Shown here piece by piece: positions 1-64,000 of a stretch of DNA of 64,000 nt. Location: positions 1 through 64,000 of the forward strand of contig CAISDA010000008.1 in NCBI GenBank assembly GCA_903884005.1. Direction: 5' to 3'. Below the pieces are notes generated by a model. It was not told where the DNA came from. It ran no database searches and was given only the letters and a program-made list of their open reading frames with translations. The DNA is from an uncultured Ignavibacteriota bacterium. Lineage in GTDB: Bacteria > Bacteroidota > Ignavibacteria > UBA10030 > UBA8401. Position 1 is the stretch's first letter; each line of letters starts with the position of its first letter. A program made the position numbers and the translations under genes.

Positions 1-40
1 CCGCCTGCCGCCTGCCCGCCTGCCGCCTGCCCGCCTGCGG
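1..40. repeat. GC-rich short tandem repeat
   Basis: The window opens with reiterated CCGCCTGC/CCGCCTG units covering about 40 bases, directly upstream of the mntP leader. It does not encode anything recognisable. The array may extend to the left, outside the window. A related palindromic motif, TGCCTGCAGGCA, occurs near 3690. Confidence 0.6.
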
Positions 41-108
41 AGTTGATAATCGGACAAATTTTTTCTATACTATCGCCTCTGTACTTTTATCATCCCAAAT
101 GCCTGTCT

Positions 109-669
109 ATGTCATCTATCGAAATATTATGTATCGCCGTCGGATTGTCGCTGGATGCGTTTGCCGTGTCGTTAAGCATCGGCGCCTCCGGCGTTGCGCC
201 CGCACGCAGGGCCGCAGTGCGTCTCTCGTTTCACTTCGGCCTCTTTCAATTTCTCATGCCCGTGATCGGTTGGTATCTCGGCTCACGCGTTGCTCCCTAC
301 ATCGAACGCTATGATCATTGGATCGCATTCGGGCTTCTCGGATTTGTAGGCGGACATATGGTCTGGGCGGGATTATTCCCCGAGCACGCGAAACAAATGG
401 CTGATCCGACGCGCGGACGCATGCTCGTTCTTCTTTCGGTGGCCACCAGCATCGACGCGCTTGCGATCGGTTTGAGTCTTGCCATGCTGAATGTCGATGT
501 TCTCTATCCGAGCATGATCATCGGCATGGTGACATTTTTCTTTTCATTGAGCGGCATGGTCTTCGGCACACAACTGAACGCTCGGTTCGGACAGCGCATG
601 ATGCTTATCGGCGGGGCCGTGCTCATCGTCATCGGTACGCGCGTCCTCATCGAACATCTGAGCCGATAG
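109..669 (+). CDS. mntP: Manganese efflux pump, MntP family
   Basis: A 186-residue inner-membrane protein of the usual MntP length. MntP exports Mn2+ and protects against manganese overload. The sequence shows the duplicated layout of the family: LSLDAFAVSLSIGAS near the N-terminus and SIDALAIGLSLAML in the second half, each with an Asp inside a membrane helix, and about six hydrophobic segments. A TTG at 43 would add 22 residues that do not look like MntP, so the ATG at 109 is preferred. Too little upstream sequence is present to look for the manganese riboswitch that often precedes mntP. Confidence 0.9.
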   Translation: MSSIEILCIAVGLSLDAFAVSLSIGASGVAPARRAAVRLSFHFGLFQFLMPVIGWYLGSRVAPYIERYDHWIAFGLLGFVGGHMVWAGLFPEHAKQMADPTRGRMLVLLSVATSIDALAIGLSLAMLNVDVLYPSMIIGMVTFFFSLSGMVFGTQLNARFGQRMMLIGGAVLIVIGTRVLIEHLSR

Positions 670-717
670 TATTTTTTTGTATTGGCTGCCCCGGCTGGGG
701 CGAAAGCGATCGGCACT

Positions 718-1762
718 ATGAAATTTATTTTTTCCGCCTTACTGCTTGCCGCAATGCTGCTGCACTCATCGGCCGCCGCTCAAACGCCGGCTGTCTATGT
801 GCGCGCCAACCAGATCGGGTATCTTCCCGCAGACGTTAAAATTGCCGTCGCCTTTTCTCATCGCCCGGCCGACGACGAAACGTTTGAAGTAGTCGAGGTG
901 CCGACCGGACGGACCGCCTTCGGCCCTGCACCTCTTTCTGCCAATTACGGTGCCTACGCGAATTTCGCATTCAATTATCAACTCGATTTCACAGCGCTGA
1001 AAAAAAAAGGACGCTACAGGCTCCGTCTCACCCGATCGAAGGAAGTGTCGCTTCCGTTCACCATAGGTCCGAATGCGTATAACACACATCATGAATCCCT
1101 TCTCGGTTTTATGCGCGAACAGCGGTGCGGGTATAATCCGTTCCTCGACGAGGTCTGTCATCGCAAAGACGGGCGCTCGGCCTATGGACCGATGCCCGAG
1201 AGCACCTATGCGGATGTGAGCGGCGGCTGGCACGATGCGGCCGATCAGCTCCGCTACCTGCTCACATCGGGCAATGCAGTGTGCCGGATGCTGTTTGCGT
1301 TTGAAGAGAATAAGGGAAAGTACCGGGACGACTATAATGCGCTCGGACAAAAGAACGCGAACGGAATTCCGGATATTTTGGACGAGGCGAAATGGGGACT
1401 CGACTGGATGCTGAAAATGCATCCTGCCGCCGGTCAATTGTTTCATCAAGTGGGAGACGACCGCGACCATATATCCGCAGCATCCGCACAACACGGTCGC
1501 ATGGACGACCGGCCGGGAGATCACCGGCGCCCTGAACGACGGCCCGGTCTTCGGCAGCATCTTCACGTCTCTCTCCGGCGTGTCGCTCTCGGGACCCGAT
1601 CGGTATGCGGCGTTCCAATCGGCTCTTGTCGTGTACCATGATGACGCGGCGGATTATTCCACGAATGAACCGATCATGGACGGTACTGCCGGGGCCGCAT
1701 TTTTCATGGCGTGGTATGCGAACGATACGATCCCCGCATCCCGAAAAGATAAACGGCAGTAA
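718..1762 (+). pseudogene. Glycoside hydrolase family 9, internally deleted and frameshifted
   Basis: The first ~250 codons encode a signal peptide, an Ig-like CelD_N domain (VYVRANQIGYLPADVK) and the start of the GH9 barrel with GGWHDAADQ, the region holding the catalytic-base Asp, then IPDILDEAKWGLDWML. Just after HQVGDDRDH, near 1465-1475, the coding frame moves by one base. The new frame continues with typical GH9 C-terminal sequence (PHNTVAWTTGREITGAL and then DYSTNEPIMDGTAG, the region that carries the acid Glu) to a stop at 1760-1762. Roughly 250 residues of the barrel between these blocks are missing compared with normal GH9 enzymes. The product cannot be a working glycosidase as written. 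The nagA neighbourhood suggests an ancestral role on chito-oligosaccharides or glucosaminides, which is inference. An assembly misjoin is the main alternative to true decay. Confidence 0.8.
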
Positions 1763-1831
1763 GCATGGACACACACGACCCACATTTTTCGGTGCGTGCA
1801 TTGTTTTTCATACATGGGGACACTCATTGCC

Positions 1832-2450
1832 ATGGCGACTGAATCAACCACTTCCGACCGCGTGCTCTCGATCGATATCTTCCGCGGGCTCACGATACTC
1901 ACGATGATATTCGTGAACGACGTTGCCGGCGTCCGGAACATTCCCGACTGGATGAAGCATTTTCCGCCGGCCGGTGACGGGATGACGTTCGTCGACCTTG
2001 TGTTTCCCGCGTTCCTCTTTATTGTCGGCATGTCTATCCCGTTCGCGATCGAAAAACGAAGGCGGCTAGCGGAGTCGACGGCATCCGTGTGGAAACATAT
2101 TCTCATTCGCACTGCAGGCCTGCTGACCCTCGGTGTCTTCATGGTCAATATCCACGGCTTCAATGAAGCCTCCGCGGGTATGAGCAGAAATGTCTGGGAA
2201 CTCCTGATGTTCGTGTCGGCGGTGCTCGTATGGAACGCGTACCCGCTTGAGCACGGCGCACGGCACACGGTGTACCGCGTGCTTCGATGGATAGGAGCCG
2301 CGTCATTGATCGGGCTCGCCGGTCAGGGAGCCGTCAAAACGGATCCGGTGGATCGTCGTCTTCGGCATCATCCGCTCCCTCGTTTTTTCCGTTGCCATGG
2401 TGTGGCTCACCGCTGCACTCTATAAGGCGGGTATCCGGCTCCACGTATAG
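1832..2450 (+). pseudogene. NagX-like membrane acyltransferase (DUF5009), middle missing
   Basis: The first ~165 codons encode the N-terminal signature of the heparan-alpha-glucosaminide N-acetyltransferase/NagX family (RVLSIDIFRGLTILTMIFVND, then FVDLVFPAFLFIVGMSIPFAIE) and four or five membrane helices. At about 2325-2340 the frame breaks. A different frame supplies what looks like the last transmembrane helix (VFGIIRSLVFSVAMVWLTAA) and stops at 2448-2450. The original frame runs into unrelated low-complexity sequence and stops at 2425. The intact paralog at 3765 is 384 residues long, so about half of the protein is absent here. It follows the damaged GH9 gene and precedes nagA. Confidence 0.7.
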
Positions 2451-2488
2451 AGCGGCCCGAGGTTCTGTGAGTTACAAGGGAGATAGGT

Positions 2489-3649
2489 ATGACACTGTTA
2501 GTGCATAATTGCCGGCTGCATACGGCGGCCCCGGGGGATGCGTTCTCATCGGTCTTTGTTGAAGGCGGAAAAATTCAAGGCATCGGTGCTGCCGAATCGC
2601 TGCCGCGCGCCGCGCGCGTGATCGATGCCGAAGGGCGTCTGCTCATTCCCGGATTGATTGACATTCATCTCCATGGGGCGGGAGGCGCCGATGTACACGA
2701 TGGAACAGCTGAGTCGCTTGTCACTATCGCAGCGGCTCTTGCCCGGACGGGTGTGACGTCGTATGTGGGTACGACAATGGCGTGGCCCGAGGAGGGGAAT
2801 CGCCATTTGCACGTTGCGCGCGAAGCAGTGAGGAAAGATCTCGGCGGAGCCGTGCTGCTCGGCATTCATCTTGAGGGTCCCTTCGTCAATACGGCGAAAA
2901 AAGGCGGGCTCGACCCTGCGGGAATCTACGAGTCCTCTGACGCCGCGCTCGACGATATCTTCACGGCAACAGGCGATGCGCTCACCATGATGACCATCGC
3001 GCCTGAACTGCCGGGCAATCTGGATGTCATACGCGAACTGACACGGCGGGGCGTTATCGCCTCGTTCGGCCATTCAAGCGCGACGTACGAGCAGACGCTG
3101 GAAGGATTCGACGCGGGGATACGCCATGTCACGCACCTCTTCAACGCAATGCCGCCTCTCCATCACCGGTATCCGGGCCCGCTGGCGGCAATTTTTGAAC
3201 GCGGCGACATTACCGCACAGATTATCAGCGACGGCCACCATCTCCATCCCGCGATCGTCCGCCTGCTTCATTCTATGCTCGGCAATGAACGGAGTGTCTG
3301 CATCACGGACGGTATGGCCGGCATCGGTTTGCCCGACGGCAGGTACTTCTATAATGGCAAGGAATATGAATCGCTCAACGGGGCGGCGCGCTATCTCGAC
3401 GGCACGCTCATCGGTTCCACTACGAACCTGTTGGCCATCGCATTCCGGTTTCAATTCTTCACCGGCTGCAGTCTTGAAGCGGCGATCGATTCGGTGACGA
3501 AAAATCCCGCCCGCGTTCTCGGACTGGACCATCATAAAGGCTCGATTGAACGCGGCGCGGATGCAGACCTTGTGCTGCTCGATGCCGATAACGTTCCGGC
3601 GTTGACCATCGTTCAGGGGGAGGAAGTATTTCGCCGTATTATGAGATAG
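2489..3649 (+). CDS. nagA: N-acetylglucosamine-6-phosphate deacetylase
   Basis: A 386-residue cytoplasmic amidohydrolase that removes acetate from GlcNAc-6-P in amino-sugar catabolism and cell-wall recycling. Family marks are the metal-binding DIHLHG near residue 60, HLEGPFVN with the metal-ligand Glu, GHSSATYEQ, THLFNAMPPLHHR, SDGHHLHP, and the catalytic Asp in ITDGMAGIG, followed by GADADLVLLD near the C-terminus. The ATG is preceded by AGGGAGA at a good spacing. It lies between a decayed and an intact NagX-like gene, which supports an amino-sugar locus. No nagB or transporter gene is seen nearby. Confidence 0.95.
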   Translation: MTLLVHNCRLHTAAPGDAFSSVFVEGGKIQGIGAAESLPRAARVIDAEGRLLIPGLIDIHLHGAGGADVHDGTAESLVTIAAALARTGVTSYVGTTMAWPEEGNRHLHVAREAVRKDLGGAVLLGIHLEGPFVNTAKKGGLDPAGIYESSDAALDDIFTATGDALTMMTIAPELPGNLDVIRELTRRGVIASFGHSSATYEQTLEGFDAGIRHVTHLFNAMPPLHHRYPGPLAAIFERGDITAQIISDGHHLHPAIVRLLHSMLGNERSVCITDGMAGIGLPDGRYFYNGKEYESLNGAARYLDGTLIGSTTNLLAIAFRFQFFTGCSLEAAIDSVTKNPARVLGLDHHKGSIERGADADLVLLDADNVPALTIVQGEEVFRRIMR

Positions 3650-3764
3650 GAAGAATTCAAAATATTTTCTACATTTATCCGGTATTGCCTGCAGGCAGAC
3701 GGCGGCAGCACCCGCGTCCACCGCAGCGTCTGAATTTATTCAAGCATCTGGTATAAGGTATCTT

Positions 3765-4919
3765 ATGGCAAAACAGGAACGGCTCAGTTCACTCGATGCA
3801 TTCCGCGGCTTCACGATCGCCGGCATGATGCTCGTCAACAACCCCGGCTCGTGGGGCGCCATTTATCCGCAACTCGAACATGCCCCATGGAATGGATGGA
3901 CATTCACCGATTTTATTTTTCCGTTCTTCCTCTGGATCATGGGCGTTGCAATGACAATGTCGTTCGCAGGCAGGATGGAACGCGGCGATTCGAAATCGGC
4001 GATGATCTCACAGGCCGCCAGACGCGGTGCGACGCTCATTCTTATCGGACTCTTTCTCTCCACGTTTCCCTTCGGCCTCTTCGGCACGCATTTTTCCTTT
4101 GCTACCATGCGCATCCCGGGTGTGCTGCAGCGCATCGGCGTATGTTATTTCCTCGCCACGCTCATTTACCTGAATACGACGATTCGCGGGCAGATCGCAT
4201 GGATCGTCGGACTCCTCTCCGCATACTGGCTGATGCTGGCATTCATTCCTGTTCCCGGATTTGGGGCCGGCAACATCACGCCCATGGGCAGCCTGGCGCG
4301 CTACTTCGACACGATGTTCCTTGAGGGGCACACATGGCGCGGCGCTCCCGCCCCCGGATTCGACCCCGAGGGCGTGATCTCGACGCTGGGCGCCGTGGGC
4401 ACAACGCTCTTCGGCATTCTCGTTGGCCATTACTTGCGCTACCAGAATCATTCGAAGGAAGAAAAAGTCTGCTGGATGTTTTTTGCGGGCAGCGTTCTGC
4501 TGCTGGCCGGCGCCGTGTTCGACATGTGGATGCCCATCAATAAGAACCTGTGGACTTCGTCCTATGCGGTGTTCATGGCCGGGTTTGCAACGTGCATCTT
4601 CGGATTGTTCTATTTCATCATCGACGTGAAAGGCTACAAGAAATGGGCGACGCCGCTCATCATCTACGGCATGAACGCGATCTTCGTCTTCACGCTCTCG
4701 GGTATCGCGGGACGGGTGATGGGAATCGCGAAAATACCAGTCACACTCGGCACAGGAGAAGCAGGTTGGGTGACGCTCCAGCGCCTGGTAATGGACAACG
4801 TGCTGCTCCGGATCTTCAACCCCCTGAACGCGTCGCTCTCGTGGGCCATGCTCTGGGACCTCATGCTGTTCTTCTTCGCCTGGCTCATGTGGCGGAAGAA
4901 GTGGTTCCTTAAAGTGTAG
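3765..4919 (+). CDS. NagX-like membrane acyltransferase (DUF5009/COG4299)
   Basis: A 384-residue integral membrane protein with about ten hydrophobic segments. The family resembles the lysosomal heparan-alpha-glucosaminide N-acetyltransferase and is often linked to nag genes in bacteria. The N-terminus has the family signature RLSSLDAFRGFTIAGMMLVNNPGSW, and FTDFIFPFFLWIMGVAMTMS follows in the second helix. MRIPGVLQRIGVCYFLATLIY is the conserved third block. The precise substrate is not established; acetyl transfer to an amino sugar, or sugar transport, are the usual proposals. It is intact, unlike its relative at 1832, and ends just before a strong bidirectional terminator. Confidence 0.85.
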   Translation: MAKQERLSSLDAFRGFTIAGMMLVNNPGSWGAIYPQLEHAPWNGWTFTDFIFPFFLWIMGVAMTMSFAGRMERGDSKSAMISQAARRGATLILIGLFLSTFPFGLFGTHFSFATMRIPGVLQRIGVCYFLATLIYLNTTIRGQIAWIVGLLSAYWLMLAFIPVPGFGAGNITPMGSLARYFDTMFLEGHTWRGAPAPGFDPEGVISTLGAVGTTLFGILVGHYLRYQNHSKEEKVCWMFFAGSVLLLAGAVFDMWMPINKNLWTSSYAVFMAGFATCIFGLFYFIIDVKGYKKWATPLIIYGMNAIFVFTLSGIAGRVMGIAKIPVTLGTGEAGWVTLQRLVMDNVLLRIFNPLNASLSWAMLWDLMLFFFAWLMWRKKWFLKV

Positions 4920-5007
4920 GCAATCGCGTGCGTTCATTTCCATAGCGACGACTGCCGTAATGACGGACGAGCACCGCGGTTGAAGATGCTCGATCTCGAT
5001 GTTTAAA

Positions 5008-5048
5008 AACACGAAGGGCGCGATCACAATGATCGCGCCCTTCGTGTT
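5008..5048. terminator. Bidirectional intrinsic terminator between the acyltransferase gene and yidC
   Basis: A perfect 19-bp inverted repeat (5008-5026 with 5030-5048) around a 3-base loop, in the gap between convergent genes. An A-rich run on the left gives a U-tract for the minus-strand transcript. Confidence 0.85.
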
Positions 5049-5071
5049 CCATCCATGTGCTGCCAGCTTCG

Positions 5072-6868
5072 TTATTTTTTCGGCTGCTGGGGAAGCTGTT
5101 TCGTCAATTTTTCCATCCATCCGTTGCCGCCGCCCTTTTTTTGCGGCACCTTCTGCAGCGGCTCGCTTCCGTGTTTCTTGTTCACATAATACTGCTGCCC
5201 GATCGACAAGAGGTTGAAGACCAGATAATAGAGGTTCAATCCAGCCGGCAGATTGTTGAACATGATCGTGAACATGATCGGCATCATCCATACCATCTGC
5301 GCCTGACGCGGATCGGTCGTCGTCATCTTCTGCTGCACGAACATGGTGATGCCCATTGCCAGCGTCAAGCCGCTCAGGAAGTTGCCGACCAGCGGCAGCG
5401 TGAACGGCAGCGAGATCAGCACATCGGGCACGGACAGGTCTTTGATCCACCAGATGAAGGGCGCCTGGCGCAATTCGATGGCCGATGCAAACAACGCATA
5501 GAGCGCGAAGAGGATCGGCATCTGCAGCAGCATCGGCAGGCAGCCGCCCGCCGGGTTCACGCCGTAATCCTTGTACAATTTCATGGTCTGCACGTTCATC
5601 GCATTCGCGTCATCCTTGTACTTCACCTTCAGCTCTTCCATGATCGGCTGCAACTTCTGCATCTTCCGCATGGAATCGAGGCTCTTTTTTGTCAACGGAT
5701 GCAGCAGCAGCTTAATGGCGATCGAAAACACGATGATGACCAGTCCGTAATTCGATATGAATATGTGAAGCATATGGAAGAACGGAATGAAGAGAAACAT
5801 CGTAATGGGCCGGATCCACGTCCATCCTAAATTGATGATCTTCTCAAGTTCGCGGTTGTAGCCTTTGATCGTCGAATATTCGAGAGGGCCGAGATACAGG
5901 CTCAGCTGCGTCGACTCTTCGGCGCCGTTCTTGTACGGCACCTTCAGCGCAATGCCGTATTGTTTCACCACACCCTGATTGGCGGCCGCGATGTGATGGC
6001 CTTCCAAATATGCGCCGCTTGCCTTTTTATCGTTCGAGAGCATTGCGACCGCAAAATATTTTGTGCGCGAGGCGACCCACTCGGTCGCGCCGCTGGTATT
6101 CGACGTGGGCGTTTCGCCTTCCTTGCTCGCGTCGATCTGCGTCAGCTCTCCGCCTGCAAACGAATAGGCCAGGGCCACTTTGGCTTCGTCGACCGAATTG
6201 TGCTCGGCAAAGCGGATTCCGTTCTCCCACATGACCTGGTACTCGTAATTGGCGATGACCGACTGCATGGACAGGAGCTTGATATCGATATCGACATTGT
6301 ACGTGTCATTGTTGAATGTGAATTTCTTGACGATCGATCCCGTCTCGGCCTGCAGCGTGAAGTCGATGGTGATGTCATTGCGGCCTTCGCCGAGCGTGAC
6401 CTTGCTGCTCGGGGCGTTTGTTGTACAATAGAGCGTCTTCGTGTTGATCTGCTTCCCGTCTTCAGTGTTGAAGAGCAGGCTTAAATCGCCGCCCTTTGTC
6501 TGGTCAACGAGCTGAACGGGGTACTGGTCCCATGTGTTATAGTGCTTCAGCGTCCATTTTTTTATCACCCCTCCGTGTGTCGACAGCTCTGCAATGTACT
6601 TGTCGGTTTCAACCGTGATGATCTGTTCGGTGCCGGATGACGCCTGCACGAAGTATTTGCTTTGTCCGTCTTGCACGGCCTGTGCCGTTTCGGACGGTTG
6701 AACTGCCTGCTGCACCGCGGCCGCCGGCTTCGATGCGGTATCGTGCTGCACGGCATGCTGCGATTGCGCGTCCTGCCTGGCCGGTTGTGGTTTCGGCGCG
6801 CTGTACCACATCCAGACCATCAGGACCAGGGCGATGAGAACAAATCCAAGTGTTGATTGTTTATCCAT
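5072..6868 (-). CDS. yidC: Membrane protein insertase YidC
   Basis: A 598-residue Gram-negative type YidC, which inserts and folds inner-membrane proteins alone or with Sec. It has the N-terminal signal-anchor helix (STLGFVLIALVLMVWMWY), a Gln/Ala-rich linker, a large beta-sandwich periplasmic domain (about residues 75-340) and the conserved 60KD_IMP core. That core includes the VNPAGGCLPMLLQMPILFAL stretch and several C-terminal helices. The tail is basic (KKHGSEP, KKGGGNG). It is last in the rpmH-rnpA-yidD-yidC operon, with the usual order. Confidence 0.97.
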   Translation of the reverse strand: MDKQSTLGFVLIALVLMVWMWYSAPKPQPARQDAQSQHAVQHDTASKPAAAVQQAVQPSETAQAVQDGQSKYFVQASSGTEQIITVETDKYIAELSTHGGVIKKWTLKHYNTWDQYPVQLVDQTKGGDLSLLFNTEDGKQINTKTLYCTTNAPSSKVTLGEGRNDITIDFTLQAETGSIVKKFTFNNDTYNVDIDIKLLSMQSVIANYEYQVMWENGIRFAEHNSVDEAKVALAYSFAGGELTQIDASKEGETPTSNTSGATEWVASRTKYFAVAMLSNDKKASGAYLEGHHIAAANQGVVKQYGIALKVPYKNGAEESTQLSLYLGPLEYSTIKGYNRELEKIINLGWTWIRPITMFLFIPFFHMLHIFISNYGLVIIVFSIAIKLLLHPLTKKSLDSMRKMQKLQPIMEELKVKYKDDANAMNVQTMKLYKDYGVNPAGGCLPMLLQMPILFALYALFASAIELRQAPFIWWIKDLSVPDVLISLPFTLPLVGNFLSGLTLAMGITMFVQQKMTTTDPRQAQMVWMMPIMFTIMFNNLPAGLNLYYLVFNLLSIGQQYYVNKKHGSEPLQKVPQKKGGGNGWMEKLTKQLPQQPKK

Positions 6869-6897
6869 GAATCAGAGCTCCGACAAAAAAATAAATG

Positions 6898-7110
6898 TTA
6901 ATGAACGGGATCATAACCGCCTTCGTGATACGGGTGGCATTTGCTGATGCGTTTCAGCGACAGCCAGACGCCTTTCAGTGCGCCGTATTTTCTCAGTGCG
7001 TCAAGTGAATACTGTGAACAAGTGGGGTAAAATCTGCACGTGTTTGCCGGAAGGAGCGGGGAGAGGAGTACCTGGTATGCCCGAACGCACATGATCAGCA
7101 GAGTTTTCAT
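6898..7110 (-). CDS. yidD: Membrane protein insertion efficiency factor YidD
   Basis: A 70-residue protein with the family hallmarks: an amphipathic N-terminal helix, [15 protein letters not shown] and [23 protein letters not shown]. It sits at the inner face of the membrane and helps YidC-dependent insertion. It starts 7 bases after the rnpA stop codon and lies 29 bases before yidC, which fits co-translation in one operon. Confidence 0.95.
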
Positions 7111-7117
7111 ACGTGCC

Positions 7118-7525
7118 TCAGCACAGAGAGATAATCTTTGGAACCATCGAATGCCATTCTGCTGCGATGTCGTGAAGCGTAAGTTTTTTCAATACGGCCG
7201 GATCGTGTCTGCGAAGCATCAGTACGAGCGTCGCCGTCCGGCGATGCGCGCGAAGACCATCCCACAGCTGTTCTTTTTCCATCCGCACTGTTTCCCGCAT
7301 CAGGCGTCTGATTCGGTTGCGAAGCACGGCCGACGATGCGATCTTCTTCGGTACCGCAAAACCAATTCTCACGGGTGTGCCGAATTCCGGGTATGCACCC
7401 TCTCCGACCGCGAGCTGCACGTAACACCGTGTCCAGCGGCCAGGAACAACCAGGCCGTGCTGAAGCACATCGCCGAAGGCATTGTGTCCACTGAGAATTG
7501 CTGATTTCGGTAGAGTTGAGCGCAC
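7118..7525 (-). CDS. rnpA: Ribonuclease P protein component
   Basis: A 135-residue basic protein, the protein subunit of RNase P that processes tRNA 5' ends. The RNR signature is clear ([15 protein letters not shown]), preceded by [16 protein letters not shown]. The start is a GTG; the codon immediately upstream in frame is a TAG stop, so no longer form is possible. The protein begins with the typical [15 protein letters not shown]. It lies 74 bases downstream of rpmH. Confidence 0.93.
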
Positions 7526-7599
7526 CTATGGTCAGGGAAAAAAGTGCGAAGCTTCGCTGATAGAACGTTCGTCCATCAGGAAGCAAGCATTAAAAAAAC

Positions 7600-7746
7600 T
7601 TACTTCTCGTCGCTGACGGTCAATTTGTGGCGCCCTTTTGCCCGACGGCGGTTAATAACGGCGCGTCCGTTTTTGGTTGCCATGCGTTCGCGGAACCCAT
7701 GCGTATTTTTGCGTTTTCTGTTGTGGGGCTGAAATGTGCGTTTCAT
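7600..7746 (-). CDS. rpmH: 50S ribosomal protein L34
   Basis: A 48-codon gene. The product starts [18 protein letters not shown] and ends [12 protein letters not shown], the standard L34 pattern of small, highly basic residues. A GGAG ribosome binding site lies about 8 bases before the ATG. First gene of the rpmH-rnpA-yidD-yidC operon. dnaA, the usual divergent neighbour in many bacteria, is absent here. Confidence 0.97.
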
Positions 7747-7771
7747 AATAGTCTCCGTGTGGAAATAAACA

Positions 7772-7805
7772 AAAAAGGGTTGCTCCTATGGGCGCAATCC
7801 TTTTT
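7772..7805 (-). terminator. Terminator-like hairpin (possible attenuator) in the rpmH leader
   Basis: Arms 7772-7783 and 7794-7805 form a 12-bp stem with one A·C mismatch on the minus strand and a 10-base loop. On the minus strand it is followed by a T-rich run, and it lies about 25 bases upstream of the rpmH start. No gene ends here on either strand, so a regulatory role in the leader is more likely than simple termination. This is inferred from sequence only. Confidence 0.5.
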
Positions 7806-7819
7806 CGACAGTGCTGATA

Positions 7820-7848
7820 AAAATACGCATTAATTTTTTAAGAAACAA
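7820..7848 (-). promoter_or_regulatory. Candidate promoter of the rpmH operon
   Basis: On the minus strand, TTGTTT (7843-7848) is 17 bases from TATTTT (7820-7825). Transcription would start near 7813, so the hairpin at 7772-7805 would be at the extreme 5' end of the mRNA. Confidence 0.45.
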
Positions 7849-8147
7849 GCGGAAGGAAGAATAAATGCAGTTGCCGCGTATGCCTCCCGCCGCGGGTGAT
7901 TGTCCGGTGTTCCGTTGAGGAAATTTCCGCATTCTCCGCTCCCCCCCGGACCGGCCACTCGTTTTTTCATCGGCAGGTCTCTCATTGCGCAAAAAATCGG
8001 CCTATCATACGGGCATTCCCAACGAGGTGTTCATTCTTCAGCGTTGGTGCAGAAACGACGGCACCGGATCGTGAATCTTTTTACCGTAGAGTGCATCCTA
8101 TATAAAGAGAGTCGATCACACATTTTTTCCACTCACAGGAGAATAGC
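7849..8147. other. Intergenic region with no recognised gene
   Basis: About 300 bases between the divergent rpmH and DUF2892 genes. Only short, unconvincing reading frames are present. No DnaA-box cluster, tRNA or riboswitch pattern was recognised. A TATATA element at 8099-8104 could be the -10 box of the downstream gene, but a matching -35 box is poor. Confidence 0.5.
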
Positions 8148-8351
8148 ATGAAACATAACATCGGCAGCATAGACAGCACCCTCCGAATTATTCTCGGAGT
8201 TTTCTTGTTATCATTGATCGTGTGGGGACCCCACTCCCTCTGGGGACTCGTTGGCATTATTCCTCTTGCAACCGGGTTCGTGCGCTCGTGTCCATTATAT
8301 ACGGCGATGAATATCACGACCGACAAACCGGCAGGGAAGACAGGAAAATAA
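8148..8351 (+). CDS. DUF2892 (YgaP-like) small membrane protein
   Basis: A 67-residue protein with the DUF2892 pattern: NIGSIDSTLRIILGVFLL at the start, a two-helix hairpin, and the conserved FVRSCPLYTAM near the end. The same domain forms the membrane part of the rhodanese YgaP. Its function alone is unknown. An AGGAGA site precedes the ATG. It lies directly before a thioredoxin gene, which together with its conserved Cys hints at thiol or sulfur chemistry, but this is inference. Confidence 0.85.
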   Translation: MKHNIGSIDSTLRIILGVFLLSLIVWGPHSLWGLVGIIPLATGFVRSCPLYTAMNITTDKPAGKTGK

Positions 8352-8424
8352 TTATTGATCACGTGCGTTCAGACGATCGCGCGGTGCGCAGTGTCTGGAC
8401 TATTGAAAAAAAAGGAATGGTATC

Positions 8425-8790
8425 ATGGCTGAACATATCACCAAAGACGAATTTTTAAAGAAAGTGTTCGACTTCGAAAACAACAAGGAATGGAAATTCG
8501 CAGGCGAACTGCCTGCTGTCATCGATTTTTGGGCCGAATGGTGCGCTCCCTGCCGCATGGTCGGGCCCGTGATCGACGAATTGTCCATCGAATACAAGGG
8601 GAAAGTTAATTTTTACAAAGTAAATACGGAGCAGGAACAGGAACTCGCGGGCGCGTTCGGCATTCGCAGCATTCCTTCGCTGCTGTTCATTCCAATGGAA
8701 GGTCAGCCGAAGATGGCGGTCGGCGCCCTGCCGAAAGAAGCGCTGAAGCAGGCCATTGATGAGGAATTGTTGAACCCGGTTAAAAATTAA
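8425..8790 (+). CDS. Thioredoxin
   Basis: A 121-residue single-domain thioredoxin with the active site WCAPCRM and the conserved cis-Pro in RSIPSLLFI. It lacks a signal peptide and should be cytoplasmic, reducing protein disulfides with electrons from thioredoxin reductase, which is not encoded in this window. The N-terminal extension (about 20 residues, FDFENNKEWKFAG) resembles the variant common in Bacteroidota. It is followed 12 bases later by the FmdB-like gene. Confidence 0.93.
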   Translation: MAEHITKDEFLKKVFDFENNKEWKFAGELPAVIDFWAEWCAPCRMVGPVIDELSIEYKGKVNFYKVNTEQEQELAGAFGIRSIPSLLFIPMEGQPKMAVGALPKEALKQAIDEELLNPVKN

Positions 8791-8802
8791 TAAGGAGCAG
8801 TC

Positions 8803-9036
8803 ATGCCCATATACGATTATCGCTGTGAAGATTGTCAGGAACACTATGAAGTTTATCATAAGGTGCGTGAAGAGAAGGACGATGTCGTCTGTCCCCAGTG
8901 CTCCTCCCGTCATGCGAAAAAAATGATGTCAGTACCCGCTGCGCCCTCCATGAGCTCCGGCCCTTCGGCCGCCTACGGCGCCTGCGACAATGCAGGCGGC
9001 TGCGGCTGCAGCGGCGGCTCATGCGGATTGAACTGA
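8803..9036 (+). CDS. FmdB-type zinc-ribbon protein
   Basis: A 77-residue protein that begins MPIYDYRCEDCQEHYE and has a second pair CPQC, the four cysteines of the FmdB/CxxC_CxxC_SSSS zinc ribbon. The C-terminal tail is rich in Gly, Ser and Cys (GGCGCSGGSCG), which could bind another metal. The role of the family is uncertain; it is often labelled a putative regulatory protein. It closes the DUF2892-thioredoxin-FmdB group and is followed by a strong terminator. Confidence 0.9.
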   Translation: MPIYDYRCEDCQEHYEVYHKVREEKDDVVCPQCSSRHAKKMMSVPAAPSMSSGPSAAYGACDNAGGCGCSGGSCGLN

Positions 9037-9066
9037 CACAGGGCGCTGCTGTGTGTGATGCACCTC

Positions 9067-9101
9067 AAGGCATACTTCTCATTGAAGTATGCCTTTTTTT
9101 T
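9067..9101 (+). terminator. Intrinsic terminator after the FmdB gene
   Basis: An 11-bp perfect stem (9067-9077 with 9085-9095) around a 7-base loop, followed by a run of T. Confidence 0.9.
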
Positions 9102-9211
9102 GGGCGCGGATGAGAGGAAAAACGAACATGAGTACCCGTCTGCATTGCTTTTTATTGTGAATTGTCTTACCTTAAAATGAATTTGGATATTTATTATCTC
9201 CTTATCTTACT

Positions 9212-10522
9212 ATGGCCGAAGAGACAAACGAACAGCAACCACAGCGTCCGAATCCATTTCGGCGAAAAAGTTTTAACCGGTATCGAAAGCCTCATGGAAA
9301 GACGCATCGGGAAGACGGCGTTGAAAATGCCCCGGGCGACGAAGGAAGTCCGGTTGAGGACGAGATAGCCGCAACTCCGCATGGCGACAGCGACGCTCCT
9401 GTGTCCGCCGCTGAAAGGACTGACGCAGTACAGGCGGGCTCCCCAGAAACACCGGCAGAGGGCAAGCCGCAGCAGCAGCGCAGAAATGAGGGCGGTGAAC
9501 GTCAGCAGAAGCAGCGCCGGCCGCAGCAGACCCCGGGCCAGCCGCAAGCTCAAGCGTCGCGGCCCCCGTCCGGCGAGCAGCAGTCGTCATCGCGTACAAT
9601 GGTGAGTGTGGTCATTCCCTTGTTGAACGAGGAAGAATCGCTTCGCGAACTCGCCGAACAGCTCAAAAATTCACTCCAGCGCATCACTCAAAACTACGAA
9701 GTCATCTTTATCGACGACGGCAGCACCGACGGCTCGTTTAAAGTGCTTCGCGAGATCAATGCCCGCAACCGCCGCATGAAGGCTGTCCGCTTCCGCCGCA
9801 ATTACGGTAAAAGCGGAGCGCTGATGGTCGGTTTCCAGAAGGCCCAGGGCGAATACGTGATCACCATGGATGCCGATTTGCAGGACGATCCGGCAGAAAT
9901 TCCGAATCTTATCAAGGAACTTCGTGGAGGACTCGATGTCGTCTCGGGATGGAAAAAGAAGCGGAGAGACCCGCTCACGAAAAGGATCCCCTCGAAGTTT
10001 TTCAATTTTGTCACTGGACTCACCACCGGTATTAAGATACACGATTTCAATTGCGGGTTGAAGGGATACAAGCGCGAAGTTGTGAAGAGCGTGAATGTCT
10101 ACGGCGAGCTCCACCGCTACATTCCGGCGCTTGCCCATTGGCTCGGCTTCCGCATCGGCGAGATTCCGGTCAACCACCGTCCGCGTAAATTCGGCAAGAC
10201 AAAGTTCGGCATGGGCAGGTTTTTCCGCGGCTTCCTGGACCTCCTGACGCTCGTCTTCACGACACGGTTTGCCACACGCCCGCTCCATTTGTTCGGCGGC
10301 TGGGGTATCGTTTCAACGCTTCTGGGAATGGGCACGGGCGCATACCTTGCTTTCGAAAAAATTGTGAATGGCATCCCGCTCAGCAATCGGCCGCTGTTCA
10401 TGGTGAGCCTGATCATGATCGTCCTCGGCGTGCAGTTCGTCTCTATGGGCATGCTCGGAGAATTGATCACAAAGGGGCAGCAAAGCGAAAAAGATTACGC
10501 TATCCGCGAAGAGATTCGCTGA
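9212..10522 (+). CDS. Family 2 glycosyltransferase with long disordered N-terminus
   Basis: A 436-residue enzyme of the DPM1/GtrB-like type that transfers sugars to polyprenyl phosphate. The GT-A domain starts near residue 130 (SVVIPLLNEEESL), has the acidic motif MDADLQDDPAEIP and the conserved FRRNYGKSGAL. Two C-terminal membrane helices follow (about 365-385 and 398-418). The first ~125 residues are hydrophilic, rich in Gln, Pro, Arg and Glu, and look unfolded; most relatives lack such an extension. The gene stands alone between two terminators, but a second glycosyltransferase and a methyltransferase follow, which suggests surface-glycan synthesis. Confidence 0.9.
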   Translation: MAEETNEQQPQRPNPFRRKSFNRYRKPHGKTHREDGVENAPGDEGSPVEDEIAATPHGDSDAPVSAAERTDAVQAGSPETPAEGKPQQQRRNEGGERQQKQRRPQQTPGQPQAQASRPPSGEQQSSSRTMVSVVIPLLNEEESLRELAEQLKNSLQRITQNYEVIFIDDGSTDGSFKVLREINARNRRMKAVRFRRNYGKSGALMVGFQKAQGEYVITMDADLQDDPAEIPNLIKELRGGLDVVSGWKKKRRDPLTKRIPSKFFNFVTGLTTGIKIHDFNCGLKGYKREVVKSVNVYGELHRYIPALAHWLGFRIGEIPVNHRPRKFGKTKFGMGRFFRGFLDLLTLVFTTRFATRPLHLFGGWGIVSTLLGMGTGAYLAFEKIVNGIPLSNRPLFMVSLIMIVLGVQFVSMGMLGELITKGQQSEKDYAIREEIR

Positions 10523-10554
10523 GACGCTGCTCTGCGGTAACCTTATAATTCAAG

Positions 10555-10590
10555 AGTGCGGCACGCGGTTGCGCAGCCGCACTTTTTTTT
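10555..10590 (+). terminator. Intrinsic terminator after the family 2 glycosyltransferase
   Basis: An 8-bp perfect stem (AGTGCGGC at 10555-10562 with GCCGCACT at 10576-10583), a GC-rich loop, then eight T. Confidence 0.9.
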
Positions 10591-10623
10591 CCCGTTCAGC
10601 TCCACACACACTATCACACGCTT

Positions 10624-11742
10624 GTGAAAGTACTTATTCTCGGCACGGCGTACCCCATGCGCGGCGGCATTGCGCACTTTATCGCACTGCTCGCCTCTCA
10701 TTTACAGAAGCGCCACGATACGAAGATCTTCTCGTTTACGAGGCAGTATCCTGCGTTCCTCTTTCCGGGCAAGACCCAAATGGAAGAGGGGGCCCCCGGC
10801 ATTCCCGTCACCGCCGCCGCTGAGATCGATTCGGTCAATCCCTTCAATTGGATCCGCGTCGGATTGAAGGTGCGCCGCGAAAAGCCCGATGTCATAATCT
10901 ATAAATACTGGCTTCCGTTTTTCGGCCCGTGTTTCGGAACGATCTGCGCCATCGCCGCATGGAAGCGCCAAACGAGGGTCATCGCGATCTGCGACAACGT
11001 GATCCCGCACGAGCACCGTCCCGGCGATACGCTGTTTACTAAATTTGCGTTCGCCTTCACCGATGCCTATATCGTCATGTCGGACTCGGTCGAGAAAGAC
11101 CTGCAGTCCATGGTGAGGCACCCACGATACCAAAAAGCCGCGCATCCGGTCTACGAGATCTTCGGCGCCGCGGTGCCCAAAGCCGAATCGCGCGCGCGGC
11201 TCGGGATCGAAGCAGGGAAGGTGATCCTCTTCTTCGGGTATATACGCACATACAAGGGATTGCACACGCTCATCGATGCGATGGCGCTCATACCGCGCGC
11301 GTTGAATATCAGCCTCCTCGTGGTGGGCGAATATTACGGCGACGAGCGGGACTATCGGGAACATATTGCCGCCGCCGGCGTCGGTGATGTCGTTCGCGTC
11401 CACTCGGACTATGTGCCGAATGAACAGGTGGCCGACTATTTTTGCGCAAGCGACGCGGTGATCCTGCCGTATCTGTCGGCGACGCAAAGCGGCATCGCAC
11501 AGATCGCGTATCAATTTAACAGGCCCGTCATCGCCACAAATGTCGGCGGGCTTGCCGAAGTGGTCATCGACGGCGTGTCGGGCCTGATCATTGAACCCGG
11601 CCGTCCTCAGCAGCTGGCCGACGCCATTGTTCGTTTTTACGATGAAGACATGGAGGGCCGTCTTTCTGCCGGCGCTGCCGAAGAAAAGAAAAAATATTCG
11701 TGGGATGCGATCATCGCCGCGATCGAACTCTTAAACACATAA
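10624..11742 (+). CDS. Family 4 glycosyltransferase
   Basis: A 372-residue GT-B enzyme that starts at a GTG (VKVLILGTAYPMRGGIAHF). The C-terminal donor-binding half shows FFGYIRTYKGLHTLIDAM and NVGGLAEVVIDGVSGLI, the usual GT4 nucleotide-sugar motifs, with Glu of the E-x7-E region. The acceptor is unknown; lipopolysaccharide or exopolysaccharide synthesis is likely. The methyltransferase gene begins 5 bases after its stop codon, so the two are probably co-transcribed. Confidence 0.9.
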   Translation: MKVLILGTAYPMRGGIAHFIALLASHLQKRHDTKIFSFTRQYPAFLFPGKTQMEEGAPGIPVTAAAEIDSVNPFNWIRVGLKVRREKPDVIIYKYWLPFFGPCFGTICAIAAWKRQTRVIAICDNVIPHEHRPGDTLFTKFAFAFTDAYIVMSDSVEKDLQSMVRHPRYQKAAHPVYEIFGAAVPKAESRARLGIEAGKVILFFGYIRTYKGLHTLIDAMALIPRALNISLLVVGEYYGDERDYREHIAAAGVGDVVRVHSDYVPNEQVADYFCASDAVILPYLSATQSGIAQIAYQFNRPVIATNVGGLAEVVIDGVSGLIIEPGRPQQLADAIVRFYDEDMEGRLSAGAAEEKKKYSWDAIIAAIELLNT

Positions 11743-11747
11743 CCGCC

Positions 11748-12557
11748 ATGCATTACGACCCTATTAAAAAAGTATTCGGCGATGCGGCGCGGAGCAGTAC
11801 GCTCTTCCGCCGCATCTTCTACGGACTCCTCGATATGATGTTTCTCAGGGCCTGGTACGTGAAACGCGCCCTTCGAACGCTGCTCGACGGCCGGAAGGAG
11901 GCGTTCACGCTCTTCGACGCCGGATCGGGATTCGGGCAGTATTCGTATTTTCTGGCACGGCGCTATCCCCAGGCGGCAATTCATGCGGTGGACGTGAAGG
12001 ATGAACAGATCGACGACTGCCGAGGATTTTTTACTCGATGCGGCCTCGGCAACATCACCTTCCGCGTCGAAGACCTGACCCAGCCGCTGCATGCCGAAGA
12101 ATTCGACGTGATCCTCTCCGTCGACGTCATGGAACATATTGAGGACGATGTGCAGGTCTTTAAAAATTTCCATCGTGCGCTGAAACCCGGCGGCGTCGTG
12201 CTCATCAATACTCCGTCGAATCTCGGCGGCTCGGATGCACACGACGACGAGGATGAAAGCTTCATCGGAGAACATGCGCGCAACGGATACGGCGCCGACG
12301 AGATCACCGAGAAACTGCGTTCGGCCCGGCTCCGCGTAAACACCATTTCGTATACGTACGGCCCGATCGGCATGGCCGCGTGGCGGCTCGGCATCAAATA
12401 TCCCATGCAACTGCTGAATGTCAGCAAGGCCTTCTTCGTGCTCCTGCCGTTCTATTATGCGGCGACGCTCTGGCTCACGCTCGTGTTCATGTATCTGGAT
12501 TATGCGGGCACGAACTCTACGGGCGCCGGCCTTCTTGTGACGGCTGTCAAGGAGTGA
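11748..12557 (+). CDS. Class I SAM-dependent methyltransferase
   Basis: A 269-residue protein. Motif I is FDAGSGFGQYSYFLAR, and the acidic motif II follows in AVDVKDEQ. LSVDVMEHIEDDVQVFKNF and LKPGGVVLINTP are typical of small-molecule methyltransferases of the UbiE/Coq family. A hydrophobic segment near residues 232-255 suggests membrane association. The ATG at 11748 is preferred to upstream in-frame codons because it sits just past the preceding glycosyltransferase stop. It probably modifies a glycan or its lipid carrier. Confidence 0.85.
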   Translation: MHYDPIKKVFGDAARSSTLFRRIFYGLLDMMFLRAWYVKRALRTLLDGRKEAFTLFDAGSGFGQYSYFLARRYPQAAIHAVDVKDEQIDDCRGFFTRCGLGNITFRVEDLTQPLHAEEFDVILSVDVMEHIEDDVQVFKNFHRALKPGGVVLINTPSNLGGSDAHDDEDESFIGEHARNGYGADEITEKLRSARLRVNTISYTYGPIGMAAWRLGIKYPMQLLNVSKAFFVLLPFYYAATLWLTLVFMYLDYAGTNSTGAGLLVTAVKE

Positions 12558-12588
12558 CGGCGTGTGGAATAAATTTTTTCCGGAAGGG

Positions 12589-12617
12589 TTGACATTTAAA
12601 GGACTTTTCCCTATTAT
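12589..12617 (+). promoter_or_regulatory. Promoter of rplU-rpmA
   Basis: A perfect -35 TTGACA (12589-12594), a 17-base spacer and TATTAT (12612-12617). Transcription would start near 12624, about 50 bases before the L21 start. Confidence 0.75.
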
Positions 12618-12673
12618 ATCTATTCAAATACCAACTTAACAAGCTATTCTTGATCTATGGAAGGATGCACACG

Positions 12674-12982
12674 ATGTACGCAGTCGTAGAAATCGCAGGA
12701 CAACAATATAAAGTGAATCCGACGGAAAAACTGTATGTTCCGAGATTAGACAGTGCAGTCGATTCAACCGTGACATTTGATAAAGTGCTGCTTCGCGCCG
12801 ACGAGACGTCGATCACGGTCGGAGCCCCGACGGTTGCAGGTGCATCGGTCGCCGCTAAAGTGCTCGCGCATGTGAAGGATGACAAAGTCATTGTCTTCAA
12901 GAAGAAGAAGCGCAAGGGATATCGCGTGAAACGCGGTCATCGCCAGCAGTATACAGAAATTGAAATTACGTCTATAAATTAA
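12674..12982 (+). CDS. rplU: 50S ribosomal protein L21
   Basis: A 102-residue protein of standard length. It starts [14 protein letters not shown] and has the basic C-terminal block [16 protein letters not shown] that contacts 23S rRNA. Upstream in-frame TTG (12650) and ATG (12665) codons exist, but the ATG at 12674 gives the canonical start and has GGAAGGA about 9 bases before it. rpmA follows 23 bases later, the usual pair. Confidence 0.96.
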
Positions 12983-13005
12983 AATTTGATAAGGAAGTAT
13001 CGAGT

Positions 13006-13260
13006 ATGGCTCATAAAAAAGGCGGCGGAAGTTCGCGCAATGGTCGCGACAGTAATGCCCAGCGTCTCGGCGTGAAGCGCTTCGGCGGGCAAAGTGTCAA
13101 TGCCGGTGAAATCCTTGTTCGCCAGCGCGGCACGAAGTTTCATCCGGGCGAAAATGTGGGTATCGGTTCCGATGATACGCTCTTCGCATTGAAAGGCGGA
13201 GCAGTGAAATTTCACCGTGTCGGCAGAGATCGTCAAGCCGTATCCATCATCATAGCATAA
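13006..13260 (+). CDS. rpmA: 50S ribosomal protein L27
   Basis: An 84-residue protein. The N-terminus [15 protein letters not shown], which reaches into the peptidyl-transferase centre, directly follows Met, with no cleavable Firmicutes-type extension. [16 protein letters not shown] and [17 protein letters not shown] complete the family pattern. Confidence 0.97.
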
Positions 13261-13280
13261 TTAGGAATGATCATCGCTTC

Positions 13281-13329
13281 GGCGAACAAAAGGGTTGCGT
13301 GAGAGAATTTCTTATGCGCCTTTTTTTTT
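13281..13329 (+). terminator. Probable terminator after rpmA
   Basis: A run of nine T (13321-13329) is preceded by an imperfect stem (AGG-GCG-AG against CT-CGC-CT). The hairpin is weak, so this is a modest call. A separate 7-bp hairpin without a T-run lies at 13363-13379, just before mdh. Confidence 0.4.
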
Positions 13330-13346
13330 GTGGCCAAGGCAGGTGA

Positions 13347-14345
<999 letters not shown>

Positions 14346-14360
14346 AGTTCGTTCGCTCCG

Positions 14361-14416
14361 AAAAAGTTCAGTCCGTTTGTGCCCCTGTTCATGGCGCAAC
14401 GGACTGTGCTTTTTTA
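14361..14416. terminator. Bidirectional terminator between mdh and the RsbW-like gene
   Basis: A 9-bp perfect stem (CAGTCCGTT at 14369-14377 with AACGGACTG at 14398-14406), with AAAAA to the left and TTTTTT to the right. It serves the two convergent genes and reaches the stop codon of the minus-strand one. Confidence 0.8.
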
Positions 14417-14836
14417 AACCCGCAGCTTCATGGTGACTTTGTTCCCTTTTTTATTGAACGACACAGATTGCATGAGCGTTTTCATTAAGAACACGCCCCG
14501 GCCTCCGGCGCGCAACAGATTTTCATCGTGCAGCGGATTCGGGAGCGCTTCCGGCGTAAATCCGCCGCCCTGATCGGTAATGGTGACGGTGAGCACCTTC
14601 CTCGACATTGCACAGGTCACTGTGACGTGCTTCGATGCATCGTTCTTGTTGCCGTGTATCATGCCGTTATTGACGGCTTCTGTGACAGCCACAAGCAGCG
14701 CGTGTAGTTTCTCTTCGGCCATGCAGAATTGGCCGTTCAAGTGAATGAAAAAATCTTCAACTTTGTGTATGTTCTTCGTATCGCTTTCCAGAACGAGCCG
14801 ATGTTTCTGCACTGCATGAACCGATCGCGTTGGCAC
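14414..14836 (-). CDS. Anti-sigma-factor-type ATPase (RsbW/SpoIIAB-like HATPase)
   Basis: A 140-residue single GHKL ATPase domain. The N box is VTEAVNNGMIHGNKND, G1 is ITDQGGGFTPEAL and G2 is GGRGVFLMKTLM. Such stand-alone domains are serine kinases that switch anti-sigma or anti-anti-sigma partners. No STAS antagonist or PP2C phosphatase gene is present nearby, so its target is unknown. It starts with GTG behind an AGGA site, 12 bases after the large envelope-protein gene, and is probably co-transcribed with it. Confidence 0.88.
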   Translation of the reverse strand: MPTRSVHAVQKHRLVLESDTKNIHKVEDFFIHLNGQFCMAEEKLHALLVAVTEAVNNGMIHGNKNDASKHVTVTCAMSRKVLTVTITDQGGGFTPEALPNPLHDENLLRAGGRGVFLMKTLMQSVSFNKKGNKVTMKLRV

Positions 14837-14848
14837 GGGAGGTCCTTT

Positions 14849-16795
14849 CTATAATAAATATCTGACGGTCATTGTCACGTTCGACATTCCCCGGGCACCC
14901 GCACCTGTTTGCTTCTGGTATTCCCTCCACCCCCGCAGATCAATTCTCGACCGCGATGACAGTGTCAGTGTGAATGCCGCTGTTGGCCCAATACTGTAGT
15001 AGGTGCTCTCGAAGATCCGTTCTCCGTTATCATACCGAAATCGCTTCTGCGCAAACGACCGGATGCCCACCGCACATAAGACCGTCTCGTTATTGCTAAA
15101 ACGTAGTTGTGGGGAAAAAGTTACCTCCTGTACTTGCTGCAGAGGCAGCTCCGAAAATTGCTGCCACCGCAGTTCCCCCCGCTCGTAGACGCGCACGATG
15201 CCGTATGCGTCGAATCCCAGACTCCGAGTTATATCGTATGAGAAAGAATCGACAAAAGCAACCTGTCTGTACGAATAACTTTTTGCTGTCGGGATGAGCA
15301 GCTCAAAATCGAAGACCGTGTAATTGGCCAGCACATCAAAGAGGACCTTGTTGCGAACGCCGTCGAATGGCGTTGTGATGCACTCAGGCGCGAGGCGGAA
15401 TATCCGGTTCCAATTGTTGTTGGCGCTCCGCTCGCGCGAAAGATACACCGTGTGGGCAAGCGTCGCTTCGGCGGTGATCCCCAGCGTGAAATAGTCGCTG
15501 GCTGTGTGCTCTTCGTGCAGCGCTCCGGTCATCATCAGCTCGTCCCGATCGTCCGTGTTCGACGTATCCGGCGTGTCGTAACGGAAAATGCCAGACGACC
15601 CATTGAGTGTCAGAAGATCACGGGATGAGAGTCGCCCGGAGAACGAACCCTGCAGACGCGTTGTCAGCGCGGTGTTGTCAAGGCGCTGCTCCTGACGGGC
15701 GCGCTGTGTCTGAAACGTATTGTCCACGCCGCCGATCGTTTCAATCGAATGCTTTTCGTCGCGCTCGCCCAGCACGAACCCGACCGACGATTCAATCTCC
15801 TCTGTTTTGTACCGGATATCAAAGCCGCCTTCCACCCGAAATTCCTGGACGTTCGTCGAAAAAGGGATCGCCGACAGCACGGTCAATGCCTTGTAGCGGT
15901 ACGAATTGCTTATCGTGCGCGACTCCATAGTGGCGGTGAATGCCGTTGAAAATGCATCTTGCGCGCTGTACTGAAGCACATTCGTCACTGCATACGAATC
16001 CTCCGTGCGGGATCGTATATTGGTCGACACGCCGAACGCAGCTTTGACGGCATCGTCCGCAGGCACGTAAAAATCCCATCGGTTTTTCGCCCACCGTACT
16101 CGCGCCACATCGGCCGACCCTTCAGAAAAATCCTTTCGAATATACACATCGGCATTGTCGTTGCGGAACCGGCGCGGCGACAGATCGCTCTCCGCAAGGT
16201 GTACAACGGCCGTTGAACGGAACCCGCCCGTATCCAGTGAATCCAGATCCATCACCAATTTGTAGAGGGGACCCTGATCGCTGATTTCCTGCTGCTTGTC
16301 CAGCCTGATGCCGATCATAGGAGTGATGGACAGGTGTTCCATCGGCAGCCAGGTGATGCCGCCGGCCCCCGAATGTTGTGCCGCAATGCCCGACGAAAAA
16401 GTTTGATTGTCGGACGAGACAAACGATTGCGCCTCTATGCTGAGTCCCAGGGTCCCGGACAATTTTCGCATGAGATCGAAGGAGAACGTATTGGCATCGC
16501 GCACGGTTTCCTGCGTTTGCACCATCAGCGATCGCGACGACGAATTGGTCACCCGTCCCTGCGTCGTCTCCGTCTTAAACCCGAACGACCCGTTCAGAAG
16601 CCAGGAATACGTGTAGGCATTATGATCGAACGCGATCGCGACTGCGTTCGAATCCGTTCGCTGTGGTGTGACGATCGGAACCACTTCCATCTGCGCATGA
16701 AGGAGCGCCGGGCGGGCAGCCGCAAGCAGCAACACGACAAGCACATGCCGCATCGGGCACATCGATGGTACAAATCGTCGCAGCCGGTCCGTCAT
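14849..16795 (-). CDS. Large beta-rich envelope protein, probably an outer-membrane barrel
   Basis: A 648-residue protein I cannot place in a named family. The N-terminus has a signal peptide (MRHVLVVLLLAAARPALLHAQ). The rest is an alternating polar/hydrophobic pattern with many Tyr, Phe and Thr, repeated short strands and a C-terminus MTVRYLL ending in hydrophobic residues, as in outer-membrane beta-barrels. There are no lipobox, transmembrane helices or T9SS tail. The ATG at 16795 has AAGG upstream and gives a compact signal peptide after about 12 residues; an upstream in-frame ATG at 16873 seems too long. The downstream ATPase gene may be in the same transcript. Confidence 0.7.
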   Translation of the reverse strand: MTDRLRRFVPSMCPMRHVLVVLLLAAARPALLHAQMEVVPIVTPQRTDSNAVAIAFDHNAYTYSWLLNGSFGFKTETTQGRVTNSSSRSLMVQTQETVRDANTFSFDLMRKLSGTLGLSIEAQSFVSSDNQTFSSGIAAQHSGAGGITWLPMEHLSITPMIGIRLDKQQEISDQGPLYKLVMDLDSLDTGGFRSTAVVHLAESDLSPRRFRNDNADVYIRKDFSEGSADVARVRWAKNRWDFYVPADDAVKAAFGVSTNIRSRTEDSYAVTNVLQYSAQDAFSTAFTATMESRTISNSYRYKALTVLSAIPFSTNVQEFRVEGGFDIRYKTEEIESSVGFVLGERDEKHSIETIGGVDNTFQTQRARQEQRLDNTALTTRLQGSFSGRLSSRDLLTLNGSSGIFRYDTPDTSNTDDRDELMMTGALHEEHTASDYFTLGITAEATLAHTVYLSRERSANNNWNRIFRLAPECITTPFDGVRNKVLFDVLANYTVFDFELLIPTAKSYSYRQVAFVDSFSYDITRSLGFDAYGIVRVYERGELRWQQFSELPLQQVQEVTFSPQLRFSNNETVLCAVGIRSFAQKRFRYDNGERIFESTYYSIGPTAAFTLTLSSRSRIDLRGWREYQKQTGAGARGMSNVTMTVRYLL

Positions 16796-16894
16796 GTGCC
16801 TTGAAAAAATTGAAGTGATGTAGTGGTTTCTCGTAAAGTAGGGCGAATTGCCATCCCGCTCTGTGTAGTGCATCGTCCGTTACTGCATGTTGTC

Positions 16895-17003
16895 TGTAGC
16901 GTGCACGAATGTGGAGTTCACCACCCCGCATGAAAATACCAGTTTCGCAGACGCAGCATTGTAGGGCGAGATGGTATCTCGCCCGCTCGAGCGAAGCGGT
17001 GCA
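16895..17003. repeat. Modular hairpin repeat, copy A
   Basis: The copy begins TGTAGCGTGCACGAA. It contains a small hairpin GGAGT-TCACC-ACCCC (16913-16927), the spacer GACGCAGCATTGTA, and the core hairpin: GGGCGAGAT at 16964-16972, loop GGT, ATCTCGCCC at 16976-16984. A tail GCTCGAGCGAAGCGGTGCA closes it. It abuts the stop codon of the epimerase gene. Confidence 0.85.
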
Positions 17004-17005
17004 TG

Positions 17006-17878
17006 TTACCCGGCGGCGGCATTGTCTTCGAGCTCAAACATGTCGTGCCATGTGCAGCGAGGGGCATATCCGAGCAGCCGCGCCGCCTTCTCGTGCCCGA
17101 TGAGCGGCGCCGGCGTCGACATGGACGCTGCTACCCTTGTCACTTCCGGATAAAATTCGCGGATCAGGTCCGCCGCATTGCGCTCCGCCCAGTTGCTCGC
17201 GCCGGTGATGAACATGGCTTCATGAAGCTCGGCCAGGTCGGTCTCCACGGCAAGCCTGTGCGCCGTCGCCACGTCATAGACGTGTACATAGGCCCACAAA
17301 TTTTTATGCCATTGCCGGTAGTTGTGTATAAGATCCTTGTAAAATTCAATCGCTGCAGGCTCCGGTACCCAAATCCACGGTTCGCGCAAACACACGGTCC
17401 GCATGCCGTACCGCGCGGAATACGATCGGCACATTTCTTCGGCGACCACTTTGCTCAGTCCGTAGGGATCCTGCGGACGAAGCGGATGCAGCTCGTCGAT
17501 GGGAAAATATTCCGGGACCATGCGGTTGCTCATGAACGCGAATCCCAGCGTCGATTCGCTGGAGGTTACTACTACTTTGGCAACCTTGTTCACCGCCGCC
17601 GCTTCAAGCACGTTGAATGTGCCGTTGACGTTGAGATGGAAGACTTCTTCCGCTGTGTTGTTCAGCGGATGGGGAATGCCTGCCATATGGATCACCGCAT
17701 CATACCCCCGCATTGCCTCTGTGACCGCGGCAAGATCGAGCACATCAACGCGATGAAATTGTGCGGCGGAGAGTGTGTCCGCTATGTCCAGGACTCCGAC
17801 GCTGTGGCGGTGACGTATCAAGTCGTCAACGACATATTTTCCGACGAGTCCCGATCCGCCCGTGACAAGTATGTTCAT
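17006..17878 (-). CDS. NAD-dependent epimerase/dehydratase (extended SDR)
   Basis: A 290-residue short-chain dehydrogenase. NILVTGGSGLVGKYVV is the nucleotide-binding glycine motif, VVVTSSESTLGF carries the catalytic Ser/Thr, and DPYGLSKVVAEE is the YxxxK motif. The overall pattern is near UDP-glucose 4-epimerase and uronate-dehydrogenase relatives; the substrate cannot be read from sequence. Stand-alone gene with no convincing ribosome binding site, flanked by repeat copy A on its 3' side. Confidence 0.88.
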   Translation of the reverse strand: MNILVTGGSGLVGKYVVDDLIRHRHSVGVLDIADTLSAAQFHRVDVLDLAAVTEAMRGYDAVIHMAGIPHPLNNTAEEVFHLNVNGTFNVLEAAAVNKVAKVVVTSSESTLGFAFMSNRMVPEYFPIDELHPLRPQDPYGLSKVVAEEMCRSYSARYGMRTVCLREPWIWVPEPAAIEFYKDLIHNYRQWHKNLWAYVHVYDVATAHRLAVETDLAELHEAMFITGASNWAERNAADLIREFYPEVTRVAASMSTPAPLIGHEKAARLLGYAPRCTWHDMFELEDNAAAG

Positions 17879-17960
17879 GAGAGGTTGTTTTGAGAATGGT
17901 GTTCACACACAGTGTGTGGCCCGGCAACGTGAAAAACTGGCCAGTTGATCCGCCGGCAGT

Positions 17961-17989
17961 TTGACATACAGAGTGAGTTCGGTTATATT
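17961..17989 (+). promoter_or_regulatory. Promoter of the T9SS subtilase, implying a leaderless mRNA
   Basis: TTGACA (17961-17966), exactly 17 bases, then TATATT (17984-17989). The expected transcription start (about 17996) is at or just before the ATG at 17998. There is no room for a ribosome binding site. Confidence 0.7.
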
Positions 17990-17997
17990 TAAAGATA

Positions 17998-20043
17998 ATG
18001 AAAACTATGATTCCATATGCCATTTATTTTCTCGCTGTCATTTCTTCCACAGCGGGCGCCCAGGATAAATACTGGATTTATTTTTCAGACAAGGGCGTGC
18101 AGCAGCGCGCCTTTGCGCCGAAATCGTACAGCACCGAGGGGGCCGCTCTCTCTCTCGGCATAGAGCCGCGGACGCTGAGCCGGCGCGCAAAAATTTTCGA
18201 CGCGCCTTCGGTCGATGCACTGGATCTTCCTGTTGCCGTTGAATACCTGGCTGCGCTTCGCGCACAGGGTATTGCGCCGGGAACGGAATCCCGGTGGCTC
18301 AATGCCGTATCCGCGCGCCTGACGGCGGACCAGCGCAGCAGTCTCCAAGACCTTCCCTTTGTGGCCCGCATCGAACGTGTGCGTGTGTACCATACCGATT
18401 CACTCACTGCCGGCGTGCAGCAGTCTCAGGCGCTTCAAAAAATACTCGCACCGTATGCCTCACGGCTCGATTACGGTGCATCGTACGATCAGGTGCAGCA
18501 GATCAATGTGCCCCGGCTTCATGACCTCAATATCACCGGACGCGGCGTCATTGTCGGCATGCTCGATGCCGGATACCGGTGGCGCACGCACGAAGCGCTC
18601 AGGAACACCAATGTGCTCGCCGAGTACGATTTTATACAGAACGATTCTGTCACATCCAACCAAACGGGAGATGGCAGTACGCAGGATCAGCACGGCACGA
18701 TGACGCTCTCCACGCTCGCCGGATACATGCCCGGGCAGCTCATTGGGCCCGCGTTCGGCGCCGCCTTCCTGCTCGGCAAAACGGAATATGTGCCCGCCGA
18801 ACTGAACATCGAAGAAGATCATTGGGTCGCAGGTATTGAATGGCTCGAACGCAGCGGCGCCGATGTCGTCTCCACCTCGCTCGGCTATAGCGAATTTGAC
18901 CCGGGACAGCACAGCTACACATATCAGGATATGAACGGACACACGGCGGTCACGACCAAAGCCGCCGTAATCGCTGCGCGCAAGGGAGTGCTCCTGTGCG
19001 TTGCAATGGGAAACGAAGGCGCTCTGCCATGGCATTTCCTGACCTCACCCGCCGATGCCGACAGCATCATTGCCGTCGGGGCAGTGTCCGGAACCGGCGT
19101 CGTCACGAGCTTCAGTTCGGTCGGCCCCACGAGCGATGGCAGAACAAAGCCCGATGTGTGCGCGCGCGGTTTGAATGATGTTGTCGCGACTCCTGTCACG
19201 AACGGCGCCAGCACCTATGTTTCGGTCAACGGAACATCCGTGTCCACGCCATTGGTCGCGGGTGCAGCAGCGCTGCTATTGTCTGCCCGTCCCGAATTGA
19301 CGCCGATGCAGGTGCGCGACGCGCTGCGCAACACGGCATCCAACACTGCATTGCCTGATAATTCGATCGGCTGGGGTATCATCGATGCCTATAAAGCGCT
19401 GCTATACAACGGACTCCTCATCAGCGCGTCGCTCGTTGTTTCCACCGGTGCCGACAGTGCTCGCACGATCGGCGCGACGATTATTGCATCCGCTCCGTTG
19501 GTGACAGGATCGCTCCAGTATCACTATTCGGTCGATGGCGCTGCTTCGTTCGTTTCAGGTGTGTTGCAATTGAGTGCACAGATCGATACGGCAACACACA
19601 GCGGCACGTACTCATTCGTCCTTCCCAAAAAGGCGACACAATTTTATATTACTGCACAGGACGAACACGGCGTTGTCCGCAGTCTTCCGTACAACGCGCC
19701 CGCAATGGTCTACGACTCGTTTGTGAAAGCCGTTGCCTCGCCGAAGTTGAAAGACAGTGTTCCGTCCGCGGCCATTCCGCTGAATTTTGCCCTTGACCAG
19801 AATTTTCCCAATCCATTTAATGGACGCACCACTATTCGATTCGCACTGGCGCATGCCGGGCGTGTCTCACTGACCGTCTACGACATCCTTGGGCGCGTCG
19901 CGGCCGTGCTCGCGAATGAAGAGAAAGACCCGGGCTCCTATACTGTTTCGTGGAATGCCTCGGCCGTTTCAAGCGGCATATATTTCTACGCGCTGCGCAC
20001 GGCGGAATTCAGCATGATAAAAAAAATGGTTCTTCTGAAATAA
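17998..20043 (+). CDS. S8 subtilisin-like serine peptidase with T9SS sorting domain
   Basis: A 681-residue exported protease. After a signal peptide (MIPYAIYFLAVISSTAGA) and a ~150-residue propeptide-like region, the peptidase domain has the triad: Asp in IVGMLDAGYRW, His in DQHGTMTLSTLAG and Ser in NGTSVSTPLVAGAAALL. The oxyanion Asn is in AMGNEGALPW. The last ~85 residues (FALDQNFPNPFNGRTTIRF, then YDILGRV and SGIYFYAL) are a type A Por secretion/sorting signal, which is removed on export by the type IX system. It should end up secreted or on the cell surface, degrading external protein. No T9SS machinery genes lie in this window. Confidence 0.93.
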   Translation: MKTMIPYAIYFLAVISSTAGAQDKYWIYFSDKGVQQRAFAPKSYSTEGAALSLGIEPRTLSRRAKIFDAPSVDALDLPVAVEYLAALRAQGIAPGTESRWLNAVSARLTADQRSSLQDLPFVARIERVRVYHTDSLTAGVQQSQALQKILAPYASRLDYGASYDQVQQINVPRLHDLNITGRGVIVGMLDAGYRWRTHEALRNTNVLAEYDFIQNDSVTSNQTGDGSTQDQHGTMTLSTLAGYMPGQLIGPAFGAAFLLGKTEYVPAELNIEEDHWVAGIEWLERSGADVVSTSLGYSEFDPGQHSYTYQDMNGHTAVTTKAAVIAARKGVLLCVAMGNEGALPWHFLTSPADADSIIAVGAVSGTGVVTSFSSVGPTSDGRTKPDVCARGLNDVVATPVTNGASTYVSVNGTSVSTPLVAGAAALLLSARPELTPMQVRDALRNTASNTALPDNSIGWGIIDAYKALLYNGLLISASLVVSTGADSARTIGATIIASAPLVTGSLQYHYSVDGAASFVSGVLQLSAQIDTATHSGTYSFVLPKKATQFYITAQDEHGVVRSLPYNAPAMVYDSFVKAVASPKLKDSVPSAAIPLNFALDQNFPNPFNGRTTIRFALAHAGRVSLTVYDILGRVAAVLANEEKDPGSYTVSWNASAVSSGIYFYALRTAEFSMIKKMVLLK

Positions 20044-20131
20044 GGACATTCGAACGCGGCCGGCATGCAGATGCTTCGCCTGCGGCGCACCTTCTTTTGA
20101 GAGTAACTCGCCGCCGTTTCATCGGTGCGCA

Positions 20132-20260
20132 TGTAGCGTGCATGAACCGGCGTTCACCACGCCGGATGAAATTTGCGATTTTACGCTAATTTGGGCACGT
20201 GTAATTCTATTTTCATAGCAGGGCGAGATGTTATCTCGCCCGCTCGAGCGAAGCGGTGCA
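20132..20260. repeat. Modular hairpin repeat, copy B
   Basis: Starts TGTAGCGTGCATGAA. The first hairpin is CCGGCGT-TCACC-ACGCCGG (20147-20165), with other bases but perfect pairing compared with copies A, C and G. The core hairpin is GGGCGAGAT at 20221-20229, loop GTT, ATCTCGCCC at 20233-20241. It has the same GCTCGAGCGAAGCGGTGCA tail as copy A. The middle spacer differs and contains TTTTCATAGCA. Confidence 0.85.
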
Positions 20261-20296
20261 AGTTTCTGTGAGTAACGAGGGAACGTCTATGTTCTC

Positions 20297-22495
20297 TTGC
20301 GACAGAACGGTATTCCATTCATCAATTTTTCTCTTGTGACATTCACTTCACACGTACACTGGTTCCTGCTTCTGCTGCTGGCCTTCGGCGCGATCGGATT
20401 TTCATTCTGGGTCTATCGTTCTACGATACCGCCGGTCTCACGCGGAAAAAAAATTATCCTTGCGTCGCTCCGCAGCATCACGCTTGTGCTCCTGGTGCTG
20501 CTGATCGCTGAACCGATGCTGCGCCTCTCTCGCACGTTTCACCGTCAGCCGGTGCTGGCATTGATTGCCGATAATTCTCTCAGCATGACGCTCACCGACG
20601 GCTCCGGAAACAGGGAACAGCAGCTGCGTGCGATCTTCTCGGATGCGGCATGGGATAACATTTCGTCCGACTGCGTCGTGAAGCGGTTTTCCATTGCACC
20701 CCGTTTCGGGCGCGCCGTGCCCGAGTCTCTCGTCCTTAAGGGAGCGTCGACGGACCTCTCGTCCCCGCTTGCCTCACTGCTCGAGAAGGAATCGGAATCT
20801 CTCCGTGCCGTGATTTTGCTGAGCGACGGCAATTACAACATCGGCGCCAATCCGCTCTCTCTGGCCGAACGGTTTCCTGTTCCGGTCTTCACTGTCGGCA
20901 TCGGCGATTCGACGGAACAAAAAGATGTTGTCGTGTCGAAACTCACTGGGAATTCCATCGCCTACGTCGGATCGTCCGTGCCAATCGATGCGGTGCTGAA
21001 AATATCGGGCTCGACGGGCGCTTCGGTGAGCGTGCTCCTGCTTGACGACGGCCGGCCGATCGCCCGGCACACCGTCGCCGTCTCTTCGTCGCCAGAAGCG
21101 GCAGACTATCCCGTCCATTTTGTTTACGAGCCGAAAACGGATGGCATACGAAAATTGACGGCCCGCGCGCTCCCGCTGCCCGGGGAAGTAACGGAAAAAA
21201 ATAACAGCCGTTCCTTTACGATGAAAGTGTTAAAAAGCAAAATGCGCATCGTCGCGATAGCGGGCGCGCCGGGCCCCGATGCCGCGGCCGTGATGCAGAC
21301 GCTGCAAGGCGATAAAAACTGCGAACCGGCGCTCTTCTATCAAACAGCGAACGGACAGCTCCGCGCCGAACGAACCGCTGCGTCCCTTGCCGCCGCCGTG
21401 GCCGCCGCAGACTGCATCGTGCTGGTCGGCTTTCCCTCGCAACAGACGACGGCAGAAAACATGCAGGCGGTTCTTGCTGCAATACGTTCGAAAGACCTGC
21501 CGCTGCTCTTCATTTCCGGCAGGACGATCGATCTCCAAAAATTGAAGCTGCTCGAACCGGTGCTCCCGTTTACCGTCACCGGCACACGGATCGATGAACA
21601 ACTGGTGACGGCCGCCATTCCAGCCGACCGGCAATCCGCAATGCTCATCAATCAGGGAGAATCCGCTTCGGCATGGGAAAAACTTCCCCCGATCTATGCG
21701 TCCCTCGGCGTGTTCAAGGCGAAGCCTGAAGCGACCGTGCTGGCAACAATGAAAATGCAGGGGGTGACGCTGACCATGCCTCTCATTGTGACCCGAACCG
21801 TGGGAGCTCAAAAATCATTCGCAGTGCTTGGCTACGGCATCGAGCGATGGAAATTACTCGCAGCCGCCGGCACTGAAACAGCCTCGTTCTTCACGTCGTG
21901 GTTCACGGCTGCCGCCCGTTGGCTCTCCACGCGCGAGGAAGACAAACGGCTCCGCGTTGAACCAGAACAGGAAATTTTTTCGCAGGGCGAACCCGCCGCA
22001 TTCTACGCTCAGGCATATAACGAAACAAATGATCCGCTCGATAACGCCTCGCTCCGCATGGAAGCGGTCGAACAGACATCTCAACAAAAATATGAAACGG
22101 TCCTGTCGGGTATCGGGTCGGGACGGTATGAAGGGGCGTTCACGAACCTTGCCGAAGGGGAATACGGCTATACCGCCGCCGCATCTGTCAATGGCCGGTC
22201 GTTCGGCAGCGTGCACGGTCGTTTTTCCGTGGGCGAACAATCTTGTGAGTTTACCGATACGAAAATGAACAGCACACTCATGCGCCAGATCGCGTCGCTC
22301 TCGGGCGGACAATTCGCCGGCGCTCCGGACTATCGCCGCATCATCGATCATGTGAAACAACGCGCGCTCCTGAAACCCGAAGAGCTTCCCGTCGTCAGCG
22401 AGATCGATATGTGGAGCCTGCCGCTGCTCTTTGCGGTCATTCTTGCCTGCGCAGGATGCGAGTGGTTTCTGCGCAAACGAAGCGGTATGGTGTGA
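20297..22495 (+). CDS. VWA-domain membrane protein of unknown function
   Basis: A ~732-residue inner-membrane protein. Two N-terminal helices (WFLLLLLAFGAIGFSFWVY and ILASLRSITLVLLVLLIAE) precede a von Willebrand A-like domain whose metal-binding motif is LIADNSLSMT (D-x-S-x-S). A second region, about residues 315-420, resembles a glutamine-amidotransferase-like fold, and a last helix is near 707-725. This architecture is common in FCB and planctomycete genomes near BatA-like genes; its role is unknown. The start is unclear: TTG at 20297 or GTG at 20336 are in frame. The best ribosome site (CGAGGGA) points to an ATG at 20289 in another frame that stops after 16 codons, so a sequence error at the 5' end is possible. 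Confidence 0.75.
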   Translation: MRQNGIPFINFSLVTFTSHVHWFLLLLLAFGAIGFSFWVYRSTIPPVSRGKKIILASLRSITLVLLVLLIAEPMLRLSRTFHRQPVLALIADNSLSMTLTDGSGNREQQLRAIFSDAAWDNISSDCVVKRFSIAPRFGRAVPESLVLKGASTDLSSPLASLLEKESESLRAVILLSDGNYNIGANPLSLAERFPVPVFTVGIGDSTEQKDVVVSKLTGNSIAYVGSSVPIDAVLKISGSTGASVSVLLLDDGRPIARHTVAVSSSPEAADYPVHFVYEPKTDGIRKLTARALPLPGEVTEKNNSRSFTMKVLKSKMRIVAIAGAPGPDAAAVMQTLQGDKNCEPALFYQTANGQLRAERTAASLAAAVAAADCIVLVGFPSQQTTAENMQAVLAAIRSKDLPLLFISGRTIDLQKLKLLEPVLPFTVTGTRIDEQLVTAAIPADRQSAMLINQGESASAWEKLPPIYASLGVFKAKPEATVLATMKMQGVTLTMPLIVTRTVGAQKSFAVLGYGIERWKLLAAAGTETASFFTSWFTAAARWLSTREEDKRLRVEPEQEIFSQGEPAAFYAQAYNETNDPLDNASLRMEAVEQTSQQKYETVLSGIGSGRYEGAFTNLAEGEYGYTAAASVNGRSFGSVHGRFSVGEQSCEFTDTKMNSTLMRQIASLSGGQFAGAPDYRRIIDHVKQRALLKPEELPVVSEIDMWSLPLLFAVILACAGCEWFLRKRSGMV

Positions 22496-22500
22496 TTGTG

Positions 22501-22529
22501 TTGTAATTCAACGGGCAAAATCCTATATT
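22501..22529 (+). promoter_or_regulatory. Candidate promoter of the TPR-DUF4292-EnvC operon
   Basis: TTGTAA (22501-22506), 17 bases, TATATT (22524-22529), starting just after the VWA gene stop. It gives a leader of about 70 bases. Confidence 0.55.
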
Positions 22530-22544
22530 TTAATCATACAGAGG

Positions 22545-22590
22545 AGTCCGCCGTGACGGCGGACTTCAGCATTGTACGGCTGTTCCGTAC
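22545..22590 (+). repeat. Twin hairpins in the TPR leader, related to the modular repeat
   Basis: Hairpin 1 has arms AGTCCGCCG (22545-22553) and CGGCGGACT (22557-22565) with loop TGA. Hairpin 2 has arms GTACGG (22574-22579) and CCGTAC (22585-22590). CAGCATTGTA between them matches the spacer just before the core hairpin of copies A and G. This looks like a diverged copy with different palindromes. No T-run follows, so it is not a normal terminator. Confidence 0.45.
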
Positions 22591-22606
22591 AGACTACCAT
22601 CGATCT

Positions 22607-24349
22607 ATGAAAACTTTTGCGAACATAGTTTTACATTCCGTGCTTGCGCTCGGTGTCGCTGTGTATGCCGGTTGCGGTTCATCGTCCAAGACTGTCGTTC
22701 ATGAAGAGCCTGTGAAGATCCAGGCCTCAACTTTGGAACGCGCCATCGCGGACAGGAACAAAGATCTTGCGCTGACGCATTTCATCGACGGCTCGATGCA
22801 GGAGTCGAAAGGGGATTTCGCCCAGGCGATCCTTGAATATCAGGATGCGCTTCGGTTCGACAACGATCCCGCCATATTCTATGCATTGGCGAAGAATTAT
22901 TCGATGCTGCGAAAGCACGACCTTGCGGCCGAAAACGGCCTGGTAGCAGTGCGGATTGATTCGACGAATGTTACCTATCGCGAAACACTTGCGGGAATTT
23001 ACATTAACGCCGGCAGACTGGATGATGCGGCGGTGCAATTCAGCCGGATCCTCGCGATCGATTCGAACCACACTGCAAGCATGTACGCGCTGGCGCAGCT
23101 CGCCGAGCACAAGAACCCCTCGCAGGCGCTCGAATTGTACGATCGCTTGCTTTCCCGCAACGGCCCCTCGTGGGAAATACTGCTCCGTGTGGGCGAATTA
23201 AGCGCGGGCTTCCAGCGCTTCGACAAGGCAATAGATGCGTTTCAGCGGCTGCTGAAACTCGATCCTGACAATGCGGCACTCCAACGGAGCATCGCTGAAT
23301 TGTATTTCAATGCGGGTAAATATGATTCGGCCCGCGTCCTCTACGGCGAACTGTCGCGCAACAATCCGAATGACGTCGAGCTCCACGGCGCCCTGGCCGA
23401 GGTCTACATCCATCAGGGATCGTGGAACAAGGCGGAAAAAGAATTCGACACCATTCTGGCCGCAGACTCGGTCTCGGCCGACACACGGTTCAAGATCGCT
23501 TCTGCATACTACCTCCAGACGCAAAAAGATTCGTCGCTGCTGCCCGTGACCATCGGCCAATTCAAAATGTTCCTCGATCGGTATCCGGCGGATTGGCGCC
23601 CGATGCTCTATCTCGGCGTTCTCAACCGGCAGGTGAAAGCGTATCCGAGCGCTCAAGGCTATTTGGACCAGGCGGTCAAAAGCGCGAGCTGGAATGTGGA
23701 GGCCTGGTGGCAGCTGGGGTGGTGTTACTTTGAACAGGAAAAAATATCAGACGCTATTGCGACCATGGAGCGCGCTCAACAACTGCTGCCGAAGGAGTTC
23801 CGCGTCCATCTGCTGCTCGGCATCGCCTACAGCCGGGCGCTGCGGCATGTGGACGCCGTTGTTGCGCTTGAACGGGCGGTCGAACTCGAACCGAATGACG
23901 TCAACGCGCTCTCATCGCTCGGGCTCGCCTACGATGCGATGAAAAATTTTCAGAAATCCGACAGCACGTACGAACGCGCGCTGAAGATCGATCCGCATTA
24001 TTCGCTCGTGCTCAACAATTACGCATACAGCCTTTCGGAACGAGGGGTCAGGCTCGATCGCGCGATGTTCATGTCCAAAGAAGCGGTCGCAAAAGATTCG
24101 CTCAATTCGTCGTACCTCGACACCTACGGATGGATCCTCTATAAACTCGGTGAGTACGCCGGAGCGGAACAGTACATCCGGAAGGCCATCACCGCCGGCG
24201 ACACGACCGCCACTGTGCTCGAACATCTGGGCGATGTATACGCAAAATTGAACCGGATGGAGTCTGCAGTCATGTATTGGAAAAAGGCATTGGAATTGGA
24301 CGGCACGAATACATCGCTGAAAAAAAAGATCGAACAGGGTGTGCTATGA
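22607..24349 (+). CDS. TPR-repeat outer-membrane lipoprotein
   Basis: A 580-residue lipoprotein: signal peptide ending in the lipobox VYAGC, then about a dozen tetratricopeptide repeats covering nearly the whole mature chain (e.g. KAIDAFQRLLKLDPDNAALQ, AVVALERAVELEPNDVNALS). It is a periplasmic protein-interaction scaffold. The gene overlaps the DUF4292 gene by ATGA, so translation is coupled. The same TPR-DUF4292-peptidase M23 order occurs in other FCB genomes, to my knowledge, which suggests one envelope pathway. The longer in-frame start at 22496 is rejected because it would bury the signal peptide. Confidence 0.9.
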   Translation: MKTFANIVLHSVLALGVAVYAGCGSSSKTVVHEEPVKIQASTLERAIADRNKDLALTHFIDGSMQESKGDFAQAILEYQDALRFDNDPAIFYALAKNYSMLRKHDLAAENGLVAVRIDSTNVTYRETLAGIYINAGRLDDAAVQFSRILAIDSNHTASMYALAQLAEHKNPSQALELYDRLLSRNGPSWEILLRVGELSAGFQRFDKAIDAFQRLLKLDPDNAALQRSIAELYFNAGKYDSARVLYGELSRNNPNDVELHGALAEVYIHQGSWNKAEKEFDTILAADSVSADTRFKIASAYYLQTQKDSSLLPVTIGQFKMFLDRYPADWRPMLYLGVLNRQVKAYPSAQGYLDQAVKSASWNVEAWWQLGWCYFEQEKISDAIATMERAQQLLPKEFRVHLLLGIAYSRALRHVDAVVALERAVELEPNDVNALSSLGLAYDAMKNFQKSDSTYERALKIDPHYSLVLNNYAYSLSERGVRLDRAMFMSKEAVAKDSLNSSYLDTYGWILYKLGEYAGAEQYIRKAITAGDTTATVLEHLGDVYAKLNRMESAVMYWKKALELDGTNTSLKKKIEQGVL

Positions 24350-25119
24350 GGCTGCCCCGCGCCGTTGTACACATGTTGTGCGCCGCCGTGCTCTTGTTCG
24401 GGGGATGCTCGCTCGTCCGGGAGACCGCGGTGACAATGGACTCCTCGGCCGCCGGCGTTGTCGTGCGTGTCAATGCACGCGTCGGAACGGTCAACACGAT
24501 GCACGCGTCGGGCACGCTTGCCATCGAATCGCCGACCATGTCGAATACTGCGTCATTCCTGCTCAATGTGCGCCGCCCGGACTCGGCGAAGATCATCATA
24601 CGCGGCCCGTTCGGGATCCGCGTGGGCGAGGCGCTGTTTACCGGATCGAGATTCACGTTCTACAATGCGCTCACGAATGAAGTCGTCCGCGGCGACGTCC
24701 TCGAAGATGGCATGCCCGGAATAATGGATCTCCATATCAAGCCTGTCGATATCTACAACACGTTCAGCGGCACACGGGCGTTCGCCGCCGGTGAGACCGT
24801 TCCCGATTCTTTCATGGTCAGTGAAAAAAAATACGTGCTGGTGTTCCTCCACGGCGCTGAACGCACCAGGTATGTCGTCGACCCCGAATCCTTCACGATC
24901 GTGTCTGTGCAACAGATTTCCTCCGGGGGCGGCATCAGCCTCGAAGAGGAATATGCATTTTCGAAGCGGAGCGACGGCATCTTCGAACCGGAAACGGTCC
25001 GCATTCTTCGCGACGATTCCGCAGTGCTGCTGTCATACGAACGCGTGACGCGGAATACTGCGCTCGATCCGTTCACAATCGAAATTCCTGACGATGCGCG
25101 CTGGCGCAGTAACCGCTGA
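24346..25119 (+). CDS. DUF4292 outer-membrane lipoprotein
   Basis: A 257-residue lipoprotein with lipobox LLFGGC. The body matches DUF4292: SFLLNVRRPDSAKIIIRGPF and EALFTGSRFTFYNALTNEV near the middle, then beta-rich sequence to the end. The fold is expected to resemble LolA/LolB-like lipoprotein carriers, and a LolB-like role has been suggested for such families, but this is inference. It overlaps the TPR gene by 4 bases at its start and shares one base with the EnvC-like gene at its end (TGATG). Confidence 0.85.
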   Translation: MRLPRAVVHMLCAAVLLFGGCSLVRETAVTMDSSAAGVVVRVNARVGTVNTMHASGTLAIESPTMSNTASFLLNVRRPDSAKIIIRGPFGIRVGEALFTGSRFTFYNALTNEVVRGDVLEDGMPGIMDLHIKPVDIYNTFSGTRAFAAGETVPDSFMVSEKKYVLVFLHGAERTRYVVDPESFTIVSVQQISSGGGISLEEEYAFSKRSDGIFEPETVRILRDDSAVLLSYERVTRNTALDPFTIEIPDDARWRSNR

Positions 25120-26528
25120 TGCGGCCGGCCATGATGCGCCGATGCCGTCTCTCGTTCATGCCGCTGGTGTGCCTTGTGCTGCTGCTGCTCGCCGTTGTTG
25201 CCGAATGCGGGCGGGCATCCGATGCCGATATCAAAAAGAAAGAAAAGGCGCTCCAGAAACTCCGGTCCGAGATCGAGGCATTCGAAACACGCATCCGCGA
25301 TAGCGAACGGAAAGAGAAGGTCACGCTCGAACGCCTCGACGATATGGAGCATCAGGTGCTGCTTCTGCAAACGCTCCTGCAACAACTGCAGCACGAAACC
25401 ACGCGCCTTCGCACCGACATCGATACGACACAGAGCACCATCGCATTTTTTGAGGCCCAACTGTCCTATCTGCAGACGCATTACGCCCGCTATGTTGCGT
25501 CGGTGTACAAATACGGACGCGTCAGGGATTTTGAGACGCTCCTCTCGTCGAAGTCGATCAATCAACTCTATATCCGGCTTGAGTATCTGAAATATTTCAC
25601 GCAGCAGCGCAAGCACGACGTCGATCAGATCAGAGAAAAGAAAAAATTGCTGGAAGGACAGCGCTCGGCCCTTGAAGAAAAATTGCTCACCGAACGCGAA
25701 CTGCTGGACGAAAAGAAGACCGAGGGGCGGACCCTGCTCGCGAAAAAAGAAGCGCGCACGCGTGTGCTGAAAGATATACGGAAAGACAAAAACATTTATA
25801 AAAAGGAACTGACCCGCAAATCGGAGGCGGCCGAACAGCTCGGGAACCTGATCACGGAATTGATCGAGAAGGACCGGATCCGCAAAGAACGCGACGCGCA
25901 GCGCGAGCGCGAGCGGAAGGCGAGGGCGGCGGCCGAGCGCGAAGCAAAACGCCAGCGCGAAGAGGCGGCGCTCCGCGAACGGCAGCAGGAATTGGAACGG
26001 CTCCGCAAAACCAACCAGGCGGAAAAGATCAGGCAGAAGGAACGTGAGATCGAACAGGGGAAACAATCGATCGAGCGAGAGCAAACGCTGGAATCGCTGC
26101 CGAGCGAACCCGAAGCGAAACCGTTTTTTGCGCTCCGGGGCAATTTGATGTGGCCCATCTCCAAGGGAACGGTAGTGGCCCAATTCGGCGAACAGGTCCA
26201 CCCGGTGCTCAAAACGATCACACAAAATACCGGTATCGACATTGCGGTGCCCAACGGCACTCCCATCAAGACTGTCGCCGCCGGCGACGTCGCCCTCATC
26301 CATTGGCTGCCGTCATACGGCAACCTGATCATCATCAATCACAATAACGGGTATAGAACGGTCTACACGCATCTTTCGGATATCACCGTGACGGCGGGAC
26401 AGGAACTCGCCGCCGGTGACGTCATCGGCAGAAGCGGCGACTCCGTGTCGGGGAGCATTCTTCATTTCGAGATATGGAAGGATAAAACGAAACAGAACCC
26501 TGAAGCCTGGCTCACTCGCCGGAAATAA
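25119..26528 (+). CDS. EnvC-like murein hydrolase activator (coiled coil plus degenerate LytM)
   Basis: A 469-residue exported protein. After a signal peptide (to about residue 33) comes a ~300-residue highly charged coiled coil (KKKEKALQKLRSEIEAFETR; RERERKARAAAEREAKRQ). The C-terminal LytM/M23 domain starts near residue 350 (GNLMWPISKGTVVAQFGEQV). The zinc ligands are not all kept: the usual H-x-GID reads QNTGIDIAV, and the H-x-H motif reads ILHFEIW. Like E. coli EnvC, it therefore probably activates an amidase and does not cut peptidoglycan itself. That would link the operon to daughter-cell separation or wall remodelling. Confidence 0.88.
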   Translation: MRPAMMRRCRLSFMPLVCLVLLLLAVVAECGRASDADIKKKEKALQKLRSEIEAFETRIRDSERKEKVTLERLDDMEHQVLLLQTLLQQLQHETTRLRTDIDTTQSTIAFFEAQLSYLQTHYARYVASVYKYGRVRDFETLLSSKSINQLYIRLEYLKYFTQQRKHDVDQIREKKKLLEGQRSALEEKLLTERELLDEKKTEGRTLLAKKEARTRVLKDIRKDKNIYKKELTRKSEAAEQLGNLITELIEKDRIRKERDAQRERERKARAAAEREAKRQREEAALRERQQELERLRKTNQAEKIRQKEREIEQGKQSIEREQTLESLPSEPEAKPFFALRGNLMWPISKGTVVAQFGEQVHPVLKTITQNTGIDIAVPNGTPIKTVAAGDVALIHWLPSYGNLIIINHNNGYRTVYTHLSDITVTAGQELAAGDVIGRSGDSVSGSILHFEIWKDKTKQNPEAWLTRRK

Positions 26529-26556
26529 TGCCGCAACCGCGCGCGCGACGCTCCGG

Positions 26557-27933
26557 CTACGGCGCTTCGGTCAGATTATATTTTTGAATTTTTGTGTACA
26601 GGGTCTTCAAGCTGATGTCCAGGATCTTCGCCGACAAATTCTTGTTCCACTTCGTCCGTACCAGTACGCCCTCAATGTGGTCCTTCTCTATTTCATCCAG
26701 CGACACGGCGCTGCCGATCTTGCCGCTGCCCTCGCGGCCCGATCCCGTCGGTATCATATGCAGGGGCAATGCCAGATCCTTCGTACGGATGCCGTTGGCA
26801 TCGGCAAGAATGGCCGCCCGTTCCAGCACATTTTCAAGTTCACGCACATTGCCCGGCCAATCATATTCCGTCAGCACTTCCATCGCCTCGGGATCGATGG
26901 ACTTGCGCAGTCTCGGCGTGATCTTTTTTTCCATGATGGCATTCACCAGCAGCGGGATGTCCTCGCGCCGTTCGTAGAGCGACGGAAGCCGCAGCGTGAT
27001 CACGTTCAACCGGTAGAGCAGATCCTCACGGAAACGCGCCGCCCGTACCTCGTCTTCCAGATTCCTGTTTGTGGCGGAGATGATGCGCACATCCGTCTTG
27101 AGCGTCTGATTCCCGCCGACGCGCCTGAACTCGCCCGTTTGTATGAAACGCAGCAGCTTGGGCTGGAACAGCGAATTGATCTCCCCTATTTCGTCAAGGA
27201 ACAGCGTGCCGCCGTTGGCGATCTCGACCAGGCCCTGACGCATGGCATAGGCGTCGGTGAATGCCCCCTTCTCGTGCCCAAAGAGTTCGCTCTCAATGAG
27301 CGTATCCGGTATCGATGCGCAGTTCAATGCGACGAACGGCTTCTCCGAGCGGTCGCTGTTGCGGTGCATGAAATTCGCGAACAGTTCTTTGCCCGTGCCG
27401 CTTGCGCCTTCAATGAGCACGGTGGAATCCGTCGGCGCCACTTTGTTCGCCATCTCAAGCACGCGCATGAACGCGGGACTCTGGCCGATGAGCTGCGACG
27501 AGAGCGCAAGCCGCGATAGTTCCGTTTTCATCACCTTGTTTTCGATGACGAGCTGACGCCGCTCAAGCGCGCGCCGAAGCAGCGCATTGAGCTCGTCCAT
27601 CGAATACGGTTTTGTCAGGTAGTGGAACGCTCCGCGCTTCATGCATTCAACGGCGATGCGGACATCATCGACGCCGGTGAGCATGATCACCTGCGTGTCC
27701 AGGTAATGATCGCGGACGAATGCCAGCACTTCAAGTCCGTCCACGCGCGGCATCCTCACGTCCAACAGTACCGCGTCGAAAAATTTTTCCTGAAGCTGAT
27801 TGATGGCCTCGACGCCGTCTGCGGCGACTTCCACCGCGTACCCCTCGTCAGTCAGGATCGGTTTGAGGGCGTCGCGAAACGCTGATTCATCGTCGACGAC
27901 CAGAATGCTTGACATTGATTTATTCTTTGACAT
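26557..27933 (-). CDS. Sigma-54-dependent response regulator (NtrC family)
   Basis: A 458-residue three-domain activator. The receiver has phospho-Asp in DAVLLDVRMPRVDG and Lys in YLTKPYS. The AAA+ domain has Walker A EGASGTGKELF, Walker B GGTLFLDEIGEI and the sigma-54 contact loop written GAFTDA instead of GAFTGA. The C-terminal Fis-type helix-turn-helix is NLSAKILDISLKTLYTKIQK. The ATG at 27933 has AAAGGA at a better distance than the one at 27939. No kinase gene is adjacent. Regulated promoters of the -24/-12 type were not recognised in this window. Confidence 0.93.
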   Translation of the reverse strand: MSKNKSMSSILVVDDESAFRDALKPILTDEGYAVEVAADGVEAINQLQEKFFDAVLLDVRMPRVDGLEVLAFVRDHYLDTQVIMLTGVDDVRIAVECMKRGAFHYLTKPYSMDELNALLRRALERRQLVIENKVMKTELSRLALSSQLIGQSPAFMRVLEMANKVAPTDSTVLIEGASGTGKELFANFMHRNSDRSEKPFVALNCASIPDTLIESELFGHEKGAFTDAYAMRQGLVEIANGGTLFLDEIGEINSLFQPKLLRFIQTGEFRRVGGNQTLKTDVRIISATNRNLEDEVRAARFREDLLYRLNVITLRLPSLYERREDIPLLVNAIMEKKITPRLRKSIDPEAMEVLTEYDWPGNVRELENVLERAAILADANGIRTKDLALPLHMIPTGSGREGSGKIGSAVSLDEIEKDHIEGVLVRTKWNKNLSAKILDISLKTLYTKIQKYNLTEAP

Positions 27934-28078
27934 GGGCATATTCCTTTGTAAAAAAATATACTAAACGCCGAGGAGCGAAGCAAACCTTTCCGCCGCCCAT
28001 CTTTGAATATCACCGGGATTTTTTTTACTTTGTAGTGGGCGCCGCAGTATATGTGCTCTTACCAACTAGCCGATGTTC

Positions 28079-29077
28079 ATGAAAACAATTCTCATCGCCG
28101 ACGATAACGTAACCCACCTCCTTATGCTGAAGAAGACGCTGGCGCTGGAGGGATACGACATCCTTACCGCCCGCAACGGGAGGGAAGCTCTGGAGATGCT
28201 ACGCCGGCAGCCGGTGGAGTGCGTGCTCACCGACTGGATGATGCCCGAAATGGACGGGATTGAGCTTATTCGGCGCATTCGCGAGTCTGTCCGGCCCAGC
28301 CCGTCGATCGTCCTGATCACGGCTCTCGTTTCGGCCGATGCCTGCTGGAAGGCGATGTCTTCCGGAGCAGATGAATATATTTCCAAACCGTACGACCCGA
28401 ATGCTGTTGTTCAGACACTAAAGCGCCTGACCGCCGTCAAGCACCAAATACGGCCTATTCCTAAATACCCCGATCGTGTGTTCAAACGAGTACGCCCGCC
28501 TTTCGTCGGCATTGCTGTCGCTGCAAGTACAGGCGGACCCGATACCCTTATGCGTTTCTTTGCGGTGCTGCCGTTTCTCGCCGGTGCAGCCGTGTTTGTC
28601 GTGCTGCACGGCCCGGCATGGATGCTCAAAACGATGGTCGCCCAACTGCAAAAAACAACATCCATGACGGTCCGCCTGGCCGTCGACGGGATGGACACAC
28701 ATGCGGGCGAAATTTATCTCGCTCCGGGCGACAGGCATTTGGTCGTCGAAGAGGACTCGTTCATCCTGCACCTGACGGACAGTCCGCCTGAAAATTTCGT
28801 GAAGCCGGCAGCCGATCCGCTCTTTCGATCCGTTGCAATCGCCTTCGGCAGACACTCTATCGGGATCGTCATGACCGGCATGGGACACGACGGCTCCATC
28901 GGCTGCGGTTACATCTCGGCAGGCGGCGGCGTTGTGATCGTTCAGGATCCGAAGAGCGCCGTCATCGATTCGATGCCGCAATCGGTCGTGTCGCTCGGCC
29001 TCGCCGACGAGATCGCCCCGATCACCGCGATCCCCGAGGCCATCGTGCGCTATGTCTCGTCCATGCAGGAATTCTGA
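28079..29077 (+). CDS. cheB: CheB-type chemotaxis methylesterase with receiver domain
   Basis: A 332-residue protein. The receiver (residues 1-120) has phospho-Asp in CVLTDWMMPEMDG. The C-terminal methylesterase domain keeps the catalytic Ser in AVAASTGGPDTL, His in VVLHGPAWM and Asp in IVMTGMGHDGS. In the usual enzyme the His motif reads QHMPAGFT, so HGPAWM is a small deviation. CheB removes methyl groups from chemoreceptor glutamates. No cheA, cheR or receptor gene is nearby, so it is an orphan and could act on another system. An ATG at 28073 is also possible. Confidence 0.88.
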   Translation: MKTILIADDNVTHLLMLKKTLALEGYDILTARNGREALEMLRRQPVECVLTDWMMPEMDGIELIRRIRESVRPSPSIVLITALVSADACWKAMSSGADEYISKPYDPNAVVQTLKRLTAVKHQIRPIPKYPDRVFKRVRPPFVGIAVAASTGGPDTLMRFFAVLPFLAGAAVFVVLHGPAWMLKTMVAQLQKTTSMTVRLAVDGMDTHAGEIYLAPGDRHLVVEEDSFILHLTDSPPENFVKPAADPLFRSVAIAFGRHSIGIVMTGMGHDGSIGCGYISAGGGVVIVQDPKSAVIDSMPQSVVSLGLADEIAPITAIPEAIVRYVSSMQEF

Positions 29078-29081
29078 TCCG

Positions 29082-29219
29082 ATGCTGCTGCAGGCATACA
29101 AGGTTACCAATTATACGGGGCCCGGAATCTGCATCGACAGGACACCGCTGTGCGAAGGTTTTCTGCAGGGGGGGATGTTGGTTCGCCCGGCGGAGCCGAA
29201 CGCGAATTGTTCCGGCTGA
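29082..29219 (+). CDS. Possible 45-residue small protein
   Basis: A short open frame 4 bases after the cheB stop. The product begins MLLQAYKVTNYTGPG and has three Cys. It has no recognisable domain and no clear ribosome site beyond the cheB coding end. It may be translated by coupling, or be chance. Confidence 0.2.
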   Translation: MLLQAYKVTNYTGPGICIDRTPLCEGFLQGGMLVRPAEPNANCSG

Positions 29220-29237
29220 CGAGGGCGATTATGCCTT

Positions 29238-29265
29238 TTGACATTCGATGAAATTATCATAGATT
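29238..29265 (+). promoter_or_regulatory. Candidate promoter of the S9 peptidase-pyrF operon
   Basis: TTGACA (29238-29243), 16 bases, TAGATT (29260-29265). The -10 match is moderate. Confidence 0.4.
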
Positions 29266-29333
29266 CCATTGTGCGGCTCCGAATGAAAGCGGCTGGACCG
29301 GCACATCATCACATCTACACAGGGAGCACTCTA

Positions 29334-31376
29334 TTGAAACGAATAACCGTCATGTTTTTTTCGCTGATCCTGCTGTTCGGCAGCACGTGTGCACAATCCA
29401 AACGGCCGATGGAGATCGACGATCTCTTCCGCATCAAACGGATCGCAGATCCGCAGATCTCACCCGACGGAAAATTCGTGGCCTACGGTGTCGGCACTGT
29501 GGATAAGGAATCGAACCGCACGAATTACGACATCCACATTGTACCGGTGGACGGCGGCGCCGCACAGATCATCGGCGGGCCGAAGCAGGAACGCCATCCG
29601 CGGTGGTCGCCGGATGGAACAACGATCGCCTTCGAATCGAACCGCGACGGCGCGTCGCAGCTCTATCTCTACAACGTCGCAACGAAAGTCATCACGAAGC
29701 TGACATCCCTATCCTCCGAGGCGTCGCAGGCGGTGTGGTCGCCCGATGGACGATCCATCGCGTTTGTCTCCGCGGTGTTCCCCGAATTTTCGGAAAAGCC
29801 ATTCGCCGAATCCGACTCGCTCAATAAACAACAACAGGACGCGCGCGATAACAGCAAAGTGAAGGCGCGGATATTCACAAAACTCCTCTACCGCCACTGG
29901 GACAGCTGGGTGGACGACAAGCGCCTTCATATCTTCATTGTACCGGCCGCCGGCGGCTCGCCGCGCGATGTGACGCCGGGCGACCGGGACGCGCAGCCGC
30001 CCTCGATGACATTTTCGTTCGGCGACGATTTTGCCTTCTCTCCCGACGGCACGGAACTCGCCTATACGGCCACGCCTCTTCCTGTGCACGATGAATCGTG
30101 GAGCACCAACCACGACATCTACACCGTGAATTGTGCGACCGGCATACGCACGCAGATCACGTTCAACACTGCTGCCGACGGTTTCCCGCGCTACTCGCCG
30201 GACGGCCTCTTCCTGTCGTACCGCGCTCAGTCGCGCACCGGCTTCGAAGCGGACCGATGGCAGGTCATGCTCTACAATCGCTCGACGCATGAGATCCGCA
30301 GCCTCACGAAACAATGGGACCGCTCGGCCGGCGGACCGGAATGGTCTGCCGATTCGAAGACGCTCTTTTTCCAGGCTGAAGATCAGGCCGATCAACCGCT
30401 GTGGTCAATCTCGCGCGCAGGCGGTGAACCGAAAAGGCTCTACTCGGCCGGTGCAGTGCTCTCGTTTTCTCTCTCCGCCACGTCACGGATCGCGTTCTCT
30501 CGCGCGCTGATGACGCGCAGTCCCGAAGTGTTTATCTCGGACTCCGACGGCAGCAATGAACACCAGATCTCCGCAGACAACAACGAGCTCTTCGCCGGAC
30601 TCGATATTCCCGCACCCGAAAAAATTTGGTACATGGGCGCCAAGGTCAAGAACCAGGCGTGGCTCATCAGGCCGCCCGGCTTCGACCCGGCAAAAAAATA
30701 TCCGCTCATCTATCTCGTCCACGGCGGCCCGCAGGGTGCCTGGGAAAACGGCTGGTCCTTCCGCTGGTGCCCCGTGCTCTGGGCCGCACAGGGATACGTC
30801 ATCGTCGCGCCGAACCCGACGGGCAGCACGGGCTTCGGGCAAAAATTCACGGACGACATTTCACGCGATTGGGGCGGGAAGGTTTTCACCGATCTCATGA
30901 AGGGATTGGATTACGTTACCACAACGTATCCGTTTATCGATTCCACGCGCATGGCGGCTGCGGGCGCATCCTACGGCGGATACATGATGAACTGGTTCCA
31001 GGGGCATACCAAACGCTTCAAGACGCTCGTCACACACGACGGCACGTTTAACTTTTACAGCATGTACGGCGTGACGGAAGAAACCTGGTTCGATGAATGG
31101 GAACACGGCATTCCCTGGGAGACAAAAAATTTCGACAAATATTCTCCTCATAACGGTGCAAAGAATTTCTCGACGCCCAATCTCATCATCCACGGCGAAC
31201 TCGATTATCGGGTTCCCATCGCCGAGGGACTCAGTTTGTTCACAACGCTTCAGCGCAAAGGGATTCAATCGAAGTTTCTCTATTTCCCCGATGAGGGACA
31301 TTGGGTGTTGAAACCACAGAACAGTCAACTCTGGCACACCACGGTATTCAATTGGCTCAAGGACTTTCTCAAATGA
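29334..31376 (+). CDS. S9 family peptidase (DPP/acylaminoacyl-peptidase type), exported
   Basis: A 680-residue serine peptidase. It starts at TTG behind AGGGAG, giving a clean signal peptide MKRITVMFFSLILLFGSTCAQ. The N-terminal half is a beta-propeller with repeated PD40 motifs (ISPDGKFVAYG, WSPDGRSIAFV). The alpha/beta-hydrolase half has the nucleophile in GASYGGYMMNW, Asp in HGELDYRVPI and His in PDEGHWVLK. It should trim peptides in the periplasm. It shares ATGA overlap with pyrF, an unlikely functional partner, and is paralogous to the enzyme at 44151. Confidence 0.93.
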   Translation: MKRITVMFFSLILLFGSTCAQSKRPMEIDDLFRIKRIADPQISPDGKFVAYGVGTVDKESNRTNYDIHIVPVDGGAAQIIGGPKQERHPRWSPDGTTIAFESNRDGASQLYLYNVATKVITKLTSLSSEASQAVWSPDGRSIAFVSAVFPEFSEKPFAESDSLNKQQQDARDNSKVKARIFTKLLYRHWDSWVDDKRLHIFIVPAAGGSPRDVTPGDRDAQPPSMTFSFGDDFAFSPDGTELAYTATPLPVHDESWSTNHDIYTVNCATGIRTQITFNTAADGFPRYSPDGLFLSYRAQSRTGFEADRWQVMLYNRSTHEIRSLTKQWDRSAGGPEWSADSKTLFFQAEDQADQPLWSISRAGGEPKRLYSAGAVLSFSLSATSRIAFSRALMTRSPEVFISDSDGSNEHQISADNNELFAGLDIPAPEKIWYMGAKVKNQAWLIRPPGFDPAKKYPLIYLVHGGPQGAWENGWSFRWCPVLWAAQGYVIVAPNPTGSTGFGQKFTDDISRDWGGKVFTDLMKGLDYVTTTYPFIDSTRMAAAGASYGGYMMNWFQGHTKRFKTLVTHDGTFNFYSMYGVTEETWFDEWEHGIPWETKNFDKYSPHNGAKNFSTPNLIIHGELDYRVPIAEGLSLFTTLQRKGIQSKFLYFPDEGHWVLKPQNSQLWHTTVFNWLKDFLK

Positions 31377-32191
31377 ACTTCACCGATAAACTGAAATCCA
31401 TTCAAGAACAGAACGACAGTCTGCTGTGCGTCGGACTCGACACCGATATCGCGAAATTGCCCGCATCCCTTCGCGGGCGTCCCGATGCACAGCTTGAATT
31501 CAACAAGTGCATCATCGATGCCACGCGCGATCTTGTCTGCGCCTATAAGATCAATTTTGCTTTTTATGAAGGGCACGGCGCGCGCGGATGGGAAACCATT
31601 GTCGAGACGGCGCGGCATATTCCTTCGTCGATCGTCACCATCGCCGATGCAAAACGCGGCGACATCGGGAATTCGTCCTCCGCGTATGCCAAGGCGATCC
31701 TCCAGGATATGCGATTCGATTCGGTCACCGTCGCGCCGTATATGGGACGCGATTCGGTCGAGCCGTTTCTCTATTCGGAAGAGAAGGGGGTCTTCCTTCT
31801 TGCGCTGACATCGAATGAAGGCGCACGCGATTTTCAATTGATGAAAACCGGCCAGCGCCGATTCTTCGAGGAAGTGGTGCGAAAATCTTTAAAGTGGAAT
31901 GTGAAAAAAAATCTCGGCTATGTCGTGGGCGCAACGAAGGCATCGGAACTCAAAACTGTCCGCGCCATGGCGCCGACGGTGCCGCTCCTGATTCCCGGTG
32001 TGGGCGCACAGGGCGGTGACCTTAACAACGTCGTCCGTTTCGGCTGCGACAAAAATGGGGAGCTGGCAATTGTCAACGCCAGCCGCAGCGTGCTGTATGC
32101 GTCCAAAGGAGACGACTTCGCCGGCGCGGCCCGCCTCGAGGCAGGCCGCCTGCGCGATGCGATGAACAGCGTCAGGGAAAAATATTTCTAA
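31373..32191 (+). CDS. pyrF: Orotidine 5'-phosphate decarboxylase
   Basis: A 272-residue type 2 (long) OMP decarboxylase, the last step of UMP synthesis. The family signature TIADAKRGDIGNSS holds the catalytic Lys-Asp pair, and LLCVGLDTD opens the barrel. LLIPGVGAQGGDL is the phosphate-binding loop. The ATG overlaps the stop codon of the S9 peptidase gene, so the two are translationally coupled. Other pyrimidine genes are not nearby. Confidence 0.95.
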   Translation: MNFTDKLKSIQEQNDSLLCVGLDTDIAKLPASLRGRPDAQLEFNKCIIDATRDLVCAYKINFAFYEGHGARGWETIVETARHIPSSIVTIADAKRGDIGNSSSAYAKAILQDMRFDSVTVAPYMGRDSVEPFLYSEEKGVFLLALTSNEGARDFQLMKTGQRRFFEEVVRKSLKWNVKKNLGYVVGATKASELKTVRAMAPTVPLLIPGVGAQGGDLNNVVRFGCDKNGELAIVNASRSVLYASKGDDFAGAARLEAGRLRDAMNSVREKYF

Positions 32192-32211
32192 CGCACTTCG
32201 GTCATGAAAAA

Positions 32212-33774
32212 GTGGGGGGTACCCTCGTGGCTGCTCATTTCATTTCAGAAGAACTGCTCCGCCATCTGTGGAGCACACACTATCTTAACACCGCCGGCCT
32301 CTCGACCACCGACGGGAGATCGCTCACGGTCATCGAATGCGGCGTGCTCAATCGCGACAGCGGCCCCGACTTCCATAAGGCCGTCGTGGAGATCGGCGGT
32401 GTCCGATACAAAGGCGATATCGAATTTCACCGTTCGATGCACGATTGGCTCGCGCATCGCCATGGAAAAAATTCACGCTACAACAAGGTCATCCTGCACG
32501 TCGTGTTGAACGAGCCCGAGAAGCGCGTGCCGACGACGACCGAAAGCGGCCGCACCGTTCCCGTGCTCATATTGTCCGGCGCGCTGAGCACTCCGCTGGA
32601 AAAGATCGGCGACAACCTTGCACGCGAAGAATATTCGTCGAGAAGCGCCGCCATCCCGTGCTACCGCCGCAACGAGCACTGCCCCGCGTCCGTTCTTAAC
32701 CCGTGGCTCGCCACGTTGGCATCCGAAAGGCTCCGCGCCAAAACGGACCGGATGTTCCGTCGTCTCTGCGAGATCGTCGGTGAACAGGAACTGCTCGTGG
32801 CGGAACCTCGCCCGCTCTACGCCGAATTTCAAGAACACGACGATGCAGCCGATATTCCCCTGCCCGAACACACGGTGATGTCGAGTGAATTGCGCCGCGT
32901 GCTCGCCTGGGAACAACTGCTGTACGAAGGCATCATGGACGGGCTCGGATATTCAAAGAACAGGGAGCCCTTCGGCATACTCGCCCGCGAACTCACGATC
33001 CTCCGCATTAAAAAAATTGCGGCGTTCACCGAATTGCAGCCGTTCGATATTCAGGCCATGCTCTTCGCGTTCTCCGGCCTCCTCCCCGACATCGACACGA
33101 TCGACGACCAGCAGTCGAAAGTCACGGCTCATCAACTCCATACTTCCTGGGCCTCGGTGCGTCAATCCCTCGCGAGCGCCGGAGCCGAGCCGCTTCTCGC
33201 CCTTCCTCCGCTTCATCAGGCGGAGTGGACCTTCTCACCCACACGGCCATCAAATTTTCCCACGGTCCGATTGGCCGCTGCCGGCGTGCTCATTGCAAAG
33301 ATCCTCTCCGAACAATTGTTGCGGCGCATCATCGCGATCGTGGAGGAAAAATATCTGTCCCCCGGCACCAAACGTGACCAACTTCGGGGCATATTCGATC
33401 TCGGCCCGGATCTGTTCTGGTCGTTCCATTACGTGTTCGCCGAAGCGGCTGCCCGTCCGCATGCGCTCCTGGGAACCGCCCGCATCGACGAAATTATCGT
33501 GAATACCGTCATACCGCTTGCATTCTTGTATGGAAGGGTCTTCAACAGGAAGGATGTATGCGAACATATCCTCAACATCGCGCGCGAGGTGCCCGCTCTC
33601 GAAAATAATGCGATCCTCTGGAAAATGGAAAAGCAGCTCCTCCGGGGAAAAATTCATGTCGCTGCGGCGTTCCAGCAGCAAGGCGAGATCCAATTGTACA
33701 AAGAATACTGCCTGCGCGCCCGATGCTCCGAATGCGCCATCGGCAAAGAAATAGCGAAGGCGGCACCCCTCTGA
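32212..33774 (+). CDS. DUF2851 family protein
   Basis: A ~520-residue cytoplasmic protein of a family found mostly in Bacteroidota and Chlorobi. The conserved N-terminal block is ISEELLRHLWSTHYL, then VIECGVLNRDSGPDFHKAVVEI and YKGDIEFHRSMHDW, which has the look of a nuclease-like core (D-x-H, E-x-H residues). The C-terminus ends with a four-Cys motif pattern (YCLRARCSECAIGKE). No function has been proven to my knowledge. The start is GTG at 32212 or GTG at 32227; an ATG at 32204 is in another frame because of a G run. Confidence 0.85.
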   Translation: MGGTLVAAHFISEELLRHLWSTHYLNTAGLSTTDGRSLTVIECGVLNRDSGPDFHKAVVEIGGVRYKGDIEFHRSMHDWLAHRHGKNSRYNKVILHVVLNEPEKRVPTTTESGRTVPVLILSGALSTPLEKIGDNLAREEYSSRSAAIPCYRRNEHCPASVLNPWLATLASERLRAKTDRMFRRLCEIVGEQELLVAEPRPLYAEFQEHDDAADIPLPEHTVMSSELRRVLAWEQLLYEGIMDGLGYSKNREPFGILARELTILRIKKIAAFTELQPFDIQAMLFAFSGLLPDIDTIDDQQSKVTAHQLHTSWASVRQSLASAGAEPLLALPPLHQAEWTFSPTRPSNFPTVRLAAAGVLIAKILSEQLLRRIIAIVEEKYLSPGTKRDQLRGIFDLGPDLFWSFHYVFAEAAARPHALLGTARIDEIIVNTVIPLAFLYGRVFNRKDVCEHILNIAREVPALENNAILWKMEKQLLRGKIHVAAAFQQQGEIQLYKEYCLRARCSECAIGKEIAKAAPL

Positions 33775-33804
33775 CCCGTCGTCAGTATGTGTGCCGCCTT
33801 CGCT
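33753..33804. terminator. Strong hairpin over the end of the DUF2851 gene
   Basis: A 14-bp perfect stem (33753-33766 with 33791-33804) around a 24-base loop that contains the stop codon. There is no T-run. It lies between convergent genes and may end transcription or protect the 3' end. Confidence 0.5.
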
Positions 33805-33875
33805 TATGTATCGCATACGCTGCATTCGATGACACAGAGGCCGGATCTCCCGAGACCCGTGCCCGTGCGCCCGCC

Positions 33876-34817
33876 CTAGAACATCTGGTCGCCCGTCATG
33901 AGGTTCACTCTGAACCCGCGCCCGTCTCCCGTGATGCCGATCATGCCTACTCCGCCGCCGAGCGTGATGGTGAATGTGCGGTCGATGGTCTTTTCGTTAT
34001 ACGCGGTACCTCGCTGCACTGTCACGGTGGCCTTGTACGTGCCGGAAATCGTCCCCGTGGTCTGGTTCGATAAATTTCTTCTCGTAAATATCGTTGAGTT
34101 CGCGCGGAACCGCGGACCTGTGACATCGGTGAATGTCATGGTTACCGTATGATCCAATGTCCGCACCGCGTTCGCCGTTGTGATGGTGTCGAGTCCCGAT
34201 TGAATATAGGGGACATCGGAGTTCACGGTGACGAGATTCGTGTTTGCATTGGTGGCGATGAATGATGCCGACAGGCTTTTCAATAGATGATGAACGCGCG
34301 GCGTTTTATATTCACCCGTGCCGCTCACAAGGATCTTCTTGATGACAGTTGCCGTATCGACACTGCTGCCGTTTTGCACTCTCCAATATCGCTGCGGCAC
34401 ATTGTTCTTCAAGTACTGAATTCTATAGGTGCGCGACATGCGCGCATAATATTGGTCGCTCGGCGTATTCAATTGGTGTGTCACGGTCATCGTCCACCAG
34501 CCGGTCGCAGGATCGTACGTCGAATCCACGAGCCCCGTCGACATCGTTCCGTATTCCTTCGACATGCCAGAGGCAAGGCCTGCGATGCCGTCGGGCCCGG
34601 CCAAGGTAATGATATCCCCGATCGAGTTCGAGCCTCCTCCGCTGCCGTCACCAACCGCGCCCGCAATCGAAGCCACGACATCGTCTGTCGCGGTTGCGTC
34701 CATTTGTGCCTGCATAGGCCCTTCCTGCTTGTGGCATCCGGTAATGAGAGTTGCCGCCAGCAGTACGGCACATGCGCCTGCCAGGAACAGCCGTTTCGTG
34801 AACATCGTTGTCTGCAT
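33876..34817 (-). CDS. Lipoprotein of unknown function
   Basis: A 313-residue lipoprotein. MFTKRLFLAGACAVLLAA leads to the lipobox LITGC; the mature part begins HKQEGPMQAQM and is then beta-rich with many Thr and Ser. There are no recognised domains. AAGGAGT lies 5 bases before the ATG at 34817, so the longer in-frame start at 34904 is rejected. It is transcribed toward the DUF2851 gene. It should face the periplasm or the cell surface. Confidence 0.75.
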   Translation of the reverse strand: MQTTMFTKRLFLAGACAVLLAATLITGCHKQEGPMQAQMDATATDDVVASIAGAVGDGSGGGSNSIGDIITLAGPDGIAGLASGMSKEYGTMSTGLVDSTYDPATGWWTMTVTHQLNTPSDQYYARMSRTYRIQYLKNNVPQRYWRVQNGSSVDTATVIKKILVSGTGEYKTPRVHHLLKSLSASFIATNANTNLVTVNSDVPYIQSGLDTITTANAVRTLDHTVTMTFTDVTGPRFRANSTIFTRRNLSNQTTGTISGTYKATVTVQRGTAYNEKTIDRTFTITLGGGVGMIGITGDGRGFRVNLMTGDQMF

Positions 34818-35084
34818 AAGTACTCCTTGCTGTTGTGTATGAGTGAAGTGGTATACGCTTTCGGTGCTCGGTGTCATGACTATTACAGACGGATCTGTCT
34901 GCATTCAACCATGTGACACGGGCACCCTTCTTTTGGTTTAAAGCCATATGCTGCCGCACACCGTTCCCGCTGCCGGCATGCCTGGTGCAGGGAAGGGACT
35001 CCGCGCGACCGGGTGCACAGACACCGTGGCCGCGATGCACGTTTCCTGGGAAAATTGCATATTGAAGGAAAGCACAGAGACGTC

Positions 35085-35651
35085 ATGACGGCATTACTGC
35101 AAAACCTCGAAGAAATATTTTCCACCTATGCGGCACGGTCCCTTCCGGATCAATCCGGACGGCGGGCAGCGGTGCTCGTTCCGCTTGTCCTATCCCCGGC
35201 CGGCATTCAACTCCTGCTCACGAAGCGGACCGATACCGTCGAGCATCACAAAGGGCAAATATCTTTTCCCGGAGGCGCGGCCGACGAATCGGATGTGTCG
35301 CTCATTGGTACTGCGCTGCGCGAAGCCTTTGAAGAGATCGGGCTGCCGTCCGATGCCGTCCGTATTCTGGGCATGCTCGATGAAGTCTGGACTCCCAGCG
35401 GTTTTCTCATCACTCCTATCATCGGGGTAATCGCGGCGATGCCCCTCTTGCTGCCCAACCCTGCGGAGGTCCAGGAGATCATCTCCATCCCCTTCATGGA
35501 TTTCTTCCAGAAGAACAACGTGCGCACGGAAGTACGACAGACAGGGGGTACCGACCGCCTTGTCTATTTTTACGATGTCGGCGCCGAACCGGTGTGGGGC
35601 GCGACCGCGCTCATCATCCATCGGCTGGTGGCGCTTCTTGACGAGGGCTGA
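35085..35651 (+). CDS. Nudix hydrolase, CoA pyrophosphatase type
   Basis: A 188-residue NudL/UPF0035-type Nudix enzyme, which splits coenzyme A and its oxidised forms. The Nudix box reads GAADESDVSLIGTALREAFE and continues EIGL; it is preceded by HHKGQISFPGG, the UPF0035 signature of CoA-cleaving members. The ATG at 35085 is preferred over a longer in-frame start at 35013, which would add a basic tail not seen in the family. Confidence 0.9.
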   Translation: MTALLQNLEEIFSTYAARSLPDQSGRRAAVLVPLVLSPAGIQLLLTKRTDTVEHHKGQISFPGGAADESDVSLIGTALREAFEEIGLPSDAVRILGMLDEVWTPSGFLITPIIGVIAAMPLLLPNPAEVQEIISIPFMDFFQKNNVRTEVRQTGGTDRLVYFYDVGAEPVWGATALIIHRLVALLDEG

Positions 35652-35767
35652 CGGGACCGCTGACTATCGGGCGTTTGTATTCATTATTGCTTTTCATGCC
35701 CGATTTCTGTAATTTTTAAGGTTACAGATCAAGTCAACTATTGTATTTTTGAATCAAGGAGCGATGT

Positions 35768-37876
35768 ATGCGTATTTCAACGTTAATGACACTTCTTCTC
35801 GTCGGTGCCATGTGTGGTATCACCGGTTGCGCTTCACAAAAAGATGTGATCGTTGCCGAAGTCGCGAGCGAAAAAATCTCGCTGGTAGAATTTGAAACAA
35901 TGTACGCCAAGAATAATGGCGGATGGGATGGAGCCGCAAAAACCTCCATCGATGATCGTGAAAAATTTTTAGACCTCTACGTGAAATATAAATTGAAAGT
36001 CAAAGAAGCGTACGCACGCGGATATGATCAGGATCCGGAGCTTCGCAATGAGTTGAACGATTACAGAAAAAATCTGGCGGTTACCTACGTGATCGATAAG
36101 GAGGTCACCGGACCGGCACTGCAGGAAATGTATAGCCACCGTTCGCAGGAGATTCGCGCGAGCCATATTCTCATCACGGTGAAGGAGAATGCGTCGCCGG
36201 CCGACACGCTCGAGGCATATACCAAGGCGCTTGCGGTCATCGATTCGCTGAAGGCCGGCATTCCATTCGCGGAACTTGCTGTCCGGAACTCACAGGATCC
36301 GTCGGCTGCCAGCAATAAGGGCGACCTGTATTATTTTTCAGGCGGCGCAATGGTCCCTGAATTCGAACAAGCCGTGTTCGCGCTGCAGGTCGGGCAAGTG
36401 AGCCTGAAACCTATCCGCACGCAATTCGGCTTCCATATCATCAAAGTGACCGATCGAAAAACGAATCCGGGCCAGGTGAATCCCGCTCATATCATGAAAC
36501 GCCTGACGCGCACCTCGACTGCGGAAGATTCGGCAACTGCATGGAAGGATATTCGGGTCGTCCTGGATTCGCTGAAGGCAGGAGCGGATTTCGCGGATCT
36601 TGCCCGCCGCCATTCCGATGACACGTACTCAAGCCCGCAAGGCGGCGATCTCGGCCTTATCGAACGACGCAGAACGGTGAAAGAATTCGACTCGGTCGCC
36701 TTCGCACTGCAGGTTGGACATTTTTCGAATGTTGTCGTCACGCCCTTCGGCCTTCATATTATCAAGGTCCTCAAGACGGAGCCCGTGAAATCATTCAAGG
36801 AAATGGAACAGGATCTGAAGGCTGAATACCAGCGCACTCGCTATCAGTCGGATTATAACCGCTTGATCGTTCAGATGAAGAAGCAATACAATTATACGCA
36901 GGACGAGAATGCGCTGGCCGCATTTGCCGCCGCCGCCGATACGACCAAAACGACAGGCGATGCGAAATGGGACAGCACCATCACGGCGCCCCTCCGCGCC
37001 AAAACGCTTCTCACCATCAACGGACACGGTGTGTCCATCGATTCCGTGATCGCGTTGCAGAAGGTCAATTCAGACCTGCAGGCGCTGTCGTTGAAGGATG
37101 CCAAGACGTCGATCAGGACCATCGCCGATAAGATCGGCAGCAGCCTCGTCGTGGAGTATCACGCTCGGCTAATGGAAGATAAATTCCCCCGGTTCAAAGC
37201 GACGATGAAAGAGTACGAAGAGGGCATCCTGCTCTTCAAAGCGGAACAGGTAGAGGTCTGGAATAAAGTCTCGGCGAAGGATTCGCTTCTGCGTCTCTAT
37301 CATAAAGGGATCGCATCCAAATTCACCTGGCCGGACCGTGTGAACGCTCAGGAAATTTTTGTTCCAACCGACAGTATCGCCAGGGAAGTGAAAAGGGCGC
37401 TCGCAGGATACACGCGCGACTCGGTGGCGGCAAAATCAAAACGCTCGAAAAAACAGCAGATCATCACGATCGCGGTTCCCCCTCTCTCGTTCGATTCCGC
37501 CGCTGTTGTGTATAATCAGCATGAAACGACGAAAGGCAAAAAAGGCGTGTATGGCTTCCTTCCCGCAACACAGAATGAAATGACGGACAAAGCATGGAAG
37601 ATGGCCGAAGGCGCTGTAAGCGAGCCGTTCCCATTTGAAAATGGGATCACGATCGTGAAAACGCTGAAAAAAGACCCGGCACGCACGAAGACGTACGAAG
37701 AGGCAATGTCCGAAGTGTCGGGACAGTTCCAGGACGCCGAATCGAAACGCCTGGAAGACGTGTGGCAATCGTACCTGCTCAATAAATATCCGGTCGTGCT
37801 GCATAACGATGTCTTGAAAATGTCGTTCGCGCCTGGAACCCGGCAGGCACCGGCAAAGGATGATCAACAGGAATGA
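35768..37876 (+). CDS. Lipoprotein peptidyl-prolyl isomerase with two parvulin domains
   Basis: A 702-residue lipoprotein (lipobox GITGC) with a SurA-like N-terminal chaperone region. Two parvulin domains follow. The first (about 125-225) has IRASHILITV, GDLYYFSGGAMVPEFEQ and TQFGFHIIKV; the second (about 230-335) has VNPAHIMKRL, GGDLGLIERRRTVKEFD and TPFGLHIIKV. A long charged C-terminal part ends in a region with another parvulin-like YGFLPATQNEM block. It helps fold outer-membrane proteins in the periplasm. It overlaps the next gene by ATGA; CAAGGAG precedes its own ATG. Confidence 0.92.
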   Translation: MRISTLMTLLLVGAMCGITGCASQKDVIVAEVASEKISLVEFETMYAKNNGGWDGAAKTSIDDREKFLDLYVKYKLKVKEAYARGYDQDPELRNELNDYRKNLAVTYVIDKEVTGPALQEMYSHRSQEIRASHILITVKENASPADTLEAYTKALAVIDSLKAGIPFAELAVRNSQDPSAASNKGDLYYFSGGAMVPEFEQAVFALQVGQVSLKPIRTQFGFHIIKVTDRKTNPGQVNPAHIMKRLTRTSTAEDSATAWKDIRVVLDSLKAGADFADLARRHSDDTYSSPQGGDLGLIERRRTVKEFDSVAFALQVGHFSNVVVTPFGLHIIKVLKTEPVKSFKEMEQDLKAEYQRTRYQSDYNRLIVQMKKQYNYTQDENALAAFAAAADTTKTTGDAKWDSTITAPLRAKTLLTINGHGVSIDSVIALQKVNSDLQALSLKDAKTSIRTIADKIGSSLVVEYHARLMEDKFPRFKATMKEYEEGILLFKAEQVEVWNKVSAKDSLLRLYHKGIASKFTWPDRVNAQEIFVPTDSIAREVKRALAGYTRDSVAAKSKRSKKQQIITIAVPPLSFDSAAVVYNQHETTKGKKGVYGFLPATQNEMTDKAWKMAEGAVSEPFPFENGITIVKTLKKDPARTKTYEEAMSEVSGQFQDAESKRLEDVWQSYLLNKYPVVLHNDVLKMSFAPGTRQAPAKDDQQE

Positions 37877-38733
37877 TGAAGCTAGTCTTGGGCGCACGCC
37901 TGGCGGCAATCGCAGGCGTGTGCATGGTGTTTCTGTCCTGCGGCAAACCGCCGGTGCCGACGCAGGACCTCGCTCGCGTCAACGGCCGGTCTCTGACGAA
38001 GGAGATGATTGTTGCGCGCGCCGATGCGCCTCAGCAGCTCACCGATGCGCAGATCAAGATGTACGCGAACCGGTGGGTGATCTCCGAGATCCTCTATCAG
38101 GAGGCGATACGTCAAAAACTAGACCAGTCTGAAGCGGTGAAACGAAATCTGGAAGACGCTCAAAAACAATTGACCGTTGCGGCGCTCCTGGAGAAGGAAA
38201 TTATTTCGGTTCCGCCCGGCGCTGTTGCCGCCGGGAAGGTGCAGGCATACTACGATTCCCATGCCGACGAGTTTGCCGTTCGTGAACAGACCGTCTGGAT
38301 CGGGACCGCCATCTTCCGCGACAGGCGCTCGGCGGAACACTTCCGCGATGCCGCCCTCGGTTCCGAAGGCTGGAGCGCAGCCGTGACCGCCGCCCGGGCG
38401 TCGAATGTGATCGTGGATGCTGCCGACTCCGTCCTTCGTACGCAATCGACGCTCTACCCGAACGAACTCTGGCGCCTGGCATCCGCGATGCGGACGAATG
38501 ACGTGTCGTTTCCCGTAAAAACAAGCGCCGGGTTCTTCGTCATGAACTTGCTCGGCTCCATGAAACGCGGCGAAGCGGCGCCCCTTCGCTTCGTGGAAGA
38601 GAAGATACGGGAACGATTGAGCGTCGAATTACGTCAACAGATGTACAGCGAATATATTGAAATGCTCCGGAAAAAAAATAATGTGCAGTTGTTTTACGCC
38701 GATAAAGATACCCTCGCGTCCGTTGGCGAATAG
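37873..38733 (+). CDS. SurA-like periplasmic lipoprotein, degenerate isomerase
   Basis: A 286-residue lipoprotein (lipobox VFLSC). The N-terminal SurA-like helical region has [16 protein letters not shown] and [14 protein letters not shown]. The following region lines up with a parvulin domain in length, but the usual H-I-L-I and GGDLG motifs are missing, so isomerase activity is doubtful. A chaperone-only role is likely. It lies between two clear parvulin genes and overlaps the upstream one, so it belongs to the same operon. Confidence 0.82.
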
Positions 38734-38768
38734 TGTCATGTCCCGTGGTCGATTATGAAAGCAAATGT

Positions 38769-40061
38769 ATGATGAAAAAATATGGTTATGTGTGGCTGCT
38801 CCTGGTGTGGGCAGTAACGGCGTCGGCCCAGCAAACAGGCCGGCAGCAAACAATTGACAAGGTCGTTGCCGTGGTGGATAAGGAAGTGATCACGTTCTCA
38901 GATCTTGTGTTTTCGGTGCAGCAGTATGCGATGCAGAACAAGCTCGACCCGAAATCGTCCGATGTCCAGTCGCAAGTGCTCGACGGAATGATCAACGACA
39001 AGCTCATCCTCGCTCAGGCTCTCGAGGACAGCGTTATCGTCACGGAAGACGAGATCACCGACCGTCTCGACCGCCAGTTGAACATGCTCGTGCAGCGCGT
39101 CGGTTCGAAGGAAAAACTCGAAGAGATGTACGGCATGCCCATCGCACGCGTCAAGCGCGACTTCCAATATCGCGAAATGATCCGGAAGCAGCTCCTCGTC
39201 GAAAAAGTACAGCAGACCCGCAACGCGTCCCTGGCCGTGTCGCGCCGCGAAGTGGAAGAGTTCTTCGAACAATACCGCGACAGCATTCCCAAAGTTCCCA
39301 CGGAATATGAACTCAGCCACATCTATATACAGCCGAAGCCCGATTCGGCCGTCACTCACGCCGCGTTACGACGCGCCCTCGGGCTCATCGACAGCGTGAA
39401 GGCGGGCACCGATTTCGGCGACCTCGCTAAGCGATATTCCATCGATCCCGGTTCCGCTGCGCAGGGCGGCGATCTCGGCTGGGTCCGCCGCGGCTCGTTC
39501 GTCAAGGAATTTGAAGAAGCAACATTCACACTCAAAGAAAAAGAGATCTCCAAACCCGTCAAGACCCAGTTCGGATATCATGTTATTCAGTTGATGGAAC
39601 GCCGCGGTGAATCCGTGCATCCCCGTCATATCCTGCTGCCCATTGAACAATCACAGGCCAATGACGACTCGACCATCGCCTTGCTGAACCGCATCCGGAT
39701 CCGTCCCGATGCGAAGACGTCGTTTGCCGTCCTCGCCAAAAAATATTCCGAAGACAACGATACGAAGGATATCGGGGGCGATCTGGGCAAAGTGGCCGTC
39801 GATCAGATCGACGCGGCCTATGTGGATGTCGTTAAATCGGCTGCACCGCGTGAAATTACCGAGCCCAAAAAACTTACCGTTGGCAGCAAATACGGATACC
39901 ACATCATTTACGTCCGGTCCGTCGTGCCAGAACACATGATCAATATCAACGATGACTACCACCGGCTCGAACAGCTCGCGCTCCAGGTGAAAAGTACGAC
40001 TCATTATCAGCAGTGGGTCGAAGAAATGCGGAAAACTATTTACTGGGAAAAGAAACTCTAA
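38769..40061 (+). CDS. surA: Periplasmic chaperone SurA
   Basis: A 430-residue soluble periplasmic protein. The signal peptide is [20 protein letters not shown]. The N-terminal domain has [18 protein letters not shown] and [15 protein letters not shown]. Parvulin domain 1 (about 180-290) has [28 protein letters not shown] and [10 protein letters not shown]; domain 2 (about 295-400) has [19 protein letters not shown] and KYGYHIIYV. It delivers unfolded outer-membrane proteins to the BAM complex. An in-frame ATG at 38733 would add 12 residues ahead of the signal peptide and is not preferred. Confidence 0.93.
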
Positions 40062-40082
40062 GAAAAAGATACGCTCTCTGCC

Positions 40083-40111
40083 TTGCAGTTTTGGGAAAAT
40101 TCCCTTATATT
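40083..40111 (+). promoter_or_regulatory. Promoter of rpsT
   Basis: TTGCAG (40083-40088), 17 bases, TATATT (40106-40111); the leader is about 40 bases. Confidence 0.6.
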
Positions 40112-40158
40112 GATATATTGAAATCATCCATACGCAATAATTCACAAAGGATTGTAAG

Positions 40159-40413
40159 ATGGCCCAGCACAAATCGTCAATGAAGCGGATCCGTTCTACC
40201 GAGACCCGTCACAAACGCAATACCGCACAAGAATCGGCAATGAAAACGATCATTAAAAAAGTGCGCACTGAAAAAGACAAAGTGAAAGCGGTCGCCGTGT
40301 TGAAAGAAGCGACCTCGACACTCGACAAACTTGCGCTGAAGCGCGTTATTCATCCCAATAAAGCGTCCAACCAAAAATCGAAATTGACAAAAGTGGTGAA
40401 CGCCTTAAAATGA
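40159..40413 (+). CDS. rpsT: 30S ribosomal protein S20
   Basis: An 84-residue basic helical protein of standard length: AQHKSSMKRIRSTETRHKRN at the start and RVIHPNKASNQKSKLTKVVN at the end are typical S20. An AAAGGA site precedes the ATG. It has its own promoter and terminator. Confidence 0.96.
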   Translation: MAQHKSSMKRIRSTETRHKRNTAQESAMKTIIKKVRTEKDKVKAVAVLKEATSTLDKLALKRVIHPNKASNQKSKLTKVVNALK

Positions 40414-40454
40414 TGTGCGTTGGTTCCCGCTTCCCCGGATCTTTGACATGAATC

Positions 40455-40488
40455 GAGCAGAAGAGAGATCTTTCTGCTCTTTTTTTTT
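40455..40488 (+). terminator. Intrinsic terminator of rpsT
   Basis: Arms GAGCAGAA (40455-40462) and TTCTGCTC (40472-40479), followed by nine T. Confidence 0.92.
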
Positions 40489-40548
40489 CACTCTCGACGG
40501 CGGCGGATGAAGCACGCATCGGTCTCGAAACCGGCTCCATGCCGGTGC

Positions 40549-40576
40549 TTGATTTTTCACAAGAAAGTTTTATATT
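40549..40576 (+). promoter_or_regulatory. Candidate promoter of the NRAMP operon
   Basis: TTGATT (40549-40554), 16 bases, TATATT (40571-40576). Transcription from about 40583 would give a leader of roughly 410 bases before the NRAMP ATG. Confidence 0.45.
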
Positions 40577-40582
40577 GGTTTT

Positions 40583-40993
40583 ACATCGCATGTGCATATA
40601 TGCGTGTCCGTGCATCCATTGATGCGGCTGTGTGTCGGCCGCGCGCCGATGGATCATTCACTAACGAATATGGTTTTATGGACGACCCTGGCAGTAACAG
40701 TACCACGATGTCGGCAGGACCGCTGGCGCATTGTTCCAGCTCTCGCAGTGATGGTCGAGTGGAAGCTTTCTCCTCCGCAGAGTAAGTTCCCTTGATTTGT
40801 TCTCCTTCACTCCCTGTGCCGGCCTGCATCGCGGCGATGTGTGAGTGAAGCGAGAATTGATACGATCCCATACGTGTTCAATCGAATGTCCTGCCCCCTG
40901 TGTGCGCAGCGCCATTCGGTACCCCTCGCAACTCCTCACTCTCTGTGCGCTCATCCTCTTCCATGGTTCCCTTTCTTCGAAATAGGCCGCTCT
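40583..40993 (+). promoter_or_regulatory. Long structured leader of the NRAMP operon (candidate metal-responsive RNA)
   Basis: No convincing gene lies in these ~410 bases. Two nested hairpins are visible. In the first, ATCCAT (40614-40619) pairs with ATGGAT (40649-40654) around an inner stem GCGGC/GCCGC (40624-40628 with 40638-40642). In the second, CTTCACTC (40805-40812) pairs with GAGTGAAG (40843-40850) around an inner stem CATCG/CGATG (40827-40831 with 40835-40839). The patterns of the known M-box and yybP-ykoY riboswitches were not recognised. Confidence 0.45.
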
Positions 40994-42313
40994 ATGTTTT
41001 GGTTGAGTAAAACGATACACACGATCAGCCGCACGAAGAGACGATTGCTCGTCTTGCTTGCAGTGCTGGGCCCCGGTATCATCACGATGGTCGCCGATAA
41101 CGACGCCGGCGGTATCTCCACCTATGCGGTGACCGGTTCGAAATACGGGTTTAATTTTCTGTGGGTCTTCTTCATCCTCATCCCTATGGCATACTACGTC
41201 CAGGAGATGACGGTGCGGCTCGGTGCGGTGACCAAGCGCGGCCACGGCGAAGCGATCTTCGACGGGTTCGGTCCGTTCTGGGGCTGGTTCTCCATTTTCG
41301 ATCTCGCGCTGATAAATTTTCTTACCCTCGTCACCGAGTACATCGGCATGACCGAGGCCATGAGCATGTTCGGCATCCCTCCATGGATCACCTTCCTCGT
41401 CGTGACGCTGATCCTCTTCGGCGTCGTTCTCTCGGGCGAATATTGGACATTCGAAAAGATCACGCTGCTGTTCTGTGTCTTCAACCTCGTCTATATTCCC
41501 GCAGCATTGTGGGCAATGGACATGCCATCCGCTCCCGGATGGGGCAGCGTCATGAAGGGCTTCTACCGTCCCGAATTCCCCGGCGGCTTCACGCCCGATT
41601 TGATCTTCCTGCTCATGGCAAATATCGGGACCACGATCACGCCCTGGCAGATCTTCTTCCAGCAAAGTGCCGTGGTCGACAAGGGCATGGATGTGCACGA
41701 TATTAAAGCCGGACAGATCGATACACTTGTCGGCTCCACCCTGACCGGGATCATCGCCATTTTCATCATCATCACCACCGGAGCGGCCTTTTATTACCAC
41801 ACTCCCCAAATTGTTGTCGAGAGCGCCAAGGATACGGCGAACGCCCTTGCGCCGCTGCTTCCGCACGCGGAAGGGGAATGGGCGCGGCGCCTGTTTGCGA
41901 TCGGCCTGTTCGATGCCGGTTTCCTCGGCGCGCTCTGCATCTCGCTCTCCACATCGTGGGCCGTCGGAGAGGTCTTCGGCTGGGCGCACTCGCTCAATAA
42001 AAGCGTCAAGGACGCCCCGTGGTTCTATGTCGTCTACTTGTTCATGCTCCTCGGCGCCGGCGCGATCGTGCTCATTCCGGGCGCGCCTCTTATCGCCATC
42101 ACGATGTTCGTGCAGGTGGTGGCCGTTACGCTCCTGCCCGCGGCGCTCATGTTCCTCATTCTGCTCCTGAACGACAAGCCCCTCATGGGCGACAATGTCA
42201 ATACGCGGTGGCAGAATATTGCAAACTGGACTATCATTATTTTTGTTATTATTATGTCGACGTTGTTCGCTGTATCAGTGATTTTCCCTGAATTCTTCGG
42301 CGCTGCCCGATAA
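40994..42313 (+). CDS. Divergent NRAMP-family divalent metal transporter
   Basis: A 439-residue membrane protein with about 11 helices and the NRAMP fold. The first helix has GPGIITMVADNDAGG (residues 26-40), where classical Mn/Fe transporters have DPGN. In helix 6 the usual metal-binding MPH motif is replaced by ANIGTTITPWQIFFQQSAV. Loss of the metal-binding Met is known from NRAMP-related magnesium transporters (NRMT), so Mg2+ or a mix of divalent ions is a fair guess. The next gene, 14 bases away, encodes a soluble MgtE-like regulatory module, which supports magnesium. No ribosome site stands out, and upstream in-frame ATGs do not match the family. Confidence 0.88.
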   Translation: MFWLSKTIHTISRTKRRLLVLLAVLGPGIITMVADNDAGGISTYAVTGSKYGFNFLWVFFILIPMAYYVQEMTVRLGAVTKRGHGEAIFDGFGPFWGWFSIFDLALINFLTLVTEYIGMTEAMSMFGIPPWITFLVVTLILFGVVLSGEYWTFEKITLLFCVFNLVYIPAALWAMDMPSAPGWGSVMKGFYRPEFPGGFTPDLIFLLMANIGTTITPWQIFFQQSAVVDKGMDVHDIKAGQIDTLVGSTLTGIIAIFIIITTGAAFYYHTPQIVVESAKDTANALAPLLPHAEGEWARRLFAIGLFDAGFLGALCISLSTSWAVGEVFGWAHSLNKSVKDAPWFYVVYLFMLLGAGAIVLIPGAPLIAITMFVQVVAVTLLPAALMFLILLLNDKPLMGDNVNTRWQNIANWTIIIFVIIMSTLFAVSVIFPEFFGAAR

Positions 42314-42327
42314 GAGAAGAGGCACTT

Positions 42328-43620
42328 ATGACGACTCAAACCGTACAGTCAAACGATTCCGCATCGATCACTCAGGCGCACTACTTCCACAGTTTTTTTT
42401 ATTTTTCACAATTGCTGAAGCGTTCCGTCTGCATGGGGAATAATAAAAAGAAAGTGGGGAAGGTGGCGGACCTCGTCTTCCGTCTTGTCGATCCGTTCCC
42501 CGATGCGGTCGGCATCATTGTCCACCACGGAGGAGGGCGTCCGGACGAGCTCATACCGTGGGAAAAGATCATTAAAATTGAAGACCGCGGCATATTTTAT
42601 GCGCCGGCGGAAAACGGACAGCCCTATCCGAAGTTTGTCGATCAGTCCGGGTGGCTGCTCCTGAATGAACATCTCATGGGCCGGACCATCCTCGACATCG
42701 ACGGGCGCCGCGTCGAAGTCGTCAACGACGTCCACCTGCTGCAGGCGGGCGGAAAATTATTCATCGTGCACGTCGACCTTTCCTTTAACGGTTTCTTGAG
42801 GAAGTGGGGAGTGGACAAATATATTTTCCTGAAGGATAATCTTATCCCCTGGAAATATGTGCAGCCGCTGTCGATGGAGGACACGGGCGCGAAGGATTCG
42901 ATGACGCTCTCGCTGACGCGCGAACAGATCCGGGACCTCCCGGGCGAGGATCTCGCCGACGCCCTCGAAGAACTCACGGGCAACGAACAGCAGGCGGTGT
43001 TCTCAGCGCTCGACTCCGAAAAGGCAGCCGAAGTGCTCACCGAGGCCGAACCCCGCGCGCAGCGCCAGCTCGTCGCCAATTTGCGGAAAGAAAAGGCGCG
43101 GTCGATCATTACGGAAATGTCCGTGCCGCAGCTCGTGGCGCTCTTCTCGGTGCTCTCGCACGACCAGATGTCGTCGATGATGGAATTAGTGCCGAAGGAG
43201 GAGGCCGAAAAGATCCGCGCTCTCCTCGATCAGGATGAGACGGTTGCACGGTCGCTCATGTCCGCGCTCTATGTTGCCGTGCCGGAACACACGACCGCCG
43301 GCGAATTGCTCCATAAGCTCCGTGCATCGGAATACGAATTGGATGCGATCCCGTATATCTATATCGTCGCCGACGACAACCGCCTCATCGGTGTCGTCGA
43401 TCTGCGCGAGATCGTTCTCTCGACCCCCGAGGCGGTGCTCGGGCAGCTCATGACCGCTCCCGTGGTCACCGTGCCCGACATCGAGATCGCCGAAGAGATC
43501 GCCGACCTGTTTGAAAAATATAATTATCATATGCTGCCGGTGGTCGACGCAGACGATCATCTCATCGGCGTCGTCCATTACGACGATATCATGAAGGGAC
43601 TCACCGCCCGTCCCAATTGA
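42328..43620 (+). CDS. Soluble MgtE-like regulatory protein (PRC-like, MgtE_N, two CBS)
   Basis: A 430-residue cytoplasmic protein without membrane helices. The first ~190 residues contain two PRC-barrel-like segments (KKVGKVADLVFRLVDPFPDA; LLNEHLMGRTILDIDGRRVE). Residues ~200-300 are an MgtE_N-type helical domain (LPGEDLADALEELTGNEQQA, EVLTEAEPRAQRQLVANL). The rest is a CBS pair (IPYIYIVADDNRLIGVVDLR; MLPVVDADDHLIGVVHYDD). In MgtE channels this module senses Mg2+ and gates the pore, but here the pore domain is absent. Being directly behind the NRAMP gene, it may control that transporter instead. The first ~35 residues match nothing known. Confidence 0.87.
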   Translation: MTTQTVQSNDSASITQAHYFHSFFYFSQLLKRSVCMGNNKKKVGKVADLVFRLVDPFPDAVGIIVHHGGGRPDELIPWEKIIKIEDRGIFYAPAENGQPYPKFVDQSGWLLLNEHLMGRTILDIDGRRVEVVNDVHLLQAGGKLFIVHVDLSFNGFLRKWGVDKYIFLKDNLIPWKYVQPLSMEDTGAKDSMTLSLTREQIRDLPGEDLADALEELTGNEQQAVFSALDSEKAAEVLTEAEPRAQRQLVANLRKEKARSIITEMSVPQLVALFSVLSHDQMSSMMELVPKEEAEKIRALLDQDETVARSLMSALYVAVPEHTTAGELLHKLRASEYELDAIPYIYIVADDNRLIGVVDLREIVLSTPEAVLGQLMTAPVVTVPDIEIAEEIADLFEKYNYHMLPVVDADDHLIGVVHYDDIMKGLTARPN

Positions 43621-43670
43621 CCTGCAACGTATCGAGAAAAAATGTACCTGCTCAAGCGTAATCTTGAGTC

Positions 43671-43823
43671 CCTGTCATTCTAAGGTTCTCATCTTGAGAG
43701 AGTCAAGAATCTTCAAGCATATGACATGTGTACTCTGTCATTCTGAGCGCAAGCGAAGAATCTTACATCGTATGAGCCGCCGGCAAGATTCTTCAGTCGC
43801 TCGAGTTCCTTCAGAATGGGACA
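43671..43823. repeat. Inverted repeat of the TGTCATTCTGAG...GAAGAATCT type
   Basis: The right part (43736-43823) is a long imperfect palindrome: TGTCATTCTGAGCG...GAAGAATCTT faces AAGATTCTTC...TCAGAATGGGACA. A diverged single copy (TGTCATTCTAAGG...CAAGAATCTT) sits just before it at about 43671-43714. Similar intergenic repeats occur in many bacterial genomes. It lies between the MgtE-like gene and a small membrane-protein gene. Confidence 0.75.
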
Positions 43824-43872
43824 ATGATTTTGGTGCACGCTGAATAATTACGAAAATAAAATAGGAGTCCGT

Positions 43873-44052
43873 ATGCCGCGTATTCACATGACGCGCTCTG
43901 TAAAGATGGCCTTGTATGCGTTGCGCATCTATTTGATCCTGCTGCTGGGACTCATCATCCTGAAGTTCGTGTTGCTGTTCTACAACGGACAAAAAAAAGA
44001 GGCGCCGGTTCACTCGGCGCCTCAATCATCACAACTCCGCAACAGTCTGTAG
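43873..44052 (+). CDS. Small single-helix membrane protein
   Basis: A 59-residue protein with a basic N-terminus (MPRIHMTRSVKMALYALRIY), one strong transmembrane helix (LILLLGLIILKFVLLFY) and a polar tail. AGGAG lies 8 bases before the ATG, a good ribosome site, and an A/T-rich region precedes it. No homologous family is recognised. The last codons overlap a terminator for the opposite strand, and the stop codon itself is part of repeat copy C. Confidence 0.5.
   Translation: MPRIHMTRSVKMALYALRIYLILLLGLIILKFVLLFYNGQKKEAPVHSAPQSSQLRNSL
43991..44023 (-). terminator. Terminator of the minus-strand sua5-to-S9 operon
   Basis: A 9-bp stem GAGGCGCCG/CGGCGCCTC (43999-44007 with 44015-44023), followed on the minus strand by eight T (43991-43998). 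Confidence 0.88.
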
Positions 44053-44137
44053 CGTTCACGAATCTGGGGCTCACCACCCCACATAAAAATGCACGTTTCA
44101 CAGACGCAGCATTGCAGGGCGAGAGTGTATCTCGCCC
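44048..44137. repeat. Modular hairpin repeat, copy C
   Basis: TGTAGCGTTCACGAA, a first hairpin TGGGG/CCCCA around CTCACCA, the spacer GACGCAGCATTG, and the core GGGCGAGA (44117-44124) with TCTCGCCC (44130-44137). It lies between convergent genes. Confidence 0.82.
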
Positions 44138-44150
44138 CGCCAATTCGCGA

Positions 44151-46220
44151 TCACTTCTCGAATTCCTGATTCCGCAGCATCTTCGTCATGTCGTACGGCG
44201 CCGGATCGCCGCCGAGATACCGCTGAAACCAATCCAGATGCGCATTGTAATAGAGCGGCATGGACTTCACCCCGTTGGGCCAGTGCCCGTCGTTCGGGAA
44301 GACGATCAACCGCGATGGCACGTTCATCAACTGGAGATCGGTGAAAAATTCCAGGCTCTGATTGTATGACACTCTATAATCGCGCTCCCCGGTGATGACG
44401 AGGCAGGGAGTCTTGAAGTTTTTCACATACCGGTTCGGCGACCATTGTTCGTACATGCCGCTTTCCCACGGCAGGCCGTTGAGTTCCCATTGCGGGAACC
44501 ATAACTCTTCCGTCGTGCCATGCATCGCTTTCAGGTCGTACACTCCCATCATCGATGCGATGGCCTTGAACCTGGTCGTGTGTCCTTCAAGCCACATCAT
44601 AAAATATCCTCCATACGACCACCCCATCGCTCCCATGCGGTCCTTGTCCACGAACGGCATTTTTTCGAGCGAATCAGCGACCGCCATCACATCGGTGTAG
44701 ACCTTGCCGCCCCAGTCTTTCGAAATGGCTGCAGTGAACTCCTGCCCGTACCCCGTCGAACCGGCCGGATTGCAGAACGCCACGATGTAGCCCGAACCCG
44801 GATAGACCTGCCAGTCTCCTCTGAATGCGTCGGCCCACTGCGATTGCGGCCCGCCATGGACGTTCAAAATGAGCGGATATTTTTTTGACGGGTCAAAATT
44901 GTGCGGCGTCACAAGGAACGTATGGATCGGCTTTCCCGTGGGCGATTGGATCCACAATTCCCGCGCGGGCCGAATGTCCACCGAATCTTCGACCGCTTTG
45001 TTAAAGACTGTCAATCGCCGAACCCCTTTCCCGTTCGTCCCTGCGCGGTAAAGTTCGACGGGTTCATTGATGGACCGGCGTGCGAAGATGATGAAGCTCC
45101 CGTCGGGCGAGACATCGAATGCATCGATGGACTTTGCATCGACGATCTGCGTGATCTCCTTGCTTGCGATGGTGACATTGAACACCGGTGTATGCGCCTT
45201 CACTTCGGCGAGAAAATAAATGCTGCGCGAATCGGGCGCCCATTGTATCTCGGTGATCCAATTGTCGAACCCTTCCGTCAGCACTGTCCGTGCGCCTGTG
45301 CTTCGCTCATATAACCCGATCCTGAAGCAGTCGGACTCATACCCCGGCGTCGCCTGAAGGCGGTATGCAATATACCTGCCGTCCGGTGAATACATCGGAG
45401 ACCCGTCGTACGCCGCATTGTCGCCCGTAATATTCTTCGGCGTTCCGCCTGTTGCAGGCACAATGTAGAGGTCCTTGTTCGTCGTCACCGCTTCGTTCTT
45501 GTCATGGTTCGATACAAAGCACACTTCCTTGCCGTCGGGAGCAACGGCATAGCCGCGTTCGCCCAGAGAGAATGCAGGCGCGTCGAAATCTCCCGGACTG
45601 AGGTCGATGTGCTTTTTTGTGTCGATGTCGAATGCGAATGTATGCGAGCGCGTGCCGTCTTTCCATTCCGTCCAGTGGCGGTACATCAGATGATCCGCCA
45701 TATGCGCCTTGAGCGGGCCCTTCTCTTTCGCATCGTTCGCTTTTTTGTTCATCGCATCGTCGGCGCCGTATTCCGGGTACACATCCGTGGAGAAGATGAA
45801 GTGTTTCCCGTCACCGGTCCATTCGGGGTCTGAAACGCCGGTGGAGATATTCGACAGTTTGGACGGTTCGCCGCCGTCGGCCGGAAGGAGCCAGGCCTGG
45901 GCGCCGTCTGCGCGTGTCGACGTGAACAGCAGCGACGTGCCATCGGGCGACCAGCGCGGACCATTATCGCCGGCCTTGTTGTCCGTCATGCGCCGGAGAC
46001 CGCTGCCGTCAACATTCATCACATAAATTTCTGAATTCGTTTTTCCGTCTTGTAAAAAACTTTCGGTCACCGTAAATGCCACGCGTTTTCCATCCGGCGC
46101 AATGCGTGGATCGGAAACGCTTTTGATCTTGTAGAGATCCTCGATTGCGAATGGCTTTTTCTGCCCATGCATCTGCTGCGCCGCAGCCACGATGAGCACG
46201 ATCATGATAATTTTTTTCAC
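44151..46220 (-). CDS. S9 family peptidase (prolyl oligopeptidase type), exported
   Basis: A 689-residue exported serine peptidase. The signal peptide is MKKIIMIVLIVAAAQQMHG. PD40 propeller motifs include RIAPDGKRVAFTV and YSPDGRYIAYRL. The catalytic half has GWSYGGYFMMW (Ser), TGERDYRVSY (Asp) and FPNDGHWPNG (His). It is 689 residues against 680 for the paralog at 29334, and the two share domain order and the spacer between propeller and hydrolase. It is last in the sua5 operon, 11 bases after rmlD-like. Confidence 0.93.
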   Translation of the reverse strand: MKKIIMIVLIVAAAQQMHGQKKPFAIEDLYKIKSVSDPRIAPDGKRVAFTVTESFLQDGKTNSEIYVMNVDGSGLRRMTDNKAGDNGPRWSPDGTSLLFTSTRADGAQAWLLPADGGEPSKLSNISTGVSDPEWTGDGKHFIFSTDVYPEYGADDAMNKKANDAKEKGPLKAHMADHLMYRHWTEWKDGTRSHTFAFDIDTKKHIDLSPGDFDAPAFSLGERGYAVAPDGKEVCFVSNHDKNEAVTTNKDLYIVPATGGTPKNITGDNAAYDGSPMYSPDGRYIAYRLQATPGYESDCFRIGLYERSTGARTVLTEGFDNWITEIQWAPDSRSIYFLAEVKAHTPVFNVTIASKEITQIVDAKSIDAFDVSPDGSFIIFARRSINEPVELYRAGTNGKGVRRLTVFNKAVEDSVDIRPARELWIQSPTGKPIHTFLVTPHNFDPSKKYPLILNVHGGPQSQWADAFRGDWQVYPGSGYIVAFCNPAGSTGYGQEFTAAISKDWGGKVYTDVMAVADSLEKMPFVDKDRMGAMGWSYGGYFMMWLEGHTTRFKAIASMMGVYDLKAMHGTTEELWFPQWELNGLPWESGMYEQWSPNRYVKNFKTPCLVITGERDYRVSYNQSLEFFTDLQLMNVPSRLIVFPNDGHWPNGVKSMPLYYNAHLDWFQRYLGGDPAPYDMTKMLRNQEFEK

Positions 46221-46231
46221 TGTGAATCCTT

Positions 46232-47107
46232 TTATTGGATAGTATTTTTGTAGTGTGCATTCAAAAATTTTACGAGCGCCTCTTTCCAGTGCGTCATCGG
46301 TTGAACATTCGGCAAACGATTATAGTGCGCGTTGTCCAGGACGGAATAAAACGGCCGTTTCACCGGCGAGGCGAATTCCTTGACGCTCGTCTCTACAAGC
46401 GGTGTTGTTAATTCCAGCGTGTCCCAAATCGTCCGCGCAAATTCGAACCAGGAGCATTCGCCTTCGCTGACGAGATGGTATAATCCCATCTCGCCCGACC
46501 TGAGTATCGCCAACGATTTTTCGGCGATCTCCGATGTCGGCGTGGGCGAGAGTATCTCGTCCGTGACGACGCGCACCTCCGGCTTTTCGGCGGCCAGCTT
46601 CACCATGATGCTCACGAAATTGTTCCCCTTCATCATCGAAGGGATGCGTCCATAGATTCCCGACAGGCGGATCACGATCCCGCGCGGAGAATAATTCAGT
46701 GCAAAATATTCCCCCGTGAGTTTTGATGCGGCATACACGTTTAACGGATTCGGCGCGTCGGTTTCCACATAGGGAGCCTGTTTTTTGCCATCGAACACAT
46801 AATCCGTACTGTAATGGACATGCACAAAGCCGAGCTGCTCCGAGAGCTTCGCAATATTCAGCGGCCCCCTCGCATTGACGGCGAATGCCTGGTCGATCTC
46901 CGTTTCACACTTCGGCACGTTATGGAATGCGGCCGCGTTAAACACCGCATCCGGCTTCGCCGCTGTCAGGGCGGCTGCGGCGGAGTCCCACTCTTCAATG
47001 TGTATGTCTCCATAAGTCAGGGGTATGACCTCGTGCCCCTCCCGCGCGCATTGTTCCACGAGGTCTGTGCCAAGCTGTCCGTCTGCGCCGATGATTGCAA
47101 TTCGCAT
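46232..47107 (-). CDS. dTDP-4-dehydrorhamnose reductase-like protein (RmlD family)
   Basis: A 291-residue short-chain dehydrogenase. MRIAIIGADGQLGTDL is the RmlD-type nucleotide-binding motif, VHYSTDYVFDG carries the catalytic Thr region, and VYAASKLTGE is YxxxK-like. The C-terminal substrate domain ends with HWKEALVKFLNAH. In the classical pathway it makes dTDP-L-rhamnose, but rmlA, rmlB and rmlC are not in this window. The neighbour is a GHMP kinase, so another deoxysugar or heptose path is possible. Confidence 0.87.
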   Translation of the reverse strand: MRIAIIGADGQLGTDLVEQCAREGHEVIPLTYGDIHIEEWDSAAAALTAAKPDAVFNAAAFHNVPKCETEIDQAFAVNARGPLNIAKLSEQLGFVHVHYSTDYVFDGKKQAPYVETDAPNPLNVYAASKLTGEYFALNYSPRGIVIRLSGIYGRIPSMMKGNNFVSIMVKLAAEKPEVRVVTDEILSPTPTSEIAEKSLAILRSGEMGLYHLVSEGECSWFEFARTIWDTLELTTPLVETSVKEFASPVKRPFYSVLDNAHYNRLPNVQPMTHWKEALVKFLNAHYKNTIQ

Positions 47108-47128
47108 AAACTCTTTCTGTCGTGTATG

Positions 47129-48178
47129 TTATGGGCTGGTTCGTTCCCATGTTCTCACGCCGTAACGGCTGAGGTAGATGGGAATGTTTTTGAATTTCAA
47201 ATTTTCTTCTTCTATGGCGCGGATCATTGCGCGCTTTTCCGACGACCGGTCTCCGCACAGCAGCGTAAGCGACCCCCCGGCGCCTCCTGCTCCGTTGACT
47301 TTCCATCCCAGCGCATTGTGCCCGCGTGCGATCTCGATAATACGGAGCATCTCGGCGCAGACGAGGTCCGGATGAAGCCGTTGCTGGGCGTCCGTATTGT
47401 CGATCATTGCTTTCCCAAGCTGCCGGAAATCGCCGGCATACACCGCATCGCGCGAGCGTCCAGCGGTCAATCGCAGGTCCCGCAGTTTTTCGCATTCCGG
47501 TCCGGCGTCCTCAAGATCGCGGATCACGGTTTTATGGACGTCCGACGAGCTGTGCGGCGAACCAAGATAGATCAATGCCAGTCGCCTCTCCAGTTCCCAC
47601 CATACCGCGTTCGGGGGCTGGATCTGCGACACTGCGGCGTGCGGGAATTTATGCATCTCGATGAAATTAATGCCTCCGAATGCCGAGCACAACTGATCCT
47701 GTATGCCGCACTGCAGTCCCAGCATCGATGTCTCGATGAAGTGCGCCGCATACGCGATCTCGTGTGCCGTCCGCTGTCCCGGTGTGATCCGGTCGAGCGC
47801 TGCGATGAGCGCCACCGTCACGGCTGCGGAGGTGCCGGTGGATGCGCCGGCGGGAGCCTCCGAAAACAGCGACACGCGGAAGGAATAATCGTCCGGCACC
47901 TGCATGTATTCGATCGCCGCCTCGAGCAGCGGGTGTTTGTTCCATCCCTTGCGACCGGGCTCCAGTTCATACCGGTCCCCGAAATTTTCGGCCTCGATGA
48001 TGATGCGCTGGTGCTTCTCATCATGCGCGAAGATTTCCACCTGCGCTTCGGCATACGGGTACACGCCGATATTGAATATCTTCCCGTATTCTGCGAACCA
48101 CGTGTCGGTCCAGCCCCCATTGTCGCAAATGCGTATGGGAGCCGCACTGTTGATAATGCGTATGCGGTCGTTGTTCAT
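47129..48178 (-). CDS. GHMP-family sugar kinase (HddA-like)
   Basis: A 349-residue cytoplasmic kinase. The N-terminal substrate motif is SAAPIRICDNGGWTDTW, the ATP-binding GHMP motif is SEAPAGASTGTSAAVTVAL, and the C-terminal motif is GWKVNGAGGAGGSLTLL. This pattern fits D-glycero-alpha-D-manno-heptose 7-phosphate kinase, or L-fucose and arabinose kinases; the exact sugar is not certain. It begins 9 bases after the end of sua5 and is 21 bases before the RmlD-like gene. Confidence 0.88.
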   Translation of the reverse strand: MNNDRIRIINSAAPIRICDNGGWTDTWFAEYGKIFNIGVYPYAEAQVEIFAHDEKHQRIIIEAENFGDRYELEPGRKGWNKHPLLEAAIEYMQVPDDYSFRVSLFSEAPAGASTGTSAAVTVALIAALDRITPGQRTAHEIAYAAHFIETSMLGLQCGIQDQLCSAFGGINFIEMHKFPHAAVSQIQPPNAVWWELERRLALIYLGSPHSSSDVHKTVIRDLEDAGPECEKLRDLRLTAGRSRDAVYAGDFRQLGKAMIDNTDAQQRLHPDLVCAEMLRIIEIARGHNALGWKVNGAGGAGGSLTLLCGDRSSEKRAMIRAIEEENLKFKNIPIYLSRYGVRTWERTSP

Positions 48179-48187
48179 TGTGCCCTG

Positions 48188-49150
48188 TCAGTTGTGAGCA
48201 GCTCGGTGTATCCTGTCCATCAATGCCCTGCCGATCCCTTCCTCGCCGACCTCTTCGCAATAGATCGTTGCAACGTTCTTCTTGTCGCACTGCCGGAAAA
48301 ATGAAAATACCGACCGTGCATATTCGCGCATATTCGCGCAGAGCAGCACCGATGCGAACGTGCGCACATGCATCGGCGTGTGGATCCCGATGTATGCCGA
48401 GTCTTCGCCCGGGAGCAGTATCGGCATCGTGAGCGCCGAGGTGACGATTACGCGCGCCCGCGGCGAGTAATGGCGGTACTTCATGCCCGGACTCTTCGGT
48501 GCGACGACGGAGGTCTGTGCATAGACCGTCGTCATCGGCAGCACTGCTTGCAGCTGCTCAAGCGTCACTGCGCCCGAGCGCAACACTACGGGATGTGCGC
48601 CTGTGCAATCGACCACGGTCGATTCCAAGCCCACATCGGTCCTCGTGCCCTTGAGCACGCAGCCGATCCGGCCGTCCAGATCGTCGCGCACGGTTTGCCA
48701 TGAGGTCGGACTCGGCTTGCCTGAAATGTTCGCCGACGGCGCCGCTACCGGTACGCCGCATGCCTCTAAAAATCGCTGCGCCCCCTCGTGACGCGGCATT
48801 CGTATCCCAATCGTCTGCAGCCCCGCCGATACCAGCGGCGAGATCGCCTTCAATTTCGGCACGATGACGGTGACGGGGCCTGGAAAAAAATTATCAATGA
48901 TTGTTTGCGCCGCCGGTGTGATCGTGCGTGCGAGTAGGCCTATTTGGCCGATGGTCGATATGTGGACGATCAGCGGATTGTCTGCCGGCCGGCCTTTTGC
49001 CTCGAAGATTTTTTTCAACGCCGCTTCGCTGAAGACATTCGCGCCGAGTCCATACACAGTCTCTGTGGGGAATGCTACGACGCTATCGTGAAGGATGAAC
49101 TCCGCGGCTGTGCGTGCCGAACGTGTATAGACTGTGTGAAGTGTTTTCAT
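48188..49150 (-). CDS. L-threonylcarbamoyladenylate synthase, Sua5 type
   Basis: A 320-residue protein that makes threonylcarbamoyl-AMP for the t6A37 tRNA modification. The YrdC domain (residues ~10-195) has VAFPTETVYGLGANVF, AKGRPADNPLIVHI and VPVAAPSANISGKPSPT. An extra C-terminal Sua5 domain follows, from about residue 220 (SPGMKYRHYSPRARV). The ATG at 49150 gives the normal family start; the longer frame from 49228 adds an odd hydrophobic stretch. It opens the operon with the sugar kinase, reductase and peptidase. Confidence 0.93.
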   Translation of the reverse strand: MKTLHTVYTRSARTAAEFILHDSVVAFPTETVYGLGANVFSEAALKKIFEAKGRPADNPLIVHISTIGQIGLLARTITPAAQTIIDNFFPGPVTVIVPKLKAISPLVSAGLQTIGIRMPRHEGAQRFLEACGVPVAAPSANISGKPSPTSWQTVRDDLDGRIGCVLKGTRTDVGLESTVVDCTGAHPVVLRSGAVTLEQLQAVLPMTTVYAQTSVVAPKSPGMKYRHYSPRARVIVTSALTMPILLPGEDSAYIGIHTPMHVRTFASVLLCANMREYARSVFSFFRQCDKKNVATIYCEEVGEEGIGRALMDRIHRAAHN

Positions 49151-49241
49151 CAAGGAAATATACAAAAAATTGTAAATAACTGTGAATTTTCTTTTATTAT
49201 GTGAATGTGAATTTGGTGCACAAAACAATCATGAGGAATAT

Positions 49242-51242
49242 ATGCTTATGGCGTTGATGGTGGCGGCAATGACGATGGGGGCGGGGGGGGCTTCGACAAC
49301 GAACAACGGCGCTCCGTTCCTGCACAATATTTCGACGGCAGCCGAATTTTCGGCTGTCCAGGAAGTTCGGCTTGCGCGCGCTCAGCAACTGCTGAACGAG
49401 CTCACAGCCGCCACAGGCGCACGAACGGTCGCCGCAACGCTCTCGAGCTACGATGCCCTACTGGCGGAACTCGACGCGGCGGGTTCGCAGGCGAGCCTCC
49501 TTGAACAAGTGCATCCCGATTCAGCCATGCGCAGTGCCGCCGAAACATTCACACAGAAAATATCGGCATTTGGGTCGGAACTGTCGCTCAACCGCAGCGT
49601 GTACGAGGCGCTCCGTGCGATCGATTTGTCGGGTGCCGATGCGGTGACAAAATTTTATGTCGAAAAATCGCTCCGCGATTTCCGCCTCGCCGGCGTGGAC
49701 AAGGACGATTCCACGCGTGCCAGGATCAAATCGCTTCGCGACGAACTCGTGCTCATCGGACAGGACTTCGCGCGCAATATCCGCGACGACGTCCGCATTG
49801 TGTACGCAAACAGCGTCGCCGAACTCGATGGACTGCCGCAGGATTATATCGATCGCCACAAGCCGGAACCCGACGGCAGGATCAAACTCACCATCAACTA
49901 TCCCGATGCCATTCCCGTTTTCACCTATGCCAAGAGCGAACCGCTTCGCAAGCGCATGTACATGGAATACAACAACCGCGCTTTCCCGAAAAATGTCGAG
50001 GTCTTGAAGCGTCTACTCGCCAAACGGTACGAACTTGCCCGGCTCGTCGGCTTCGATAATTACGCCGCCTACGTGACCGCAGACAAGATGGTCGGTTCCG
50101 AGAAAGCTGCATCGACATTCATCGACCGCATCGCCGATGCGTCAGAGGTGCGCTCCCGCAAGGAATATCTGCAGGTGCTTGCCCGAAAGCGGCAGGACGA
50201 TCCGTCTGCCTCGGTGGTGAATTCGTGGGAGTCCGGGTATTATGCCGAACTCGTGCGCAAGGCCGAATATAATTTCGATGCGCAGTCCGTCCGTCCCTTC
50301 TTCCAGTACGACCGCGTGAAGCAGGGCGTGCTCGACGTGATGGGCACGCTGTTCGACGTCACGTTCAAACGAAATACGACCGCCCCCGTCTGGGAAAAGT
50401 CTGTCGAATGCTGGGAAATGTTCGAACACGACTCGCTCCTCGGCCGGTTTTATTTCGACATGCACCCCCGCGAAAACAAATACAATCATGCCGCCCAGTT
50501 CAATATCCGCAGCGGCATCGAAGGAAAACAGATCCCCGAAGCGGCACTGATCTGCAATTTTCCCGGCGGTATCGAGGGCGACCCGGGATTGATGGAACAT
50601 GGAGATGTCGAAACGTTCTTCCACGAGTTCGGCCATTTGCTCCATTCATTATTCGCCGGACGCCAGCCATGGATAGGAGTCAGCGGCATTCAAACAGAAT
50701 GGGACTTTGTTGAAGCGCCGTCGCAGCTTCTCGAGGAATGGGCATGGGATGCAGCCACACTCGCAACATTCGCCAAACAGTATCAAACGGGAGAGCCCGT
50801 ACCGGCGGCGCTTGTCCGGCAGATGAAGGCCGCCGAGGAGTTTGGAAAAGGAATAACCGTGCGTCAGCAAATGGCGTATGCGAAACTGTCTCTCTCGTGT
50901 TATGACCGCAAACCGGAAGAGGCGAATCTCGACGAGTTGACTAAAACGCTCCGCGCAAAATATATTCCCTTCCCGTTCGTCGAAGGCACGCACATGTATA
51001 CGTCGTTCGGCCACCTGGACGGCTACTCGGCGATTTATTACACCTATATGTGGTCTCTCGTGATCGCGAAAGACTTCTTCACACAGTTCGATCAAGCGCA
51101 TATGCTTGCTCCCGGTGTCGCTAAAAAATATCGCGACACGGTGCTCGCTCCCGGTGGTTCCCTGCCTGCGGCCGAGCTCGTTCGCCGCTTCCTGGGGCGC
51201 GATGTTAATTTCGACGGCTGGCAAAAATGGCTGGAACAATAA
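49242..51242 (+). CDS. M3 family zinc oligopeptidase
   Basis: A 666-residue thimet-type metallopeptidase. The zinc motif is FFHEFGHLLHSLF near residue 460, and the distal Glu is expected in PSQLLEEWAWD. HMYTSFGHLDGYSAIYYTYM is the conserved substrate-binding block. It digests short peptides, in the periplasm if the weak N-terminal signal (MLMALMVAAMTMGAGGAS) works. GAGGA lies 4 bases before the ATG. A G-run of 8 (49283-49290) in the signal region could slip. It is divergent from sua5. Confidence 0.92.
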   Translation: MLMALMVAAMTMGAGGASTTNNGAPFLHNISTAAEFSAVQEVRLARAQQLLNELTAATGARTVAATLSSYDALLAELDAAGSQASLLEQVHPDSAMRSAAETFTQKISAFGSELSLNRSVYEALRAIDLSGADAVTKFYVEKSLRDFRLAGVDKDDSTRARIKSLRDELVLIGQDFARNIRDDVRIVYANSVAELDGLPQDYIDRHKPEPDGRIKLTINYPDAIPVFTYAKSEPLRKRMYMEYNNRAFPKNVEVLKRLLAKRYELARLVGFDNYAAYVTADKMVGSEKAASTFIDRIADASEVRSRKEYLQVLARKRQDDPSASVVNSWESGYYAELVRKAEYNFDAQSVRPFFQYDRVKQGVLDVMGTLFDVTFKRNTTAPVWEKSVECWEMFEHDSLLGRFYFDMHPRENKYNHAAQFNIRSGIEGKQIPEAALICNFPGGIEGDPGLMEHGDVETFFHEFGHLLHSLFAGRQPWIGVSGIQTEWDFVEAPSQLLEEWAWDAATLATFAKQYQTGEPVPAALVRQMKAAEEFGKGITVRQQMAYAKLSLSCYDRKPEEANLDELTKTLRAKYIPFPFVEGTHMYTSFGHLDGYSAIYYTYMWSLVIAKDFFTQFDQAHMLAPGVAKKYRDTVLAPGGSLPAAELVRRFLGRDVNFDGWQKWLEQ

Positions 51243-51432
51243 GGATGCCTTAAAAAATTTCCCGAATGGAAAAGATAGTGATAAATTTTTATAGGGAAAT
51301 TTTGTATCTTATACAGATTTTATACGGTAGTGTGCCGATTCGACGTCTTGCGCCGCGTTTCACACTCTCCGCACTATTGTTCAATGACGATGATACATCA
51401 CTATACAATACACTGAAAGGTAGAATACAACT

Positions 51433-54183
51433 ATGCCCAAATATGTCTATTTCTTCGGCGCCGGTAAGGCCGAAGGTAAAGCTTCGATGAAGAATCTTCT
51501 CGGAGGAAAAGGCGCCAACCTCGCCGAGATGATCAACATCGGCCTGCCCGTTCCCGCGGGCTTCACCATCACAACCGAAGTCTGTACATACTATACCGCC
51601 AACAAGGGCGCGTATCCGAAGACGCTCAAAAGCGAAGTTGAAGCGGCAATGAAGAAGATGGAAAAAGCGATGGGTGCAAAATTCGGCGATGCGAAGAATC
51701 CGCTCCTCGTTTCCGTCCGCTCCGGTGCGCGCGCGTCCATGCCCGGCATGATGGACACGATTTTGAACCTCGGCCTTAACGATACCGTCGCCGAAGGGTT
51801 GGCCAAAAAAACAGGCAACGAACGCTTCGTATACGATTCGTACCGCCGTTTCGTGCAGATGTACGGCGATGTCGTGCTCGGCCTCCAGGCGACACACAAG
51901 GATGAGATCGATCCGTTCGAAGTCATCATCGAAGGAAAGAAAAAAGAAAAGGGCGTGCATCTCGATACCGAACTCAGCGCCGAAGATCTCAAGGATCTGG
52001 TGAAGCTCTTCAAGGAAGCCATCAAGAAAAAAACGGGCCATGACTTCCCGCAGGATCCGATGAAACAGATGTGGGGCGCGGCAAGCGCAGTGTTCAATTC
52101 ATGGAACAATGAGCGCGCCATCGCCTATCGTAAAATGTACGACATTCCCGAAGCGTGGGGAACAGCGGTGAACATCCAATCAATGGTGTTCGGCAATATG
52201 GGCCTCGATTCGGGCACGGGTGTCGCCTTCACGCGCGATGCTGCAACAGGCGAAAATTATTTCTACGGCGAATACCTCATGAACGCGCAGGGCGAAGATG
52301 TCGTTGCCGGCACGCGCACGCCGCTGCACATCTCGCAGCTCAAAACGGACGAACCGCGTCTCTACAAAGAACTCGATGCCGTCCGCAAGAAGCTCGAAAA
52401 ACATTATCGCGACATGATGGACGTTGAATTCACGATCCAGCAGGGCAAGCTCTACATGCTTCAATGCCGCGTCGGCAAGCGCACGGCGTTCGCCCAGATC
52501 AAAATCGCGGTAGACATGGTTGCCGAAAAATTGATCAACGACAAAGAAGCCATCTCGCGCATCGAGCCGGAAGATCTCAGCCAGCTGCTCCGGCCGATCT
52601 TCGACTTGAAGGAAAAAGCGGCAGCCATCAAAGCTGGACGCCTCCTCGTGAAAGGCCTGAACGCCGGACCGGGTGCGGCCACAGGACGCATCGTCTTTAA
52701 CGCTCCCGACGCCGAAGAATGGAAGAAGCGCGGCGAACTCGTGATCCTCACCCGCATCGAAACATCGCCGGAAGATATCAAGGGTATGGATGCATCGGAA
52801 GGCATCCTCACCGCACGCGGCGGCATGACGTCGCACGCAGCCCTCGTGGCGCGCCAGATGGGCAAAGTCTGCGTTGCAGGCTGTTCGTCGTTGAATATCG
52901 ACTATTCGACGCACACCATGGAAGTCAACGGCAAGGTCTTCAATGAAGGCGACTGGATCTCGATCGACGGCGCCACAGGCGAAGTGCTCGAAGGCAAGAT
53001 TCCCACGAAGCCGTCCGAAGTGCTTCAGGTGCTCGTGGACAAAACGCTCAACCCGAAAGATGCTCCCATCTATCAGCAGTATGCCAAGATCATGAGCTGG
53101 GCGGATAAGTATCGCCGCCTCAACATCCGCACCAACGCCGACCAGCCCGACCAGGCATTGAACGCCGTTGCGTTCGGCGCTGAAGGTATCGGCCTCTGCC
53201 GCACCGAACACATGTTCTTCGGCGAAGGCAAGATCGGTCCGATGCGCGAAATGATCCTTGCAGACACTGTTGAAGCCCGCAAGGCCGCACTGGCAAAATT
53301 GCTGCCGCTGCAGCGCGAAGATTTCGAAGGACTGTTCACGGCAATGGACGGCCGTCCCGTCACGATCCGTACGATCGATCCTCCTCTCCACGAATTTGTT
53401 CCCCACGAAGAAAAAGAACAGCGCGACCTGGCCGAACAAATGGGCATCAGCTTTGAAAAAGTGAAACAGCGGGTTGAAGGACTCCACGAATTCAATCCGA
53501 TGCTCGGCTTCCGCGGATGCCGCCTAGGCATCATTTTCCCCGAGATCACAGAGATGCAGGCGCGCGCCATTTTCGAAGCCGCCGCAAACGTGATCCTCAT
53601 GGGAAAGAAAGTGTCTCCCGAGATCATGATACCGCTCGTTGGTCATGTCAAGGAACTCGCTCACCAGTCGGCGATCGTTCGCCGTGTGGCAGCAGAAGTG
53701 ATGGCAGAAAAGAAGGTGAAGTTCAAATACCTGGTTGGTACCATGATCGAAGTTCCGCGCGGTGCGTTGACCGCCGACGAGATCGCGACAGTCGCCGAAT
53801 TCTTCAGCTTCGGCACGAACGATCTTACGCAGACAACCCTCGGCGTGAGCCGCGACGATGCTGCGCGCTTCCTGACGCCGTACGTGAAAGAGTACGAGAT
53901 CTACGCGAAAGATCCGTTCGAAGCCATCGATCGCAGCGGTGTCGGACAATTGATGAAGATCGCCATCGAAAAGGGCCGTTCAGTCAATCCCAATCTCAAG
54001 GTCGGCATCTGCGGTGAACACGGCGGCGAACCCTCGAGCGTCGAATTCTGCCATACGATCAATCAGAACTACGTGAGCTGCTCGCCGTTCCGTGTGCCGA
54101 TTGCACGTTTGGCTGCCGCGCGCGCTGCATTGAAAGACGTGCCGGCTGCCAAGAAGCCCGTAAAAAAGGCTAAGAAAAAATAA
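51433..54183 (+). CDS. ppdK: Pyruvate, phosphate dikinase
   Basis: A 916-residue enzyme that interconverts pyruvate, ATP and Pi with PEP, AMP and PPi. The ATP-grasp domain starts [12 protein letters not shown]; the swivel phosphohistidine domain has [19 protein letters not shown] with the catalytic His. The C-terminal PEP barrel ends with [15 protein letters not shown], holding the catalytic Cys. An extra Lys-rich tail ([10 protein letters not shown]) closes the protein. It allows gluconeogenesis or PPi-linked glycolysis and stands alone with its own terminator. Confidence 0.97.
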
Positions 54184-54209
54184 ATCCTGATATGTGGTGT
54201 TTTAAAACA

Positions 54210-54245
54210 AATAACCCTCAAGGTCGTGTCGACTTGAGGGTTATT
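54210..54245. terminator. Bidirectional terminator after ppdK
   Basis: A 13-bp perfect stem (54210-54222 with 54233-54245) with a 10-base loop; it has T-rich ends on both strands and serves convergent genes. Confidence 0.9.
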
Positions 54246-54296
54246 TTGTTCCTATGTTGCCCGATATCCGGGTTGGCCAACCGCCGTGCTCTGAAT

Positions 54297-55403
54297 TTAT
54301 TCTGGACCCACAAGGAGCGGCAGCATGGCCGTGACAGTCGTTCCCGCACCGGGCGCGCTTGCGATCGTCAGCTTCCCACCGTGCATTTCAATCAGCCGTC
54401 TGGCGATGGTCAAACCGAGTCCGGGACCCTGCTGCTCGTGCAGCTTCCGTTTGAATTGGACAAATCCGCCGATCTTTTCGATATCTTCGCTGCTCATGCC
54501 TTTTCCCTTATCCCTGACGGCGAGCGTGTACATCGTACCCGATACCGTTCCGGTCACCTCCACCATCTGTCCAGCCCTTGAAAATTTAAACCCGTTGTCC
54601 ACCATCTCGGAGCATATTTTTTCGAGATGTTCGTGACCGATCGCCACGGCGGCGTCTGCAACCGTGATGGTGATGTCCGCCGTCCGTTTGTGATAGATTG
54701 CCCGTTCTGCAGCTCCCTTCGAGATGATCGAGTCGGCGGACTTCGTTGCGCCTCGCCGCAGCGTGGCGATCTCTGCCGCGTCGTTCCCATCCATTTCGAG
54801 CTGCGCGTAGAGCAGAAAATTTTGTATCAGCCTGTGCAGCCGTTCGCCCGATTGGTGTATGATCAATAAAAATTCGCGGATGTCCTCCTTCGACAGTTTG
54901 TCCATCGAGTCCAGCATCATTTTTGCCGGACCGATGATGCCGCCCAGAGGCGTGCGAAGTTCATGGGGAAGCGCATACGAAATATTTTTCCGAAGATCGT
55001 CTAATTTTTTTTCGGCTTCTCCTTTGTTCAGCGTCTGCCGCGAAAGCCGCGATGCGATCGCCTGCAGTAATTCCTGCTGTGTGAACGGTTTCGTGAGATA
55101 ATCGTCGGCGCCTAATTCCATCCCGATCCGAAAATCGGGCTTGTCCGCTTTTGCAGAGAGAAAAATGAAGGGGGTTGTCGCCAGAGGCTCATGAGCACGC
55201 ACTGCTTTTAAAACGCCGTAGCCGTCCAGGACGGGCATCATCACGTCCGAAATGATGATGTCCGGCAAGTGCTCGATCGCCAACGCAACACCGGCTTCAC
55301 CATTCTCCGCGTTAAACACACAATAGCCTTCGTCTTCGAGCAGCTCGACAATGTTCTCGCGAATGTTAAGCTCGTCTTCCAGCACCAAAATCTTTGTCGT
55401 CAT
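54297..55403 (-). CDS. Receiver-histidine kinase hybrid
   Basis: A 368-residue soluble protein with a reversed order: a receiver first (phospho-Asp in IIISDVMMPVLDG, Lys in YLTKPFT), then a HisKA domain (ISYALPHELRTPLGG) and an ATPase domain (MVDNGFKFSR, VRDKGKGMSSED, GPGLGLTIARRLIEMHGG). Its start overlaps the stop of the PAS kinase upstream (ATGA), so the two are made together. The upstream kinase probably phosphorylates the receiver, which then tunes this kinase. Confidence 0.9.
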   Translation of the reverse strand: MTTKILVLEDELNIRENIVELLEDEGYCVFNAENGEAGVALAIEHLPDIIISDVMMPVLDGYGVLKAVRAHEPLATTPFIFLSAKADKPDFRIGMELGADDYLTKPFTQQELLQAIASRLSRQTLNKGEAEKKLDDLRKNISYALPHELRTPLGGIIGPAKMMLDSMDKLSKEDIREFLLIIHQSGERLHRLIQNFLLYAQLEMDGNDAAEIATLRRGATKSADSIISKGAAERAIYHKRTADITITVADAAVAIGHEHLEKICSEMVDNGFKFSRAGQMVEVTGTVSGTMYTLAVRDKGKGMSSEDIEKIGGFVQFKRKLHEQQGPGLGLTIARRLIEMHGGKLTIASAPGAGTTVTAMLPLLVGPE

Positions 55404-56632
55404 TGTCGAATGGCCTCTTTCAGTCTATGGGCGGTTTGAGGAATGGAAATGGTGACGGTGGTGCCTTCGCCGATGGCGCTCTTCAGGCTGATCGTTCCGC
55501 CGTGGAGCTCGACGCACCGTTGTACAATTGAAAGACCGAACCCGGTCCCTTGTATGTCGCCTACATTTTTTGCACGCCTGAACGGTTCGAACACGTGCGG
55601 CAGGTCGTCTTCCCCGATCCCGATCCCGTGATCGCGGGCGATAATGAGTACTCTGTCTTCATCCGGGTAAGCGGAAAAATCGACGATGCTGCCATCAGGC
55701 GAATATTTGATGGCATTGGACAAAATATTGGTGATGATATGCCGCAGCAATTTTTCGTCGCCCGTAAATTCCGCCAATTCGTCGTCGATGGAACTTTGTA
55801 TGCGTTTGCCGTTCTTTGCCGCAACGGCATTCAGTTCTTCCGTGATCGACTGGCACAGGGAGGCCAACGATATCGCAGAGGGGGCATAGGTCATCTTTCC
55901 CGACTCCACCTTTCCGACAAGGAGCACGTCATCAAGCAGTGTTGTCAGCCGAAAAATGCTCTCCCGCACTCGGCGATAATGTTTCACCGCCTTCACGGCC
56001 TTCTCTTCGGTCCAATTCATGCCGTAGCGCTCAAGCATCTCCATGCTCGAAAGTATCGTCGCCAGCGGCGTGCGGAATTCGTGCGAGACCATGGTGACAA
56101 CGCCGGTCTTGATATCGCTGAGTTCTTTTTCCTTCTTCAGGGCGTTATGCAATTCCTCTTCAGCCCGCTTCCGTTCCGTGATATCGGACGCGATATGAAG
56201 ATACCCCGTAATATTTTCATTCAGGTCGTAGAGTGCCGTGATCGACAGAAACACCGGAAACCGGCTTCCGTCTTTCCGTATGGCGGTCCATTCCGATTCA
56301 TCCACCAGTCCCAACCGCGCCACGACAGTGAATACTTCATAATCGGGCGCGATTCCACGTCCGTACGTTTCAGTATAGTGTGCCGCCCTGATCGCGACCT
56401 CATCCGGATCGTGAAACAGCAGCGGCGTTGCCGCATTGACAACTTCGTGTGCGTGATAACCGAGAAGAATTTGCGCAGCCGGGTTGAAAATTTGTATGAT
56501 GCCATCGGCCGTTGTGGCCATAATGGCGTAGTTCGCCCCGTTCAGAATCGCTGTCTGAAGCGCCATCGATGTCTGCAGATTCTCTGCGGATGCGGAATTA
56601 TGTAGTACGTTCTGATGAGCCGACGAGTTCAT
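55400..56632 (-). CDS. PAS-domain sensor histidine kinase
   Basis: A 410-residue cytoplasmic kinase. The PAS/PAC sensor is at residues ~28-155 (NYAIMATTADGIIQIFNPAA; YLHIASDITERKRAEEEL). HisKA follows (MVSHEFRTPLATIL), then the ATPase (ITNILSNAIKYSPDG, ARDHGIGIGEDDLP, GTGFGLSIVQRCVELHGG). No membrane segment is seen, so the signal is likely intracellular, perhaps redox or a small ligand. In-frame ATG codons at 56683 and 56632 are both possible. Confidence 0.9.
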   Translation of the reverse strand: MNSSAHQNVLHNSASAENLQTSMALQTAILNGANYAIMATTADGIIQIFNPAAQILLGYHAHEVVNAATPLLFHDPDEVAIRAAHYTETYGRGIAPDYEVFTVVARLGLVDESEWTAIRKDGSRFPVFLSITALYDLNENITGYLHIASDITERKRAEEELHNALKKEKELSDIKTGVVTMVSHEFRTPLATILSSMEMLERYGMNWTEEKAVKAVKHYRRVRESIFRLTTLLDDVLLVGKVESGKMTYAPSAISLASLCQSITEELNAVAAKNGKRIQSSIDDELAEFTGDEKLLRHIITNILSNAIKYSPDGSIVDFSAYPDEDRVLIIARDHGIGIGEDDLPHVFEPFRRAKNVGDIQGTGFGLSIVQRCVELHGGTISLKSAIGEGTTVTISIPQTAHRLKEAIRQ

Positions 56633-56960
56633 TGGTTTATTATCGGCTGAACTTAGTATTTCATGAATGGGGCCGCCCCCCAAGGCAGCATGGTTGGCTA
56701 TTTTTTCACGAATCTATTTGGAACGGACGAAGGTATATTCGAGAAACGCTATGTACAGCCGCCTTGTGAATGGAAAACACTTGTTTTTCTCTTCAGGCTT
56801 TTCTATCATTCAGGTACCCGAGCGGCAATGGTGGGCGAGATGGTATTTAGCCCGCACCGCGCGGCGGCGCGAGGTGCTGCGGAGCGTAATCCACCGTTGC
56901 CGTCTGGAACACTCGTTTCACGTTTTTACTTCCTCATGTGAATTCTAAACACACACTCGA
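56633..56960. other. Intergenic region with a decayed repeat
   Basis: About 330 bases between divergent genes. The open frames here show no protein-like pattern. It holds a decayed core of the modular repeat at 56833-56853 (GGGCGAGAT, loop GGT, ATTTAGCCC), which has lost two pairing positions. Confidence 0.55.
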
Positions 56961-57911
56961 ATGAAAATTGTTGCACTCGATACGTTTCCCATTAATCCCG
57001 GCGATCTGCACTGGGATGCCGTTTCCGCACTCGGGGCATGCGCTCTTTTCGACCGTACTGCGCCCGACGAGGTCTACGAGCGGGCAAAAAACGCGGAGAT
57101 CATTCTCACCAACAAAGTGCCGCTGACCGGCTCCCTCATGACGCAATTGCCGCTGCTCACATACATCGGTGTCATGGCAACCGGATACAACATTGTCGAT
57201 GTTCAGGCGGCACGCGAGCGGGGCATTGTCGTTACGAATGTGCCGTCCTACAGCACGATGTCCGTCGCCCAGCTGGTGTTCGCGCTGATCCTGGAACTGA
57301 CACACCACACGGCCGCCCACTCTCTGAGTGTTCATGAGGGAATATGGTGCGCGGGCAGGGATTTCAGCTATAGTGTTGCGCCCCTCGCCGAACTCGCCGG
57401 CTGCACGATGGGCATTGTCGGATATGGAGCGATTGGGAAAGCTGTGGCGGGAATCGCCTCGGCGTTCGGTATGAATGTGCTTGTGGCCACACGCACGCCC
57501 TTTGCCTCTGCGACGTCTGTTCGGTGCGTGGATCTGGAGACTGTCTTCCGGGAAAGCGATGTGCTCTCGCTGCATTGCCCGCTCACTCCCGCAACGGCCG
57601 GTCTGGTCAACGACATTCGACTCTCGATGATGAAGCGTAATGCATTCATCATCAACACCAGTCGCGGTCCCATCGTGGACGAACAGGCGCTCGCCCATGC
57701 CCTTAACACAGGGTGCATTGCCGGCGCCGGCATCGACGTCCTCTCCTCGGAACCGCCGCATCCGCAGAACCCGCTCTTGACGGCGAAGAATTGTATCATC
57801 ACTCCTCACGTGGGGTGGGCGACCTTTGCTGCGCGCGCGAGGCTCATCGGCGTTGTCGCCGAGAACATCGCCGCATTCCTCAACGGCGCTCCGCAGAACG
57901 TCGTCTCGTGA
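56961..57911 (+). CDS. D-2-hydroxyacid dehydrogenase (glycerate dehydrogenase-like)
   Basis: A 316-residue NAD-dependent dehydrogenase. The nucleotide-binding motif is MGIVGYGAIGKAVAGI. The catalytic Arg is in NTSRGPIVDEQAL, Glu in DVLSSEPPHPQNPLL and His in ITPHVGWATF. It is closest in pattern to hydroxypyruvate reductase/glycerate dehydrogenase. It stands alone; repeat copy F follows its stop codon. Confidence 0.92.
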   Translation: MKIVALDTFPINPGDLHWDAVSALGACALFDRTAPDEVYERAKNAEIILTNKVPLTGSLMTQLPLLTYIGVMATGYNIVDVQAARERGIVVTNVPSYSTMSVAQLVFALILELTHHTAAHSLSVHEGIWCAGRDFSYSVAPLAELAGCTMGIVGYGAIGKAVAGIASAFGMNVLVATRTPFASATSVRCVDLETVFRESDVLSLHCPLTPATAGLVNDIRLSMMKRNAFIINTSRGPIVDEQALAHALNTGCIAGAGIDVLSSEPPHPQNPLLTAKNCIITPHVGWATFAARARLIGVVAENIAAFLNGAPQNVVS

Positions 57912-57921
57912 TCGGCACGGG

Positions 57922-58026
57922 GCGAGAGACGGTATCTCGCGAGAGGACGAGCTAACAGCTCGTCCTACACGCACCACATATGCCGTCGATTATTTTCATG
58001 GCGGGGCGAGACGGTATCTCCCCCCC
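57922..58026. repeat. Modular hairpin repeat, copy F
   Basis: Three units in a row: GCGAGA/TCTCGC (57922-57940), the perfect hairpin GGACGAGCT (57945-57953), loop AAC, AGCTCGTCC (57957-57965), then ATTATTTTCATGGC and a decayed core GGGCGAGACGG near 58004-58026. It sits between convergent genes. Confidence 0.8.
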
Positions 58027-58036
58027 GGTCTCCCCG

Positions 58037-60340
58037 CTACGCCTTCATGAACATTTTCACTTCTCCGTATTTCATTGTCAGCGTGTGCCGTACAGCGGAT
58101 GCGCCGCCCTCCGCCGGCGCGAGCGCCTGCGGAAATTCTATTGTCCGTTCCCCGTCCTTCGTGGCGACCACCATTGCCGCCTCGCGCGTTGACCGGACAA
58201 CATCCGCTTCGCTGCTCCACAAATGCACTCCCGCTTTCCGTGCGATCACACGCAGCACTTCGACCGGAAGCGGTGCCGTTCCAGTGTAGATCGAACGCCA
58301 TCCATCCATCTGTATTTCTGCAAATGCGATCCCATTCGTATCGGTCCAATGCCCGAGCGGATGAACCCCTGGTGCCTCTTGCACGGTGAACCGGGGAGAG
58401 TGGTGTTTTTTAATGCCGTACGACATTCCCTCCGGCATGCCATCGTCGTGTGTGCCGATGCGTATCGTGAGCGGCCCCGGTGTGTCGCTGACGGTGAAGT
58501 GAAATCCTGTCAGGCGTTCCATCGCGTCGAGATTGAATTTTTCGGGCGTCACGAATCCCGGCGCATAATACCACACCACGGTGGCGCCGCTGCCCTTGAA
58601 GAGTGCAGACAGGCGGTCGCATTCGCCTTGGTCCAAAAAGAACGTATTGACCATCAGATATAATTTATAGAGCTGTGCGTCTGCCGGCTGCAGATCGAAC
58701 CGGTAGAGGAAATCTGATGGCGCACCGATGCGGTATATCGTGCGCGCCTGCGTGTTGAGAAACCAATGGTTGAACATGTCGCATGTTCTGATGCCGGCCG
58801 ATTCATAGGGCTCTTCCGCTTTCCAGTGCTGCGTCACAAAAAATGCCTTTGCGTCGTACACCGCCGCGATCTCAGACACCGGCCCGTTGTCGCGTGCGCT
58901 TCTGCGGTCTCCGATAGCCATCATTGTCCTGATCGCCTCGTGCATCGGCTCATCGTCATACCAGCCACGCTGTGCGGTGAACGAGGGACTGTGTCCGAAG
59001 TCGAAGAACCATCCTCCCATGCCCTGGGCGATGACGTTGCCCATGTCGCGGCGGATAATGTTAATAGACCCTTCGACCGTGTCGTGTCCGGTGCCGCCTT
59101 CAGTCGATACGGTCTTCTCAATATAGGTGGTCGGATCGATCTCCGAAAAAAATAATTTGTTGTGGCGCCTGATCGATTCCAACAACACGCGGTTGCCGCC
59201 GTCTCCGCCCACGCCTCTGGCGCGGCCGAGGTGGTTGCCGAAATCGTCAACAACATCGCTCTCGGCAATGTGGTTGACATCAACATTCGTATGCTGGTAC
59301 GAATACGGGCTGGCAAGATAATCGACATCGTCGCTCAGCAGCAGCACCTCGGGCACGAGATGCCCCGCCTCCTGGATCTGAACGGTTTCAACGAGATAGC
59401 AATAGAACGTGCCGGCAAGCACTCGTCGCTCCGTTTCCTCCTTCACGATTGTGAGAAAGGAGAGTGCCGTTTCGGCATTATGCTGATGATATTTTCTGTA
59501 GAAGTCGATCACCGCCCCTTCCTTTTCGGGATCGCGCAGCAGTCCGCGCTGGGCATGGATGCGCGCGTCCGGCGGCGGCACGGGGCCCGCGATCTTCTGC
59601 ATTGGTGCGCTGTAATCGGGAAGGAAGCGCGATGCGGGGTAATGCCACTCCGATGTCATGCCGCCGACCACATGATACCCTATCACGCGGCTCCGCAGCG
59701 GTGAGGCTTCCATGTGACGCAGATAGGCGCGCAGGATGTCTGCCACGTCCTTCTTCCACACTTCCGATTGCAGAGAGGGAAGATCTCCATCGAGCAGCTG
59801 CCACCAATTGTACTCTCCTTCAATAACGAACGGCTTCACCCTGTAGGATTCGGGCCCGATCGGCAATCCGAATTGTATGAGCTCATCGGGATGCGATCGT
59901 TTCCACCATTCGGGCGCGTAAAGATGTACCCGCGGCAGGAACATGGCGTCGGGCACCGAGGCGAGCAGCTGAGCGAAATACGCGTCGAGTTTTTCAAAAT
60001 TGTACTGGCCCGGCGCACTCCACACATCCGTGAGGCCGATGAGCGGCTGAAAAATTTTAATGCCCGATGCGCGGTATCCCGCGATGGTCTTCGATAAGCC
60101 GACACTGACGGCAAAGAATGGAAATTCTTCCTTGCCGTTCACGAACATGCGTGGGCCTCCGCGCTCATTTTTAATCGCCGCCGCTGCAGGCGCCTCGCCT
60201 CGCAGCCGGTCCAGCACCGAATGTGTATCAATGAGTGGCAGATCGCCGCTTGCACAATCAAAAGGATTGAGTAAGGACCCCGGCAGGATCAATGCGCCAC
60301 CGGTGGCGCCAAGCAATTGTAATGCGGTTCGACGATGCAT
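58037..60340 (-). CDS. Exported GH-A-like (GH42-type) glycoside hydrolase, uncertain family
   Basis: A 767-residue protein with a Tat-like signal (MHRRTALQLLGATGGALILP). The N-terminal barrel starts with FPFFAVSVGLSKTIAGYRAS, then GQYNFEKLDAYFAQLL, in the style of GH42-type beta-galactosidases. Candidate catalytic glutamates are in GGMTSEWHY (acid/base) and KLFFSEIDP (nucleophile). The C-terminal part (from about 510) resembles the trimerisation and beta-sandwich domains of that group. The substrate is unknown. GAGGA lies before the ATG at 60340; longer in-frame starts lack a signal peptide. Confidence 0.65.
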   Translation of the reverse strand: MHRRTALQLLGATGGALILPGSLLNPFDCASGDLPLIDTHSVLDRLRGEAPAAAAIKNERGGPRMFVNGKEEFPFFAVSVGLSKTIAGYRASGIKIFQPLIGLTDVWSAPGQYNFEKLDAYFAQLLASVPDAMFLPRVHLYAPEWWKRSHPDELIQFGLPIGPESYRVKPFVIEGEYNWWQLLDGDLPSLQSEVWKKDVADILRAYLRHMEASPLRSRVIGYHVVGGMTSEWHYPASRFLPDYSAPMQKIAGPVPPPDARIHAQRGLLRDPEKEGAVIDFYRKYHQHNAETALSFLTIVKEETERRVLAGTFYCYLVETVQIQEAGHLVPEVLLLSDDVDYLASPYSYQHTNVDVNHIAESDVVDDFGNHLGRARGVGGDGGNRVLLESIRRHNKLFFSEIDPTTYIEKTVSTEGGTGHDTVEGSINIIRRDMGNVIAQGMGGWFFDFGHSPSFTAQRGWYDDEPMHEAIRTMMAIGDRRSARDNGPVSEIAAVYDAKAFFVTQHWKAEEPYESAGIRTCDMFNHWFLNTQARTIYRIGAPSDFLYRFDLQPADAQLYKLYLMVNTFFLDQGECDRLSALFKGSGATVVWYYAPGFVTPEKFNLDAMERLTGFHFTVSDTPGPLTIRIGTHDDGMPEGMSYGIKKHHSPRFTVQEAPGVHPLGHWTDTNGIAFAEIQMDGWRSIYTGTAPLPVEVLRVIARKAGVHLWSSEADVVRSTREAAMVVATKDGERTIEFPQALAPAEGGASAVRHTLTMKYGEVKMFMKA

Positions 60341-60362
60341 AGAATAAATCCTCGTTGTTGTA

Positions 60363-60389
60363 TGTAGCGGGCGGGATGTTGTATCGCCC
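60363..60389. repeat. Decayed modular repeat, copy H
   Basis: TGTAGC followed directly by GGGCGGGAT and, after GTTGT, ATCGCCC. It is a short, imperfect form of the core hairpin. Confidence 0.4.
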
Positions 60390-60778
60390 ATGAAGTTGCG
60401 CAATGATCCTGAGAAATGATACATCGTGATCCTGCCCGTCACTGTGCTTGCAGTCTCCCGTCCCATGATTGGTAAAGTAAGAAATTATTGCGACAAAAAA
60501 ACAAATAAAATTAGCATTGCATCTTTCCGAAATTTCTCTTACCGTCTTATAACAGTGTCTCCGGTAGCTGTCCACTGTCAATAGTTCATACGTTCAAAGC
60601 ATACGATGCCCCGTGCCGGTTGTTCTTTCAGGGGCTGCAAAGCTATCGTCAACCAGTCTTCATTCTTGTTGCTGCCCCGTCTTGGTATCGCCCGTGCTGT
60701 CGCGGATTCTACAGCGTCAACAGATCATCATAGATTCTGCACCGGGTGGACCGGAGAGGAATTTGTATAAAGGAACCA
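60390..60778. other. Intergenic region, nothing recognised
   Basis: About 390 bases between the divergent GH-like and Nudix genes. No coding, tRNA or strong hairpin signal was found apart from the decayed repeat to the left. Confidence 0.5.
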
Positions 60779-61309
60779 ATGCATCGAACGAACCTTCTCA
60801 CTGCACTTGACGCTCATCAGGCGTATGACAGCATCGAAACCGAAATGGTTGAACGCACCAAACGCTTCATCCGGGAGCACGCAGATTGTTTCGAGCGCTC
60901 CCTTACGGTCGGGCACATCACGGGATCGGCATTCATCATCAATAACGAAAGGACGCATATCCTCCTCACGCATCATAAAAAATTAAACCGCTGGCTGCAG
61001 CTCGGCGGCCATGCCGATGGAGACAGCGATATCCTGCGCGTCGCGCTGCGCGAAGCGGTGGAGGAATCAGGACTCGCCGATGTCCGGGCGGTGATGCATC
61101 CGGTGTTCGATGTGGACGTCCATCGGATACCTGCGCGCAAAAACGACGCGGAACATTTTCACTACGATATACGTTATCTATGTCAGGCCGACAGTAGGAT
61201 TCCACTGACCATCTCTGATGAATCTCACGATCTGGTGTGGGTTCCAGTCACCTCGATACTCAACTACACAGAAGAACAGTCGATGCTTCGCATGGTTTCC
61301 AAACTCTGA
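60779..61309 (+). CDS. Nudix hydrolase
   Basis: A 176-residue Nudix enzyme. The box starts GGHADGDSDILRVALREAVE and ends with ESGL, matching G-x5-E-like spacing with Asp in place of the first Glu, and the R-E-U-x-E-E core is AVEESG in part. The ATG at 60779 has AAAGGA before it; a GTG at 60746 is also in frame. The substrate is unknown: a nucleoside diphosphate derivative. It is followed 47 bases later by apaG. Confidence 0.85.
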   Translation: MHRTNLLTALDAHQAYDSIETEMVERTKRFIREHADCFERSLTVGHITGSAFIINNERTHILLTHHKKLNRWLQLGGHADGDSDILRVALREAVEESGLADVRAVMHPVFDVDVHRIPARKNDAEHFHYDIRYLCQADSRIPLTISDESHDLVWVPVTSILNYTEEQSMLRMVSKL

Positions 61310-61356
61310 CGGTCGGCGATGAGGGGTCAAGCCGCCTTCTCAACCAAGGAGGATGT

Positions 61357-61740
61357 ATGACGATCTACAGCGCGACAACAGAAGATATCACTGTCCATGT
61401 GCACTCGCTCTTTCTTGAGCGGTATTCATCCCCAATCAATCATAAGTTTGTGTTCGGATATTTCATTCGCATCGAAAATAATGGCATCGAAGCGGTGCAG
61501 CTGCTTCGCCGTCATTGGTTGATCTCAAAAGAGTGGGGCGAGACAGAAGAAGTTGAAGGCGAAGGGGTCATCGGGCGCCAGCCGCTTATCGTTCCGAGCG
61601 CCGCCCATGAATATAACAGTTTTTGTTCGCTCGAAACCTATGAGGGAGCGATGGAAGGGACGTACCTGTTCCAGCGGGGAACAGGGGAAGAATTTTATGT
61701 GCAAATCCCGCGTTTCTATCTGAGAGCATACGCAAACTAA
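61357..61740 (+). CDS. apaG: ApaG domain protein
   Basis: A 127-residue single fibronectin-type beta-domain. It has the family blocks HKFVFGYFIRIENNG, RRHWLISKEWGE and VEGEGVIGRQPLI, then YNSFCSLETYEGAMEGTY. ApaG is linked to divalent-cation (Co2+/Mg2+) homeostasis in enteric bacteria, though its molecular action is not settled. AAGGAGG lies directly before the ATG, a very strong ribosome site. Confidence 0.94.
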   Translation: MTIYSATTEDITVHVHSLFLERYSSPINHKFVFGYFIRIENNGIEAVQLLRRHWLISKEWGETEEVEGEGVIGRQPLIVPSAAHEYNSFCSLETYEGAMEGTYLFQRGTGEEFYVQIPRFYLRAYAN

Positions 61741-61745
61741 TGTCG

Positions 61746-61951
61746 CCGATTATTTTCATAGCAGCGTTCATGAGTGTGGGGTTCACCACCCCGCATGAAA
61801 ACACCAGTTTCGCAGACGCAGCATTGTAGGGCGAGATGTTATCTCGCCCTGGACGAGCTAACAGCTCGTCCTACACGCACCACATAGCCGCCGATTATTT
61901 TCATAGCAGGGCACGATGGTATCTCGCCCCGGTCGGGACATCGTCTCGCCC
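61746..61951. repeat. Modular hairpin repeat, copy G (longest)
   Basis: In order: ATTATTTTCATAGCAGCGTTCATGAGTG (part of two modules), GGGGT-TCACC-ACCCC (61778-61792), GACGCAGCATTGTA, the core GGGCGAGAT (61829-61837) with ATCTCGCCC (61841-61849), then GGACGAGCT (61851-61859) with AGCTCGTCC (61863-61871). After CTACACGCACCACATAGCCG comes a second, decayed core (61909-61929). The remainder (about 61930-61951) pairs partly with it. It lies between convergent apaG and clpC. Confidence 0.85.
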
Positions 61952-62000
61952 TGCAGAATGCGATAGGCTCCGAGTCGGTTCCGAGCAAGAGTGCGCATTA

Positions 62001-62041
62001 TTAAAAAGCGGTCGATCCGAATACATCCGAATCGACCGCTT
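62001..62041 (-). terminator. Terminator of clpC
   Basis: An 11-bp stem (AAGCGGTCGAT at 62006-62016 region with ATCGACCGCTT at 62031-62041), with a run of T on the minus strand just after it. Confidence 0.75.
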
Positions 62042-62078
62042 GAGTTTCACGCCTGGTGGTAAATGCAGTGGAATATTT

Positions 62079-64000
62079 TTACACAACATCCTCGCGTTTC
62101 ACATCACCGTCAGGTTCCGACGAGGTCGGTGTGATCTGGTCGTCAGCCTCGTCAGTCGCCTCCGCCGCTTCCGTGCCGGCTTTGTTCGGATTGCCTTCAA
62201 TGAAGCGCAACTCATCCTTTTTCTTATTGTATGTCACTTTAATGACACTGCCTTCCCCGAATGTGCCCTTTAAGATCTCTTCGGCAACGGGATCTTCAAC
62301 ATATTTCTGCAGTGCGCGCCGCAGCGGGCGTGCGCCGAACACTGGATCGTAGGCCTTGTCCGAAAGAAATTCTTTCGCCTGCTTGTTCAATTCGATGGAG
62401 ATGTTCATCGAACTCATGCGTTTGAAGAGCTCCTTCGTCTGAATGTCGATGATCTTCATGATGTCCATCTTATCCAGCTGACGGAACACGATCGTTTCGT
62501 CGACGCGGTTCAGGAATTCCGGATTGAAGACGCGTTTCAATGCGTCCTCGATCGTGCTCTTCATTTGCTTGTATTTGTCTGCGACATTCTCTTCGCCGAA
62601 GCCGAATCCCTTCGTGCCCTTGATGTCCCGTGCGCCGATGTTCGATGTCATGATCAGGATCGTGTTCTTGAAATCGACCCTGTGGCCCAGACTGTCTGTG
62701 AGCACACCGTCGTCCAGCACCTGTAAAAGGATATTATAGACGTCGGGATGTGCCTTTTCGATCTCATCGAGCAGCACGACCGCATACGGTTTGCGGCGGA
62801 CCTTTTCTGTGAGCTGGCCGCCCTCTTCATACCCCACATACCCCGGAGGGGCTCCGACCAGACGCGACACGGAGAATTTTTCCATGTATTCGCTCATGTC
62901 GATGCGTATCAACGCTTCGTCCGAGTCGAACAAGTACTTCGCCAACACTTTCGCCATTTCGGTTTTGCCCACACCGGTGGGACCAAGGAAAATGAACGAA
63001 CCGATCGGACGTTTCGGATCCTTCAATCCGGCGCGTGTGCGGCGGATCGCCTTCGTAAGCTTTGTCACCGCCTCATCCTGCCCGATGATCAGCGCCTTCA
63101 GGTTCGCATCCATCTTCAGCAGCTTCTCGTTTTCCGATTCGGCCACCTTGTTCACCGGAATGCCGGTCATCATCGCCACAACATCCGAGATCTTATTTTC
63201 GTCCACATCGTAAATAGTGTGCTGCGATTTCAATTCCCATTCACGCTTGGCGATCTCGAGGTCGCTCAACAGTTTCTTTTCCAGGTCGCGCAACCGGGCC
63301 GCTTCCTCGAAATTCTGATTCTTCACGACCTGGTTCTTCGACTGTTTGATCTTGTCGATCTCTTCTTCAAGCTGCAGGATCTCTTTCGGCACCACGATGT
63401 TCGACAAATGCACGCGGGCGCCCGCTTCATCGAGCACATCGATCGCCTTGTCGGGCAGATTGCGGTCCGTGATGTAGCGGTCGCTGAGCTTGACGGCCGC
63501 TTCGATCGCCTTGTCGCTGTAGCGCACGCCATGATGCTCTTCGTATTTCGATTTGATGTTCGTCAGAATGAGTATCGTGTCATCGACCGATGTCGGATCG
63601 ACCATGATCTTCTGGAACCGTCTGTCCAGGGCACCGTCTTTTTCAATATACTGCCGGTATTCGTCAAGCGTTGTAGCGCCGATGCACTGCAGTTCACCCC
63701 GCGAGAGCGCCGGTTTGAACATATTCGATGCGTCCAAGGATCCGGATGCGCCGCCTGCGCCGACGATCGTGTGAAGTTCGTCGATGAACAGGATCACATC
63801 TTTTGCCTTTTCGAGCTCATTCATCACCGCCTTCATGCGTTCTTCGAACTGTCCGCGGTATTTTGTGCCGGCCACAAGCGCTGCGAGGTCGAGCGTTACC
63901 ACGCGCTTATCGTGCAGAATGCGCGACACCTTCTTATTCATGATGCGTATCGCCAACCCTTCGGCAATGGCTGTCTTGCCCACGCCCGGTTCGCCGATGA
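62079..64000 (-). CDS. clpC: ATP-dependent Clp protease ATPase subunit ClpC (3' part)
   Basis: About 640 residues; the gene runs past the right edge, which cuts it near the first Walker A motif ([12 protein letters not shown]). D1 shows [23 protein letters not shown]-type linker ([17 protein letters not shown]) marks it as ClpC and not ClpB or ClpA. D2 has [18 protein letters not shown] and [16 protein letters not shown], and a C-terminal acidic tail closes the protein ([12 protein letters not shown]). It unfolds proteins for ClpP; the N-terminal Clp_N domain is outside the window. Confidence 0.95.

Follow-up and report, generated by a model that had tools for sequence, protein, structure and literature searches.

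The window, that is, the whole stretch of 64,000 nucleotides that was analysed, carries three genes of interest on the forward strand: a metal carrier gene of the NRMT type, a gene for a free cytoplasmic module and a short gene for a single-helix microprotein. The features of the locus are listed below.

40414–40993, forward strand: region upstream of the transporter gene, following the rpsT (S20) gene (Rfam scan; rpsT by Pfam)
40994–42313, forward strand: NRMT-type Nramp transporter, 439 aa, with NDAGG in TM1 and TTITPW in TM6 (Pfam, PDB match, AF2 model, tree)
42328–43620, forward strand: free cytoplasmic module, 430 aa, with two PRC-like domains, MgtE_N and a CBS pair (Pfam/NCBIfam, AF2, Foldseek, VIA-align)
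42391–42867, forward strand: PRC-like beta domains of the module, residues about 22–91 and 109–180 (Pfam PRC; beta strands in the AF2 model)
42919–43233, forward strand: MgtE_N helical domain of the module, residues about 198–302 (Pfam; helices in the model)
43240–43608, forward strand: CBS pair of the module, residues about 305–427 (Pfam CBS; residue table against TtMgtE)
43660–43820, forward strand, limits approximate: intergenic DNA between module and microprotein, with an interspersed repeat containing TGTCATTCTGAGCG
43873–44052, forward strand: microprotein, 59 aa, one predicted TM helix, MPRIHMTRSVKMALYALRIYLILLLGLIILKFVLLFYNG... (HMM matches, ribosome site)

Shortly upstream of these features, three consecutive genes for PPIC-type (SurA-like) peptidyl-prolyl isomerases occupy positions 35768–40061 of the window.

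The Pfam Nramp family (PF01566) covers the transporter ORF along the whole model (1.5e-75). Called mechanically, this ORF opens earlier, at GTG 40841; relatives such as locus L004, whose carrier is 81% identical, align from ATG 40994, which backs the latter start, and the stop is at 42313. Both ORFs lie where a preliminary description of this DNA had placed them, and the Nramp protein indeed lacks the usual metal motifs: DPGN is replaced by DAGG, and (A)xxMPH by TTITPW. By these motifs it is not a classical Nramp/MntH; in the aligned columns, DPGN and MPH are present in 24 of 24 ordinary Nramps from related genomes. Their absence is not a loss but the feature by which a known clade is defined: NRMTs have DxxG rather than DxxN in TM1 and TxxA/T rather than A/CxxM in TM6 (PMC8806188), and the window protein, once aligned, fits this pattern with DAGG and TTIT(PW). 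Its top PDB sequence match is EleNRMT (7qia, 3.7e-66), every MntH scoring 2.5e-16 or weaker, and the AF2 model of the transporter, built from 47 sequences (pLDDT 92.4), has the same 7qia as its best Foldseek match (TM 0.82/0.89). In a rapid maximum-likelihood tree computed for 121 carriers, EleNRMT among them (fast model; some rows on long branches), the NRMTs split from the 24 DPGN/MPH Nramps at support 100. Judged from its sequence, the window transporter is an NRMT-type, SLC11/Nramp-related carrier. One further Nramp relative in the data (L037, 1486–2742), with DPSG and TTISPY, is neither ordinary nor NRMT and sits on a very long branch.

The second gene follows after a gap of 14 nt and encodes, in agreement with the preliminary description, PRC-like, MgtE_N and CBS domains without a pore. 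Pfam detects MgtE_N (2.5e-19) as well as two stretches each of PRC (8e-9) and CBS (2.9e-20), while the MgtE pore domain PF01769 is absent from the module and from the whole genome. The module has no plug helix either, as the positions corresponding to E258 and D259 fall past its C-terminus. Its AF2 model (pLDDT 83.8) shows two beta domains, the MgtE_N helices and the CBS pair; the pTM is 0.42, hence the orientation of the domains is unsure. Residues 193–430 match the MgtE cytosolic domain best in both Foldseek (2.9e-18) and VIA-align (Z about 20, rmsd about 13, i.e., a domain-by-domain match). These fold searches mainly tested the MgtE_N–CBS part, which has the MgtE_N and CBS-pair fold that marks homologues of the MgtE cytosolic domain. 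A search of the open-access literature for the combination of PRC, MgtE and CBS found no paper. Longer module ORFs in three other loci (L065, L076 and L103) turned out to be out-of-frame upstream extensions with no extra domains.

Scanning genome contigs with the module as a single sequence gave no relatives; a profile scan with the NRMT alignment worked and produced 577 loci, the best 80 of which were kept for the survey. The module lies directly downstream of the carrier, on the same strand, in 46 of the 47 nearest NRMT loci (at least 51% identity; from the best 80 of 577, some cut by contig ends), and in the lone exception, L069, the contig ends 128 nt past the NRMT gene. Since 46 of 47 loci share the pairing and the 47th is cut, it is not a matter of chance. 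By record title, these 47 loci from the best 80 of 577 belong to Bacteroidota, Planctomycetota, Proteobacteria, Acidobacteria, archaea and others. No module was found in the flanks examined of the 33 loci at 41–48% identity, likewise from the best 80. Within 148 sampled genomes of the window's phylum, every other module match that covers PRC (L004–L017) adjoins an NRMT. In the tree, carriers with a downstream module form a single branch (SH-aLRT 98; 59 rows including the window). The opposite order, module before carrier, is seen in G078, G097, G151 and other genomes; EleNRMT and the module-first carriers sit elsewhere in the tree, weakly placed. The preliminary description had suggested surveying relatives for both the gene pair and its fusions: the pair is conserved, and no NRMT–module fusion exists at the ORF level among the best 80 of the 577 loci.

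The pairing is not new; it was already reported by Shin et al. in 2014 (PMC4072509). According to these authors, a free gene for the MgtE cytoplasmic domain sits next to most NrmT genes, as it does next to the carrier gene in the window, and feedback regulation or metal chaperoning was proposed for the partial-MgtE gene. The PRC and CBS domains and the microprotein go unmentioned in the main text of that paper (PMC4072509).

NRMT–module pairs also occur on plasmids. In L143 (2012–4724) and L145 (1263–4209), the plasmid NRMT and module genes lie directly beside genes for an ArsR/SmtB regulator and a heavy-metal P-type ATPase; plasmid pairs with such neighbours come from Citrobacter and Cellulomonas, and the Citrobacter plasmid is typed as conjugative. 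Actinobacterial plasmids of Leifsonia and Mycolicibacterium combine NRMT, module and MgtC/SapB genes (L147, 1295–5050; L156, 240–4454). Between the window and L004 (G047, another family of the class), the modules are only 54% identical, as against 81% for the carriers; by this sequence comparison, the module is evolving much faster than the carrier, and the unit may have been transferred horizontally.

The preliminary description envisaged a two-part system. A third conserved gene, the microprotein at 43873–44052, belongs to the unit as well, which thus extends past the positions 40994–43620 given in that description. Outside the window's subclade, most loci proved to have a short ORF with a single, strongly hydrophobic stretch downstream of the carrier. 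HMMs were trained only on other subclades (the second subclade of the module clade, or the module-less clade), and both match the window microprotein (2.5e-11 and 1.1e-10, among 17,356 ORFs); they also find it after the module in L004 and in the 14 uncut loci of L062–L077. A free microprotein is present in 76 of the 80 NRMT loci (best 80 of 577), three of the remaining four being contig-cut (L069, L075 and L130) and the fourth, L137, having the microprotein fused to the transporter. All free-standing matches below 0.01 lie on the carrier strand at the expected place, with none elsewhere. In L104, where the carrier ORF is broken, and in L143, the microprotein fits by position. The observed gene orders are NRMT–module–microprotein (the window type), NRMT–microprotein–module and NRMT–microprotein. 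Loci added later also have the gene, save for the module-first loci and one with too short a flank. No microprotein was found in the clade of EleNRMT-like and module-first carriers, indicating that it is not a general requirement of NRMT transport.

The conserved core of the microprotein comprises about 36 residues (about positions 1–37) and is followed by a variable tail. Within this core lies an LRxYL motif; among 22 aligned members, its L and Y never vary. Codon changes fall mostly in third positions, with pS of 0.49 versus pN of 0.10 (53 close, non-independent pairs), which points to purifying selection at the protein level. Of 88 copies, 70 have a ribosome-binding-like site ahead of them; in the window it is AGGAG before the ATG. 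Pfam gave no match for the window microprotein and single stray matches among the 22 members, NCBIfam gave no convincing match for five members, a PDB search retrieved nothing and searches of the open-access literature found no mention. Apparently, the microprotein has not been described before. Its gene in the window starts 252 nt beyond the module, behind the repeat, and co-transcription with the module is therefore not certain here; TGTCATTCTGAGCG has 43 exact copies in the genome, compared with 0 for a reversed control. A strong terminator-like hairpin (43999–44023) for the peptidase gene on the opposite strand (44151–46220, reverse strand) lies within the variable tail, so this tail may be unimportant.

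At their C-terminus, eleven plasmid-borne NRMTs (530–579 aa) from Actinomycetota, Burkholderiales, Hyphomicrobiales and Alicyclobacillus have a helix that resembles the microprotein. Profiles of the fused helix and of the microprotein matched with probabilities of 92.6% and 90.1% (E values of 4.5e-7 and 1.6e-6). An HMM of the fused C-terminal helix matches free microprotein ORFs down to 6.1e-6 and hits L137, the sole uncut locus among the best 80 of 577 without a free copy, at 1.6e-19; the L137 carrier thus bears the fused helix. Strict linkage combined with fusion usually marks a physical subunit, hinting that the microprotein is one. Positive residues before the helix suggest an N-in orientation of both the free and the fused forms.

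We consider it quite probable that the locus encodes a three-gene NRMT importer, most likely for Mg2+, composed of a carrier, a helix subunit and a nucleotide-reading cytosolic module. The NRMT carrier, predicted to have a LeuT-type fold, would move the metal via its DxxG–TxxT site, at which EleNRMT accepts Mg2+ that is still surrounded by most of its water shell. The microprotein helix would pack against the carrier, N-terminus inside, as a structural or modulating subunit. The soluble PRC-PRC-MgtE_N-CBS2 module would dock on the cytoplasmic face of the carrier and adjust transport, with the CBS pair reading an adenine nucleotide rather than using the MgtE Mg2+ relay. The analysis directly shows which genes are present and in what order, their conservation, the motifs, the clade to which the carrier belongs, the selection on the microprotein and, in other lineages, the fusion of a homologous helix to the carrier; from this we infer the substrate in this organism, the physical complex, the nucleotide sensing and the direction of regulation. 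On the scale of the family, we moderately favour the view that a large NRMT branch forms a complex with an obligate microprotein subunit, free or C-terminally fused, and that a sub-branch later gained the nucleotide-reading PRC–MgtE_N–CBS protein.

The preliminary description had called the module the Mg2+-sensing half of a channel, a label made doubtful by a comparison of 53 modules with TtMgtE (site positions from PMC5882242 and PMC5529423). A module that senses Mg2+ in the manner of the MgtE cytosolic domain and shuts the carrier at high cytosolic Mg2+ would have the feedback role proposed by Shin et al. (PMC4072509). The shared fold is consistent with this, and several acidic positions persist: the E59 (Mg7) equivalent is acidic in 48 of 53 modules, D247 is kept in 50 and D95 (Mg6) in 35, the latter not being acidic in the window, where only E59, E216 and D247 have retained equivalents. 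However, D91 (Mg4) is replaced in all 53 modules, and D226 and D250 (Mg5) are mostly lost, both of them in the window, whose Mg-site positions N399 and K423 are changed relative to TtMgtE. The plug helix carrying Mg2 and Mg3 is missing as well, and in TtMgtE mutation of any single one of Mg2–Mg7 blocks closure (PMC5882242); the window module lacks the complete Mg2–Mg7 set and the plug that characterize an MgtE channel. The ATP pocket is mostly kept: the Y170 equivalent is conserved in 53 of 53 modules, F227 is aromatic and V207 is V or I in all, R187 is R/K in 48 and D188 is E/D in 49, but N203 is not conserved; in the window, Y343, R360, E361 and Y400 are retained. With most Mg2+-sensing residues and the plug gone and the nucleotide pocket largely intact, Mg2+ sensing by the module appears unlikely, and it is more likely, from these residues, that the CBS pair reads a nucleotide than that the module repeats the MgtE relay. 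PRC-type beta domains are found in protein-binding contexts, which would suit a module that mainly helps the NRMT to assemble, keeps it stable or hands metal to it as a chaperone, instead of gating it. Chaperone activity was indeed offered as an alternative by Shin et al. (PMC4072509), but the conserved positions of the CBS nucleotide pocket suggest ligand binding, and we regard a mainly assisting role as improbable.

Of the proposed Mg2+ or Mn2+ uptake system with its own sensor, the conserved pair of carrier and free MgtE-like module is supported, most likely for Mg2+; the sensor part is doubtful. M-boxes (Rfam RF00380) lie upstream of the NRMT in L066, whose carrier is 71% identical to that of the window, and in L097, as well as in 6 of 18 module-less sister loci, at a distance of about 280–510 nt from the carrier and with no stop-free stretch longer than 88 aa in between. 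An Rfam scan (E-value mode) of the region upstream of the window transporter found neither an M-box nor any other riboswitch. The M-boxes of the relatives favour Mg2+, the better guess and most likely the substrate of the window carrier. An Alicyclobacillus locus (L113, 2115–5281) has two tandem Nramp-type genes with an M-box between them. The alternative that the carrier imports mainly Mn2+, or another transition metal, with module and microprotein serving Mn homeostasis, draws on A. capsulatum, where an NrmT accompanied by a module rescued a Mn-import mutant (PMC4072509), and on the plasmid relatives beside ArsR and heavy-metal ATPase genes. Mn2+ as the main substrate is nevertheless rather doubtful given the M-boxes in the same and sister clades, the NRMT-type site and the fact that no Mn riboswitch was found; moreover, the genome, which has one CorA and no MgtE pore, possesses one other Nramp, a separate and ordinary one with DPGN and MPH. 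The microprotein could likewise be an independent small gene near the NRMT with no action on the carrier: its position varies (before or after the module), and a repeat lies between the two genes in the window. Such independence is very unlikely, as the gene adjoins NRMT or module in every uncut locus of the branch (best 80 of 577), in bacteria and archaea, its HMM has no match (E < 0.01) at ordinary Nramp loci and the helix is fused to NRMTs elsewhere.

Few Nramp relatives are known to import Mg2+, and the literature consulted describes the characterised carriers it names without any microprotein. In the module-first A. capsulatum system, a co-expressed module did not improve Mg2+ rescue, although the carrier rescued Mn2+ import (PMC4072509). 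If most of the clade studied here depends on the microprotein, and part of it also on a CBS regulator, this could partly account for the null effect of the module in that single published test, which used the other arrangement; microproteins are easily missed by annotation. The proposed three-gene importer provides a testable case of an SLC11-family carrier with a dedicated accessory helix, and the natural fusions should ease expression and structure solving.

Known from earlier work is the pairing of NRMT with a partial MgtE; what is added here is the downstream-module branch, the residue analysis and the microprotein as a third gene. The C. acetobutylicum Ca_c0685 and A. capsulatum Acp2976–2977 systems (PMC4072509) likewise place an Nramp-related carrier beside a free MgtE-cytoplasmic gene, some under an M-box. 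The module is upstream of the carrier in A. capsulatum, whereas in the window it is downstream and there is no M-box. EleNRMT of Eggerthella lenta (7qia, 7qji; PMC8806188) shares the DAGG and TTxxPW site and the fold with the window carrier, but the two are about 33% identical and EleNRMT belongs to a different, weakly placed tree branch; the portion of EleNRMT that was examined contains no microprotein helix. The TtMgtE cytosolic domain (2yvy, 5x9g) and the module have in common the MgtE_N and CBS fold, about 30% identity and most ATP-pocket positions. Unlike TtMgtE, the module has neither pore nor plug, has lost the acidic residues of Mg4 and Mg5, carries two extra N-terminal PRC-like domains and is encoded by a separate gene. 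Small proteins of about 30–60 aa with a single TM helix, such as KdpF, CydX, AcrZ and MgtS, accompany large membrane proteins. Single-helix accessory microproteins of membrane complexes have been described for AcrZ (PMC7267776) and CydX (PMC4325964). The microprotein of the window resembles KdpF, CydX, AcrZ and MgtS in this one-helix format, a likeness of format and not of demonstrated sequence relation; it differs from them in going with an NRMT and in being fused to its carrier in some lineages.
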